Virus record (IMG/VR): IMGVR_UViG_3300034683_000530
Span: 1-47,082 of that record
DNA length: 47,082 bases
DNA from: a virus
Direction: 5' to 3' (one strand)
Part shown: positions 1-47,082 of the stretch, in pieces
Position numbering within the stretch: position 1 is the stretch's first letter
Layout of the letters: each line of letters begins with the position of its first letter
Notes under the pieces: model-generated
Seen by the model: the letters and a program-made list of their open reading frames with translations, nothing else
The model's database searches: none
Told to the model about the DNA's origin: nothing
Program-made: the position numbers and the translations under genes

Positions 1-609
1 ACAGGTTGGAATGATATTACACCCGTAGCAGAAGGTACTCCTTCTGGTTGGGCAGAAGATACCACAACACGTTTTGATGATATTACAAATACAGCATATA
101 GTTTAAATGGAAATTTATCAGGTAATGCTTCTTCAGCAAGTAAACTTCAAACAGCAAGAACAATTAATGGAACATCGTTCAACGGTACGGCTAATATAAC
201 CACTGCCAATTGGGGTACTGCAAGAACATTAACAATAGGTAATACTGGTAAGTCAGTCAATGGCTCAGCTAATGTTTCTTGGTCACTTGCTGAATTAGGT
301 GCAGCTGCAATAGCTCAAACAATGTATATTGGTACAACTGCAGTACCAATTAATCGTACAAGTGGAACATTGAATTTGACTGGTATTGGTTCTTTGGCAA
401 TGGGTGGAGCTATTACAGGAGCTACTACCATATCGGCTTCAACTTCTGTTACAACTCCTAAGATAATTTTTGCTGCAGGCGGTTGGTCGGTAGAGCAAAC
501 AGGGACAGAAATACAATTCAAATACAACAATGTTGTGAAGCAAAGGCTATTATCGGATGGCAGCATAGTTGCCGTCGGCGAAGTAACGGCTTATGGCGCA
601 ACATCTTAA
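1..609 (+). CDS. Tail fibre, C-terminal part (5' truncated by window edge)
   Basis: Frame 1 is open from base 1 to a TAA at 607-609, giving about 202 residues without a start, so this is the 3' end of a longer gene. The sequence carries fibre-type modules also present in the gene at 44682-47082: a SASKLQTARTI block followed by FNGTANI, and a YIGTTAVPINRTS block that mirrors YVGTTAIPLNRTS there. It ends GEVTAYGATS, a motif seen twice more in the other fragment. The likely role is host receptor binding at the tail tip. Codons here are AT-rich (aca, tca, gga) until about base 565, then return to the genome's usual tcg/gcg/ggc style. I infer that it is the same gene as the one leaving the right edge. 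Confidence 0.85.
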   Translation, partial: TGWNDITPVAEGTPSGWAEDTTTRFDDITNTAYSLNGNLSGNASSASKLQTARTINGTSFNGTANITTANWGTARTLTIGNTGKSVNGSANVSWSLAELGAAAIAQTMYIGTTAVPINRTSGTLNLTGIGSLAMGGAITGATTISASTSVTTPKIIFAAGGWSVEQTGTEIQFKYNNVVKQRLLSDGSIVAVGEVTAYGATS

Positions 610-628
610 TAATGAAAGGAAAATAATT

Positions 629-1675
629 ATGGCAGCATTACCGTTAACGGGAATAAGCACAAGCATGGTAGCGCAAGCTATCGGCGAGGCAAGTAACGAT
701 GTTGGTACTTTATTTTTAAGTACTAAAGTAAACGCTTGGGGGTTTAATCCGCCAGGTGCGGCAAATCTCGCAGCCGTATGGGGCAAATCTGTCGCAGAAA
801 GAACAAAATTGAGCCCGTCGGCTACAGGTTACACTCCGATTGCGAATGTTATGCCAGGTTATAATTTAGGCTATTTCAGAGGCTATGACCACGATTGGGT
901 TACGTATCACTTTGAAGAGTTGATAATGACGGGCGATGAGTATTATGACCCGATGGAATTTAGACTATCTATTTTACGTATGGCTGGTTTAGAAAATAAG
1001 CCATCGCCATCGCCAGCTATAGAGCATACATTCAAAATCGAATTTGCACGAAACGAGAATGCGTTTAATGTTGGAACAGCAACATTGATTAGCGATAATT
1101 TTATTGTGACAGAGCCGTATGGTTCTTTCGAGATAGAGGCATTATACCCACCCGATTATAACGCTAACGGTTCTCTCGATGAGGGGGAAACGTTTTATAT
1201 CAAAGTTACGCATTTGTCGTCACCTGAAAGAAGGTGGTTCGCAACTCCGTTAGATACACATATATTCTCATTTACAACACCTGAAAGTGCTTACACGAAT
1301 ACGATTGAATATAGGAATTTCAAAATTACTGCTATTAAGAGAACAGCAACTCCTGCTCTTACAATGTTTAAAGTCGAAGCAGATTTGTATGCCGATTTCA
1401 AATTTCAACAGTATATTAATTTTACAGGTACAATGTCAACATCGTCGGATTATAGCCAAAATGTTTATAATTTGTATGATAACAATGTTTCGATACCTGA
1501 AAATACGACACCTGGCACAAAAACATTTGTAAAACATTTAGAATTTGATTTTTCACTTACAACATTGAAAAATTATGTAAGCGTTGGAAGTACGGTGTAT
1601 GGAAAGATAGTTGCTTCAACAGGGCAGCAATATATAGGAAGTGCAGTAGTAACTGATAATTTACCAGTTGATTAA
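629..1675 (+). CDS. Hypothetical late (virion-associated?) protein
   Basis: 348 residues. The frame stays open upstream to an ATG at 593 inside the fibre gene, but the ATG at 629 follows an A-rich leader and a GAAAGGA stretch just after the fibre stop, so I prefer it. The protein starts MAALPLTGISTS and has no motif that I recognise. The middle and end are rich in beta-prone, aromatic and Thr/Ser residues, as in extracellular or virion proteins. Its place directly after the tail fibre suggests a tail-tip accessory or a fibre-linked protein, but this is inference from context only. The stop overlaps the next start (TAATG). Confidence 0.7.
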   Translation: MAALPLTGISTSMVAQAIGEASNDVGTLFLSTKVNAWGFNPPGAANLAAVWGKSVAERTKLSPSATGYTPIANVMPGYNLGYFRGYDHDWVTYHFEELIMTGDEYYDPMEFRLSILRMAGLENKPSPSPAIEHTFKIEFARNENAFNVGTATLISDNFIVTEPYGSFEIEALYPPDYNANGSLDEGETFYIKVTHLSSPERRWFATPLDTHIFSFTTPESAYTNTIEYRNFKITAIKRTATPALTMFKVEADLYADFKFQQYINFTGTMSTSSDYSQNVYNLYDNNVSIPENTTPGTKTFVKHLEFDFSLTTLKNYVSVGSTVYGKIVASTGQQYIGSAVVTDNLPVD

Positions 1676-2115
1676 TGAAAAACGTAGTATCAAATATAGA
1701 TATGGGCTATTCAATTCCTAACTTAAAAAAGTTAGTGAATGTAATAGCTCATATCTTTAATATCGAGAGCGAAATATTCATCATGCCTTTGCGTGTTAAG
1801 GAGTTAGACGAAAATTCGTATGTCGTTACTTCGATAAACAGTTTTATAATTTATGTGAACGAAAAGTATTTACGTGAAGATAAAATTACTAACTTTGTTA
1901 TACGCATGTTCATTCACGAGATGTGGCACGTTAAGCAGATGATTGACAAAAGATTATCGTTTAATGATGAGCACACTAAGGCATATTGGAACGGAAAAGA
2001 ATATATATCAGGCCTTTCGCACGATGAGCGCGAGTGGGAAAAGGAGGCAAGACAAGCCGAACAAAAATATTTCAAACAAGTAAAACAACTATTTTATGGC
2101 AACAAAGAAAATTAA
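1675..2115 (+). CDS. Putative zinc metallopeptidase-like protein (HExxH)
   Basis: 146 residues, starting on the last base of the preceding stop codon. Residues 81-85 read HEMWH, a clear HExxH zinc-binding and catalytic motif inside a hydrophobic helix (IRMFIHEMWHVKQ). An acidic helix 35-45 residues later (DEREWEKEARQAE, around 118-130) could supply the third zinc ligand, as in gluzincin-type folds. The family is unknown to me. No signal peptide is visible, so it probably acts in the cytoplasm or as a virion component. It lies between fibre-linked and lysis genes, so a role in virion maturation, host-protein cleavage or lysis timing is possible but unproven. Confidence 0.65.
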   Translation: MKNVVSNIDMGYSIPNLKKLVNVIAHIFNIESEIFIMPLRVKELDENSYVVTSINSFIIYVNEKYLREDKITNFVIRMFIHEMWHVKQMIDKRLSFNDEHTKAYWNGKEYISGLSHDEREWEKEARQAEQKYFKQVKQLFYGNKEN

Positions 2116-2515
2116 CTCGAAAGAAAAGTCGGCAACGACAACTACAAGCACGATTACGCGTAATGAAGCCGTATCGCTATTTATGTTAATACGTGATATT
2201 AAGAACGGAAGCCTTTCACGTGAGGCGCTTGTTAAGTACGTAATGCTTCGCGTTAAACTGAAAGCACTTTACGACGAGTACGAACGCGTTCGGCAAGAAA
2301 TAAGCGAACAAACGAAGCCAGATGGATGGCAGGAAGGAGATTCACAGGATGAGTGGAACGAGGCGTTTCGGCCCGTAATGGAGACATGGCTTAATGAGCC
2401 TGCCGATGTCGAGACTAAAATTTTTAGCGAAAGCGATTGTGCAGATTTGATTTTAAGCAACCCGGATAAAAACGGCACGTTCGTAGACGTTATAATAGAG
2501 TATTTGAAGTTGTAA
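2096..2515 (+). CDS. Hypothetical protein, charged, helical
   Basis: 139 residues. It starts 20 bases inside the end of the metallopeptidase-like gene in another frame, which implies translational coupling. The N-terminus is Lys/Thr/Ser-rich and probably disordered (a run of Thr at residues 14-19). The middle (about 25-70) looks helical, and the rest is acidic with several Trp. No known domain is recognised. Its place in a tight run of late genes before the lysis region is the only functional hint. Confidence 0.65.
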   Translation: MATKKINSKEKSATTTTSTITRNEAVSLFMLIRDIKNGSLSREALVKYVMLRVKLKALYDEYERVRQEISEQTKPDGWQEGDSQDEWNEAFRPVMETWLNEPADVETKIFSESDCADLILSNPDKNGTFVDVIIEYLKL

Positions 2516-2518
2516 ATT

Positions 2519-2878
2519 ATGAGCTGGGAAATTATACTATCGACTTTGGCCGGTATTATTACCGGTGGAGGCAGTATAGCCTGGATATTCAAGTTACGCG
2601 AGGACAAAGGTAAGTCCGAAGCGGATGCGATAGCCACGGCAGCCGATGCCATGCAAAAACTATTGCAGAATGCCGTTCAACAACAAGCTACATTTAATGC
2701 CGCTATGGAAGGAAAAGATAAAATTATAGAGCAACAAAGGGCTTTAATCGAAAACTACAAAGCCGCATTAGATGAGGCTTATAGAAAATTAAAGGAGTTG
2801 GAGTATAAGGTAGCCGATTACGAACGTAAGTTAATGGGTATGCAAAAAACCATAGACGAGCTTATGGGGAAAAAATAA
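2519..2878 (+). CDS. Membrane-anchored coiled-coil protein of the lysis region
   Basis: 119 residues. A single N-terminal membrane helix (about 4-24, with a GIITGGGS glycine patch) is followed by a long charged helix (about 30-117) with heptad-like spacing and many Gln/Glu/Lys. Small proteins with one membrane anchor and a coiled coil are common next to endolysins in Bacteroides phages; they may act as a holin partner or in an inner-membrane spanin-like role. Four genes downstream a lipoprotein of u-spanin type occurs, so a two-part spanin is not needed. The function is inferred from topology and place only. Confidence 0.6.
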   Translation: MSWEIILSTLAGIITGGGSIAWIFKLREDKGKSEADAIATAADAMQKLLQNAVQQQATFNAAMEGKDKIIEQQRALIENYKAALDEAYRKLKELEYKVADYERKLMGMQKTIDELMGKK

Positions 2879-2916
2879 CGATTATTAGCATTATACCTTT
2901 AAAAATTTAATAGATA

Positions 2917-2962
2917 TTAGTGTAAAATATTTTCATAATTAAAATATAGGATATATCTTTAC
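2917..2962 (+). promoter_or_regulatory. Promoter of the lysis genes (shared phage promoter, copy 1)
   Basis: A TTAG at 2917 is followed, 37 bases on, by TATCTTTA (2954-2961), which fits the Bacteroidetes -7 box. TTTTC at 2930-2934 is placed as a -33 element. The stretch TGTAAAATATTTTCATAAT is almost identical to one before 4458. The next start codon is 2976. It lies in a 97-bp gap after 2878. Confidence 0.65.
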
Positions 2963-2975
2963 ATAAAAATAAAAT

Positions 2976-3164
2976 ATGAAAATTACTTTTTTACAGGTAT
3001 TATTTATCGCGGTTATAGCCGGCATTTGGGCGGTCGGCTATAACTTGGTTGAACTAATCCCGCACCCGTTCGATTATTTGGCTATGCTCGGTTTAGGTTG
3101 GTATAGCTGCCTTGCCAGCGACGATTGGTTTACCTATTTAAAGTCGAAACGTAATGGCAAATAA
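2976..3164 (+). CDS. Small membrane protein, holin candidate
   Basis: 62 residues with a hydrophobic helix at about 5-26 and a second, weaker one at about 34-48, and a basic C-terminus (KSKRNGK). Small size, two membrane segments, a positively charged tail and position ahead of a GH19 endolysin all fit a class II/III holin, which would form the membrane lesion that releases or activates the endolysin. It is the first gene after a dedicated promoter. No holin family is recognised by sequence, so the call is from topology and context. Confidence 0.55.
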   Translation: MKITFLQVLFIAVIAGIWAVGYNLVELIPHPFDYLAMLGLGWYSCLASDDWFTYLKSKRNGK

Positions 3165-3429
3165 AATAACAGTTAAAGCCAAAGCAGATATGTTAACGGC
3201 TTTTTTGACAAAAGAAGGGGCGTTAGCTAATTTTAGGCGTAATTTAATGACGAATTTCGGTATTTCCATAGAGGAGCATATAGCTAAAATGGAAGCGGAT
3301 AGCTTTGTTATCGCTTATTCGGACGCCGTTATATGCGCATTTGCATGGCAACTTACACCTGAAAGAAACGAATATTGGTCAAACATAAACCGCAAATGGC
3401 TCGAGTATTTAAAGCAAATTAATTTTTAA
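3154..3429 (+). CDS. Hypothetical protein between holin candidate and endolysin
   Basis: 91 residues, starting 11 bases inside the end of the preceding gene, so the two are probably translationally coupled. It is soluble, mixed helical, with Trp-rich segments near the C-terminus (WQLTPERNEYWSNINRKW). No motif is recognised. Its lodging inside the lysis cassette suggests a lysis-timing or chaperone role, but nothing in the sequence shows this. Confidence 0.6.
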   Translation: MANKITVKAKADMLTAFLTKEGALANFRRNLMTNFGISIEEHIAKMEADSFVIAYSDAVICAFAWQLTPERNEYWSNINRKWLEYLKQINF

Positions 3430-3432
3430 GAT

Positions 3433-3999
3433 ATGTATAGAGAGACATTTTTTTCGTGTATAGAGAACAGTGTATTTACGTCGTTTACTTACGGACAAGT
3501 CTATAGCATAAACGCTATTTTTGACGAGTGCACAGATATGACCGACGACAGGCAAATAGCCTATATACTTGGTACCACTTACCACGAAACCGCACATAAA
3601 ATGTTGCCGATTGAAGAGATAGGTAAAGGCGAAGGTCGTCCTTACGGTAGAAAGCAGAAGCAAAGCGGAGCGATGTACAGGTCGCCCGATAAACTGTATT
3701 ACGGACGGGGGTTTGTGCAATTAACGTGGTACGAAAACTATGAGCGCATGGGTAAGATACTGAAGCTTCCGTTACTCGAACAACCGGAATTGGCACTCGA
3801 TACTAAAGTTGCCGCCAAGATACTCGTAGTAGGAATGCGACAAGGTTTATTCACGGGAAAAAAGTTGGACGATTATTTTAACGATACGAAAGAGGATTGG
3901 ATAAATGCCCGACGTATCGTAAACGGGTTAGACCGTGCAAATATAATAGCAAATTATTCGAAACAATTTTTAAGATGTTTGAAAGGCGATGAACTATAA
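3433..3999 (+). CDS. Endolysin, GH19 (chitinase-like lysozyme) family
   Basis: 188 residues. The GH19 core is plain: IAYILGTTYHETAHKM (42-57) holds the catalytic Glu52, PIEEIGKGEG (59-68) supplies further acidic residues for the second catalytic position, and YYGRGFVQLTWYENY (89-103) is the family signature GRGxxQLTxxxNY. The enzyme would cleave the glycan backbone of peptidoglycan in the periplasm at the end of infection. There is no signal peptide, so export needs a holin, which fits the small membrane protein upstream. The length is that of a single-domain GH19 lysozyme without a cell-wall binding domain, as usual for phages of Gram-negative hosts. The spanin-like gene overlaps its end by 11 bases. 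Confidence 0.88.
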   Translation: MYRETFFSCIENSVFTSFTYGQVYSINAIFDECTDMTDDRQIAYILGTTYHETAHKMLPIEEIGKGEGRPYGRKQKQSGAMYRSPDKLYYGRGFVQLTWYENYERMGKILKLPLLEQPELALDTKVAAKILVVGMRQGLFTGKKLDDYFNDTKEDWINARRIVNGLDRANIIANYSKQFLRCLKGDEL

Positions 4000-4369
4000 A
4001 ACGTTGTTTTTTATTTTAATATTTATTACCATTTCCGGGTGTAAACCTAAGCAGATACTCGTGCCGGTTACTGAAACCAAAATAGAGTATCGAGACAATT
4101 TACGCGTCGACAGTATATATAACCGCGATACGTTATTTGTATTTCGACAAAACGATACGGTATATATACAATCCGTAAAATGGCGCGAACGGTTTAAGAT
4201 AGATACTTTACGCTACGAAAGATTAGACTCTGTTCCTTATGCGGTCGAGGTCATAAAGGAAGTAAACAAACTTACCAAATGGCAAGATATACGGTTAACG
4301 CTGTTTAATATACTCGTTGCTATTCTCGGCGGTTATATCGTATATAAAATCGGCTCGAGGCTGAAATAA
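3989..4369 (+). CDS. Unimolecular spanin-like lipoprotein
   Basis: 126 residues. The N-terminus is a lipoprotein signal peptide: a hydrophobic stretch with lipobox ISGC and lipidated Cys18. The C-terminus has a membrane helix (about 103-121, NILVAILGGYIVYKI). Between them lies a periplasmic stretch rich in beta-prone, alternating residues (about 25-90). An outer-membrane lipid anchor plus an inner-membrane C-terminal helix in one protein is the topology of u-spanins such as T1 gp11, which fuse the two membranes in the last step of lysis. Position right after the endolysin supports this. Experimental proof is lacking for Bacteroidetes proteins of this type as far as I know. Confidence 0.75.
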   Translation: MNYKTLFFILIFITISGCKPKQILVPVTETKIEYRDNLRVDSIYNRDTLFVFRQNDTVYIQSVKWRERFKIDTLRYERLDSVPYAVEVIKEVNKLTKWQDIRLTLFNILVAILGGYIVYKIGSRLK

Positions 4370-4391
4370 AAAATTATAATTTTAATATTAT

Positions 4392-4437
4392 TTAGTGTGA
4401 AATATTTTCATAATAGAAATATATTTTTTATCTTTAC
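4392..4437 (+). promoter_or_regulatory. Promoter of the replication module (shared phage promoter, copy 2)
   Basis: TTAG at 4392, then TGTGAAATATTTTCATAAT, with TATCTTTA at 4429-4436, again exactly 37 bases after TTAG. TTTTC at 4405-4409 takes the -33 place. The start codon at 4458 follows an AT-only leader. It is nearly identical to the copy at 2917. Confidence 0.65.
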
Positions 4438-4457
4438 TTTAAATAAAAATAATTTTT

Positions 4458-4868
4458 ATGGCACATTTAAACGTTAGAGCAATTGTAGAACACTACAAAT
4501 TAGACAAAGGCGTGATAGCCTTGTTGTTATTTCCGGATAATAAATTTCCGGATAGTGCACTGTTACGCGTATTGAATAACGATGCGTATTTGAACTCGGA
4601 GCAAATATGGACGTTGTCCAATTTTCTCGGCGTATCTATCGACGAATTATATAGCTTTAGCGATTGGCAAAAGCAACCGCCGAAAGTAACGGACGTCGTA
4701 ATGTTCAAAAGAGGGGAGTTTTCGGCAAACCTCAGTCTTAAAAACGGTACGCTTACGATTTACAAAGACAATAAGCCGATAAATCAGATTAACGAGTTGT
4801 TTTTGACGACAATAAGCGTAAAAGACCTATTTACCGCAATAGACGCGCTCAGTGCTAATTTTAAATAA
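4458..4868 (+). CDS. HTH (XRE-like) DNA-binding protein, first gene of the replication module
   Basis: 136 residues. Residues about 34-67 (ALLRVLNN, then LNSEQIWTLSNFLGVSIDEL) look like an XRE/Cro helix-turn-helix with the usual recognition-helix pattern and the hydrophobic ending LGVSIDELY. The C-terminal half is mixed beta and probably a dimer or partner domain. Sitting alone behind a promoter and ahead of the replication genes, it may be an autoregulator or an early switch. No integrase or divergent repressor partner accompanies it, so a lysogeny role is not indicated. Confidence 0.6.
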   Translation: MAHLNVRAIVEHYKLDKGVIALLLFPDNKFPDSALLRVLNNDAYLNSEQIWTLSNFLGVSIDELYSFSDWQKQPPKVTDVVMFKRGEFSANLSLKNGTLTIYKDNKPINQINELFLTTISVKDLFTAIDALSANFK

Positions 4869-4877
4869 CGACTTGAT

Positions 4878-5312
4878 ATGCTTGAGATTAAAGTAACAAT
4901 CGACTTGTCAAAAAATGCAGAGCAAATTTTGACCGACTTATTGACGCTGATACAGGGTCAAAAGTACGAAACTCCGAAAGCGGAAACTCCGAAAGCGGAA
5001 ACTCCGAAAGCGGAAACTCCGAAAGCGGAAACTCCGAAAGCGGAAACTCCGAAAGTAGAAAAACCCGTTGCACCTAAGGCAGAAGCTCCAAAAACGGGAA
5101 GCTCTGTTGCGCCTAAGGCAGAAATGCCGAAAGCGGAAAGCCCTAAACTTACCGTAGAGGCTATACGAGAATTAATGCACGCAAAGGTCAACAATTACGA
5201 TAACCGTACAAAACTGAAAAATAAACTATCGGAACTCGGTGCGGGAAACGTTACGACCCTTGACCCTAAGTATTATCAAGAATTTTATGACTACATGATA
5301 ACTTTACCGTAA
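4878..5312 (+). CDS. rrp5-like phage replication-module protein with ETPKA repeats
   Basis: 144 residues. A short N-terminal beta segment (1-28) is followed by a Pro/Lys/Glu-rich linker with six near-perfect pentapeptides (ETPKA five times, then ETPKV; residues about 31-60), then further PKAE-type units. The C-terminal domain (about 93-144, LTVEAIRELMHAKV to LDPKYYQEFYDYMITLP) resembles the small helical domain of Firmicutes phage proteins often labelled rRNA biogenesis protein rrp5, which likewise precede DUF2800 and DUF2815 genes. The biochemical role is unknown; I infer a helper of the recombination/replication proteins. Its stop overlaps the next start. Confidence 0.6.
   Translation: MLEIKVTIDLSKNAEQILTDLLTLIQGQKYETPKAETPKAETPKAETPKAETPKAETPKVEKPVAPKAEAPKTGSSVAPKAEMPKAESPKLTVEAIRELMHAKVNNYDNRTKLKNKLSELGAGNVTTLDPKYYQEFYDYMITLP
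4968..5057 (+). repeat. Six tandem 15-bp repeats inside a gene (ETPKA linker)
   Basis: Six copies of gaaactccgaaagcg lie in phase with the reading frame (starts 4968, 4983, 4998, 5013, 5028, 5043). Five are identical and the last differs at two bases. In-frame multiples of 15 allow copy-number change without frameshift. Confidence 0.95.
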
Positions 5313-6490
5313 TGGAGAAGCACGGTGAACGTACGCATGCGCTTTTAGCGGCGTCTAAAAGCGATAGGTGGATTAACTGCCCTCCCTCCGCACGATTAGA
5401 GGAAGCGGTACCTAACGACTCGCAAACACCTTATGCTCGTGAAGGCGAATTGGCACACGAACTCGCACAACTCATGATTGAGTACGAGATTATCGGAAGT
5501 ATTTCCTCCGCCGACTACGATGCTCGTTTCGAGCAGATAGTCAACGACCCCGCTTTTGACGAGGAAATGTTAGACGAAGTACCGAAATATGTAGATTTTT
5601 GCGACGCGGAATTTACGCGCATGAAGCAACTCACGCCCGACGCCATGATGCTTGTGGAGCAAAAAGTCGATTTTCACAGGTTTGTGCCCGAGGGTTTCGG
5701 AACAGACGACTGTATTATTATCGCGAACGATTTGATGTACGTTATCGATTTAAAGTATGGTAAGGGGGTACTCGTTTCTGCCGAAGAGAACAGTCAGCTA
5801 AAATTATATGCCATAGGCGCGCTCGAGCAGTTCGGTTTATTGTATAATATTAATACGGTAAGACTTGTCATTGCTCAACCGAGACGCGATAATTTTTCGG
5901 TATTCGATATAAGTGTAGCAGACTTGTACGAATGGGCGGAAAATACTTTAGTTGCTGCCGCGCAAATGGCATGGGAAGGCTCGGGCAAACAAAAAGCGGG
6001 CGATTGGTGCAAATTTTGTAAAGTTAAGGCCCAATGTAAGACTTTAGCGGAAGAGCGCCTAAAAGTAACGAAACACGATTTTGCAGACCCCTATTTATTA
6101 ACGGACGACGAGATTGCCGAGATATTGAAATCGTCGTTCCTTATTAAGGAATGGTTAAACGGTTTGGAAGCCTATGCTTTAAAAGCCGCTTTGGAAGGCA
6201 AAAAGTGGCCCGGGTATAAACTCGTAGCGGGGCCGAGCAGACGTAAATGGCTCGACGAAAATAAAGTCGTAGAAACGTTACTTACACAACCCGATTTATC
6301 GGAGGAGGATATTTTCGTGCAAAAGCTTAACGGCATTACGATTATCGAGAAAAAGCTCGGTAAAAAGCGTTTTAACGAATTACTTGCCGATTTAATCGTT
6401 AAGCCCGAAGGTGCACCGACTCTTGCCGAAGAGACAGATAAAAGACCGGAATACGGCATTACGCAAGCACAAATAGATTTTACTAACTAA
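5312..6490 (+). CDS. DUF2800 family, Fe-S PD-(D/E)XK nuclease (Cas4/RecB-like)
   Basis: 392 residues. The nuclease motif is visible: GTDD (130-133) followed by VIDLKYGKG (144-152), giving the D...DxK pattern, with QLKLYA (162-167) as the helical QxxxY-like motif. Four cysteines are placed as in Cas4/AddB iron-sulphur nucleases: Cys23 (WINCPPS), then Cys233, Cys236 and Cys242 (WCKFCKVKAQC). It probably processes DNA ends as an exonuclease for replication or recombination. The next gene encodes a DUF2815 ssDNA-binding protein, its usual partner in many siphophages. The start overlaps the previous stop (TAATG), so it is in one operon. Confidence 0.85.
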   Translation: MEKHGERTHALLAASKSDRWINCPPSARLEEAVPNDSQTPYAREGELAHELAQLMIEYEIIGSISSADYDARFEQIVNDPAFDEEMLDEVPKYVDFCDAEFTRMKQLTPDAMMLVEQKVDFHRFVPEGFGTDDCIIIANDLMYVIDLKYGKGVLVSAEENSQLKLYAIGALEQFGLLYNINTVRLVIAQPRRDNFSVFDISVADLYEWAENTLVAAAQMAWEGSGKQKAGDWCKFCKVKAQCKTLAEERLKVTKHDFADPYLLTDDEIAEILKSSFLIKEWLNGLEAYALKAALEGKKWPGYKLVAGPSRRKWLDENKVVETLLTQPDLSEEDIFVQKLNGITIIEKKLGKKRFNELLADLIVKPEGAPTLAEETDKRPEYGITQAQIDFTN

Positions 6491-6505
6491 CAAAAATTAA
6501 CAAAA

Positions 6506-7051
6506 ATGACTACAGCAAATTCAACAAAAGTAGTAACGGGAAAAGTACGCTTTTCTTATGCGCATGTATTTACTCCGCATGCTATGGAAGATGGCGGAGA
6601 CGCAAAGTACAATGTAAGTATTATAATCGATAAAAAAGATACCGCTACTTTGGCGCGTATCGAAGCGGCCATTAATGCCGCAATCGAAGTGGGCAAAAAT
6701 AAATTGGCCGATAAATCGGGTAGAGTTAACAAGGCAACTTTAAAATTGCCGTTACGCGACGGCGATATTGACCGTCCCGACGACCCTGCTTACGCCGGTA
6801 AGATGTTCATAAACGCAAGCAGTACGCGTAAACCCGGTATTATCGACCAAGATAAACTCGAATTAACCTCGCCCGACGAGTTTTATTCGGGATGTTACGG
6901 TAGAGCGTCTATCAATTTTTACGCTTTCAATGTCAATGGTAATAAGGGCGTTGCCGCAGGACTGCAAAATCTTCAGAAACTCGAAGACGGCGAGCGGTTA
7001 GACGGTTTCGCCTCGGCAGAAGAGGATTTTTCTGACGACGAATTGTTTTAG
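6506..7051 (+). CDS. DUF2815 ssDNA-binding (OB-fold) protein
   Basis: 181 residues. The pattern KVRFSYAHVFTP, then AKYNVSIIIDKKD, then a conserved beta core ending INFYAFNVNGNKGVAAGLQNLQ, matches DUF2815 proteins, which are phage single-stranded-DNA-binding proteins. The C-terminus is an acidic tail ending DDELF, as in SSB-type proteins that recruit partners through a terminal acidic, aromatic peptide. It would coat ssDNA during phage replication and cooperate with the DUF2800 nuclease just upstream. The 355 bases after it hold a tRNA-like element and no large gene. Confidence 0.82.
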   Translation: MTTANSTKVVTGKVRFSYAHVFTPHAMEDGGDAKYNVSIIIDKKDTATLARIEAAINAAIEVGKNKLADKSGRVNKATLKLPLRDGDIDRPDDPAYAGKMFINASSTRKPGIIDQDKLELTSPDEFYSGCYGRASINFYAFNVNGNKGVAAGLQNLQKLEDGERLDGFASAEEDFSDDELF

Positions 7052-7079
7052 TTTCAGTTTTTAGTCTTTCTTAGGTGTT

Positions 7080-7109
7080 AGTAGCGTGGACTGTGAAGTT
7101 AGCGCTACT
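7080..7109 (+). promoter_or_regulatory. Hairpin between DUF2815 gene and tRNA-like element
   Basis: AGTAGCG (7080-7086) and CGCTACT (7103-7109) form a perfect 7-bp stem around a 16-base loop. No T-run follows, so it is more likely a processing or regulatory structure than a terminator. It lies 8 bases before the tRNA-like element. Confidence 0.35.
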
Positions 7110-7117
7110 TAATTATC

Positions 7118-7225
7118 GGAGAGGTGGCGAAATTAGTAAACGCACGAATTGGTTATTCGGGTATGCAGGAGACTTAACCGAGCTCCTTATTAAATACATT
7201 GCAGGTGCGAGGCCTGCCCTCTCCA
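7118..7225 (+). tRNA. tRNA-like element, class II shape, apparent GGU anticodon, degenerate
   Basis: The acceptor stem is perfect: GGAGAGG (7118-7124) with CCTCTCC (7218-7224), then A7225 as discriminator, with no encoded CCA. A D-arm (GCG 7127-7129 / CGC 7141-7143), a 4-bp arm with a 7-base loop (CGAA 7145-7148 / TTCG 7156-7159), a long variable arm (GTAT/ATAC enclosing AGGAG/CTCCT, 7161-7197) and a T-stem (GCAGG 7201-7205 / CCTGC 7213-7217) complete a cloverleaf. Oddities: the D-loop lacks GG, the T-loop has TG in place of TT, the anticodon arm has only 4 good pairs, and the apparent anticodon GGT (Thr) does not suit a long-variable-arm (Leu/Ser-like) body. It may be a decayed tRNA, an intron-bearing one, or a tRNA mimic. 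Confidence 0.45.
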
Positions 7226-7229
7226 CTAT

Positions 7230-7358
7230 ATGCTTGAAATGATATACAGCATAGAAAGCCCGGCCCTCGGTATTGAGGTAATAATAGGCAAAGAGGTAAA
7301 AAGACGTGTCGGCAATCTTTTTATCGAAAATCGGAGGGTAATACCTGCCCGATTATAG
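7230..7358 (+). CDS. Possible 42-residue small protein
   Basis: An ATG at 7230 (second in-frame ATG at 7239) opens 42 codons to TAG at 7356-7358. The product, from MLEMIYSIESPALGIEV to NRRVIPARL, is protein-like with ordinary codon use, but nothing is recognised. It starts 5 bases after the tRNA-like element. A 6-bp hairpin (GAGAGG 7358-7363 / CCTCTC 7377-7382) follows before the polymerase start. It could equally be part of a structured leader. Confidence 0.3.
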   Translation: MLEMIYSIESPALGIEVIIGKEVKRRVGNLFIENRRVIPARL

Positions 7359-7406
7359 AGAGGTGAGAAAGCTATTCCTCTCATTTATAGCGATAATAAA
7401 TAGGCA

Positions 7407-9365
7407 ATGGCAAATTATTTATACATTGACGTAGAAACGTATTCTGACGAAGACTTGACCACAGTAGGGGTATATAAATACGTAAATTCGCCTAATTTCG
7501 AAATACTGTTAATAGGCTATGCGTTTGACGACGAGCCCGTTCAAATTATAGATTTGGCGTCGGGCGATATTATGCCTCAACGATTTGTAGATGCCCTTTA
7601 CGATACAGATATAATAAAATGCGCGCATAATGCCACATTCGAGCGTAATTGTTTCAGGCGAATAGGCTACGATATACCGCCGGAGCAGTGGCTTTGTACG
7701 ATGATACAATCGGCTTATTGCGGTTTGCCGTTACAACTCGCAATGGTAGCCGAAGTACTCGCATTACCGGTTAAAAAAGCGGTTACCGGCACATTACTCA
7801 TCAATTACTTTTCTAAACCTTGCAAACCTACTTTTGCCAACGGTAATCGTACGCGTAATATGCCTTGGCACGATACGAAAAAATGGGAAGCATTTAAAAG
7901 CTACTTACATGATGATGTTGTAGTTGCTCGCAGTATACGCGAATACTTGAGCGCATACGATATTCCTAAATTCGACAAGGATTTGTACATAATAGACCAG
8001 GCGATAAACGATAGAGGCATACGCGTCGATATTAACTTCGCAAAAGCGGCTATTGCGATAGACGATTGGTTTACGTCGAAATTGAATAAAGAGCTTTACA
8101 ATATAACTAAACTCGATAATCCTAATAGTTTGGCTCAATTAAAATCATGGTTGAGCAGTAGACTACAAAAAGATATAACGTCTTTAACGAAAGCTTCAGT
8201 AACCGAAATGATAAATACGATTGAAGACCAAACTATTAGGCGAGTTTTAGAAATTAGGCAACAATTAGGTAAGACTTCGATTGCCAAATATACGGCTATG
8301 TTAAATTGCGAATACGGCGAAGATAACCGCATTCGCGGCATTTTCCAATATTACGGAGCGAACAGTACCGGACGCTGGGCGGCACGACTTGTGCAATTGC
8401 ATAATCTTCCGCGTAACCATATAAAAGACTTAGACTTAGCGAGACAAATCGTTGCCGAAGGCGACGGACAGATGCTGGAAATGTGTTACGGAAACGTATC
8501 GGATATTTTATCGCAGTTGATACGTACGGCATTTATTCCCGCAAAGGGTTGTACTTTCTTGGTAGCGGATTTTAGCGCTATCGAGTCTCGCGTAATTTCT
8601 TGGTATGCTAACGAGGAGTGGCGGCTCGAAGTATTTAGAACGCACGGTAAAATTTACGAGGCTACCGCCTCTAAAATGTTCAATATACCGCTCGAGCAAA
8701 TAACTAAGGACTCCGAATATCGCCAACGCGGTAAAGTAGCGGAACTCGCCTTAGGTTTCGGCGGCAGTAAAGACGCGATTACGCGAATGGATTTGTCTAA
8801 CGAAATAGAGGACGAAATCAAACCGACTTTAGTGCGTATATGGCGTAAAACCAATCCTAAAATAGTAGAGTTGTGGACTAAAGTAAATAAACTTGCGATA
8901 GATAGCGTAAAATACAGAAAACGGATAGTATGCAATTTACCGCTTACACAACTCGTTTTTAATTGCGACGGAAGGGTATTTACCATAACTTTACCGAGCG
9001 GACATATCTTATATTATTGGCACCCGCGTATAGATACGGGTCGTTACGACTCCGAGTGCCTGACTTATATGAACCTTAACCAGACAACTAAAAAATGGGT
9101 ACGCGAAGATACGTATGGCGGTAAATTAACCGAAAATATAGTGCAGGCTACCGCTCGCGATTTATTGGGGTATAACATGCTGCAATTGAGCGATTACAGT
9201 ATCGTTATGCATGTGCACGACGAAGTCGTAATAGAGTACCCGAAACAGTATGCAGAACAGGCGCTCGACCGTGTTATAAATATACTGTCTAAAGAGGTAC
9301 CTTGGGCAAAGGGCTTACCTATGGCAGCGGCAGGGTATATAACCGATTTTTATAAAAAAGACTAA
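7407..9365 (+). CDS. polA: DNA polymerase, family A, with 3'-5' exonuclease domain
   Basis: 652 residues. The N-terminal exonuclease domain has YIDVETYS (Asp8, Glu10), then KCAHNATFER (71-80), and a third motif at YLHDDVVVAR. The polymerase domain shows motif A FLVADFSAIESRV (near 384-396), the O-helix segment RQRGKVAELALGFGG (about 438-452) and motif C VMHVHDEVVIE (near 598-608). There is no 5'-nuclease domain, as usual for phage enzymes. It is the replicative polymerase of this phage and is followed after 13 bases by the VapE-type primase/helicase, so the two are probably made from one transcript. Confidence 0.95.
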   Translation: MANYLYIDVETYSDEDLTTVGVYKYVNSPNFEILLIGYAFDDEPVQIIDLASGDIMPQRFVDALYDTDIIKCAHNATFERNCFRRIGYDIPPEQWLCTMIQSAYCGLPLQLAMVAEVLALPVKKAVTGTLLINYFSKPCKPTFANGNRTRNMPWHDTKKWEAFKSYLHDDVVVARSIREYLSAYDIPKFDKDLYIIDQAINDRGIRVDINFAKAAIAIDDWFTSKLNKELYNITKLDNPNSLAQLKSWLSSRLQKDITSLTKASVTEMINTIEDQTIRRVLEIRQQLGKTSIAKYTAMLNCEYGEDNRIRGIFQYYGANSTGRWAARLVQLHNLPRNHIKDLDLARQIVAEGDGQMLEMCYGNVSDILSQLIRTAFIPAKGCTFLVADFSAIESRVISWYANEEWRLEVFRTHGKIYEATASKMFNIPLEQITKDSEYRQRGKVAELALGFGGSKDAITRMDLSNEIEDEIKPTLVRIWRKTNPKIVELWTKVNKLAIDSVKYRKRIVCNLPLTQLVFNCDGRVFTITLPSGHILYYWHPRIDTGRYDSECLTYMNLNQTTKKWVREDTYGGKLTENIVQATARDLLGYNMLQLSDYSIVMHVHDEVVIEYPKQYAEQALDRVINILSKEVPWAKGLPMAAAGYITDFYKKD

Positions 9366-9378
9366 TACACAGACTAAT

Positions 9379-11727
9379 ATGATATATGACGGTTTAATAG
9401 ATATTGCTATAGGTACCAGCGTAAATGCTACACGTTGGACTAATAAGAAAATAAAGTGGTCGGAATTGGTACAAAAGCTAATTACCGAAAATAAAACTGC
9501 CGAAACTTATGAAGAGTACATAAAATTACCGAAAGATAAACAAACCGCAATAAAAGATGTAGGCGGATATGTTGGCGGGTTTTTGGTTAACGGCCTGCGT
9601 AAACCGCAAGCGGTTTTACACCGTCAACTTATAACACTCGATTTAGATACTGCTCACGGCGATTTGTGGTCGGATATTACGTTCCTGTATAATAACGCGA
9701 TGGTATTGCATGGTACGCATAAATATACGCCCGAGACACCGCGATATAGGCTTATAATGCCATTGTCTCGCGAGGTATCGCCCGACGAATACGAGGCTAT
9801 TGCAAGGTATGTAGCAAACGAAATAGGGATACAGTTTTTCGACAACACGACGTTTCAGGTTAACAGATTAATGTTCTGGCCTTCGTCGCCTAAAAATATC
9901 GATTATTACGCTAAATACCAAGACGGGCCTTGGTTAGATGCGGACAAGATACTCGAGTCGTACTCGGATTGGCGAGATATAGACGAATGGCCTACCGCTA
10001 CTACCTTCCAATCTAAATTAAAAGACGATTTAAACAACCAGGAAGACCCGACTTCGAAATCGGGTATAATAGGGTTATTCTGTCGCGCTTACACGATACA
10101 GGAGGCCATAGCAACGTTTATACCCGATATATACACTCCCGTTACTAATACGCGTTATTCGTTTACGCGAGGCTCGACTTCCGGAGGGTTGGTTATTTAC
10201 GAAGATAAATTTGCCTACTCGTATCATAGTACAGACCCTGCAGGCGGACGATTGTGTAATGCGTTCGATTTGATACGTATACACAAATTCGGGCATTTAG
10301 ACCTCGACGGTAAAACTTCGAAGGAGTCGTCTAAACGCAGCTTTAAAGCCATGGAGTCGTTTATCGTTAACGATGCAAAAGTTAAAAAACAGGTAATACT
10401 CGAAAATAAAAACAGCCGCGACTTACAAAAAACGGATTGGCTGGAAAACTTAGAACTCGATAAAAGCGGTAAATATACCAATACCGCCAATAACATAAAT
10501 ATTATTCTGCAAAATGACGAGGCGCTTAAAGGCGCGTTTAGTTATAATGTTTTCGACCGAAAGAAGTATATCAATAAGTCCGTTCCTTGGCGGGAGGTAA
10601 CCGAGCGCGAACCTATCAGAGAAGTGGACTTTGCCGGGTTAAGAAACTATATAGAGGTCGTATATAACATTGTCTCGAGTACAAAGATAGACGACTCATT
10701 ACAATTAGAATTTGAGCACAATGCCTATCATCCTGTACAAGACTACCTTACAAGCCTTATGTGGGACGGCATACCGCGTATAGAGACGGCATTTATCGAT
10801 TATTTCGGCGCTATTGACTCTATATATACGCGGGAAGCCGCGAGCGTTATGTTCACTGCGGCGGTTGCCCGAGTTTTCGAGCCTGGAATTAAATTCGATT
10901 TGACCGTAGTAGTAATAGGCCCGCAAGGTACGGGCAAAAGTACGTTCTTTAAAAAACTCGGACGTAAGTGGTTTTCGGATACGTTTACCACGTTTCAGGG
11001 CAAAGAGGCTTTCGAGCAGATACAAGGCGTATGGATATTAGAGATGGCAGAATTGTCGGGTTTGCGTAAGACCGATATAGAGGCCGTAAAGCAGTTTATT
11101 TCTAAAAGTGAAGATATGTATAGACCTGCATACGGCCACACGGTAGAGGTATATCCGAGGCAATGTATATTTGTAGGTACGACTAACGAACCCGACTTTC
11201 TACAAGACCCTACAGGCAATAGACGATTTATTCCTATAGATACGTTTATGGATAAAGCCGTTAAAAGCGTTTTTAGCGATTTAGACGACGAAGTAGACCA
11301 AATGTGGGCAGAGGCTTACGAATTGTATAAATCGGGCAGGCCTTTATTTATGAGCAAAGAGGCAGAAATGTTGGCACGTATCGAACAAGATAAACACAGC
11401 GAAACAGACGAAAGACGAGGTATTATAATGCGTTTTCTGGATACTAAATTACCGGAAAATTGGAATAATATGGATATATACGATAGGCGCGAGTATTTAC
11501 AAAACCCGTTATCGCAAGAAGGCAAATATATACGACAACACGTATGTATTGCCGAAATATGGTGTGAATGTTTAGGCAAAGACAAAACGGATATGACGAG
11601 GTACAACACGCGCGATATTAATGCTATTATGAAAAGTTTAAAGAATTGGGAAAAACAACCGACTACTCGAGTTTTTCCGTTATACGGAATACAAAAATAT
11701 TATAGCAGAAAACAAGAAACGATATGA
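9379..11727 (+). CDS. VapE-type replication protein: N-terminal primase-like domain plus SF3-like helicase
   Basis: 782 residues. The N-terminal part (about 30-200) has ITLDLD and HGTHKYTPETPRYRLI, resembling the AEP/Prim-Pol domains fused to phage helicases. The C-terminal half has the virulence-associated E family ATPase: Walker A VIGPQGTGKST (near 512-522), Walker B WILEMAEL (about 553-560), and the TTNEPDFLQDPTGNRRFIPI segment (sensor and arginine finger). It would prime and unwind DNA for the family A polymerase encoded just upstream. The name VapE is historical; phage replication is the expected role. Its stop overlaps the next start (ATGA). Confidence 0.88.
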   Translation: MIYDGLIDIAIGTSVNATRWTNKKIKWSELVQKLITENKTAETYEEYIKLPKDKQTAIKDVGGYVGGFLVNGLRKPQAVLHRQLITLDLDTAHGDLWSDITFLYNNAMVLHGTHKYTPETPRYRLIMPLSREVSPDEYEAIARYVANEIGIQFFDNTTFQVNRLMFWPSSPKNIDYYAKYQDGPWLDADKILESYSDWRDIDEWPTATTFQSKLKDDLNNQEDPTSKSGIIGLFCRAYTIQEAIATFIPDIYTPVTNTRYSFTRGSTSGGLVIYEDKFAYSYHSTDPAGGRLCNAFDLIRIHKFGHLDLDGKTSKESSKRSFKAMESFIVNDAKVKKQVILENKNSRDLQKTDWLENLELDKSGKYTNTANNINIILQNDEALKGAFSYNVFDRKKYINKSVPWREVTEREPIREVDFAGLRNYIEVVYNIVSSTKIDDSLQLEFEHNAYHPVQDYLTSLMWDGIPRIETAFIDYFGAIDSIYTREAASVMFTAAVARVFEPGIKFDLTVVVIGPQGTGKSTFFKKLGRKWFSDTFTTFQGKEAFEQIQGVWILEMAELSGLRKTDIEAVKQFISKSEDMYRPAYGHTVEVYPRQCIFVGTTNEPDFLQDPTGNRRFIPIDTFMDKAVKSVFSDLDDEVDQMWAEAYELYKSGRPLFMSKEAEMLARIEQDKHSETDERRGIIMRFLDTKLPENWNNMDIYDRREYLQNPLSQEGKYIRQHVCIAEIWCECLGKDKTDMTRYNTRDINAIMKSLKNWEKQPTTRVFPLYGIQKYYSRKQETI

Positions 11728-11909
11728 AAACGAGAACAGTAAAACTTACGGAGTCGGAGATTAAGCATATTATTAATTTGATAATAGATAACGAGCGCGA
11801 CGGTATATATTACGGGCCTTCGAAACAGTATTGGACACGCTCGGCGAGGATAAAAGAAAAACTCGGATATACCGGTGCACCCGCGGAAAATAAGAATAGC
11901 AATATATGA
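11724..11909 (+). CDS. Small hypothetical protein coupled to the helicase gene
   Basis: 61 residues, basic, starting on the ATGA overlap with the helicase stop and ending by an ATGA overlap with the next gene. The helix TESEIKHIINLIIDNERDG (9-27) and the segment YYGPSKQYWTRSARIKEKL are the visible features. Similar small proteins follow VapE genes in other phages, but no family is recognised. Confidence 0.6.
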   Translation: MKTRTVKLTESEIKHIINLIIDNERDGIYYGPSKQYWTRSARIKEKLGYTGAPAENKNSNI

Positions 11910-12178
11910 AATTCGATAATTTAACTACAGAAATATTGACACGTACGAATACGTTAATCGATGATAAAACCGCAATAATTGCCGAGCTGTCGCAATTACG
12001 CGACGATATAATTATTTTGCAGTCGGCGATAGACGACCACGATAAATACAAAGCGGAAGATTTGGCTATCAATTACTTTACGCGGTTTTTACTTGTCTTG
12101 GAAGGTTTAAATGCCGATAAATCGCGTATAAGCTCGATATTTACGCAATTTATTACCGCCCTATCCGATACGAAATAA
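11906..12178 (+). CDS. Hypothetical coiled-coil protein of the replication module
   Basis: 90 residues, almost wholly helical, with a heptad-like stretch at about 15-50 (DDKTAIIAELSQLRDD onward). It overlaps the preceding gene by 4 bases. No enzyme motif is present; an adaptor or regulator of the replication complex is possible. After it a 97-base AT-rich gap without a clear promoter precedes the VRR-NUC gene. Confidence 0.6.
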   Translation: MKFDNLTTEILTRTNTLIDDKTAIIAELSQLRDDIIILQSAIDDHDKYKAEDLAINYFTRFLLVLEGLNADKSRISSIFTQFITALSDTK

Positions 12179-12275
12179 GTAAAAGGTCGTATAAGGTAAA
12201 ATCTACGAGATATTTATATTCAATAAGGCATTACTCTTATTTATATAGAAATTTAAATTTTAAAACATCACTAAA

Positions 12276-12572
12276 ATGCAAAGCGAAAAGAAAACCGAAG
12301 ACTACTTAAATGCCCAAGTTAAAAAACGTAAAGGCTTGAGCATAAAGCTATTATCTATGTATATGCTCGGGTTACCCGATAGAATGGTTTTATTACCCAA
12401 AGGGTATATCGTTTTTATCGAAACCAAATCGGAGGGAGAAAAGCCGAGGCGCATTCAATCGGCTATGCACAATAAAATACGGCAACTCGGTTTCGCCGTG
12501 GAGGTAGCCGATACGAAAGAAAGAATAGACGAAATATTGGCAATGTATGACCGCTATGCTAAATCCGTCTAA
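12276..12572 (+). CDS. VRR-NUC domain nuclease
   Basis: 98 residues. The VRR-NUC signature is visible: GLPDRMVLL (32-40) with Asp35, then VFIETKSEG (46-54) with the ExK pair Glu49 and Lys51, then QSAMHNKIRQLGF (61-73). Stand-alone VRR-NUC proteins of about 100 residues are typical of phage genomes and lie next to an SNF2-type helicase, as here; they are thought to be junction or flap nucleases in replication and recombination. It overlaps the helicase gene by 26 bases. Confidence 0.88.
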   Translation: MQSEKKTEDYLNAQVKKRKGLSIKLLSMYMLGLPDRMVLLPKGYIVFIETKSEGEKPRRIQSAMHNKIRQLGFAVEVADTKERIDEILAMYDRYAKSV

Positions 12573-13956
12573 CCTACATCCGTATCAGTTACAGTGTATA
12601 GAGCACATTATAACACATCCGTATTGCGGGCTGTTCTTGGATATGGGGTTAGGCAAAACCGTTGCTACATTAACGGCTATAGACTATCTCATATACAAGG
12701 ACTTGGATATACGTAATGCGTTAGTGGTCGCGCCCAAATACGTTGTAGAGAATGTATGGCCTAATGAAATAAATAAGTGGTCACACCTTACGCATTTACG
12801 TATCGTCGGCATTGTCGGCACGCAATCTAAACGTATAGAGGCCTTACAAAAACAAGCCGATATATATTTGGTTTCGCGTGATAATTTTGCGTGGCTATGC
12901 AGCTTTTACGGCGGCAGGTATTTGCCGTTCGATATGCTCGTATTTGACGAGTTGAGTAGTTTCAAGTCTTACAAATCTGTTCGATTTAAAGCGGCGAAGC
13001 ATATACGCCCAAGTGCAAAGCGTGTAGTGGGGCTTACGGGTACGCCTGCTCCGAACGGGCTTTTAGATTTGTGGCCACAAATGTACCTAATCGATATGGG
13101 AGAACGCTTAGAAAAATCGATAACGCGCTACCGCAGTTTATACTTCAAACCGGGGCAATCGAACGGACAAATAGTCTTCAATTACAATTTGATACCTGAC
13201 GGAGATAAACGCATTCACGATAAAATCAAGGATATATGTATATCTATGAATAAGCAAGACTACTTGGATTTGCCCGATAAAATAGTAAACTTCGTAGAAC
13301 TTAAATTCGACGAACCTTTGCGTAAGTTATACGATAAATTCGAGAAAGATAATATCTTGCGACTATTTAAAGATAACGAGAGTTTGGATATATCCGCCAT
13401 TAATGCGGCAGGGTTGTCGAATAAGTTATTACAGTTTTCTAACGGAGCTGTATACGATGACGATAAAAATTACCATGTCGTTCACGATATAAAACTCGAC
13501 GCGCTCGAGGATATAATCGAAGGTGCGAACGGTGAGCCTATGCTCGTGGCTTACCAATACAAATCGGACTTAGAGCGTATGAAAGTTAAGCTTAAGCGGT
13601 TTAATCCGCGTACGATAAACTCCGAACAAGATATTCGTGATTGGAATGACCGTAAAATACAAGTCTTGCTCGTACATCCGGCTTCGATGGGACACGGCTT
13701 AAATTTACAGGAGGGTGGTCATCTTATAACGTGGTTCGGACTCACATGGAGCTTAGAGCTGTATATGCAGTTAGTATCGCGGTTACACCGTCAAGGGCAA
13801 ACCCAACCCGTTATAGTCAATATACTTATAATGGTCGGTACGCATGACGAAGATGTTAAAAAAGCGATAGAGAACAAAACGATAAAACAAGGGCAGTTAA
13901 TGGACGCCGTTAAAGCTCGTATACAAAAATATAAAAACGATTTTAGATATTTTTAG
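12547..13956 (+). CDS. SNF2-type (SF2) DNA helicase/translocase
   Basis: 469 residues. Motif I is LDMGLGKT (31-38), motif II FDELSS (near 137-142), motif III GLTGTPAPNG (about 161-170), and motif VI LVSRLHRQGQTQPV (near 409-422). It is a short helicase with no accessory domain, of the kind found right after VRR-NUC genes in siphophages. It probably moves along dsDNA to remodel forks or branched intermediates for the partner nuclease. The start is the ATG at 12547 inside the end of the VRR-NUC gene. Confidence 0.9.
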   Translation: MTAMLNPSNLHPYQLQCIEHIITHPYCGLFLDMGLGKTVATLTAIDYLIYKDLDIRNALVVAPKYVVENVWPNEINKWSHLTHLRIVGIVGTQSKRIEALQKQADIYLVSRDNFAWLCSFYGGRYLPFDMLVFDELSSFKSYKSVRFKAAKHIRPSAKRVVGLTGTPAPNGLLDLWPQMYLIDMGERLEKSITRYRSLYFKPGQSNGQIVFNYNLIPDGDKRIHDKIKDICISMNKQDYLDLPDKIVNFVELKFDEPLRKLYDKFEKDNILRLFKDNESLDISAINAAGLSNKLLQFSNGAVYDDDKNYHVVHDIKLDALEDIIEGANGEPMLVAYQYKSDLERMKVKLKRFNPRTINSEQDIRDWNDRKIQVLLVHPASMGHGLNLQEGGHLITWFGLTWSLELYMQLVSRLHRQGQTQPVIVNILIMVGTHDEDVKKAIENKTIKQGQLMDAVKARIQKYKNDFRYF

Positions 13957-13973
13957 TAACTCGTTAGGTATTA

Positions 13974-14018
13974 TTAGCTTAGAAAATTATTCTATATCAT
14001 TCATTATTCATATCTTTA
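13974..14018 (+). promoter_or_regulatory. Promoter before the TS-family gene (shared phage promoter, copy 3)
   Basis: TTAG at 13974 and TATCTTTA at 14011-14018 are again 37 bases apart; TTATTC around 13987 takes the -33 place. It lies in the 66-bp gap between the helicase and the TS-family gene, whose start is only 4 bases after the box, so the transcript would be leaderless or nearly so. That closeness lowers confidence. Confidence 0.45.
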
Positions 14019-14022
14019 TCTT

Positions 14023-14880
14023 ATGATACATTACGAACAACAGTACTACGAAGCGCTTACCCGCACGTTAAAAGACAATATACGGGTTATAGGGCGCGAT
14101 TTTGTACCGGTTATAAAAATGCGCGACCCGGTACACTTCGAGATTAATTTATTGCGAGAGGGCTTGCCGTTGTTGCGCGGCAAAAAGATGTTTCCGGTCA
14201 AGCCTTTGGTAGAACTTACGTGGATGATGCAAGGACGAAACGACCTCGCATTTCTGCAAAAGTACGGCGTTACTTATTGGGATAAATTCGATGTGGGCGA
14301 TGGTACTATCGGTAACAGCTACGGCCCGCGTTTACGTAACCTCAACGGGGTAGACCAGATACAGTACGTATCGGATTTGCTGAAAAACGAACCGTATTCG
14401 CGTCGTATATTGCTATCTTTTTGGAACCCCGTAAACGACGAAGACAGTGTTGTGCCGTGTTACACGACAGTGCAGTTTAAAGTTATCGACGGGTATATAA
14501 ACCTTATAGTTACGCAGCGTTCCGGCGACGCGTTTATCGGTGTACCGAACGACGTATTATTATTTGCGTATATGGCGTCGTTATTTTCGTATTATACCGG
14601 ATTAATTGTAGGTACGGTATATTATACGGTGAACGATTTTCATATTTACGAGGAGCACTTACCCGCAGTACGGCAATACATGACGCAATACGAGGGCTGG
14701 TATACGTTATACGAAAAGATAAAACCGTTTATATCGGTTAAGATACACGACTATATCGGCCATCCGCCTACATCCGTAGACGAGATACTTCAAGCGTTTG
14801 TCGATACCAACTTCGAGCATGTTTACAATTTCGATAAATACAAATCTAACCCTTACATAAAAGCGGAGGTAATAAAATGA
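14023..14880 (+). CDS. Thymidylate-synthase-family enzyme, possibly a dCMP (hydroxy)methylase
   Basis: 285 residues. The fold's active site is intact: Glu64 (ELTWMMQG), Trp86 (TYWDKF), Arg127/Arg128 (SRRILLSFWN), nucleophile Cys146 (VVPCYTTVQF), Arg166-Ser167 and Asp169 (QRSGDAFIG), His207 and Tyr209 (NDFHIYEEH). At the base-recognition site the residue aligned with E. coli TS Asn177 is Asp177 (GVPNDV), with Asn176 before it. In this superfamily Asp at this position marks dCMP-acting enzymes (T4 dCMP hydroxymethylase; L. casei TS N229D gains dCMP methylation). The usual His after Cys146 is Tyr. So it may modify dCMP rather than dUMP, though a dUTPase gene follows directly (ATGA overlap) and would supply dUMP. 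Confidence 0.85.
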   Translation: MIHYEQQYYEALTRTLKDNIRVIGRDFVPVIKMRDPVHFEINLLREGLPLLRGKKMFPVKPLVELTWMMQGRNDLAFLQKYGVTYWDKFDVGDGTIGNSYGPRLRNLNGVDQIQYVSDLLKNEPYSRRILLSFWNPVNDEDSVVPCYTTVQFKVIDGYINLIVTQRSGDAFIGVPNDVLLFAYMASLFSYYTGLIVGTVYYTVNDFHIYEEHLPAVRQYMTQYEGWYTLYEKIKPFISVKIHDYIGHPPTSVDEILQAFVDTNFEHVYNFDKYKSNPYIKAEVIK

Positions 14881-15311
14881 AAATCAAGCGTATAAGAGAC
14901 GTTAAATTGCCGACGAGGGGCACTCCCGGCTCGGCTGGCATAGATTTTTATATACCGGATTATCCGTTTACGCAAACGGTAATAGCCCCGGGCGAGTCGG
15001 TAGTTATACCCTTAGGCGTTAAGGTAGAAATACCGAAAGGCCACGTATTAATCGCCTTCAATAAATCGGGTGTAGCCCTTAATAAGCATTTGTATGTGGG
15101 TGCATGCGTTATCGACGAAGACTATCAAGGCGAAATACACGCACATCTTACCAACGTAGGTAAAACTGAGGTATCGATATACTCGGGCGAAAAAATAGTG
15201 CAATTTATATTGCTGCCGTATATTTATACGCAGATAGAGGAAGTAGACAGTATTCACGAAGACCCTACAGAACGCGGTGAAGGCGCATTCGGTAGTACAA
15301 ACCATATTTAA
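14877..15311 (+). CDS. dut: dUTPase, trimeric type
   Basis: 144 residues with all five dUTPase motifs: PGSAGIDFY (17-25), NKSGVALNK (about 61-69), GACVIDEDYQGE (76-87), GEKIVQFIL (103-111) and RGEGAFGSTN (133-142). It hydrolyses dUTP to dUMP and pyrophosphate, keeping uracil out of DNA and feeding the nucleotide pathway. Length is normal for the family. It overlaps the TS-family gene by 4 bases. A broader dCTP/dUTP specificity cannot be excluded. Confidence 0.92.
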   Translation: MKIKRIRDVKLPTRGTPGSAGIDFYIPDYPFTQTVIAPGESVVIPLGVKVEIPKGHVLIAFNKSGVALNKHLYVGACVIDEDYQGEIHAHLTNVGKTEVSIYSGEKIVQFILLPYIYTQIEEVDSIHEDPTERGEGAFGSTNHI

Positions 15312-15312
15312 A

Positions 15313-15630
15313 ATGAAACGGTACAAAGTAATTACGTATAAGGGCGAAACCGTTCGGCGTAATTTGGAAAAAGACGAAGCAAAAGAGCTTGTTAAAGAGC
15401 TGAATAGCGAATTTAAAATACCGGGCTCGTTTTATTCGGCGACAGATATTGCAAGTACCCTTTGGGTATGTATTAAGTTAGTAATGCAGGTTTTATACTT
15501 GCCTGTATATTTTACGGGTTTTGTTTTATTATGCCTCGGCCGCATTATTATAGGTATAGCCTACATGCTGCTGCTGCAGAAAAAAGCAGGCCTTAACGTG
15601 TTTAAATTTATGTTTACATGGCGACAATAA
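15313..15630 (+). CDS. Hypothetical membrane protein
   Basis: 105 residues from the ATG at 15313, chosen because it comes right after the dUTPase stop; the frame also opens at 15277 inside that gene. The first 40 residues are soluble and charged (MKRYKVITYKGETVRRNL, then DEAKELVKELN). Two hydrophobic helices follow (about 54-76 and 78-92). No family is recognised. It overlaps the next start by 13 bases. Membrane placement suggests a role at the host inner membrane during early infection. Confidence 0.6.
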   Translation: MKRYKVITYKGETVRRNLEKDEAKELVKELNSEFKIPGSFYSATDIASTLWVCIKLVMQVLYLPVYFTGFVLLCLGRIIIGIAYMLLLQKKAGLNVFKFMFTWRQ

Positions 15631-16370
15631 AAGAATTATTAAAAGAAATCGATTGGGACGTATATGACACAGAAAGCGACGATACGGATGTAGAAAACCG
15701 GGATGCTATTGAAAATCAAGAAGATAACGCCGAGTCGTTTCTTGAAGCGGTATCCGATAATCCTACGACTCCCGAGCAAAGACGCGCCGAGTTTATTATT
15801 CGGTCGCGCATAAAGATAGCAGAACGTGCTAAAGAAATCAGGCGCGAAGCCGCGGAGAACGACCCCGATTTATCGGCCTTAGTTTCTCGCAAGCAGTTGA
15901 ATGAGTTAATCAGAATTATTACGCTTCCCGATACCGAGAAAATAGACCGGTATTGGATGCTTATTAATAAGAACGTTACTTATGCGTTGCGTAAGCTTAT
16001 ACCGTACGATATTTTACGGGTATACGACAAGTACAAAACGAAAAACCCGGTTACGATACCGCGCACACCGGGGTTTATTTATAAAGCTCCGCGCATATTG
16101 GGACAACCCTACGATTTGTGGTTAAGTCCGGATATTCCGTGCTATTTGCCGCAATATACGGAAGAGAAGCTTATACGCGAGCACGACCCGAAAAGGGCAA
16201 AAATAATCGACAAGCACATAATGTCGTATTACAAGTATATAAAGTACCGCGCAAAGTTGGAAATGACCTTGGCGCGCAAGTTATACAAGGTTTGTACGCG
16301 TTACGATTTGCTCGTTAAAAATGCCGATTTTTACAAAATATATATGGATAACAAATTATACGATTTTTAA
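15618..16370 (+). CDS. Hypothetical protein, acidic N-terminus, basic C-terminus
   Basis: 250 residues. The first 60 residues are very acidic (many Asp/Glu) and probably disordered; residues 60-130 look helical; the C-terminal half is rich in Lys, Arg and Tyr (for example KYIKYRAKLEMTLARKLYK), as in nucleic-acid-binding proteins. No catalytic motif is recognised. It starts inside the end of the preceding membrane-protein gene. Confidence 0.6.
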   Translation: MATIKELLKEIDWDVYDTESDDTDVENRDAIENQEDNAESFLEAVSDNPTTPEQRRAEFIIRSRIKIAERAKEIRREAAENDPDLSALVSRKQLNELIRIITLPDTEKIDRYWMLINKNVTYALRKLIPYDILRVYDKYKTKNPVTIPRTPGFIYKAPRILGQPYDLWLSPDIPCYLPQYTEEKLIREHDPKRAKIIDKHIMSYYKYIKYRAKLEMTLARKLYKVCTRYDLLVKNADFYKIYMDNKLYDF

Positions 16371-16382
16371 ACTATCAAGCCT

Positions 16383-16721
16383 ATGAACAAGTTTTTCGTG
16401 ACCACAAGCCGCGGATGGTTAATGACATCCGCGGAAACTTCAACGGCGGCTTATGCCTCCTGTAACAAACTTAAGCGCGACAAGAAGCTTGATTACAAAG
16501 TCGTACGGGCAACGCCGTACAGACTGATACTCGGTAATCCGGTAGAATTGAGTATACCGGCAGATGCCAATATCGTAATAGACGGAGGGGTAGCTTACTC
16601 TTACGTATCCGAGTCGTACTACAATACGCACATAATGGAGCGAGTAGAAACGTGGACGTGCCCTTATACGAAAGCGGAAGGTACGTTCGATAAAAATTGG
16701 CTGGACGAATGGGAAAAATAG
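16383..16721 (+). CDS. Hypothetical protein
   Basis: 112 residues, small, mixed alpha/beta, with a beta-rich middle (VVRATPYRLILGNPVEL, then ADANIVIDGG) and a C-terminus ending TWTCPYTKAEG...WLDEWEK. Nothing is recognised. It overlaps the next gene by 13 bases, so the two are co-translated. Its place after the nucleotide genes suggests an accessory early function. Confidence 0.55.
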   Translation: MNKFFVTTSRGWLMTSAETSTAAYASCNKLKRDKKLDYKVVRATPYRLILGNPVELSIPADANIVIDGGVAYSYVSESYYNTHIMERVETWTCPYTKAEGTFDKNWLDEWEK

Positions 16722-16975
16722 ACGCTCTATATTTTAAACGCTCCGGCATACAGGGCAAAGGCGCTATCGACCTTAACGTTAAGAACCCCAAATCGCGGGT
16801 ATACGGTGTGGTAGACACTATTCAAAAAGCGCGTAGCCCCCATATATGCGATTGCTGCGGGACAACCATAGAGGCAAATACACCTTATGTCAGACGTACG
16901 AAGCAGTTTTATGCGGATAAACCGACTGCATATCAAATATGCAAATTATGTGTGAAATGCGCAGATAGTGCTTGA
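16709..16975 (+). CDS. Small zinc-ribbon protein
   Basis: 88 residues from the ATG at 16709; an upstream in-frame TTG at 16697 is possible but less likely. Cysteines are grouped as C47-x-C49-C50 (ICDCCG) and C78-xx-C81-xx-C84 (CKLCVKC), two knuckles about 30 residues apart that suit one zinc ion. The N-terminus is basic. Such small zinc-ribbon proteins are frequent in phage early regions and often bind nucleic acid or transcription factors; the target here is unknown. Confidence 0.6.
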   Translation: MGKIDALYFKRSGIQGKGAIDLNVKNPKSRVYGVVDTIQKARSPHICDCCGTTIEANTPYVRRTKQFYADKPTAYQICKLCVKCADSA

Positions 16976-16976
16976 T

Positions 16977-17003
16977 TTTATATAAGTCTATGGCTTATAT
17001 AAA
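16977..17003. terminator. Perfect 10-bp hairpin after the zinc-ribbon gene
   Basis: TTTATATAAG (16977-16986) and CTTATATAAA (16994-17003) flank the 7-base loop TCTATGG. It begins 2 bases after the stop codon. The stem is AT-rich and no T-run follows on either strand, so it may be a weak terminator, a processing site or a protein-binding palindrome. Confidence 0.4.
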
Positions 17004-17094
17004 TCAGTCAGAATGAATTAAAATATCAAAGATAATAAAATGTATTACTTGAATAAAAAAGAGTCTTAAATTCAAAATAAACACTATCGCCAAT

Positions 17095-17301
17095 ATGATA
17101 CTACTTCGTACTAACAGTTTAGTGGAATTGAAAAGAGTAGGAGCCGCTTGCGAGATATGCGGTATGATTTTCGTAAATTTGAGCGACGGAGAAGTGTTCG
17201 CGCACGAACATCCGGCAGTATGTCATAATTGTTGGAAGGAGTTAAGCGGCATAGAAAAACGTATGTATAAACGGGCAAATAAAAATACGGTTACTCGCTA
17301 A
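17095..17301 (+). CDS. Small zinc-ribbon protein, last rightward gene of the replication module
   Basis: 68 residues with two CxxC knuckles, C19-E-I-C22 and C43-H-N-C46, spaced as in a zinc ribbon, and a basic C-terminal helix (KRMYKRANKN). The function is unknown; binding of nucleic acid or of an RNA polymerase part is the usual guess for this form. It is convergent with the leftward gene at 17298-17738; the 3' ends overlap by 4 bases and share one terminator. A 119-bp AT-rich gap separates it from the previous gene. Confidence 0.6.
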   Translation: MILLRTNSLVELKRVGAACEICGMIFVNLSDGEVFAHEHPAVCHNCWKELSGIEKRMYKRANKNTVTR

Positions 17302-17311
17302 CCGTATTTTT
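17281..17311. terminator. Bidirectional rho-independent terminator inside two convergent gene ends
   Basis: AAAAATACGGTTA (17281-17293) and TAACCGTATTTTT (17299-17311) form a perfect 13-bp stem with loop CTCGC. An A-run on one side and a T-run on the other make it work on both strands. The stop codons of both convergent genes lie within it. Confidence 0.85.
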
Positions 17312-17738
17312 TAAACTCGCGCAAGTAAATCATAGACTTGTCGCTATTCTCGAAACTGAAATAGGTCAAACCGTATTCACTTACTTGTATAGGTACCGTA
17401 TATACCTTACTCGGTATACCGTTATTTACAAGTCTATACGAAACGGTTTGACCTATTATTTTAATTTCGCACGTAACGTTATTCGTCAAGTCGAGGTACA
17501 TTTCTGCCTGAAACTCGTCGACGATATACGGAGCCGCCTTTACGACGGCTCTGTAATCGTTCGGAATAAGCTCGTACTCGATTAGTTCTAAGCCTAACGG
17601 ATATTCGGCTTGCAGCTTTTGTATTTCGACTTCGCAACTATCGTCTAAATACGGCTCGTCGTAAAACATTGCGAACAACGTATCCGTAGCCATAATTATT
17701 TCGACGGTATTATCGTAGTCTATACGCTGTCTATTCAT
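17298..17738 (-). CDS. Hypothetical protein, last gene of the leftward operon
   Basis: 146 residues, acidic, beta-rich in the second half (CEIKIIGQTVSYRLV, then VYTVPIQVSEYGLTYFSF). No motif is recognised. It begins 8 bases inside the end of the DUF6378-like gene upstream, so it is translationally coupled to it. Its 3' end is within the bidirectional terminator at 17281-17311. Confidence 0.6.
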   Translation of the reverse strand: MNRQRIDYDNTVEIIMATDTLFAMFYDEPYLDDSCEVEIQKLQAEYPLGLELIEYELIPNDYRAVVKAAPYIVDEFQAEMYLDLTNNVTCEIKIIGQTVSYRLVNNGIPSKVYTVPIQVSEYGLTYFSFENSDKSMIYLREFKKYG

Positions 17739-18006
17739 AGCCTAATTCCGCAAGGATATAATCGAGTTGTATATAACCGGCGGCGTCGACGAGGTTATCA
17801 CGCTTATGACTGTATTTTTCGCGCGATAATTTAAGTGCAAGTAATACGGCCGTTACGTCGCGCGGGGTTATTTCTTTTCGCCGAATAGCCGACGCTATCG
17901 CGCTAATCGATACGAAACTCTCTTCTGCCGACTCGTACCCGCGCGTACGGTTATTAACGATATTGTCGGCTTCTGCCAAAATACTAAGCTCTTCTGTCGT
18001 TTTCAT
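17731..18006 (-). CDS. DUF6378-like phage protein
   Basis: 91 residues. The pattern ILAEADNIVNNRTRGYESAEESF, then ITPRDVTAVLLALKLSREK, then RDNLVDAAGYIQL matches the small DUF6378 family, in which phage proteins share a GRxxxYGxxxxNF-like start, a central DVxxxxxxLKxxR helix and a DxWVDxAGYxxL-like end. The fold may be that of MazG-like all-alpha proteins, but catalytic residues are not evident. The function is unknown. Leftward operon, second to last. Confidence 0.6.
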   Translation of the reverse strand: MKTTEELSILAEADNIVNNRTRGYESAEESFVSISAIASAIRRKEITPRDVTAVLLALKLSREKYSHKRDNLVDAAGYIQLDYILAELGYE

Positions 18007-18038
18007 TGTTTTGTCGTTTTAAATAATTCGAATGTATA

Positions 18039-18314
18039 CTATATTTTCGTAAACGGGATTATAGATTGTGCGTACGAGTTATCCGGGTCGTAGCTTTCTA
18101 ACCAACCTACGGAGAAACCTATTCCGCCTCTCTCTTTGGTTAGTTTTCGTGCCAAGGCGATTATACTTCGTCTACTTAATCGGCCGTCGAGTAAAACGTG
18201 ATAGTCCGACCCGCAACCGACCATAGGGTATCGTTTCGAAGTGTCTAAGCGGTTATTGACTCTGTCGTATGTACCGATTGATAATACCCAGATAAATAAG
18301 CATTTTCTGTTCAT
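18039..18314 (-). CDS. Hypothetical protein
   Basis: 91 residues, beginning with a hydrophobic stretch (CLFIWVLSIG) and continuing with VGCGSDYHVLLDGRLSRRSIIALARKLTKERGGIGFSVGWLE, a beta-strand then helix arrangement suggestive of a small alpha/beta fold. No known family. It overlaps the preceding gene by 4 bases (ATGA type). Confidence 0.55.
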   Translation of the reverse strand: MNRKCLFIWVLSIGTYDRVNNRLDTSKRYPMVGCGSDYHVLLDGRLSRRSIIALARKLTKERGGIGFSVGWLESYDPDNSYAQSIIPFTKI

Positions 18315-18610
18315 TGTTTTACTGTTTTAATTGGTTCTGCGTCGGTTATTAATTGCGACAATTCTGTTTGTAATTCCGATAATTTCGATTTTACTCGCGC
18401 AACGTATAAGTCGAGTACTTCCGTAATCGGCATAAATTTATCGGCGAGTGTAACAGAGTTATGCAAACGCGAATATAGGCGTATGCCTTCGAACGTGTAA
18501 CTACCCTTTTTATAGTCGTCGTAAATCGAGTCAATTCGACTCAATTCATCGTTATATTCTTTTATTTGCGCCTGCAAAGCGATTGCCTTATTCAATTGGT
18601 CTAACGTCAT
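18311..18610 (-). CDS. Hypothetical coiled-coil protein
   Basis: 99 residues, almost entirely helical. Residues 3-35 and 68-92 have heptad-like hydrophobic spacing (LNKAIALQAQIKEYNDELSRI; VKSKLSELQTELSQLI). It could form a helical hairpin and act as an adaptor. No function is recognised. Confidence 0.55.
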   Translation of the reverse strand: MTLDQLNKAIALQAQIKEYNDELSRIDSIYDDYKKGSYTFEGIRLYSRLHNSVTLADKFMPITEVLDLYVARVKSKLSELQTELSQLITDAEPIKTVKQ

Positions 18611-18613
18611 AGT

Positions 18614-18892
18614 TTATACCGGTTTAAGTATTTCTATTTTGCCGTAATACGGATAAATGCTACCGTCGCGATATATTTCGTAACGGAGCGTTTTGTCTTT
18701 TGCCCTGTAGAGGGTTAAAGTCGAAGGATTGTAGTTATTGCCTAAACTATGACCCGCTACATTTACGTAATTGTACGTAGACGGACAATGCCGTTTAGGC
18801 GTACCTTTATACAGCTTTGCCGGAACAACGAGGTTCTTACCTTCCATAAATATTTCCAGCCAAATATCGATATACGGTTTTTGCCTTTTCAT
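18614..18892 (-). CDS. Hypothetical protein, family C copy 1 (AKLYKG motif)
   Basis: 92 residues from the ATG at 18892, which sits just after the upstream stop; a longer in-frame start at 18916 would overlap that gene. It contains VPAKLYKGTPKRHCPSTYNYV and, later, LTLYRAKDKTLRYEIYRDGS and YYGKIEIL. The same plan is found at 19617-19877, so the two are paralogues split by two unrelated genes. Beta-rich and basic. The function is unknown. Confidence 0.6.
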   Translation of the reverse strand: MKRQKPYIDIWLEIFMEGKNLVVPAKLYKGTPKRHCPSTYNYVNVAGHSLGNNYNPSTLTLYRAKDKTLRYEIYRDGSIYPYYGKIEILKPV

Positions 18893-18893
18893 A

Positions 18894-19199
18894 TTATGCG
18901 TTGTTTTTAAGAACAATCATTTTTTTAGGTACATAGCAAAAATCGAAATGTTTGCATTGATGCGGCGTATCCGATAATTCGAATAATTTACATCCTTCGC
19001 AATTCTCGTTCTTGTCCGTTTTTAGACAAAACTCTTTAGTAGCTCCGCAAAAGAAATACTCGGATTTCAAATCCTTTTCGACCGACCAAATAATAAGTTC
19101 TTTCAGTCCTTCTTTTTTCATTTTCGAAATAAAATGCGACTTCGGGTATAACATAGGGTCGTCTAAGTTATCGCTCGCATAAAGATTTTTTGTTTTCAT
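18894..19199 (-). CDS. Hypothetical Cys/His-rich, probably zinc-binding protein
   Basis: 101 residues. Six cysteines (51, 58, 67, 70, 82, 88) and His80 and His84 lie in the C-terminal half, including a CxxC pair (CEGC, 67-70), which suggests one or two bound zinc ions. The N-terminal half is helical and charged. No family is recognised. One base separates it from the upstream gene. Confidence 0.55.
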   Translation of the reverse strand: MKTKNLYASDNLDDPMLYPKSHFISKMKKEGLKELIIWSVEKDLKSEYFFCGATKEFCLKTDKNENCEGCKLFELSDTPHQCKHFDFCYVPKKMIVLKNNA

Positions 19200-19200
19200 A

Positions 19201-19620
19201 TCATTCGTGTTTTGTTAAGTTATTGATAGACTTGATAATTAGCTTTGCCGTAACTTCGTTGAATTTTTCGACTCTGACGGATATGCTGTTCGTCAGTGCG
19301 CCTACCGCGATATAAATATCGACTTTCGCGCATTTGTCAATCCTGTAAAACTCGCCGAATATCGGCTCCGGAATAACCTTAATAATCAGGTTGTTCTTAA
19401 GTACTTTTCTTACGCTATTTTTATTGTAGTTAGCGTAAGATATGTCGGTGTCGGCATATAACGCATACCCGCTTTCGAACGTTTTTAAGCGCATACGATA
19501 GTCTATAATCGTTCCGTTCGCAAGCGCTTTGTCGTATATCGCTTTATAGTAGTCGCAAATATCTATCATGGCGACTTTGCACATTTCCTGTGCTTTAATA
19601 TCGGTGTCGATGTAGTTCAT
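19201..19620 (-). CDS. Hypothetical protein
   Basis: 139 residues: an N-terminal helical part (DIKAQEMCKVAMIDICDYYKAIYDKAL) and a beta-rich C-terminal part with repeated Ile/Val strands (NLIIKVIPEPIFG, VDIYIAVGALTNSISVRVEKF). No motif is recognised. It overlaps the family C gene upstream by 4 bases. Confidence 0.55.
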   Translation of the reverse strand: MNYIDTDIKAQEMCKVAMIDICDYYKAIYDKALANGTIIDYRMRLKTFESGYALYADTDISYANYNKNSVRKVLKNNLIIKVIPEPIFGEFYRIDKCAKVDIYIAVGALTNSISVRVEKFNEVTAKLIIKSINNLTKHE

Positions 19621-19877
19621 AGTTGCGTATCTATTAGTTCCAATTTACCGTAGTAAACGCCGAGGCCGTCGATGTAAGAAGTGCTGTACCTCAATGCGCC
19701 GCGCGGCGTTTTATAAATCGTTATCCGGTTAAATTCGAAAGGCAATAACCCGTAACGGCAATACGTACCTACTTTTTTGTAGGTCAAGGGCTGATGCTTT
19801 TTAGGCTTGCCCTTGTATAACTTCGCTTTAACGACTTTGCCGTTAATGAGAATGTCTATTACAATGTACGTTTCCAT
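19617..19877 (-). CDS. Hypothetical protein, family C copy 2 (AKLYKG motif)
   Basis: 86 residues. VKAKLYKGKPKKHQPLTYKKVG aligns with the same region of the gene at 18614-18892, and the ends RITIYKTPRGALRYSTSYIDG and VYYGKLELI also match. It is beta-rich and basic. Duplicate genes retained in a compact phage operon suggest related roles with different targets, but no activity is known. Confidence 0.6.
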   Translation of the reverse strand: METYIVIDILINGKVVKAKLYKGKPKKHQPLTYKKVGTYCRYGLLPFEFNRITIYKTPRGALRYSTSYIDGLGVYYGKLELIDTQL

Positions 19878-19889
19878 ATTCGTATAAGT

Positions 19890-20198
19890 TTATAGTAAAT
19901 CTCGCATTAGCTCCGAGTTACACGTAATCATTTCGAATGCCTCGTTTCGGCCTTTAGCGGTTAATCCGGGTATCGTAATTACGTACTCGAGGGCTTTTCT
20001 TACATAATTCTTTTCCGATACTATTTTTACGTAAGTAGCCTTTTTGGTAGCCAAAACTACCATCAGTACCGGTTCGCATTTGAACTGCGCATAATAGTGC
20101 TTGTACAAGTCTTCCAAATGCTCGAGTACAAGCTCCAACAGCATGGCTTCATCAGTAGCCAAGCCGTCGTGAAATTCGATAGTCTCTTGTAGCGTCAT
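19890..20198 (-). CDS. Hypothetical protein, family B copy 1 (MTLQE)
   Basis: 102 residues from the ATG at 20198. A longer frame reaches 20240 but runs into the upstream gene, and the downstream ATG gives the start MTLQETIEFHDGLATDEA that matches its neighbour. The protein shares with 20203-20511 the blocks MTLQE.I.FHD.LA.DE, FKCEPVLMV and a C-terminal helix ending DLL. It is a small alpha/beta protein, acidic, of unknown function. Confidence 0.6.
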   Translation of the reverse strand: MTLQETIEFHDGLATDEAMLLELVLEHLEDLYKHYYAQFKCEPVLMVVLATKKATYVKIVSEKNYVRKALEYVITIPGLTAKGRNEAFEMITCNSELMRDLL

Positions 20199-20202
20199 AG
20201 TC

Positions 20203-20511
20203 TTACAATAAATTTTTAACAAAAGCAGAATTGAAAGCAATTATACCTGCTATTTCCTTACGCTCGTCTTCGGATATATCGGGTATCGTGTTTACGAACT
20301 CGTCTATCTTTTCGACAAGTTTATTCGCGGGTACGATTTTTGCGTAAAGCTCGGTATTGACCATAGCCGCTACCATCAGTACCGGCTCGCAACCGAACTG
20401 CTTTTTGTAATGTTCGCGTAATTCGTCTAAATGCTCTACTATGGGAGCAATTGCCATTGTTTCGTCCACGGCCAAATCGTCGTGGAAGTCGATAATTTCT
20501 TGTAGTGTCAT
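20203..20511 (-). CDS. Hypothetical protein, family B copy 2 (MTLQE)
   Basis: 102 residues, the same length as its downstream paralogue at 19890-20198 and 4 bases from it. The conserved blocks are MTLQEIIDFHDDLAVDE (1-17), FGCEPVLMVAAM (about 39-50) and the last helix ending KNLL. It follows a 107-base gap with an operator-like repeat and a strong hairpin, so this pair and the genes beyond may form their own transcript. The function is unknown. Confidence 0.6.
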   Translation of the reverse strand: MTLQEIIDFHDDLAVDETMAIAPIVEHLDELREHYKKQFGCEPVLMVAAMVNTELYAKIVPANKLVEKIDEFVNTIPDISEDERKEIAGIIAFNSAFVKNLL

Positions 20512-20540
20512 AATTTAGTTGTTTTTAATAAGTTAGCGAT

Positions 20541-20608
20541 TTCTTATAAGGTCGTTCTTATAAGTTATCCGGTAGTCGGGCGGTCTTTATTCGCCTCCTC
20601 CGCCCGAC
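20541..20608 (-). promoter_or_regulatory. Duplicated CTTATAAG palindrome and GC-rich hairpin in the leftward operon
   Basis: TTCTTATAAG occurs twice (20541-20550 and 20555-20564), each with the 8-bp palindrome CTTATAAG, 14 bases apart. Next to them GTCGGGCGG (20575-20583) and CCGCCCGAC (20600-20608) form a perfect 9-bp stem with a 16-base loop. On the leftward strand the hairpin comes first, then the palindromes, then the gene ending at 20203. It looks like an operator plus a processing or attenuation structure. Confidence 0.45.
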
Positions 20609-20618
20609 CTTAATAACG

Positions 20619-20756
20619 TTATTTACGTCGCTTCTTAGTACCGCACGCTTTTGCACGGTTATATTCGACCTGTTTCCGACTCGGATACCCTAAGGCTTCC
20701 AATAAGTCGTTCGGGTCGTGAATAATCTTATAGCTCCGTTCTTTTTTCGCTTTCAT
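20619..20756 (-). CDS. Small basic hypothetical protein (45 residues)
   Basis: 45 residues, starting MKAKKERSYKIIHDPNDLLE and ending CGTKKRRK, with ATG at 20754-20756 and TAA at 20619-20621. Its start overlaps the TGA of the last array gene (ATGA), which argues strongly for real, coupled translation. The sequence is basic at both ends and has one helix in the middle (NDLLEALGYPSRKQVEYNRA). DNA or RNA contact is possible. No family is recognised. Confidence 0.6.
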   Translation of the reverse strand: MKAKKERSYKIIHDPNDLLEALGYPSRKQVEYNRAKACGTKKRRK

Positions 20757-21115
20757 TTCGGACAGTCTTTAAAGAAGCTATTGATTTTGTCCTCAAACTC
20801 GGCAAACCGGTCTTTTAACCGTTCCGATTGTAACAACCCGGCCATTAATTCCGGATTAACTTCGCTTTTGTCGTAATCGTAAAACTCTATGAGCGATTTA
20901 CTTTTTGTCAATGTAGGGTCATGCTGCGACAAATATCGTATTGCCTCGTCTCGGTCGGTTACCTCGACGTCAAATCCGCCATTGGCTAACAGCATTCCGT
21001 AAATCGTACCGAAAGGGCGTTTTTGGTCGATGTCGTCAATATCGATATACTTCAGTATATCTACCTCTGTACTAAGCCCTTTTAAAAAATTCTCGATTTC
21101 TTGTTTTGTGCGCAT
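20753..21115 (-). CDS. Tandem array family A, copy 1 (distal)
   Basis: 120 residues; the most divergent and longest member, with an extra C-terminal CPK. It shares the family plan: start MRTKQEIENFLKGL, YIDIDDIDQKRPF (about 23-35), GGFDVEV, a central HDP (about 65-67), LLQSE and the end DKINSFFKD. The family is helical and acidic, with no motif that I know. The gene is 6 bases from the preceding copy and overlaps the next gene by 4. Confidence 0.75.
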   Translation of the reverse strand: MRTKQEIENFLKGLSTEVDILKYIDIDDIDQKRPFGTIYGMLLANGGFDVEVTDRDEAIRYLSQHDPTLTKSKSLIEFYDYDKSEVNPELMAGLLQSERLKDRFAEFEDKINSFFKDCPK

Positions 21116-21121
21116 AATGAT

Positions 21122-21475
21122 TTAATCTTTAAAGAAGTTATTAATTTTAGGTCGCAACGAACAGAACGCGCGGCGCGTATTTTCCGAAAGTAATAACCGT
21201 GCCAGCAACTCGGCGTCGATGTCCTCTTCAGTATATCCGCAAGCTACCGCCAACGATACGCTTTTATTCCATGACGGGTCATGCTCGCCCAAGTATTTTA
21301 CTGCGTCTTCGTAGTGCGCCACGTCTATATCGAAACCCCCGCTTTCGATTATCATGTCGTATATAGACTCGAAGGGGTGTTTCTGGTCGATACGCCATAT
21401 ACTGACGTACATAAGCACATCGACCGGCGTATCGAGCCCCTCTAAAAATTCTTTAATTTCCTGTTTGGTTCGCAT
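21122..21475 (-). CDS. Tandem array family A, copy 2
   Basis: 117 residues: MRTKQEIKEFLEGLD, IDQKHPFESIYDM, GGFDIDV, YLGEHDPSW, ACGYTEEDI, LARLLLSENTRRAF, and end PKINNFFKD. It differs from siblings by WRID in place of DxID near residue 27 and by RPKI in the last helix. It keeps the strong end-sequence conservation with a changed centre. The function is unknown; tight spacing (5-6 bases on either side) indicates one mRNA. Confidence 0.75.
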   Translation of the reverse strand: MRTKQEIKEFLEGLDTPVDVLMYVSIWRIDQKHPFESIYDMIIESGGFDIDVAHYEDAVKYLGEHDPSWNKSVSLAVACGYTEEDIDAELLARLLLSENTRRAFCSLRPKINNFFKD

Positions 21476-21480
21476 AGCGG

Positions 21481-21834
21481 TCAGTCTTTAAAGAAGTTAT
21501 CTATCTTGTCTTGCAACTCGCAAAATTCCTTTCGCGTATTTTCGGAAAGCAGTAAGCTCGCGAGTTGTTCGCTGTTGATGTCGGTTATGCTTAAGCCGAG
21601 CTCTGCCGCCAAAGTCAGGCTCTTGATTAAGCACGGGTCGTGTTCGCTCAAATATTCCATCGCGTTATCGCAATAGATTATCTCCATAATAAATCCGTCG
21701 TTCTCGAGCACCATTTCGTACATCGACTCGAAAGGTCGATTAGGGTCTATACGGTCTATTTCAATGCACTCGAGTACGCTTTCCGGTAAATTTAATTCGC
21801 GTAAGAATTGTTCGGTTTCTTGTTTAGTTCTCAT
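21481..21834 (-). CDS. Tandem array family A, copy 3
   Basis: 117 residues: MRTKQETEQFLREL, IEIDRIDPNRPFESMYEM, DGFIMEI, YLSEHDPCL, LASLLLSENTRKEF, and end QDKIDNFFKD. The block LLLSENTR is shared exactly with copy 2, and the last ten residues with copies 5 and 6, suggesting exchange of end segments between copies. It is acidic and mostly helical. The gene lies 2 bases from the preceding copy. Confidence 0.75.
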   Translation of the reverse strand: MRTKQETEQFLRELNLPESVLECIEIDRIDPNRPFESMYEMVLENDGFIMEIIYCDNAMEYLSEHDPCLIKSLTLAAELGLSITDINSEQLASLLLSENTRKEFCELQDKIDNFFKD

Positions 21835-21836
21835 AT

Positions 21837-22190
21837 CTATTTGTTTTTAAAGAAGTTATTGATTTCGTCTCTTAACGTCAAGAATTGACGCCGCATTTTA
21901 ACGGAGTACAATAATCTTGCCAACAATACGGGCGTCATATCTTTTGCCACATATCCGCAAGCCAAAGCAACGGCCATGCTCTCAACCCTAAACGGGTCGT
22001 GTTTGTCTAAATAGCGTAACGCCTCTTCGGTATTTACGTGAAGCTCGAAGCCTCTGTTCCTGTCAATCATATCGTACATCGCCTCGGCAGGGCGGATTTC
22101 GGGTATACGGTCTATTTCCACGAGCTCCAGTATGTCGAGGTCGGTGTCGAGTTTACTTAAAAATTTCTCTATTTCTCGTTTTGTGCGCAT
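21837..22190 (-). CDS. Tandem array family A, copy 4
   Basis: 117 residues: MRTKREIEKFLSKLD, VEIDRIPEIRPAEAMYDM, RGFELHV, YLDKHDPFRVESM, ALACGYVAKDM, LARLLYSVKMRRQFLTLRDEINNFFKNK. It is the member with the most changes at sites conserved elsewhere (RPAEA for PFES, LYSVK for LLSE) and the most basic C-terminus. It is still clearly homologous through length, both ends and the HDP motif. Confidence 0.75.
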   Translation of the reverse strand: MRTKREIEKFLSKLDTDLDILELVEIDRIPEIRPAEAMYDMIDRNRGFELHVNTEEALRYLDKHDPFRVESMAVALACGYVAKDMTPVLLARLLYSVKMRRQFLTLRDEINNFFKNK

Positions 22191-22196
22191 AACGTT

Positions 22197-22550
22197 TTAG
22201 TTTTTAAAGAAGTTGTCTATTTTGTCTTTTAAAGTTAGGAATTGTTGCCTTGTTCTCTCCGATAGCAATAAACTTGCCGCTACGGTAACACTTAGCTTGT
22301 CGTCGGTGTATCCGCAAGACGCCGCAAGTCTCTTGCTCTCGATACCCTGCGGGTCGTATGCGATTAGATACTTTACCGCATTATCGTAGTACTCTATTTT
22401 GAGCGTAAAACCGTTCGCGTCTTCAATCATTCTATAAATGGAATCGAACGGGCATCTCGGGTCGATATTGTCTATATCGATGTAGTCCAAAAAATCGATC
22501 GCCGCGTCGAGACTCCGTAAAAAGTCCTCTATTTCCTGTTTAGTTTTCAT
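22197..22550 (-). CDS. Tandem array family A, copy 5
   Basis: 117 residues. The N-terminus (MKTKQEIEDFLRSLDAAID to DIDNIDP, 1-31) and the C-terminus (ASLLLSERTRQQF, then KDKIDNFFKN) are almost identical, in DNA as well as protein, to copy 6, while the centre (about 32-85) is much more changed. One of the only two GATC sites that I find in the window is here (22497-22500), in the part shared with copy 6. This pattern fits a recent duplication or gene conversion of the ends. Confidence 0.78.
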   Translation of the reverse strand: MKTKQEIEDFLRSLDAAIDFLDYIDIDNIDPRCPFDSIYRMIEDANGFTLKIEYYDNAVKYLIAYDPQGIESKRLAASCGYTDDKLSVTVAASLLLSERTRQQFLTLKDKIDNFFKN

Positions 22551-22553
22551 ACG

Positions 22554-22907
22554 TCAGTCTTTAAAGAAGTTATCTATCTTGTCTTTTAAAGTTAGGAACT
22601 GTTGTCTTACTCGCTCAGATAATAATAAACTCGCCAAAGTAGTAAGAGTCGCGTTATCGGCGTTATACCCGTGGTCAAGAGCAAGTTTTTTACTTTCGGT
22701 TAGACTCGGGTCAAATATCGATAAATATATTGCAGCGGTATCTGCGTACAATACTTCATAATTAAACCCGCTATTATCGTTTAGCTGTTTATAAACGGAC
22801 TCGAACGGATGTTCGGGGTCGATACTGTCTATATCGATATAGTCCAAAAAATCGATCGCCGCGTCGAGACTCCGTAAGAAGCCCTCTATTTCCTGTTTAG
22901 TTTTCAT
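22554..22907 (-). CDS. Tandem array family A, copy 6 (first in the operon order)
   Basis: 117 residues: MKTKQEIEGFLRSLDAAID, DIDSIDPEHPFESVYKQL, SGFNYEV, IFDPSLTESKKLAL, LASLLLSERVRQQF, KDKIDNFFKD. Being first of the six it is nearest to the promoter side. It shares with copy 5 the start and end DNA and the GATC at 22854-22857. The two flanks of the array gene boundary (acgtcagtctttaaa) are also repeated, so the duplicated unit reaches beyond the coding part. Confidence 0.78.
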   Translation of the reverse strand: MKTKQEIEGFLRSLDAAIDFLDYIDIDSIDPEHPFESVYKQLNDNSGFNYEVLYADTAAIYLSIFDPSLTESKKLALDHGYNADNATLTTLASLLLSERVRQQFLTLKDKIDNFFKD

Positions 22908-22910
22908 ACG

Positions 22911-23156
22911 TCAGTCTTTAAAATAAACGGTATATGCCGTATCGTTTCCTATAGGAAGGTTAAGAAACACGTCGTCGCAATCCTCAATATCGGACTCAAT
23001 GACCCCGAGTTTCTTAATGTCCTTCACAAGGTTTCCCCACGCAGGGTCGCCCTTATAAAAATACTTACCTGCACATCCGCAACGGCAATGCCTATCGCGA
23101 CCGTAGTAAATCTTACATACGCGTGAAAAATCGATTTTACTCGTATCTATTCTCAT
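22911..23156 (-). CDS. Hypothetical protein with CRCGC cysteine motif
   Basis: 81 residues. The N-terminal segment VCKIYYGRDRHCRCGCAGKYF holds Cys14, Cys24, Cys26 and Cys28, a compact motif seen in small phage proteins, probably a metal site or a structural knuckle. The C-terminal half is acidic and ends TVYFKD. Three bases separate it from the first array copy, so it is co-transcribed with the array. It follows the terminator-like hairpin at 23161-23206. Confidence 0.6.
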   Translation of the reverse strand: MRIDTSKIDFSRVCKIYYGRDRHCRCGCAGKYFYKGDPAWGNLVKDIKKLGVIESDIEDCDDVFLNLPIGNDTAYTVYFKD

Positions 23157-23160
23157 AATC

Positions 23161-23206
23161 GTAAATAATAAAGTCGTCCTGCACCGTATACACGGCGCAA
23201 GACGAC
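23161..23206 (-). terminator. Leftward rho-independent terminator or attenuator
   Basis: Bases 23173-23206 form, on the leftward strand, a 14-bp stem with two G-U wobbles (on the other strand these would be A-C mismatches), loop of 6, followed by a T-rich tail (TTTATTATTT). The wobbles show that the RNA is leftward. It lies between the gene at 23213-23611 and the array operon, so it may limit or regulate expression of the array. Confidence 0.65.
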
Positions 23207-23212
23207 AGTCCG

Positions 23213-23611
23213 TTACTGTTCATACCATTCCTTATAAGCCTCTAAAGCTTTCATAATCAACTCGTTTACCCTCGTTTTAACGGAGGGCTGAAGCGGTTGC
23301 GTAAACAGTGCTTGTCCCTGACCCGGGCCTTCTTTACAAGGATATGCAAAAGCATATTTATCCGAGTCTATTCTGTAGCCAAAATAGCTCTTTTCCGGAT
23401 TAAACCGCTCGCAAATAAACTTGTACCCCGACCGTCCGCTATAATTATAACGGAGAAACATTGCCGGTGTACCGTCGCCGTTGTCCTTAATTACGAAAGA
23501 ACTGTTCTCGAGAAACCTGTCGAGCCATCTCTGTGTCCCGAATAGTTTTTCGCTGTTTACTTCGATTTCTACCTCGAGTCCGTTTTTCGAAACGAATTTT
23601 GTCACTTCCAT
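23213..23611 (-). CDS. Hypothetical protein, upstream of the array
   Basis: 132 residues: beta-rich N-terminus (VTKFVSKNGLEVEIEVNSEKLFG), a central basic/aromatic part (FLRYNYSGRSGYKFICERF) and a helical C-terminal end (VNELIMKALEAYKEWYEQ). No family is recognised. It is the first gene behind the 23-bp operator-like repeats and the leftward promoter candidate, so it may be an early-expressed leader gene of the leftward set. Start at 23611 is the only ATG that fits. Confidence 0.55.
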   Translation of the reverse strand: MEVTKFVSKNGLEVEIEVNSEKLFGTQRWLDRFLENSSFVIKDNGDGTPAMFLRYNYSGRSGYKFICERFNPEKSYFGYRIDSDKYAFAYPCKEGPGQGQALFTQPLQPSVKTRVNELIMKALEAYKEWYEQ

Positions 23612-23718
23612 TGTTTTAGTTTTTAATTATGCCTACTCTATTGACGACTTTTCGGCTTCCGTCGTTGTACTTATTCGAAGTTCCAAACTTCACAAGTCTT
23701 TATTTTCAAGACTTTAGA

Positions 23719-23807
23719 ATAAGTTTCTTGGTATAGTACGACCAAGTTTCTTGGTAGGATATGACCAAGTTTCTTGGTACAATACGACCAAGTTTTCCGA
23801 TATTGTT
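23719..23807. repeat. Three and a half tandem 23-bp repeats with CCAAG-ttt-CTTGG palindromes
   Basis: The unit aagtttcttggtatagtacg plus acc repeats at 23721, 23744 and 23767, then a partial copy at 23790. Joined copies create the palindrome CCAAGtttCTTGG at 23742-23754 and 23765-23777, and a half site at each end. The 23-bp period puts the sites about two helix turns apart. It lies in the leader of the leftward operon and looks like an operator array for a dimeric regulator. Confidence 0.75.
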
Positions 23808-23912
23808 TAGTACTTCCTTCCGTATACAGAACTTAATGTACTTTTTGTTCTGTATACAATATCTAACCTTAACCGTTAGATTTTGGTAGGAAAGACTAAA
23901 TTTTTTCATATT

Positions 23913-23920
23913 CAAAGGTA
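23913..23920 (-). promoter_or_regulatory. Leftward promoter -7 box
   Basis: On the leftward strand 23920-23913 reads TACCTTTG, a full match to the Bacteroidetes -7 consensus TAnnTTTG. No good -33 box is seen (TTTC-like only). Transcription would run through the 23-bp repeats into the gene at 23611. A possible 69-codon frame at 23706-23915 in between begins at the box itself, so it is doubtful. Confidence 0.45.
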
Positions 23921-24018
23921 AGAAATTTATTTCGAAGTAAGAAACATATTCTGCAAAAGGTTATTAAAATTCAAGGTTTAACCGCAAAAATCTATTAAAA
24001 AAACTGTTAAATATATAT

Positions 24019-24048
24019 AAAAAAAGGACCGTTTCCGGTCCTTTTTTT
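24019..24048. terminator. Bidirectional-looking rho-independent terminator after the 263-residue gene
   Basis: AAAAAAAGGACCG (24019-24031) and CGGTCCTTTTTTT (24036-24048) give a perfect 13-bp stem with loop TTTC. On the leftward strand it follows the stop of 24063-24854 by 14 bases and ends in a T-run. It separates that gene from the leftward operon starting near 23920. Confidence 0.85.
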
Positions 24049-24062
24049 AACTTTTCTTAACC

Positions 24063-24854
24063 TTATTCAAGGTCATTCGTAACTTCTGACGTTTCGTCTA
24101 AATTTCGCAATTCCGATTCAATACCGATTAATTCGTTTTGAAGTTGGTCGATTTTGAACCTTAATTCGTCCATCTTTTTTACCAATTTTTCGCGTTTTTT
24201 AACGGGGTCGTCGTTTTCGGACAACTCCATTAAACGTTTTTCTGCCCGTTTTAATGTTTCCGGGTCAATTTCGTCCGAAATTTTGCCAATATTTGACAAG
24301 GTTTTGTAAAATTGACGGTTGGTCTTTTCGTCGACCAACTTTAACAAAACCGTATTGGTCCTCTTATCGAGGACCACCGACTTGATTAAAAACCGGTTGT
24401 CCGAAATTTCCGTAAACCTTCCGACATAAGACCACGCCTGTTTTAACAGGTTTTCGACGTCTTTTTCCGTTTTCGGACTTATTGACCTTTGTTTGGGACT
24501 AAAGTCCTCCACCTTCTCGTCCAAAATTTCGATTAAATCGGACCCGAATGCCTTACGAATAACTTTCCCGGTTTTTAAGTCTTTGACGGTCCATAAAGGG
24601 TTTTTAGCACGAACGTCGTCCAAAACCCCTGTTACCACACCCTCAACCCATTGAATGGAATTGAACGGGACAACCCGGGCACGATACCCGATTTTGGACT
24701 TCATTTTTTTAACGACTTCAGACCTTGTCAGGGTTTCAGTTTCTTGAACTTCATTGGAAGTTTCTTGCATGTCCTCATCTATGTTAACATAGATTGGACT
24801 TTCTTGACTGTTAACAGTTGTTAACAAGTCCTGGTCTTTCTTAGTTGTTTTCAT
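24063..24854 (-). CDS. Hypothetical 263-residue protein with C-terminal coiled coil
   Basis: 263 residues. A low-complexity, Glu/Thr-rich start (1-42) is followed by a beta-rich part (YRARVVPFNSIQWVEGVVTGVL, then LWTVKDLKTGKVIRKAFGSDLIEIL, about 57-112) that resembles small SH3/KOW-like barrels, then a second beta part and a strongly charged coiled coil (about 200-255). No family is recognised. Codons are more AT-rich (ttt, aaa, gtt) than those of the operon downstream. It has its own promoter candidate and terminator, lies next to the repeat-rich region, and may be a DNA-, RNA- or polymerase-binding protein. Confidence 0.65.
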   Translation of the reverse strand: MKTTKKDQDLLTTVNSQESPIYVNIDEDMQETSNEVQETETLTRSEVVKKMKSKIGYRARVVPFNSIQWVEGVVTGVLDDVRAKNPLWTVKDLKTGKVIRKAFGSDLIEILDEKVEDFSPKQRSISPKTEKDVENLLKQAWSYVGRFTEISDNRFLIKSVVLDKRTNTVLLKLVDEKTNRQFYKTLSNIGKISDEIDPETLKRAEKRLMELSENDDPVKKREKLVKKMDELRFKIDQLQNELIGIESELRNLDETSEVTNDLE

Positions 24855-24877
24855 ATTACAAATTGTTAAAGAACGTT

Positions 24878-24942
24878 ATTGGTAGCAAAATACTACCAAT
24901 ATCCAATTGGACTGTAGTCCTTAATTGAACAGTATAAAGATA
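24878..24942 (-). promoter_or_regulatory. Leftward promoter candidate and leader hairpin of the 263-residue gene
   Basis: On the leftward strand 24942-24935 reads TATCTTTA, the same -7 variant as three rightward promoters, with TTAA 37 bases ahead (at 24979). The leader then contains a perfect 8-bp hairpin, ATTGGTAG/CTACCAAT (24878-24885 and 24893-24900) with a 7-base loop, some 23 bases before the ATG. It could be a regulatory or stability element. Confidence 0.45.
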
Positions 24943-25039
24943 GAAAAATAAATTGAATTACGATACTAAAGGAAGTTAAAGTTTGACTTCAAAAATAGGT
25001 CGAAAAGTTAAAAAATATTAAGGAATAACCCCCTATACA

Positions 25040-25260
25040 GAACTTATTTTATAAGTCGTATTTATAATTGTAACTACACTTATAAATCGAATTTATAACG
25101 ACGTACGAAAGTCTCGTTAAATATAGAACCTAATTTATAAATTAAATTTATAAGTTAGGTCAACATATAAGTCAAATCTATAATTATAAGTTATAAGTCA
25201 AATCTATAATTAAGGACAACATATAAGTCAAATTTATAACTTATAAGATATAAGTTATAT
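25040..25260. repeat. AT repeat block with ATAAGTCAAATTTATAA-like units
   Basis: Units such as ATAAGTCAAATCTATAATTA (twice) and ATAAGTCAAATTTATAAC recur with short spacers, along with TTATAA palindromes. The block contains hardly any G/C, so it would melt easily. It is typical of an AT-rich unwinding element, though a decayed repeat is equally possible. Confidence 0.6.
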
Positions 25261-25498
25261 CTATATTGTGACTACCCTAATAAGTACTACTTATTAGGTT
25301 TAGTTAACAAATGTTTTTAGTTAATAGTTATAGGACTGCTAAAATTAACATTCGTTAACTGAAGAGGTTTTAAGGAAGGTAAGAAAATAAGTAGTTAATT
25401 TGCAAATATTTAGCTAATAAAATTAAAAGAGGATAGGTTAATTGCTGAATTAGGTTAAAGGAGATTAAGGACTTTTGCAATTAGGATTTTAACTATAA

Positions 25499-25546
25499 TT
25501 TACATTTGTAAATTTACATTTGTTAATTTTAGTTTACATTTGTAAA
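25499..25546. repeat. Three TTTACATTTGTAAA palindromic sites
   Basis: TTTACATTTGTAAA at 25499-25512 and 25533-25546, and TTTACATTTGTTAA (one base changed) at 25513-25526. The 14-bp site is a palindrome with a TT centre, fit for a dimeric DNA-binding protein. Confidence 0.75.
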
Positions 25547-25573
25547 TAGGTCATTCTCCTTCAATTTTAGTAC

Positions 25574-25850
25574 TTATTCACATTCGTTGACACTTATTAA
25601 CAAATTGACTTATGTTCCTTTATTTAACACTTGTTAACACTTATTAACAACTCCACCTATCAACCTTTTTTTACAATTCTTTGCACTTATTAACAGAATA
25701 GGTTATTAGACATTTCTTACAATTCTTTGCACTTGTTAACAGAATAGATTATTAGGTTTGGTTCACAAATCTTTGAACTTATTAGCAGTTCCCCCTATTA
25801 GGTTTGGTTCACAATTCTTGACAAGTTTTAAGAAGTGACTCTAATTTAGA
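25574..25850. repeat. DnaA-box match and 46-bp iteron-like repeats
   Basis: TTATTCACA at 25574-25582 fits the bacterial DnaA box TTATNCACA. Variants TTATTAACA or TTGTTAACA follow at 25594, 25631, 25641, 25687 and 25733. From 25673 a 46-bp unit (acaattctttgcacttatta, then acagaatagg...) repeats at 25719 and 25765 with a partial fourth at 25811. This is a plausible initiator-binding cluster. Confidence 0.65.
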
Positions 25851-26079
25851 TTTTAACATATTTTTGAAATTAGGGGGTAGGTTGATGGAAGGGGGGGCCC
25901 TTTATAATATATATAGAGCAAGGCGCGTCTCGAAAAATAAAATTTGAGCCAAATCTATATCCCCAACAATTCTACCTAAACCCGGTTTTTGTACGGTAAT
26001 AAGCCATTGGCTCCCATAAAAAATTATAGGGGCCATAAGCCTTTTAGCGGATACGGGGGAAAATTGGTACAAATTTCAT

Positions 26080-26559
26080 AAACAATAAATGGAATTATTG
26101 TTTAAGACTAACTGCTTGACACCCAGCTCGATAGAGGCCTTTTAAACAATAAACGAGAAAAAACGGACTAAACTTTTTTTCGTCAATTGTAAATGAATGC
26201 TAAAAAAATAATTTGGGACTTTATCCTAAAAATATTTCGAATTTTAAACAATAAACGAAATTATTGTTTAAGACTAACTGCCTGATACACAACTCGATAG
26301 AGGCCTTTTAAACAATAAACGAGAAAAAACGGACTAAACTTTTTTTCGTCAATCGCAAATGAAAGCTAAAATCAGACCCGAAAAAAGCCTATAAAAAAAT
26401 TTAAGCCTTTATCCCAAAAATATCTCAAATTTTAAACAATAAACGAAATTATTGTTTAAGACTAACTGTCTGGTATACAAGCCAATAGGAGCCTTTTAAA
26501 CAATAAACGAGAAAAAACGGACTAAACTTTTTTTCGTCAATTGCAAATGAAAGCTAAAA
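26080..26559. repeat. Three imperfect 126-bp direct repeats
   Basis: Copies at 26080-26205, 26246-26371 and 26434-26559 each hold AAACAATAA, TTATTGTTT, AAGACTAACTG, a GAGGCC- or GGAGCC-like part, a second AAACAATAA, and CGAGAAAAAACGGACTAAAC followed by a T-run and CGTCAA. A related leader with AAAAATAT precedes copies 2 and 3 and a fourth, partial unit near 26585-26620. Confidence 0.85.
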
Positions 26560-26782
26560 TCAAGTTGAAAATAAAATTGACTGTTTTACTCAAAAATATT
26601 TTGAGTTTTAAACAATAAAATGGACTCAAATCGCAAAAATTCGCAAATTTAACATTTTAACTCTTTGATTTTCAATGAATAAACAAAATAAACACAACCT
26701 TTAGTTTATTGTTTAAGAAAATTTATATTGATTTTCAAGTAGTTAGGGGGCCTTTTAAACAATAAACAATAATTTTAATACA

Positions 26783-26851
26783 AACTTTCCATTGGAAAAT
26801 GAGCTTAAACGCTAAAATTTTAGCATTTAAGCTCATTTCGCCCAGAAAGTT
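26783..26851. repeat. 42-bp near-perfect palindrome with an outer stem (cruciform candidate)
   Basis: Bases 26797-26838 (AAATGAGCTTAAA, then GCTAAAATTTTAGC in the centre, then TTTAAGCTCATTT) are palindromic apart from one C/A position. Outside it AACTTTC (26783-26789) pairs with GAAAGTT (26845-26851). No T-run follows. It lies among the AAACAATAA sites. Confidence 0.85.
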
Positions 26852-27191
26852 ATATAGATTTTATTGTTTATTGTTTAAAATGCCAGTTTTTAGGCCTGTA
26901 ACCCCCTCATTTTTAATAGGTTATTCCATAAACAATCATTGTTTATTATTGTTTAAGATTTGTGCCCGCTAAGCCGCTAACCACTTTATTTACAGACAAT
27001 TAAGCTCTTTCGAAGGTCAAAAATTATTGTTTATGAAGGCTCCGAAACTCAAACAAAGAATTGTATCGCGCTGATTTTTAGCTCGTTACATTTTTACTCC
27101 GTTTTTTAGCACTTTTTGTTCTCCCGCAAGCCACTTTTTTAAGGGGAGTTCCCATAAAAATGAAAATACAGGATAACCTTTAGGTAAATTT

Positions 27192-27236
27192 TTAGCTTAA
27201 AATATTTCCTCGTTTAAATTTTAATTTTTATATTTG
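27192..27236 (+). promoter_or_regulatory. Promoter of the terminase/structural operon (shared phage promoter, copy 4)
   Basis: TTAG at 27192, CTTAAAATATTTCC next (compare TGTAAAATATTTTC of copy 1), TTTC at 27205-27208 and the full -7 box TATATTTG at 27229-27236, exactly 37 bases after TTAG. The terminase start is 27263, giving a leader of about 20 bases. Confidence 0.65.
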
Positions 27237-27262
27237 TATTCGTAACGCTATATTCTCTTTAT

Positions 27263-28009
27263 ATGGAACCCGTAAAAGATAAACTCGATAAACTGATACC
27301 CGACAGAGGGTCGTTGCCGAGCCCCGGTTTGGCAAATGCGATAAACGATTTGCAAACTGCCGAGGCAGAGAAGCTGTTAGACTCGGAGCGTAGGGCGAAA
27401 GCCCGCAGGTTGAGGGCCAAAGTAAAATATTATAAGAATAAGTACGGGCCGGAATACGAGCCCGAGTTCGACGAAGAGGGCAATTATATAGAACCGCTAT
27501 ACCCGCCGGAATTAACGACGAAAACGATACTCAAAGAAGACGATTACGAAATAGTGACGACCCCCCTCATAGACGACGAAAAGACGGACGTCATGTTCAC
27601 GGGTCAGTATGCCCACCTAAACGGCACTACTTCCCCCCAAATCGCCCGCCTGTTCAAGAGGCTCAATATAGACGAGACGGTCAGGCTCACCAAATCCGAA
27701 ATGTTCGACCTTGTCGCCACACTCATGATGTGCAACGAGAAACAACTGAAGGCTATCCTAAACAACAGGCGTGTGCCGGCCGCAGTGCGCATTATCGTCA
27801 AAGCCCTGGAGACCGATATGAAAGTAGGCTCTCTGGACACCGTAGAGAAGCTGTGGGACAGGATTTTCGGCAAGCCTTCGCAGACGGCCAATATTATAGA
27901 CGAGAGGCCCGTGTCGGCCCTGCAAGAGTTGTTGCCCGGCGTTAAACCGGGGAAAACCATTAGTCGAGAGGCGTATTTGCTGATTAAAGAACGGCTATTC
28001 GGAGATTGA
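27263..28009 (+). CDS. terS: Terminase small subunit (putative)
   Basis: 248 residues. It directly precedes the large terminase gene and is the first gene behind the structural promoter. The N-terminal third has a basic stretch (SERRAKARRLRAKVKYYKNKYG, about 42-63) and acidic linkers; the helical C-terminal part, with ALETDMKVGSLDTVEKLWDRIFGKP, resembles the end of small-terminase proteins in Bacteroidetes phages. It would recognise packaging DNA and deliver it to the ATPase. The assignment is mostly by position. Codons are GC-richer than in most of the genome. Confidence 0.65.
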   Translation: MEPVKDKLDKLIPDRGSLPSPGLANAINDLQTAEAEKLLDSERRAKARRLRAKVKYYKNKYGPEYEPEFDEEGNYIEPLYPPELTTKTILKEDDYEIVTTPLIDDEKTDVMFTGQYAHLNGTTSPQIARLFKRLNIDETVRLTKSEMFDLVATLMMCNEKQLKAILNNRRVPAAVRIIVKALETDMKVGSLDTVEKLWDRIFGKPSQTANIIDERPVSALQELLPGVKPGKTISREAYLLIKERLFGD

Positions 28010-28031
28010 CCTCCTTCCTTATACATTATAT

Positions 28032-29603
28032 ATGAGCTACACGCAGAAATCCCAATCGCAACCTACCGCTTTAATGCGCGATACGACGCCTGTACCGCTC
28101 GACCCGGTACAGGTACTGCGCTTAGAGTTGTTGACCTCGCTCACGAAATACACGAAAGCGATGTTCAAAGCGCAGCACAAGCGCTCGTTCGTGCTCGCGC
28201 GCCACCACGAGTTGATAATCGAGAAACTCGAAGGAGTGCTCGACGGTAAAATCAAACGCCTCATCATTAATATAGCGCCGCGTTACTCCAAAACGGAGCT
28301 GGTGGTAAAACAGTTCATAAGTGCGGGGTACGCGCTTAACCCCCGATGCAACTTCATGCACCTGTCCTATTCCGACGCACTCGTTAACGACAACTCCGCG
28401 CAGATACGGGAATTGATGAACCTGCCTATATACAGAGAGTTGTTCCCCGAGTCCGCTTTGGAGAAACCCGGTAAAGCCTCGTCCGAACGATGGAAGACGA
28501 AAGCCGGCGGCGAGTTCTACGCGGTATCGACGCAAGGTCAGGTAACCGGCTTCGGTGCTGGTCAGGTGGACGATATAGAGGCCGACAACCTGGATAACGA
28601 GTGGTTACGTTACGACGACGAGTTCCTCAACAAGTTGGGGCTTATAGGGGCTAACTCCAACGTATTCAGCGGGGCTATCATCATAGACGACCCCATCAAA
28701 CCCGACGATGCGCTGTCCGATATACTGCGAGAGAGGGTCAACCAGCGCTTCGAGACGACCATACGCTCCCGTACCAACTCCCGCAATACGCCCATCATCA
28801 TCATTATGCAACGCCTGCACGAGCACGACTTGTGCGGATACCTCCTGGAGAAGGAGCCCGACGAGTGGGAAGTGCTGTCGCTGCCGGCCATACAGGCAGA
28901 CCCGGAGACTGGAGAAGAGTTCGCGCTCTGGCCGTTCAAGCATACGTTGGAAGAGTTGTACCGCCTCCGCGAAGCAGACCCGATGGTGTTCGAGACACAG
29001 TACATGCAAGACCCGAAACCGAGAGAAGGCCTGTTGTACACGCACTTCGGCACCTATACTACGATACCTCAGGAGCCCGGTATGAAGCGATGCAACTATA
29101 CCGACACGGCCGATACCGGAGCGGACTTCCTGTGCTCGATAGACTTCGTCATGGGTAAAGAGTACAACTACGTTATAGATGTGCTGTATACGAATGCCCC
29201 CATGGAGGTTACGGAGCCCGCCACGGCTCAAATGCTCACGAAGGACAGGATAGACTTGGCAAGGATAGAGAGTAATAACGGCGGTCGCGGATTTGCCCGT
29301 GCGGTCATGCGCTTATTGAAGACGGACTTCCGGAATTTCAAAACGACGGTGACGTGGTTCACGCAGTCGCAGAATAAATACGTACGCATACACACGCAAT
29401 CGGCGGAGGTGATGAACACGACGCTTATGCCCGAGGATTGGGCGACGCGCTGGCCTAAGTTCCATACCGCTTTGATGTCCTACAGGAAGGACAACAAACG
29501 CCGCAGTCAACATGACGACGCGCCGGATGCGCTGACAGGTACGTACGAGATGCGGGACAAGGTTGCAAAAAAGAAAAAGATAAAGCAGCTCAATGCTAAA
29601 TAA
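28032..29603 (+). CDS. terL: Terminase large subunit (packaging ATPase and nuclease)
   Basis: 523 residues. A modified Walker A, IAPRYSKTEL (81-90), takes the place of the usual PPRxGKS-type motif; Walker B is GAIIIDDPI (near 213-221), with the coupling motif in IIIIMQRLHEHD downstream. The nuclease domain starts at FLCSIDFVMG (about residue 364) with its first Asp, continues IARIESNNGGRGFA, and ends in HDDAPDAL (near 495-502), which supplies the last acidic residues. It drives DNA into proheads and cuts it. Codon use is GC-rich and unlike the neighbours, as for the small subunit. Confidence 0.93.
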   Translation: MSYTQKSQSQPTALMRDTTPVPLDPVQVLRLELLTSLTKYTKAMFKAQHKRSFVLARHHELIIEKLEGVLDGKIKRLIINIAPRYSKTELVVKQFISAGYALNPRCNFMHLSYSDALVNDNSAQIRELMNLPIYRELFPESALEKPGKASSERWKTKAGGEFYAVSTQGQVTGFGAGQVDDIEADNLDNEWLRYDDEFLNKLGLIGANSNVFSGAIIIDDPIKPDDALSDILRERVNQRFETTIRSRTNSRNTPIIIIMQRLHEHDLCGYLLEKEPDEWEVLSLPAIQADPETGEEFALWPFKHTLEELYRLREADPMVFETQYMQDPKPREGLLYTHFGTYTTIPQEPGMKRCNYTDTADTGADFLCSIDFVMGKEYNYVIDVLYTNAPMEVTEPATAQMLTKDRIDLARIESNNGGRGFARAVMRLLKTDFRNFKTTVTWFTQSQNKYVRIHTQSAEVMNTTLMPEDWATRWPKFHTALMSYRKDNKRRSQHDDAPDALTGTYEMRDKVAKKKKIKQLNAK

Positions 29604-29667
29604 TGCTAAATAATGTTAAAATAGAGATTTTTAACGCCGATTATTTTATTATATAAAGAATAATATA

Positions 29668-29675
29668 TATATTTG
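29668..29675 (+). promoter_or_regulatory. Promoter before the 213-residue structural gene
   Basis: TATATTTG at 29668-29675 matches the -7 consensus in the 106-bp AT-rich gap after terL. TTAA, rather than TTAG, stands 37 bases ahead (29631). The -33 region is not clear. The start codon is 29710 after an AT-rich leader typical of strongly expressed Bacteroidetes genes. Confidence 0.55.
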
Positions 29676-29709
29676 TTTACGAAATTATTAACTATTAATA
29701 CGAATTATT

Positions 29710-30351
29710 ATGGGATTAAATTGTGCATGTCCTCCCGCCGCGTCGTTAACCGGATTTGCTATTCCCGAATGCCTCGAAGGGTTCGGCCAAGTGAACAAAG
29801 TTATCTTTCAGCGCATATTCTCTGCAGCAGGTACGAAAAATAAGCTCATAGGCGACCCTGCGGCATTGGCTTCTTGGACTCCGGCATTTCTTGCCGACGA
29901 CGGAACGAAAATGGTCATTACTCCTTACGTATCTAACCCTACGGTTACCGCGGGAGCGAAAAAGACTTACGGAGGCGGCAACGCCACTCCCGGAGGATTG
30001 ATTAAGATTATCGGTGCCGAGCCTACCGCATTCACGGCACAATTCGACGATATGCCGCAATCGGTTATTAAGGCGATGAAGGCGTTAATGTGCGAAAACG
30101 TAGGCGTGTACCTCGTCAACGAGAGAGGGCAGATAGGCCTCAAGAAAGTAACGATTGACGGCACTCCCGTTACGTACGAATACATGCCTATCCCTATCGC
30201 TTCGCTGTTCATCGGCGACAAGGTCTTGGGCGGGCTCGATAATCCCGATACCAACGCCATCGAGTGGAACTGGCCGGCTAATTGGAGCGACGACTTTGCC
30301 GTTATTACGCCTAACTTCGACGCGCTCGGCGCATTGGTAAATTCGATTTGA
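29710..30351 (+). CDS. Structural protein, possibly tail tube or head decoration
   Basis: 213 residues. The start MGLNCACPPAAS has two closely placed Cys, and the rest is beta-rich with a typical end (IEWNWPANWSDDFAVITPNFDALGALV). It has its own promoter and codons of a highly expressed gene, so an abundant virion protein is likely. The tail-tube idea rests on similarity in style to tail-tube-like proteins of Bacteroidales phages, but its place between terminase and portal would be unusual for a tube and equally fits a head accessory. The class is therefore uncertain. Confidence 0.6.
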   Translation: MGLNCACPPAASLTGFAIPECLEGFGQVNKVIFQRIFSAAGTKNKLIGDPAALASWTPAFLADDGTKMVITPYVSNPTVTAGAKKTYGGGNATPGGLIKIIGAEPTAFTAQFDDMPQSVIKAMKALMCENVGVYLVNERGQIGLKKVTIDGTPVTYEYMPIPIASLFIGDKVLGGLDNPDTNAIEWNWPANWSDDFAVITPNFDALGALVNSI

Positions 30352-30352
30352 T

Positions 30353-30547
30353 ATGGCAAAGCAGACTTTTGTAGAGTTGTACTCGCCCGAGTTATGCATG
30401 CTGTATAGCTTCGAAATAGGGCACGCGACGCGTATATTGCGCGACGCAAACGCTTCCTGGGTATTACCGGAAAACAGTAAATACGAATTTGTCGATAATG
30501 AGCTTAAGCTTAGAACAAATAAAAGAAAGTCTAACGAGTCCGAGTAA
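30353..30547 (+). CDS. Small hypothetical structural-module protein
   Basis: 64 residues, starting 1 base after the preceding stop and ending 50 bases into the portal gene. Composed of a beta-like N-terminal part and a charged C-terminal end (KLRTNKRKSNESE). No family is recognised. Small proteins in the same place are found in other Bacteroidetes phages by layout, so it may be a virion accessory. Confidence 0.55.
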   Translation: MAKQTFVELYSPELCMLYSFEIGHATRILRDANASWVLPENSKYEFVDNELKLRTNKRKSNESE

Positions 30548-32270
30548 GACGCGCGTTATTAAACGTGCGGCTTACCTGGAGGAGGTAGTACGCTTTCACA
30601 CCGACACCAATTTAAACGAAGCGAACATAGCGCGAGCGAGTTCCGATTTTTTGGCGTGGGTAAAAGGGTTGTTGCCCGAAGACAAATACAGGATATTCTT
30701 ACAGCTATACAGGTTTCCGCTTTATACGCCTTCCGTAGTAGAGAGTATTTATATCGATTTGGGGCGCGTGTTCGACAGTCGCAACTATTCGTCGACTTAC
30801 CAATTCGTAAGTAGCGAGTTGTTAGACGATTGGGACTACTACAAACTTCACAATCTTCGTTCTCCCGTTATATGGAAAACGGAAGGCTGGGACAAAATGA
30901 AAACGGCGCCGAATAGCATTCTAATCGTAGACTTGCCTGCCGAACAGACGACAGAAAAACCGGAGCCGTACTTTTATTGGCTCGATATTCTTAACGTTAT
31001 CGACTACCGGTTAAAACCCGACGGCGTAAGCTTCGAGTGGATAATTTTCAAGCAGCCGAACAACGTTATAGCCGTCTTCGACGATACGCGCATGCGTACG
31101 TATCAATCGGAAGAGAGCTATACGAAGATTTTGGGGCAACTTACGGATACCGTGCACAACCTCGGGTACTGCCCTGCGAGGTTCTATTGGTCGGAAGCGC
31201 TCAATTCTAAAGAGCCCGATTTAAAACGCAATCCTATCGTCAAAGAGCTGTCCAACCTCAACTGGCTGTTATTCTTTGTTATAAGCAAGCGCCACTTAGA
31301 CTTGTACGCGCCATATCCGATTTACAGTGCTTACGAAACTTCGTGCGATTACGTTAACGAAGAGACGCAAGCCTATTGCGACCACGGATTTTTACGTAAT
31401 CCTGACGGTTCTTACAGTACGCTGCGAGACGGGTCGGTAGAGCAGTGTCCGATATGCAGAGACAAGCACTTGGCAGGCCCCGGTTCCTTAATCGAGGTGC
31501 CTGCGCCTGACAGAGATACGGGCGATATGCGTAACCCCGTACAGATTACGTCGATAGACGCCGCGTCGCTTAAATACAACGTCGACGAATGCGAAAGGCT
31601 CGAGCAGCTAATTCGCATGCGCATTGTAGGTATAGGCGGTAACATCAGCGAAAAAGAGGCGATGAACGTTTCGCAGATTTTAGCTACTTTCGAGGACAAG
31701 ATTTCGGTACTCAACAAGCTGAAAGTCAACTTCGAGAACGCACAAAGGTTTGTGGAAGAGACGATTTGTCGCCTGCGTTACGGCAGTAGCTTTATCGACT
31801 TGTCGATTAATTACGGTACAGAGTTTTATATCTACTCGATAGAGGATTTGTACAACAAATACGATATTGCGAAAAAGAACGGCGCGACTAACGCGGAGCT
31901 CGACTTGTTGCAAAATCAGATACTCGAAGTCGAGTACAAGAACAACCCGATGTTACTGCAACGCTTGCTTATACTGAAGCACATAGAGCCGTTAAGGCAC
32001 TATACGACGCAAGAGGTAATACAATTCGTTCAACAAGGCCTGGTCGATGTAGAGACGGCAATATTGAAGCTGAATTTCGGTGCTTTGATAGACAGGTTCG
32101 AGCGCGAAAACGTCAATATCGTAGAGTTCGGTTCCAAAATAGACTTCAATTCGAAAATTAACAACATTATACAAATTTTAAAGAGTTATATTTATGAAAC
32201 TATCCCCACAGCAAGAGAAACAGTTCAAAGCCCGTCAAGCGGAGTTGGACAACAAGCTCAAAGCGTTTAA
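30498..32270 (+). CDS. Portal protein with a Cys-rich insert
   Basis: 590 residues from the ATG at 30498 (a TTG three codons earlier also lies in frame). It has the size, place (after terminase, before scaffold and capsid) and layout of a siphovirus portal: mixed N-terminal wing, a long C-terminal helical part (KISVLNKLKVNFENAQRFVEE onward) and a flexible end rich in Ser, Gln and Val. In the middle (window bases about 31340-31470) a CDY...YCDHG...CPICRDKH cluster of cysteines and His suggests a zinc-binding insertion. Twelve copies would form the DNA channel at the capsid vertex. Confidence 0.75.
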   Translation: MSLSLEQIKESLTSPSKTRVIKRAAYLEEVVRFHTDTNLNEANIARASSDFLAWVKGLLPEDKYRIFLQLYRFPLYTPSVVESIYIDLGRVFDSRNYSSTYQFVSSELLDDWDYYKLHNLRSPVIWKTEGWDKMKTAPNSILIVDLPAEQTTEKPEPYFYWLDILNVIDYRLKPDGVSFEWIIFKQPNNVIAVFDDTRMRTYQSEESYTKILGQLTDTVHNLGYCPARFYWSEALNSKEPDLKRNPIVKELSNLNWLLFFVISKRHLDLYAPYPIYSAYETSCDYVNEETQAYCDHGFLRNPDGSYSTLRDGSVEQCPICRDKHLAGPGSLIEVPAPDRDTGDMRNPVQITSIDAASLKYNVDECERLEQLIRMRIVGIGGNISEKEAMNVSQILATFEDKISVLNKLKVNFENAQRFVEETICRLRYGSSFIDLSINYGTEFYIYSIEDLYNKYDIAKKNGATNAELDLLQNQILEVEYKNNPMLLQRLLILKHIEPLRHYTTQEVIQFVQQGLVDVETAILKLNFGALIDRFERENVNIVEFGSKIDFNSKINNIIQILKSYIYETIPTARETVQSPSSGVGQQAQSV

Positions 32271-32625
32271 AGCGCTGGAAAAGCTTTCGCCTCAACAGGC
32301 AGACGAGGTAAAGAAAATCGAAGCAGAGCTGACGCGTATTAAAGAAGCGCTCGAAGCGGAAGACGAAGGGCCTATGGTAATAGCCATGCCCGATGAAGCG
32401 GCAAATTACGTCGTGCCCAAAGGAGAAGAGCATTACGTACATATCCGCATGTTTATCGGTAACAGGTTCGACCCTATTACCGGAGAAGAGACTACGTCGT
32501 ATACAATTCAGAAGTTTAACGTAACCGACTTCAAGAATTTCGAAAAACAGGCTCCGCGCTTAGGTTATCATTACGGTTTCTTGCATAAACCTGCAGGGTT
32601 CAAATCTATTTACGCAAAAAAATAA
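32194..32625 (+). CDS. Hypothetical head-module protein
   Basis: 143 residues, starting 77 bases inside the portal gene. A charged coiled-coil-like start (KQFKARQAELDNKLKAFKALEK, about 9-30, then EVKKIEAELTRIKEALE) is followed by a beta-rich C-terminal domain (ANYVVPKGEEHYVHIRMFIG and on). No motif is recognised. Place between portal and scaffold suggests a head-assembly or a minor capsid function. Confidence 0.6.
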   Translation: MKLSPQQEKQFKARQAELDNKLKAFKALEKLSPQQADEVKKIEAELTRIKEALEAEDEGPMVIAMPDEAANYVVPKGEEHYVHIRMFIGNRFDPITGEETTSYTIQKFNVTDFKNFEKQAPRLGYHYGFLHKPAGFKSIYAKK

Positions 32626-32629
32626 CGGT

Positions 32630-33574
32630 ATGGCACTCACAATCGAAAAATTAAAAGAAGAGCAACTATTGGCGTCGCTAACGCCGGAGCAACTTACCGC
32701 AATTGCGGCTTTAAGCGCGGCAGACGAGAATACCGTTATCGGTACACGTATAGGGGAGCTTCACGGTTCTTACGAAAAAGACGTATTTGCGGTAACAGGC
32801 ATTCCTAAATTACCCGGCGAAAAGGCTTACGAGTACAACAAACGCGTTCTTTCCCATTTTAAAAACGAGTTGGAAACGACAACGAAAACCGTAGACGAGA
32901 TTAAAGCCGAAAAAGCGGCTATCGAAGAGCAGCTTAAATCGGGAGGAACGGATGCGGCGCTTAAATCGCAGTTAGAGCAAATCAATAAAGCGCTTAAGGA
33001 TGCGCAAGACGCACTAAAAGCGAAAGACGAGCTTATTAAAACGAAAGAAACGGAGTTTACCAATCAGCTGACGCAAACGAAAGTTAATTTCCAATTTGCA
33101 CAGGCGAATAAGGATATTAAGCTTAAACCCGTCTATTCCGACAGCATAGCCAATACCTTACTTATGCAGGCAAAGAACGAAATATTGTCGAAGTATACGC
33201 CCGATTTTGTGGTAGACGAAACGGGTAAAGAAACTTTGGTTTTTCGCGATAAACAGACTAACGAAATTGCGCGCAATCCGGATACGGGCTTGAGTCCGTA
33301 CTCTATACACGACCTGTATAAAACTACGGTACTGAAAGACGCTATCGATACGGGTACCAAACAACCGGGCGGAGGCACTACGGGATTTATGCCGAAATCG
33401 CCTGTCGATGCGCACGGTATCGATTTAAGCGGCGTAAAAACGCAGCGAGAAGCAGACGAATTGATTTACAATCATTTGATGGCCAAAGGGTTGGCACGCG
33501 GAACAAAAGAATTTTCCGACGAGCAGGCCAAAATACGACAGGATAATGAAGTAGCCAAACTACCGATTAGATAA
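32630..33574 (+). CDS. Capsid scaffolding protein (putative)
   Basis: 314 residues, directly ahead of the major capsid gene. The central coiled coil (about 80-150, with TVDEIKAEKAAIEEQLKSGG and DAQDALKAKDELIKTKE) and the charged, flexible ends are typical of scaffolds. A C-terminal basic tail segment could bind capsid subunits. The N-terminal part (LTPEQLTAIAALSAADENTVIG) looks helical. No protease gene or motif is evident nearby, so removal without cleavage is likely. Confidence 0.78.
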   Translation: MALTIEKLKEEQLLASLTPEQLTAIAALSAADENTVIGTRIGELHGSYEKDVFAVTGIPKLPGEKAYEYNKRVLSHFKNELETTTKTVDEIKAEKAAIEEQLKSGGTDAALKSQLEQINKALKDAQDALKAKDELIKTKETEFTNQLTQTKVNFQFAQANKDIKLKPVYSDSIANTLLMQAKNEILSKYTPDFVVDETGKETLVFRDKQTNEIARNPDTGLSPYSIHDLYKTTVLKDAIDTGTKQPGGGTTGFMPKSPVDAHGIDLSGVKTQREADELIYNHLMAKGLARGTKEFSDEQAKIRQDNEVAKLPIR

Positions 33575-33627
33575 ATTCACATACGCAGGGGTAACGTATA
33601 TTTACTAACATACTAATTTTTACATTT

Positions 33628-34674
33628 ATGAGTTTAATTAACACACGCATTCAAAACATTCGGGCAAATTCTAACCTCGACAAGAACGAGTACCGCCCGA
33701 GTCGCTACGGAGCGTTCGATACGTTTATGATGCAGACAAGCGACCCTGCCGGAATTATATCGGACGAACTCGCGCAAAAAGCATTTCAATCTATAGGTAA
33801 TACTATAGAGGTGCCCGTTATTAACTACGATGCCGGTATTACTATCGGTAATACGCGCGACATTGTCATTCCGCACAGCGAAAATACGTCGGCAATGTTG
33901 GCAATTTCTTTTGCTACTTATGCTTGGGGTTTTACCATCGTGCCTTCGCAGCACATGAACAACGAAATCAGCATTCAAAAAGACTTCGAAAAGAAATTTA
34001 CGAAGTACTTGTATGCACTTGCAGCCGACCTCGAAGGAGTGGCCGTTGCGTCTCTTTCTGCAGCTAAATCGCAGGTATTCAAAGACTTGTTGACTTACAC
34101 CAATACTGCAAACGTAATCGGCGCAACTTGGGACCAACGCGATGCTTTAATCGGTGACCTTAATGTGATTATGGGCGCTAACGACTTTTTCGGTCAATAT
34201 CATCTTATTGGTAACGCCGGTGTAGAAAGCATTATCCGTAAACTTGCGCAATTCGGCTTGTACAACGAGCAAATGAAGTACATGGAGTACTCCGACAAGA
34301 TTTTGCACTTTAGCAATACCATTACTAATGCCGCCGGTAAATTCGGTACAGGGTATTTGGTTGAAGGAGGCAATCTCGGTATTCTTACTCGCGTCGAGCG
34401 CGAAAGTATCTTAAGGTCGTCTACCGGAGACGGTCACGAATGGGATATAGACACTTTGCCTATGCTCAATTTACCGGTAGGCACTTACTACTACGACTCC
34501 GTAGAAAATGTAGCGGCTGACGCTAATTTCGGCGCACATGTTGCAGACCTGACGCGTGCGAGGGTTGAACATTACGGCTTTGCCGTGGACGTTGCTTTTG
34601 TTACGGCGTATAACAGCGCTCCGACAACTTTGCCGAGTCCTATTATCGCTTTCGATATAGCAGCCGCACCGTAA
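33628..34674 (+). CDS. Major capsid protein, HK97-like fold (putative)
   Basis: 348 residues. Placed after the scaffold gene, with size and composition of an HK97-like capsid: SLINTRIQNIRANSNLDKNE start, a central block with WGFTIVPSQHMNNEISIQKDFEKKF (about 100-125) like the spine helix region, and a beta-rich end. A weak -7-like TATATTTA (33597-33604) lies upstream, and a strong terminator follows at 34721-34765, which suits a heavily expressed gene. The assignment is from place and overall features, without a search. Confidence 0.8.
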   Translation: MSLINTRIQNIRANSNLDKNEYRPSRYGAFDTFMMQTSDPAGIISDELAQKAFQSIGNTIEVPVINYDAGITIGNTRDIVIPHSENTSAMLAISFATYAWGFTIVPSQHMNNEISIQKDFEKKFTKYLYALAADLEGVAVASLSAAKSQVFKDLLTYTNTANVIGATWDQRDALIGDLNVIMGANDFFGQYHLIGNAGVESIIRKLAQFGLYNEQMKYMEYSDKILHFSNTITNAAGKFGTGYLVEGGNLGILTRVERESILRSSTGDGHEWDIDTLPMLNLPVGTYYYDSVENVAADANFGAHVADLTRARVEHYGFAVDVAFVTAYNSAPTTLPSPIIAFDIAAAP

Positions 34675-34720
34675 GCCTTAGTGTTCTCTTCGCTTCTTTA
34701 GTTTTCAAGTGTGTTGCCCG

Positions 34721-34765
34721 GTAGTGTCGGGTGCTTACGAGTTAAGTTACTCGACACTGCTTTTT
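34721..34765 (+). terminator. Rho-independent terminator after the capsid gene
   Basis: Bases 34721-34732 pair with 34749-34760 in a 12-bp stem (two G-U wobbles on the rightward strand), with a 16-base loop, followed by TTTTT (34761-34765). It would end part of the transcripts after the capsid gene and raise the capsid-to-tail ratio. Confidence 0.75.
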
Positions 34766-34781
34766 AATTAAAACGTCGATA

Positions 34782-36056
34782 ATGCTGAATATTACAGAAA
34801 TCAAAAACGCTTTTTCGGGCTTGGTCGGCTTCAGTGACGATATGAGCGCGCATACGCAAAAACTGCAAGCTTCGCTTAAACGCAGTTTGTCCGGTACGTA
34901 TTTCCAAGATGCACATCCGCTAATTACTTTACAGGTACTCGAGGAAATTGCTCCTCGCAATTTAAGCCTCGATAGATTTGTCGAAGTAGTTAACGGCTCG
35001 GCATATAATGTCGGCGATATTGTAAAAAGTGCGGATAAAATTTATATGGCAATTGCCGATACCGTTTATACGGGCGTATTTGACGCAAATTGGGAAGAGA
35101 CTAATTTATTTTCTATTTGGCTATTATCTAAGGTACAGGCTACTATAGTTAAAGTAGTGCAAACCGTATTGTCTAACAGCGCGATAGATTTGGACGCCAA
35201 GCATACGCTAACCGAAGACGTTCTATTTACGGGAGCCGGTTATATTAAAGACGTAATCCCGAATAGTAACAATTTGGTCGGGCTCATAGTAGAGCCTCGT
35301 TTTATGAACGGCATAAGCCTGAAAATAAACAAGATAGGCCTTCAAAGTACGGTTCCGGGCGATTTAATGCTTTATATCTTTCATTCGTCGTCGAATTTAC
35401 CGGTAAAAATAATCAAATTGGCTAAAACCAAATTCGACACTTTCGAATGGACTAATACTGACGATTTGGTTTTAACCAATTACGATTATGCGCCGAACGG
35501 CTATTGGATTTTTGTATATAATCAAAACGATTTGGAGGCCTTAGGCAGCCAGGCAATTAAGAACACCGTAAATTTAAGGCAATTGTGCCCTACATGCAGG
35601 CATACTGCCGGTTTACAATCGTTTATAGACGTTTTGGCATTTAAAACCGACAATACCGGCTTTAGTAATACGTTATGGGAGCAGAATAATAATCTTTACT
35701 ATACCGATACTAATTTCGGGCTTAATTTGGATATTTCCGTCGTTTGCGATTTTACGTCTATATTTATAAATCATAAAACCGATTTTATAAATTTGGTCAA
35801 ATTGCAATTTGCGGTCGATATGTTGCGCGAGTTTGTCTATAATGCCAATGCCCGCGTAAATCGGACTGCGGCGATAGCCTCCCGTGCGGACGTACTATAC
35901 GCATTAGACGGCGATACGTCCAAATTTTCTCGTCGTTCGGGATTGTCTTACGATTTGGAGCGCGCGTACAATGCTTTCGAAATAAATACTAAGGGACTCA
36001 ATACGAGGTGCTTACCTTGTAAAAGAAACGGTGTCAAGTATAAAACTATGTTGTAA
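34782..36056 (+). CDS. Virion protein of the head-tail connector region
   Basis: 424 residues, first gene after the capsid terminator. It starts helical (1-60) and is beta-rich in the middle, with two CxxC pairs (CPTC around 270 and CLPC near 412) that may bind zinc. The helical segment FAVDMLREFVYNANARVNRTA occurs near the end. No known family is recognised by eye; gene order suggests a neck or adaptor role. Its stop overlaps the next start. Confidence 0.6.
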   Translation: MLNITEIKNAFSGLVGFSDDMSAHTQKLQASLKRSLSGTYFQDAHPLITLQVLEEIAPRNLSLDRFVEVVNGSAYNVGDIVKSADKIYMAIADTVYTGVFDANWEETNLFSIWLLSKVQATIVKVVQTVLSNSAIDLDAKHTLTEDVLFTGAGYIKDVIPNSNNLVGLIVEPRFMNGISLKINKIGLQSTVPGDLMLYIFHSSSNLPVKIIKLAKTKFDTFEWTNTDDLVLTNYDYAPNGYWIFVYNQNDLEALGSQAIKNTVNLRQLCPTCRHTAGLQSFIDVLAFKTDNTGFSNTLWEQNNNLYYTDTNFGLNLDISVVCDFTSIFINHKTDFINLVKLQFAVDMLREFVYNANARVNRTAAIASRADVLYALDGDTSKFSRRSGLSYDLERAYNAFEINTKGLNTRCLPCKRNGVKYKTML

Positions 36057-36505
36057 TGAACGTAATAGCCGATAAAATAGAGGCACTACGAAAGTTTCAG
36101 TCCAATATATTCAGGTATATAAGGACAATCGTAGAAATGTACGATTATGTACTCATAGATATGAATATTCAAGACCAGCTATACGAGCAGGGTATATATA
36201 GAACTGGTACGGAAATTGCCGCAGAAGAGCCTTATAAACCGCGAACGGTAAAGTTTAAGCTGATGAAAAGGCAACCTGCGGACAGAGTGACGCTGCGAGA
36301 CGAAGGCGATTTTCACAAATCGTTCGCGATAGAGGCCGGAAATCATTCGTTTAAAATTTTCGCTACGGATATAAAAACCGAAATGCTTACCGCAAAATAC
36401 GGAGAAGAGATTTTCGGTTTAACAGATGAAAACTTGAACGAGTTTATTAAAGAGTATATTTATCCGGAGCTTAAGGAGTTTTTACTAAAGGAGTTAAAAT
36501 CATGA
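36056..36505 (+). CDS. Putative head-tail joining / tail completion protein
   Basis: 149 residues. The pattern VTLRDEGDFHKSFAIEA, then KIFATDIKTEMLTAKYGEEIFGL is a typical form of the small neck proteins (HK97 gp10-like) of Bacteroidetes phages, in which a DxGxFxxSF-like stretch and a final helix are conserved. It starts on the last base of the preceding stop and overlaps the next gene by 4 bases. The call is from pattern and gene order. Confidence 0.55.
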   Translation: MNVIADKIEALRKFQSNIFRYIRTIVEMYDYVLIDMNIQDQLYEQGIYRTGTEIAAEEPYKPRTVKFKLMKRQPADRVTLRDEGDFHKSFAIEAGNHSFKIFATDIKTEMLTAKYGEEIFGLTDENLNEFIKEYIYPELKEFLLKELKS

Positions 36506-37020
36506 TTACTAATACGATAAATGCCATAGCCTCTATATTGGGCGGTAAATTGCCTTGGATAGACAACGCTTACGGTAAAGCGTATACGCTATACGACAGT
36601 GAAGGTCGAATATATCCCGCAGCACATTTATACGGTAACGAATACGTTTCGTTATTACCGAACGATACGTTAGGCAATTACCTGTTTTTCGAAATCGAAG
36701 ACCCGAGTATAGTAGTCGGTTCGACGCAAGAGCATTTCGTATCGAGCTTTCGTACAAATTTGATAGTTTGGTTTAATATCGAAAGCGTTTACGGGCCTGT
36801 AGCGGAGCAGATTTTAACCGACTCGATAAAGAAAGATATTGTCTTGGCATTAGCGCCTAAGTTTTATCCTATGGCAACTATTAATGTGCTCGAGGTGTAC
36901 GAGAGTGCCGAAAATATATTCAGGTATTATCCTCTAACTCAAGTAAATACGCAGTTTCTTATGCTGCCTTATTACGGTTTCAGATTTGTTTTAAACATTA
37001 AAGAAAAAACGATATGCTAA
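36502..37020 (+). CDS. Putative tail terminator-like connector protein
   Basis: 172 residues: start helix (INAIASIL), then YPAAHLYGNEYVSLLPNDTLGNYLFFEIEDP and a beta core (FRTNLIVWFNIESVYG) ending in FRFVLNIKE. It shares the layout of tail-terminator proteins: strands with a helix between, at the right place before tail genes. No close family is recognised. It overlaps both neighbours by a few bases. Confidence 0.55.
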   Translation: MITNTINAIASILGGKLPWIDNAYGKAYTLYDSEGRIYPAAHLYGNEYVSLLPNDTLGNYLFFEIEDPSIVVGSTQEHFVSSFRTNLIVWFNIESVYGPVAEQILTDSIKKDIVLALAPKFYPMATINVLEVYESAENIFRYYPLTQVNTQFLMLPYYGFRFVLNIKEKTIC

Positions 37021-37274
37021 GTTTATTGCTAATTTCCGTTATAATCGCACTACTTGTCGCTTTTTGTATTATATTAGCTGAGAAAACAGGGGTTATTATT
37101 TACTTGGCGAGTAAAACGAAAAGCCGTATGCTCAATATGCTACTGAGTTGTTATTTTTGTATGGGTTTTTGGCTATCGTTATTTGTAGTAATAATTATGG
37201 TAGTTATTACTAAAAACGCCGAGTATCTTATAGTTCCTATATTTTCGTCGGTTATAGTACGCAGGTTATTATGA
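37014..37274 (+). CDS. Small membrane protein with CxFCxGFW motif
   Basis: 86 residues with three hydrophobic segments (about 2-22, 45-66 and 68-82) and the motif LLSCYFCMGFW (47-57), of the kind seen in DUF1360-like small membrane proteins. Membrane proteins of this form are often found among tail genes of Bacteroidetes phages; the function is unknown. Start is 7 bases inside the preceding gene and stop overlaps the next start. Confidence 0.55.
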   Translation: MLSLLLISVIIALLVAFCIILAEKTGVIIYLASKTKSRMLNMLLSCYFCMGFWLSLFVVIIMVVITKNAEYLIVPIFSSVIVRRLL

Positions 37275-38017
37275 TTAATCGCAAGATAAATAAGCATGAC
37301 GTGAAGATTTACGACAGTATCGAAGAGCTACCTATCGTTAATTTTCAAAAGTATAATAAGTTTATGCTTATTAGCAGTATTATAGGCAACGACGTAGCGG
37401 ATATAGATTTGTATTTGGTAAAAGCGATAAAGTATATAGAGCAGAACGATTTGTCTTTGGCCGTACGACAAATAGAGAATATACGAAATGCGCTGTATTT
37501 GATAAATCAGGAGCTGAGCCCCAAGTACTTGGCTTTTGCTGCGTTAGTAGCCGAAATAGACGGTAAAGCCGTTACGGATTTATCCGACAGTAACCTAAAA
37601 GAAGTATTGTCTTTGTTGAATACCGAGCGTAAGAGCGTTATCGATAATATTTTAGCACTATTTAAAAAAAAAGTAGACAACGAGTTTAGCATATATTTTC
37701 CGAAGTTTCAAAATAGCGCGCAAACTAAAGAGCTGTATACCAAGTTAAAAAACCGCGTTTTACTCGAGCTCGATACGATTATAAACGATAGTGCAGATTT
37801 GGAAACGATAGATAAAATAGATACCGAGTTGTTATTAACGAGTAAACCGAAAGTATTTAGCGGGCCTGAAAGCTTCGAGGTACAGAACGACAAACAGTTT
37901 AACGAGCTTTGTTTGTTCATATCTAAGAGTTTAAACGTAGAGGTCAAAAAATTAACGGTGTTCGAATTTTATAACTCGTTAGAGTATATAGAAAAAGAAA
38001 CCAAAATTAAAAAGTAA
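37271..38017 (+). CDS. Tail assembly chaperone-like protein
   Basis: 248 residues directly before the tape measure gene. The start DSIEELPIVNFQKYNKFMLISS, then DVADIDLYLVKAIKYIEQND and a helix LAVRQIENIRNALYLI, is a pattern known from proteins ahead of tape measures in Bacteroidetes phages. Tail chaperones bind the tape measure before tube assembly and are often made as two forms by frameshifting; no obvious slippery site is seen. A long A-run (37666-37673) occurs in the middle of the gene but is not near its end. Confidence 0.6.
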   Translation: MINRKINKHDVKIYDSIEELPIVNFQKYNKFMLISSIIGNDVADIDLYLVKAIKYIEQNDLSLAVRQIENIRNALYLINQELSPKYLAFAALVAEIDGKAVTDLSDSNLKEVLSLLNTERKSVIDNILALFKKKVDNEFSIYFPKFQNSAQTKELYTKLKNRVLLELDTIINDSADLETIDKIDTELLLTSKPKVFSGPESFEVQNDKQFNELCLFISKSLNVEVKKLTVFEFYNSLEYIEKETKIKK

Positions 38018-41000
38018 TGGATATAAACCCAATTCCGTATAGCGCATTTGTAAAAGAAGACAATTCTATACAAAAGCTTATAGACCAGCTCACAGAGCTG
38101 CAGAATACGTATTTGTCGTTACTTAAAACGGTCAAATCGGATGCGGGTGCCTTAAAAACTTCTTTATCCGGTGTAAATGCCGCTACCAATGAAGGGCAAA
38201 AAGCCGTAAACGAAGCGTCGTTAGGCGCGCAACGGCTTAAACGACTTCAGGAAGAGCTTGCTTTAGCTTTATCCGAAACCGGGCAAGAAATAGCAAAATA
38301 CAAGGTCAAACTTGCAGATGCTACCGAGACGAATAAACTGACGGCAACGCAAACTTTAGCAAGTGCCAAATCGGTAAAACAGCTAAAAGCAGAGCTTGCG
38401 ACCTTAATTAAACAGTATGAGGGGTTATCCGGAGAAACGCGCGTGTATGATGCGACAACGCAGGAGTTGATAAACAATATTAAGAATTTACGCGCGAGCG
38501 TAAAAGAAGCTACGGACGCCATAGCTTTAAAAACGGCGGCTACGCAAAAACAAGTTACTGCGAATAATGCAATAGAGGCGGCTACCAAAAAATTAATCGG
38601 AGCATACTCTAACGAAATAGACGAGTTATACCGTATAAAACGCGAAACGGACGAGGTACTGAAAATAAAGAGGCTTGAAGCCCGTGCTGCAGAAGGTACT
38701 GCCGGGTCGTATAATGCACTTGCGGCTCAATACGAGCTGAATATGATTAACCTCAACAAATATTCGCAGGAGGTAATTAACAGCAGCAGGTTTTTATCGC
38801 GTCAGCAAGAAGAGTCTAAAAAACTTCGTTTCGAAATGATGCGCTTAAAAGAAGCAACCGGTAACCATACACTTAGCGTAGGTAATTATACGAAAGCTTG
38901 GAACGGGTTAGGCATGGCTACGCAACAAGTAGTGCGCGAGTTACCGGCTATGGCAGTATCGGCACAAACGTTTTTTATCGCTATTTCGAATAACATACCT
39001 ATTTTGGCGGACGAAATCAAGAACTTAGTACAGCAAAATAAAATAGCTGCTTCTCAAGGACTTGCAACAGTAAGCGTAATAAAACAAATCGTAAGGTCGC
39101 TTCTTAGCTGGCAAACGGCATTAGTATTAGGATTAACCGCGTTATCGTTATTCGGCGGCGAGCTTGTTAAGCTTATTAAGTCTATCGGTACCGCCGATAA
39201 AGCTACTATGTCTTTAGCAAAGGCTCAAGCAACGGTTAATAAGACGTATGCCGATGCCGACGAAACGTATGCCGATACTATCGTAAAATACAAGATATTA
39301 CGCGAGCAGTGGCTAAATCTTAGCGATAGTTTAAATGAGCGTACGCGGTTTATAGAGGATAATGCCGACGCTTTTACCGAACTCGGTATTAGCATAGAGG
39401 ATGTTAACGACGCGGAGAATATATTTGTCAATAACTCTGCTGCCGTTATACGCGTTTTGGAATTACGCGCAAAAGCCGCTGCGGCGAGAACTTTGGCCGA
39501 AAAAGAATTTGCTCTTGAGGTTGAACGCGCGGCAAAAGAACAGGAGCGTATAGCAAAGGCGCAGAGCGATTTAGCGAAAGAGCAAAGTTTTGTCGAGCGC
39601 GGGCTTATGACGCCGAGGCCTTTAATACCGAGTGCAGAAGACTTAAATCGGTTTAAGGCTACTATGGACTCGGTATATACTACTATGACCGAAGAGCAGA
39701 AAAAAGCATACTTAGACGCTTCGAAGTCGGCTTTTCAACGTCAAGGCGAGCAGTATATCGATTTGATGTCGCAATATATAAAAGAAGCCGAAGCGGTAGC
39801 AGCGGCTGCCGGTATAAAACCTCCAAAAGATAAAACTAAACCCGATAAAGATGCTACCGAAAATTTATTGGCAATCGAGCGAGAGAACTTAAAAATACGT
39901 AAGCTTTATGCCGAGAGTATTACTAATCTCGAACGTGACGAATTAGAAAAGCAGAAAAAGCAGTTAAAAGATACGTTCGATGCCGAAGTAGCTGAGTTAA
40001 GAAATAAGCAGCGTAACGAGGAAAAGCTGACCGAAGAGAGCCGTAAACTCATAGACGATATAATATATAATAAACGTAAAAAGCTCAATACCGATTTAGA
40101 ATTGCTGGATATTGACTACCAGCAGCGACAACTTAATTTCGAAAAAGAAGGGTTGGACTTACGGTTAGAACTTACCGAAAGAGGTACGGTCGAGTATTAC
40201 GAACTGCGTAATAAGCTGTTGCAAAATCAAATGGAGTACGAGTTACTCGAGAATAGAAAGCAAATCGAGTCTTTGCGTAAAGACGAACAAGCTATACGCG
40301 ATAAATACGGCTACGATATGCTGCAAAATAAGATTGCGCTCGACGATATGTTATTTAGTCAAACGCAAGCCTATCAAGAGTCGGAATTTAACCTGATACG
40401 TCGTTCCGAGTACGAAAAAAATAGGTTTAGACTGCAGCAAGAGAAAGAAATGTGGGCACGACGTTTACAGATGGCGAAAGCCGGCTTATTGGCTATCAGT
40501 AAAACGGAGCAGGATACGATAGAGAATACGATAAAGATTATCGAGCGTCAGATGCGCGATTTAGATGCCGAACGCGATATATATGATTTAATAGGGCTGC
40601 GTTTAGATAACGAACAAAAATCGGCTATACAGGAAGCGACTTCTTTCGTAAAAGCGAATATATCCGATATGCTTGCCGCCGAAGTACAATTGGCCGAGAC
40701 TAAGCTCGATAATGCCCGCAGTCAAGTAGAGCAGGCAATGGAGTTTCTTAAGTTAGAAATGGAAGCGCGTAACAAAGGATATGCACATAATGTAGAGACT
40801 GCAAATAAAGAATTGCAACTTGCCCGCGAAAAAGAAGCTAAAGCCTTAAAAGACAGGCAAAAAGCTTTAGAGGCACAAAATAAGTTGGATACTATCGAAC
40901 AGACTACTTCGCTTATAACGGCGTCGGCGAATATATGGAAATCGTTTTCCAAATTAGGGCCTTTCGGTGTAGGGGCCGCAGTTGCGGCAATCGCATTAAT

Positions 41001-41457
41001 GTTCGGGTCGTTTGTTGCAGCTAAAGCTAAAGCTAAAGAGGTAAGTACCGTCGAAACGGAAGAGTATGCCGAAGGGCACGTAGAATTGCTTGAAGGGGGT
41101 TCGCATAAATCCGGTAACGATATACCGCTCGGGCGTACAAAAGACGGCAAAGAACGCAGGGCAGAAGGTGGAGAAGTATTCGCAATAGTCAATAAACGCA
41201 GCGTAAGGCGATACGGTAAGGATAAAGTATTCGATATAGTATCGAGTATCAACAAAGGGGTATTTGAAGATAAATATACGAAGATATTCAGCCCGATTAA
41301 TTACGAAGTATCGAACTCGAGTGCAAATATAGATTTGTATGACCTCGATTTAAACGTAAAAGCTATTCGAGAACAAAACGAATATAAGTATTATAACGGA
41401 GGTAACGGCTTGATTATCGAGCGTTATAAAAACCGTACAAGAGTATTTAAAAAATGA
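38017..41457 (+). CDS. Tail tape measure protein
   Basis: 1146 residues. The protein is mostly helical with long charged coiled coils (1-330, 480-560, 640-960) and hydrophobic segments near 366-385 (ALVLGLTALSLFGGELVKLI) and 983-1003 (GVGAAVAAIALMFGSFVAAKA), the usual form of siphovirus tape measures. The C-terminal part, with GGEVFAIVNKRSVRRYGKDKVFD, is compact. At about 1.5 angstrom per residue it would set a tail of about 170 nm. The gene starts on the last base of the chaperone stop and ends by ATGA overlap with the next. Confidence 0.88.
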   Translation: MDINPIPYSAFVKEDNSIQKLIDQLTELQNTYLSLLKTVKSDAGALKTSLSGVNAATNEGQKAVNEASLGAQRLKRLQEELALALSETGQEIAKYKVKLADATETNKLTATQTLASAKSVKQLKAELATLIKQYEGLSGETRVYDATTQELINNIKNLRASVKEATDAIALKTAATQKQVTANNAIEAATKKLIGAYSNEIDELYRIKRETDEVLKIKRLEARAAEGTAGSYNALAAQYELNMINLNKYSQEVINSSRFLSRQQEESKKLRFEMMRLKEATGNHTLSVGNYTKAWNGLGMATQQVVRELPAMAVSAQTFFIAISNNIPILADEIKNLVQQNKIAASQGLATVSVIKQIVRSLLSWQTALVLGLTALSLFGGELVKLIKSIGTADKATMSLAKAQATVNKTYADADETYADTIVKYKILREQWLNLSDSLNERTRFIEDNADAFTELGISIEDVNDAENIFVNNSAAVIRVLELRAKAAAARTLAEKEFALEVERAAKEQERIAKAQSDLAKEQSFVERGLMTPRPLIPSAEDLNRFKATMDSVYTTMTEEQKKAYLDASKSAFQRQGEQYIDLMSQYIKEAEAVAAAAGIKPPKDKTKPDKDATENLLAIERENLKIRKLYAESITNLERDELEKQKKQLKDTFDAEVAELRNKQRNEEKLTEESRKLIDDIIYNKRKKLNTDLELLDIDYQQRQLNFEKEGLDLRLELTERGTVEYYELRNKLLQNQMEYELLENRKQIESLRKDEQAIRDKYGYDMLQNKIALDDMLFSQTQAYQESEFNLIRRSEYEKNRFRLQQEKEMWARRLQMAKAGLLAISKTEQDTIENTIKIIERQMRDLDAERDIYDLIGLRLDNEQKSAIQEATSFVKANISDMLAAEVQLAETKLDNARSQVEQAMEFLKLEMEARNKGYAHNVETANKELQLAREKEAKALKDRQKALEAQNKLDTIEQTTSLITASANIWKSFSKLGPFGVGAAVAAIALMFGSFVAAKAKAKEVSTVETEEYAEGHVELLEGGSHKSGNDIPLGRTKDGKERRAEGGEVFAIVNKRSVRRYGKDKVFDIVSSINKGVFEDKYTKIFSPINYEVSNSSANIDLYDLDLNVKAIREQNEYKYYNGGNGLIIERYKNRTRVFKK

Positions 41458-43850
41458 TAGGCGAGTATACGTTCAAAATAAACGGCTTAGATTGCGACCC
41501 CGCATATTCCGACGATTTAAAATTGGAATATACGTTACAGCAAGACGCTTTTTATTACCGAAAAGCGCTTGTCGGAGAACTTACTTTTGTAAGGGGCGAT
41601 TACGACTATATTATGTCTCAACCTTTCGATACGCGTTTTAACGTAGACGTGTATAATAATGGCGTATTATTTTTTAGCGGGTATTTTGCACGAACAGACT
41701 GCAAAGAGAATGTAGACGACCGCAATATAAAAGTACAGCTTAATTCGACCGATGCCTATGACGCTATATTGAATAACTTCGATACGACGTATAATATACT
41801 CGATTTGGGTATAAAGCTGGAGCATATATTAATCGATAAACGACCTGCTATACAGGTATATGCCCTCGGTGACGAAGTAGTATCGGTATTTTTGCGCGAT
41901 ATATTCTGGGAGCAACCGGTAAATACGAAAGTAACTTCTCATACGGCATTAATTAATACATATCATTTCAGTTATTACGGGATGGCATGCGATGTCGTTA
42001 TATCGCAGTCGCCGGTTTCCGCCATAAACGGTCGGTATCTCGGCGTCGGTTCGAGAGGAACAAATACGAATAACTTATACGCGTTAGATTGGTCGTGGGA
42101 CGTCCGTAATACGGTAGGCAGGTATTTATTGGTAAGACTTTCCGACTCGACTATACTTTATCATTCCGATTGGTTCGACCCGTCGGAGCAAGTATCGGCT
42201 TTCGACCTGTACGATTATTCCGATAATTTCGGCGGCAGAGTAGAGGGCAGAATAACGTCTATATATATGCGCGCCCTATGCGACGTAACTATGGTAGGGT
42301 CGTTGGCTACATATCCTTTACCCGCTAACGATATAACGCAAAACGGCTTAAATTATTCGAGAGCCATTGGCTACAATTTCGATAACGCTTTGGCAATCAG
42401 TACAGAAGAGAGTACGACCCCTACAAAATACGGACGTACAAATTCGCTCAATTACTTTGCCGAAATGACGAATATGTATGGCGACAAGTTTTTTCCGGTT
42501 GCTCGGAGTAGCTGGATAAATTCGTCTATTTGGTTTACGTTTCGCGGAGGAGGATTTATCGTAGACGAAGCGGCGCGCAGAACGTTTTTATTGCGTGACG
42601 CATACGTACTGTCGAGCGTTATCGATAAATTACTGAAGCAGATAAATTCGGACTATTATTTTAGCGAGTCAAATTCGCAATTTTTATACGGTTCGACACC
42701 GATAAAACAAGACGGTACGCGATTATTCCTAACGCAAAAAACCAATATACTGAAAGGTAATTACGATAAACCGGCACAAAAAGCGGAAGTATCGTTAAAG
42801 CAAATACTCGATATGCTTTCGGCAGTTTATTCTTGCAGATGGCACATGGAAGGTAATGCCTTGCATATCGAACATATATCGTATTATAAAAAGGGGCGCA
42901 CCTATCTTTCTACGGATATAGTAGGTATGGATTTGACTGCCGAAACGCATGTAAGGCATTATAAACCGTATACGTTTCAGAAAAACAGTTTTACTTACGA
43001 TAAAGAGGCATTACCGGAAAAGATAATATATAAATACGGCGACAATACGACCGAAATATTTAACGGCAGACCGGTTAAGGTTATATCGTCTTTTGTGGAA
43101 AAAAGTAAAACCCAAGAAATTAATGTCGGTAATTTTAATGCCGACGTGGATTATATGTTATTAAACCCTTCAGACGTAAGTAACGACGGATTTGCCTTAT
43201 TAGCGGCAAGGTTAATTAATAATATCAATTTAATCGATAAAAATTCGCAGTATTACGCCATTAACGCGAAATTAAATACGAGCGGGGTTTTGATTTATGC
43301 TTCCGGATTTACTACTTCGGGGTATATACCCGTTAACCCCGGCGTAATATACTCGACCAATTATAATTGCGAAATGGGCGGATGGTTTAATTTCGTCGGC
43401 GATTTTATTGCCTCGTTTACTAATTCGATAAACGGCGTTACGGCACCGCCAGAAGCTACTTATGCGCGGGTAAGTTTTAACTCCACTTATACCGATTTCG
43501 CTTTTATACAAGGCAATAGCCCGCAAAGCTATAAATTACCGTATATCGATATAACGGTAGACGGCGTAGATTATAGCTTACAAAACGGCTATTTGTCTTT
43601 TGCGTCGCTTATACCGGCTTTTCATACGCACGATTTGCCCGCATATAACGTAGAAATTAACGGCGTACAGTTTTCCGGCCCCGTGCATTTACGCAAGACC
43701 AAAAAACAGTCTTTGTGGGTAAACAGCCTTTCAGACCCGGAGCCTTACAGATTAGTAAAAACTAATATAGGTAACGGTCTTATAGAAAAAATGAGTATTA
43801 ACCTAATAAGCAGACGGGTAGACCTGTCCTTAACTTATGATACATATTAA
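41454..43850 (+). CDS. Baseplate / distal tail protein
   Basis: 798 residues. Its N-terminal part (YTFKINGLDCDPAYSDDLKLEYTLQQDAFYYRKALVGELTF begins it; about 1-110) is beta-rich and looks like a distal-tail or hub domain; the middle has carbohydrate-type beta-sandwich features (IWFTFRGGGFIVD, for example). Directly after the tape measure it takes the place of Dit/Tal proteins that close the tail and carry the fibres. No catalytic motif is seen. It overlaps the next gene by 14 bases. Confidence 0.7.
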   Translation: MIGEYTFKINGLDCDPAYSDDLKLEYTLQQDAFYYRKALVGELTFVRGDYDYIMSQPFDTRFNVDVYNNGVLFFSGYFARTDCKENVDDRNIKVQLNSTDAYDAILNNFDTTYNILDLGIKLEHILIDKRPAIQVYALGDEVVSVFLRDIFWEQPVNTKVTSHTALINTYHFSYYGMACDVVISQSPVSAINGRYLGVGSRGTNTNNLYALDWSWDVRNTVGRYLLVRLSDSTILYHSDWFDPSEQVSAFDLYDYSDNFGGRVEGRITSIYMRALCDVTMVGSLATYPLPANDITQNGLNYSRAIGYNFDNALAISTEESTTPTKYGRTNSLNYFAEMTNMYGDKFFPVARSSWINSSIWFTFRGGGFIVDEAARRTFLLRDAYVLSSVIDKLLKQINSDYYFSESNSQFLYGSTPIKQDGTRLFLTQKTNILKGNYDKPAQKAEVSLKQILDMLSAVYSCRWHMEGNALHIEHISYYKKGRTYLSTDIVGMDLTAETHVRHYKPYTFQKNSFTYDKEALPEKIIYKYGDNTTEIFNGRPVKVISSFVEKSKTQEINVGNFNADVDYMLLNPSDVSNDGFALLAARLINNINLIDKNSQYYAINAKLNTSGVLIYASGFTTSGYIPVNPGVIYSTNYNCEMGGWFNFVGDFIASFTNSINGVTAPPEATYARVSFNSTYTDFAFIQGNSPQSYKLPYIDITVDGVDYSLQNGYLSFASLIPAFHTHDLPAYNVEINGVQFSGPVHLRKTKKQSLWVNSLSDPEPYRLVKTNIGNGLIEKMSINLISRRVDLSLTYDTY

Positions 43851-44685
43851 TACATCGGCATTAGCTTTTTACGACAGGTTAGACAGACAAAGCCACAGAC
43901 TCGATTATGCCTATAACGGCGTGTACAGTTTAATTTGTTCGACAATTAAGCTATTGCCTTTTCAAGTTATTGTCGATAAAACGTTTCCGACTGTTACTGC
44001 TTTGGCTGTTATGACTAAAGACGGTGCGCAGGTTCAAACTTTAGCGGCAAGTACAATATTACGCAAGACTTTTACCGATTACGACGTATTGATGTATATC
44101 GGTACAAATACGCTAACACAGGAGTTGGACGAAGGATTATACTATTTGGAGTTGCGAGCGGGGGCTACGATTTTATATAGCGAAGTATTTAATGCCGTTA
44201 AAACGGTACAGGCTTCCGAAGTGTTAGGTATAACTTATTGGGATAACGAGGACTTCGTATTTCAACATACGGCGGGTCGATTAGTTTATTCCGACAATTA
44301 CAGAAACAAGTTGTACCTGCCTACGAAATTAGCTAAACCCGATTACAAAATAGAGGAAGTAGTGGAAGACAGAGACGGGTTTAAATTCGTAGAAAAGCAA
44401 ATACAAAAGAAGCTATTCAGGTTTTCTTTTTTAGCTACGGAGTATATATGCGACGTTGTTGCATTGATAGGTATGCACGATAATATCGTAATAACGTATA
44501 ACAATAAGATTTATATCGTATATGATATTTTGTTTACACCTACTTGGACTGCAGACGGGTTTTTGGCGAATGTAGATGCCGAATTTACTACCGATGCAGT
44601 TATTAAAAAAATCGGTCGCTTATTTCCTAAGCATAACCTCGGGGATTTTAATTCTGACTTTAATTCGGATTTTAACGTAATATGA
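43837..44685 (+). CDS. Baseplate / fibre-attachment protein
   Basis: 282 residues, beta-rich. The end GDFNSDFNSDFNVI contains an (S)DFN repeat, typical of proteins between baseplate and fibre genes in Bacteroides phages. Its role is probably connecting fibre and baseplate, by order alone. It overlaps the fibre gene by ATGA. Confidence 0.65.
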   Translation: MIHINTSALAFYDRLDRQSHRLDYAYNGVYSLICSTIKLLPFQVIVDKTFPTVTALAVMTKDGAQVQTLAASTILRKTFTDYDVLMYIGTNTLTQELDEGLYYLELRAGATILYSEVFNAVKTVQASEVLGITYWDNEDFVFQHTAGRLVYSDNYRNKLYLPTKLAKPDYKIEEVVEDRDGFKFVEKQIQKKLFRFSFLATEYICDVVALIGMHDNIVITYNNKIYIVYDILFTPTWTADGFLANVDAEFTTDAVIKKIGRLFPKHNLGDFNSDFNSDFNVI

Positions 44686-47082
44686 CACGAGAAGAGATAG
44701 ATAACCTCATAATAGAGAACATATATACCAACGATGCAGGATTGATAACCGGTATTATTCTGCAAGAGGTATTGCTATCTATGGTCGAGTATAATGCAGA
44801 GTCGGCACATACGCATGTAAATAAATCTATTCTCGACCAGCTTACGCAAGCAAATTTGGATGTATTGTCACGATTAAGCATTATCGATAATAAATTACGG
44901 GTTAACTCCGATATGTACTCGACGGGTGAAATATCGGCATACGGTGTAGGTATAGACCCCGGTGGAGGAGCCGGAGCTTCTGCTTTAAGCGAGTTAAACG
45001 ACGTAGCTTTAACCGTACCTAATGTAGGCGATTTACTTTTATATAACGGCACTCATTGGGAGAATAAGCCGCAATCGGCAATTACGCCAGATTTATCGGC
45101 TTATGCGCAAAAGACATACGTCGATACTGCAATAGCAAATTTAGTTTCGTCAGCACCGAGTACGCTTGACACGTTAAACGAACTCGCAGCTGCATTGGGA
45201 AACGACCCTAACTTCGCAACGACGGTAACAAACATGATTGCAGGTAAGGAGAATGCCATTGTTGCAGGGAATGCCTCGCAATATTTTCGTGGAGACAAAA
45301 CTTGGCAAACACTAAACACAAGCGTTGTGCCTGAAAGTGGTAACCTATACTTCACGAATGCGAGGGTTAAGGCGTATGCCGACACGCTTTATTTGCCGAT
45401 AAACGGAAATGCTGTTTCCGCAACAAAGCTGCAAACAGCACGTTCATTCTCAATTACAGGCGCAGCAACCGCTTCGGCAGTGAATTTTGACGGCACTTCA
45501 AATGTTGCTTTAAATGTTACTTCACTAAGTGCAGGAAATTTAACAGGAACTATGCCATCGTCGGTACTCGGCAATTCGACGTTATACGTAGGAACGACGG
45601 CTATACCTTTGAATAGGACAAGCGCTTGGCAAGCGTTGACAGGAATTACTTCTTTGCAAATTGGAAGTGCTTCGGCTTCTGCAAAACTTATGTACGACGC
45701 TGCGAAAAATGCCGTGTATGTCGTCGGTTCTGACGGAACTACGGCTGTTAACTTCTATGCGACAGGTGAAGTTTCTGCTTACGGAGCTGGCACAGGAGGA
45801 GGAAGCGTAAGCTATAACAGGCTCGATGCTTGGTCAGATTACACTTCAGACAAAGCTGGATGGGTATTATCTGCGCTATTGGGAAACGATTTAAATACGA
45901 GGTTATCGTTGCTCGAAGCTGGAGGAAGCGGAAGCTATCAACCGCTCGATGCAGATTTGACGTCGATAGCAGGATTGACAGGCACAAGCGGGTTTCTTAA
46001 GAAGACAGGCGTAAACAGCTGGGAGCTTGATACAAATTCGTATGCGCTTGCTTCACACACGCATACATTTGCTTCACTTACAAGCAAACCGACGACACTT
46101 TCTGGGTACGGTATTACAGATGCGGCTAATATAAATCATAATCATAATGGTGTTTACGAACCTGTATTTTCAAAGAATACAGCTTTTAATAAGAACTTCG
46201 GGACTACTGCAGGTACTGTTTCAGAAGGTAATCATACGCATACGTTTGCTTCACTTACAAATAAACCAAATACAATTGCTGGATATGGCATAACAGATGG
46301 AATCACAGGAACAGGAAATGCTAATTATCTGCCTAAATTCACAGGAGCTTCATCTATTGGTAATTCTGTAATATATGAAAGTGATGGAAAGATAGGGATT
46401 GGAACGACTACACCCGAAAATTCAGAAAAGTGGGAACAAGTGTTAGACGTTAGGGGAACTGCTCACGCAAAGAGTATAGTAACTACCACAAATGTTCATA
46501 CTGGAGTATGGTCACATAATAGTGGTTTCTATGGTGCTCCAGCAGGTGGTATAATTGGGACAAAAAGTAATCACCCACTTTCACTTATTACAAATGGAGC
46601 TTTTAAGGTAATAATATCAAATATTGGCAATGTAGGTATAGGTACAACTACACCCTCTCAAAAACTCCACGTAATTGGTAATGCTATTGTATCAGGAACA
46701 GTAACAGCACCAACTTTTATAGGAGCTTTAAGTGGTAATGCTTCATCGGCAACAAAGTTACAAACTGCAAGAACAATAGCAGGAGTTTCATTTGACGGTA
46801 CAGCTAACATAGCTATTCCATTTGCTAATCTTTCAAGCAAACCGACCACTTTAGCAGGCTATGGAATAACTGATGCACCTACAAAAACAGGTACTGGAGC
46901 TTCAGGTACTTGGGGAATTAATATTACAGGTAATGCCGCAACGGCTACAAAACTGCAAACAGCAAGAACAATTTCTTTAACTGGAGATGTTACTGGTTCT
47001 ACATCATTTAATGGTTCAACTGATGTTTCTATTACTGCTACTATTGCAGATGATAGTCATAATCATATTATTTCAAATATTG
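44682..47082 (+). CDS. Tail fibre, N-terminal part (3' truncated by window edge)
   Basis: 800 codons plus one base, open to the window end. The N-terminal segment (1-80) is helical (EIDNLIIENIYTNDAG...) and likely anchors the fibre. Then follow repeat modules: ATKLQTART(I/S)-type blocks (near 45430, 46755 and 46950), SKPTTLxGYGITDA-type blocks (three), VGIGTTTP-type blocks (two), and GE(I/V)SAYG twice (44925-44945 and 45765-45785). From about 46090 codons become markedly AT-rich, as at the window start. The reading frame at the right edge and that at base 1 differ by two bases, so the ends are not directly joined. Confidence 0.88.
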   Translation, partial: MTREEIDNLIIENIYTNDAGLITGIILQEVLLSMVEYNAESAHTHVNKSILDQLTQANLDVLSRLSIIDNKLRVNSDMYSTGEISAYGVGIDPGGGAGASALSELNDVALTVPNVGDLLLYNGTHWENKPQSAITPDLSAYAQKTYVDTAIANLVSSAPSTLDTLNELAAALGNDPNFATTVTNMIAGKENAIVAGNASQYFRGDKTWQTLNTSVVPESGNLYFTNARVKAYADTLYLPINGNAVSATKLQTARSFSITGAATASAVNFDGTSNVALNVTSLSAGNLTGTMPSSVLGNSTLYVGTTAIPLNRTSAWQALTGITSLQIGSASASAKLMYDAAKNAVYVVGSDGTTAVNFYATGEVSAYGAGTGGGSVSYNRLDAWSDYTSDKAGWVLSALLGNDLNTRLSLLEAGGSGSYQPLDADLTSIAGLTGTSGFLKKTGVNSWELDTNSYALASHTHTFASLTSKPTTLSGYGITDAANINHNHNGVYEPVFSKNTAFNKNFGTTAGTVSEGNHTHTFASLTNKPNTIAGYGITDGITGTGNANYLPKFTGASSIGNSVIYESDGKIGIGTTTPENSEKWEQVLDVRGTAHAKSIVTTTNVHTGVWSHNSGFYGAPAGGIIGTKSNHPLSLITNGAFKVIISNIGNVGIGTTTPSQKLHVIGNAIVSGTVTAPTFIGALSGNASSATKLQTARTIAGVSFDGTANIAIPFANLSSKPTTLAGYGITDAPTKTGTGASGTWGINITGNAATATKLQTARTISLTGDVTGSTSFNGSTDVSITATIADDSHNHIISNI

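What the first reader, a model, noticed from the sequence alone, without database searches (positions are those of the whole stretch)
20753..22907. Head-to-tail array of six paralogous genes of unknown function
Six genes of 117-120 codons lie with 2-6 bases between them and clearly share one plan: start (M[RK]TKxE), DxID-like motif, PF, GF, a central DP, LLxSE and end KIxNFFK. Keeping six copies in a compact phage genome implies selection for variety or dosage. They are acidic and helical. Anti-defence proteins, host-takeover factors or subunits of one hetero-oligomer are possible; none is shown by sequence.
Basis: partly seen in the sequence, partly recalled or inferred. Interest (0 to 1): 0.82.

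Follow-up and report, generated by a model that had tools for sequence, protein, structure and literature searches.

The report
Six diverged copies of phage protein
A virus of Bacteroidota bacteria carries six diverged but intact side-by-side copies of a small helical protein that dozens of other phages carry once, which looks like gene amplification followed by specialisation, probably to handle several host targets, although the target is unknown.

Summary
Six ORFs of 117-120 codons lie head to tail on the minus strand (20753-22907), 2-6 bases apart, 42-65% identical. They match no Pfam, PHROGs, NCBIfam, PADLOC or PDB family. Scans built from their invariant residues showed that they belong to an unnamed phage family. 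Forty-five of 45 other viral contigs searched whole carry exactly one copy; only this phage and a near-identical contig carry six. The six form one clade (100/99), so the array arose by tandem duplication in this lineage. Every copy is under purifying selection (pooled pN/pS 0.09, 95% CI 0.04-0.17), so none is decaying. AlphaFold2 gives a confident all-helical fold (pLDDT 94). It matches two unnamed predicted phage proteins and no solved structure. Loop motifs almost invariant in single-copy members (IYY, SL, NSE) are lost in several of the copies, while core positions are kept. Copies 1 and 2 are mosaic. This favours variety over dosage. Best explanation: an early accessory effector, single-copy elsewhere, amplified and then specialised, probably against several host targets such as defence variants. 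The target is inferred, not shown.

The parts
22554..22907 (-). array gene 1 (g1, first transcribed), 117 aa
   Evidence: ORF; HMM match to family; pN/pS 0.17 vs G001
22197..22550 (-). array gene 2 (g2), 117 aa; N-terminal 40 codons nearly the same as g1 (dS 0.21), middle very diverged (dS 2.9)
21837..22190 (-). array gene 3 (g3), 117 aa; one-residue deletion in the 49-57 loop, pI 6.1
21481..21834 (-). array gene 4 (g4), 117 aa; the copy closest to single-copy relatives (keeps 90% of conserved sites)
21122..21475 (-). array gene 5 (g5), 117 aa; modelled, pLDDT 94
20753..21115 (-). array gene 6 (g6, last), 120 aa
20619..20756 (-). 45-aa basic ORF (pI 10.1) whose ATG overlaps the stop of g6 (ATGA); the same amino-acid sequence in G001
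22911..23156 (-). 81-aa gene 3 nt upstream of g1; its stop region (TTTAAAGACTGACGTATG) is identical to the g1/g2 junction
23213..23611 (-). 132-aa first gene of the operon; homologues lie in contig L217, which also holds a single-copy family member
23630..23665 (-). DUF805b RNA (RF02914) in the leader just upstream of the operon's first gene
   Evidence: 46.2 bits against a gathering score of 35.6

Best explanation
The array is a lineage-specific tandem expansion of one small, all-helical, early accessory phage protein that other phages carry once. SHOWN by sequence: one ancestral gene duplicated in place to six; the copies then diverged, mainly in loop motifs that are almost fixed in single-copy relatives, and exchanged segments (g1/g2); each copy is now kept by purifying selection. 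INFERRED: the protein is a cytosolic protein-binding effector made early in infection from one operon, and the copies were kept because each acts on a different host target or target variant, most plausibly host defence or host-takeover targets. Amplification probably first gave dosage and was then fixed by specialisation.
For: Single clade 100/99; one copy in 45 of 45 other contigs against six here and in the sister contig. Pooled pN/pS 0.09, CI 0.04-0.17, 12 nonsynonymous against 33 synonymous changes. Near-invariant family motifs are lost in many copies while core positions stay: I53 kept in 2 of 6, Y55 in 2, S88 in 1, against 6 of 6 for A58, Y61, L62, D66, A92, L94, F104. g1/g2 are mosaic: N-terminal dS 0.21, middle dS 2.9. 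The fold is confident and helical. Relatives lie in accessory regions next to VRR-NUC, HTH, phosphoesterase, BT4734-like and HNH genes. Family members are fused to other small modules, as accessory effectors often are. Precedent: T4 overcomes toxIN by tandem amplification of the 85-aa inhibitor gene tifA (PMC9391042).
Against: No experimental or database evidence names a target, and no neighbour is a known anti-defence gene. pN/pS between strains shows constraint, not current positive selection. Loss of conserved motifs could partly reflect relaxed constraint after duplication. Six diverged subunits of one complex would give much of the same pattern.
Confidence: 0.42

Rival explanations
1. The six are subunits of one hetero-oligomer that replaced an ancestral homo-oligomer, like ring or coat proteins whose paralogues became obligate partners.
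For: The fixed set of six is in the same order in both strains, all copies are conserved, and they have one operon-like spacing that would give similar amounts.
Against: Relatives manage with one copy. No oligomer is predicted or tested here. Diverged loops are expected under either model.
Confidence: 0.22
2. Dosage: several copies simply give more of the same activity.
For: Tandem amplification is a known phage route to higher dose (tifA in T4, PMC9391042). g1/g2 share nearly identical ends.
Against: Copies are 42-65% identical, and the family's near-invariant motifs differ between copies. A pure dose effect should keep copies alike.
Confidence: 0.1
3. Specialised copies whose targets are not defence: host-takeover factors acting on several host enzymes, or regulators of phage genes.
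For: Early-region setting with HTH and nuclease genes; one operon with an RNA leader.
Against: No DNA-binding fold or enzyme motif was recognised in any library.
Confidence: 0.24
4. Neutral duplication-prone region: the copies are accidents that are drifting.
For: The same region holds two other paralogue pairs, and the sister contig has an extra cassette.
Against: All six frames are open in both strains and pN/pS is 0.09 (binomial p about 1e-14).
Confidence: 0.02

Closest known systems
BFVD predicted structures A0A516LMC3 (118 aa) and A0A6J5MZ91 (176 aa), uncharacterised viral proteins
   Same: Same fold by Foldseek from two independent models: E 9e-7 and 4e-6 with g5, 7e-7 and 2e-7 with L136; 27-40% identity
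   Different: No function is assigned to either; copy number in their genomes was not checked
T4 dmd-tifA segmental amplification (PMC9391042)
   Same: Tandem amplification of a small phage inhibitor gene in response to a host defence
   Different: The T4 copies are identical, recent and laboratory-selected; here the copies are old, diverged and individually conserved. No sequence relation was tested or claimed.
Zinc-ribbon expansion in Bacillus phage G, about 35 copies (PMC7824862)
   Same: Lineage-specific expansion of a small protein in one phage
   Different: Different fold; jumbo phage; not described there as one tandem operon
DUF7222 (PF23864)
   Same: Weak profile match to one family member (E 0.019); a DUF7222 protein is Foldseek rank 3 for g5 (E 0.9)
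   Different: Both are below any acceptance threshold; not a member on this evidence

Membership tests
Unnamed phage single-copy helical family (defined here) | Family HMM match over the full length | tested here: met
   All six match the 36-sequence HMM, which was built with the six included, at E 1e-40 to 1e-48; the HMM of the six alone finds outside members at E 1e-13 to 1e-42
Unnamed phage single-copy helical family (defined here) | Loop motif IIYY and NSE near invariant | tested here: not met
   Kept fully only in g4-like form; 1-3 of 6 copies keep positions 53, 54, 55, 87, 88, 89. This is divergence within the clade, not exclusion from it
Unnamed phage single-copy helical family (defined here) | One copy per phage | tested here: not met
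   Six here against one in 45 of 45 other contigs; contigs may be fragments
DUF7222 (PF23864) | Score at or above the Pfam cut-off of 27 bits | tested here: not met
   Best 15.6 bits, in one relative; none in the six
Known anti-phage defence families (PADLOC) | Significant profile match | tested here: not met
   Best E 0.011 in one of six, Cas8g, not credible. PADLOC holds defence systems, not inhibitors, so this does not bear on anti-defence
Counter-defence gene amplified in tandem (tifA type) | Tandem copies of a small phage gene | tested here: met
Counter-defence gene amplified in tandem (tifA type) | Inhibits a host defence | not testable with these tools
   Needs expression or plaquing assays

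The most novel reading that the evidence does not exclude
A fixed array of specialised copies of one counter-defence scaffold: six versions of an undescribed inhibitor fold, recombining among themselves, each blocking a different defence or defence variant of Bacteroidota hosts.
Probability: 0.22. Interest if true: 0.78.

Novelty: new variant of a known kind. Interest (0 to 1): 0.55.

Why it matters
It gives a protein family that is absent from Pfam and PHROGs yet present in at least dozens of uncultured phage contigs, and one phage in which natural amplification has already made and tested six functional variants. Comparing the six with single-copy relatives points to the loops (53-55, 68-69, 87-89) that probably touch the target. 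It is a natural end-state of the gene-amplification route that laboratory phages take against defences.

Tried and rejected
Profile libraries gave nothing above noise for the six or for ten relatives. tblastn against annotated phages with members and consensus sequences gave only chance hits (the two loci inspected were inside long unrelated proteins). The low-complexity filter may have hidden matches. Phages related by portal protein (79 contigs besides the sister) lack the family. The neighbouring pair 19890/20203 is not a distant relative of the six (hhalign probability 0.3%). DUF7222 was considered and not accepted (one search had no positive control). Bacterial genomes: five pattern hits, one real (a Methylococcaceae MAG contig).

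Full report
OBSERVATION. Six ORFs of 117-120 codons lie on the minus strand at 20753-22907. Gaps are 2-6 bases and pairwise identity is 42-65% with almost no gaps. In transcription order I call them g1 (22554-22907) to g6 (20753-21115). The record is a 47,082-base virus contig with terminase, portal, tape measure, family A DNA polymerase and VapE-like primase/helicase. Its portal is closest to phages of Bacteroidota hosts.

HOW UNUSUAL. In 161 loci from related phages and from phages of the same protein family (2.0 Mb, 3067 genes, the window included) I found five runs of adjacent paralogues: four pairs and this run of six.

WHAT FAMILY. No library names it: Pfam, PHROGs, NCBIfam, PADLOC and PDB sequences give nothing credible. 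Two DNA patterns built from residues invariant in the six (positions 58-104 and 66-115) were run over 2.9 million viral contigs. Nearly all stretches found encode real relatives by the HMM of the six, E 1e-13 to 1e-42. A wider scan gave 80 loci. The consensus core is EIIYYxxAxxYLxENDPSLxESLxIAxExGYxxxNLNSELLASLLAS...F...I..FF. Ten relatives also match no Pfam or PHROGs family.

COPY NUMBER. In 45 other contigs searched whole, each has exactly one copy; the sister contig G001 has six. Many of these contigs are incomplete, so 'one' is a lower bound, but no second copy was seen in any. In the pattern scan too, only the sister contig gave several matches in one stretch. Seventy-nine contigs of phages related by portal protein lack the family. 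The sister contig shares 99.8% identity over the structural genes and 97% over the array region.

ORIGIN. In a 78-row tree the six form one clade with support 100/99, and g1 and g2 are sisters. The array therefore arose by duplication in this lineage, not by collecting genes from different phages. The g1/g2 pair is mosaic: synonymous distance is 0.21 in the first 40 codons and about 2.9 in the middle. The gene upstream of g1 ends in the same TTTAAAGACTGACGTATG junction that joins g1 to g2, which suggests a recombination point; this is inference.

SELECTION. Between the window and G001 the six genes have 33 synonymous and 12 nonsynonymous changes. pN/pS is 0.09 pooled (bootstrap 95% CI 0.04-0.17) and 0.03 to 0.17 per copy. 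No copy has a stop or frameshift. This is two strains only, but the departure from neutrality is strong (binomial p about 1e-14).

WHERE THE COPIES DIFFER. At sites conserved in at least 80% of 48 dereplicated single-copy members, most core positions (14, 24, 29, 38, 42, 48, 52, 58, 61, 62, 66, 72, 75, 92, 94, 95, 97, 104, 111) are kept in all six. Positions 53, 54, 55, 68, 69, 73, 87, 88, 89 and 93 are kept in only one to three. g4 keeps 90% of conserved sites, the others 72-82%; the single-copy median is 97.5%. Caution: the second scan selected for NSE-like motifs, so conservation at 87-89 is partly built in. The first two scans did not use 53-55 or 87-89, and the members listed from them almost all keep both. 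In the model these positions fall in the loops around 45-54 and 66-69 and at the start of helix 88-105. I had no coordinates, so a shared surface is a guess.

FOLD. AlphaFold2 on g5 with the six sequences gives pLDDT 94, pTM 0.83, all helices. A relative, L136, with 18 sequences gives the same helix order at pLDDT 89. Foldseek finds the same two uncharacterised viral proteins from both models and nothing in the PDB. The PDB search was done with g5 only.

CONTEXT ELSEWHERE. Relatives sit among small accessory genes. Recurring nearby families include VRR-NUC (sub-threshold), winged HTH_39, Cro/C1 HTH, calcineurin-like phosphoesterase, BT4734-like and HNH. A Kyano_Gp96 relative (PF23790) is the next gene in L159, and its cluster is at +1 in seven contigs. 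Some family members are fused to zinc-finger-like segments (by eye). Others are fused to a domain that in L159 is a separate gene three places downstream, a hint of shared function.

CONTEXT HERE. Upstream on the same strand lie an 81-aa gene, a 132-aa gene and a DUF805b RNA leader. The 132-aa gene has homologues in contig L217, which also holds a family member. A 45-aa basic ORF starts within the stop of g6, with the same amino-acid sequence in G001. G001 has an extra cassette with a second DUF805b leader and a third copy of the 19890/20203 family. The region is thus prone to gain and duplication.

MECHANISM. Shown: in-place expansion, diversification, constraint. Inferred: cytosolic early effectors with different binding loops. 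The closest precedent is T4 amplifying tifA to beat toxIN (PMC9391042), where the authors also suggest that homologues are tuned to particular toxins. I rate specialised effectors with defence-like targets highest (0.42), non-defence targets 0.24, hetero-oligomer 0.22, dosage 0.10 and drift 0.02. The exact target is unknown, and the split between these is judgement.

NOVELTY. The protein family appears undescribed in the libraries held, and the fixed, diverged six-copy array is unusual among the phages sampled. Phage gene expansion as such is known (phage G zinc ribbons, PMC7824862; crAss-like gene 74 duplications, PMC7886860).

Noticed in passing
window 23630-23665 (-), G001 (L097) 5959-5994 and 6949-6984 (-): DUF805b RNA (RF02914) leads the operon; the sister contig has two copies, each just upstream of a gene cassette.
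   Followed up: partly
window 23721-23795; L097 about 6060-6200: 23-bp tandem repeats upstream of the DUF805b leader: three copies here, about seven of a different sequence in front of one leader in the sister contig; each unit can form a short hairpin.
   Followed up: no
L097 6130-6930: Extra two-gene cassette in the sister contig, flanked by copies of window 23610-23799, carrying a third member of the 19890/20203 family.
   Followed up: partly
window 19890-20511 and 18614-19877: Two further paralogue families in the same region: the adjacent pair 19890/20203 (46% identity) and 18614/19617 (36%).
   Followed up: partly
window 24855-27262: About 2.4 kb without a convincing gene, rich in AT direct repeats (179-nt unit in three copies, 46- and 53-nt units) between divergent operons; possibly a replication origin.
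   Followed up: no
window 23173-23206 (-): Strong 15-pair hairpin followed by a T-rich stretch between the 132-aa gene and the rest of the operon; possible attenuator.
   Followed up: no
window 4968-5055: Perfect 15-bp tandem repeat, 5.9 copies, inside an ORF, giving an ETPKA repeat.
   Followed up: no
L152, L156, L130 against L159 4073-4384: A domain fused to the C-terminus of the family protein in three contigs is a separate gene three places downstream in another contig.
   Followed up: partly
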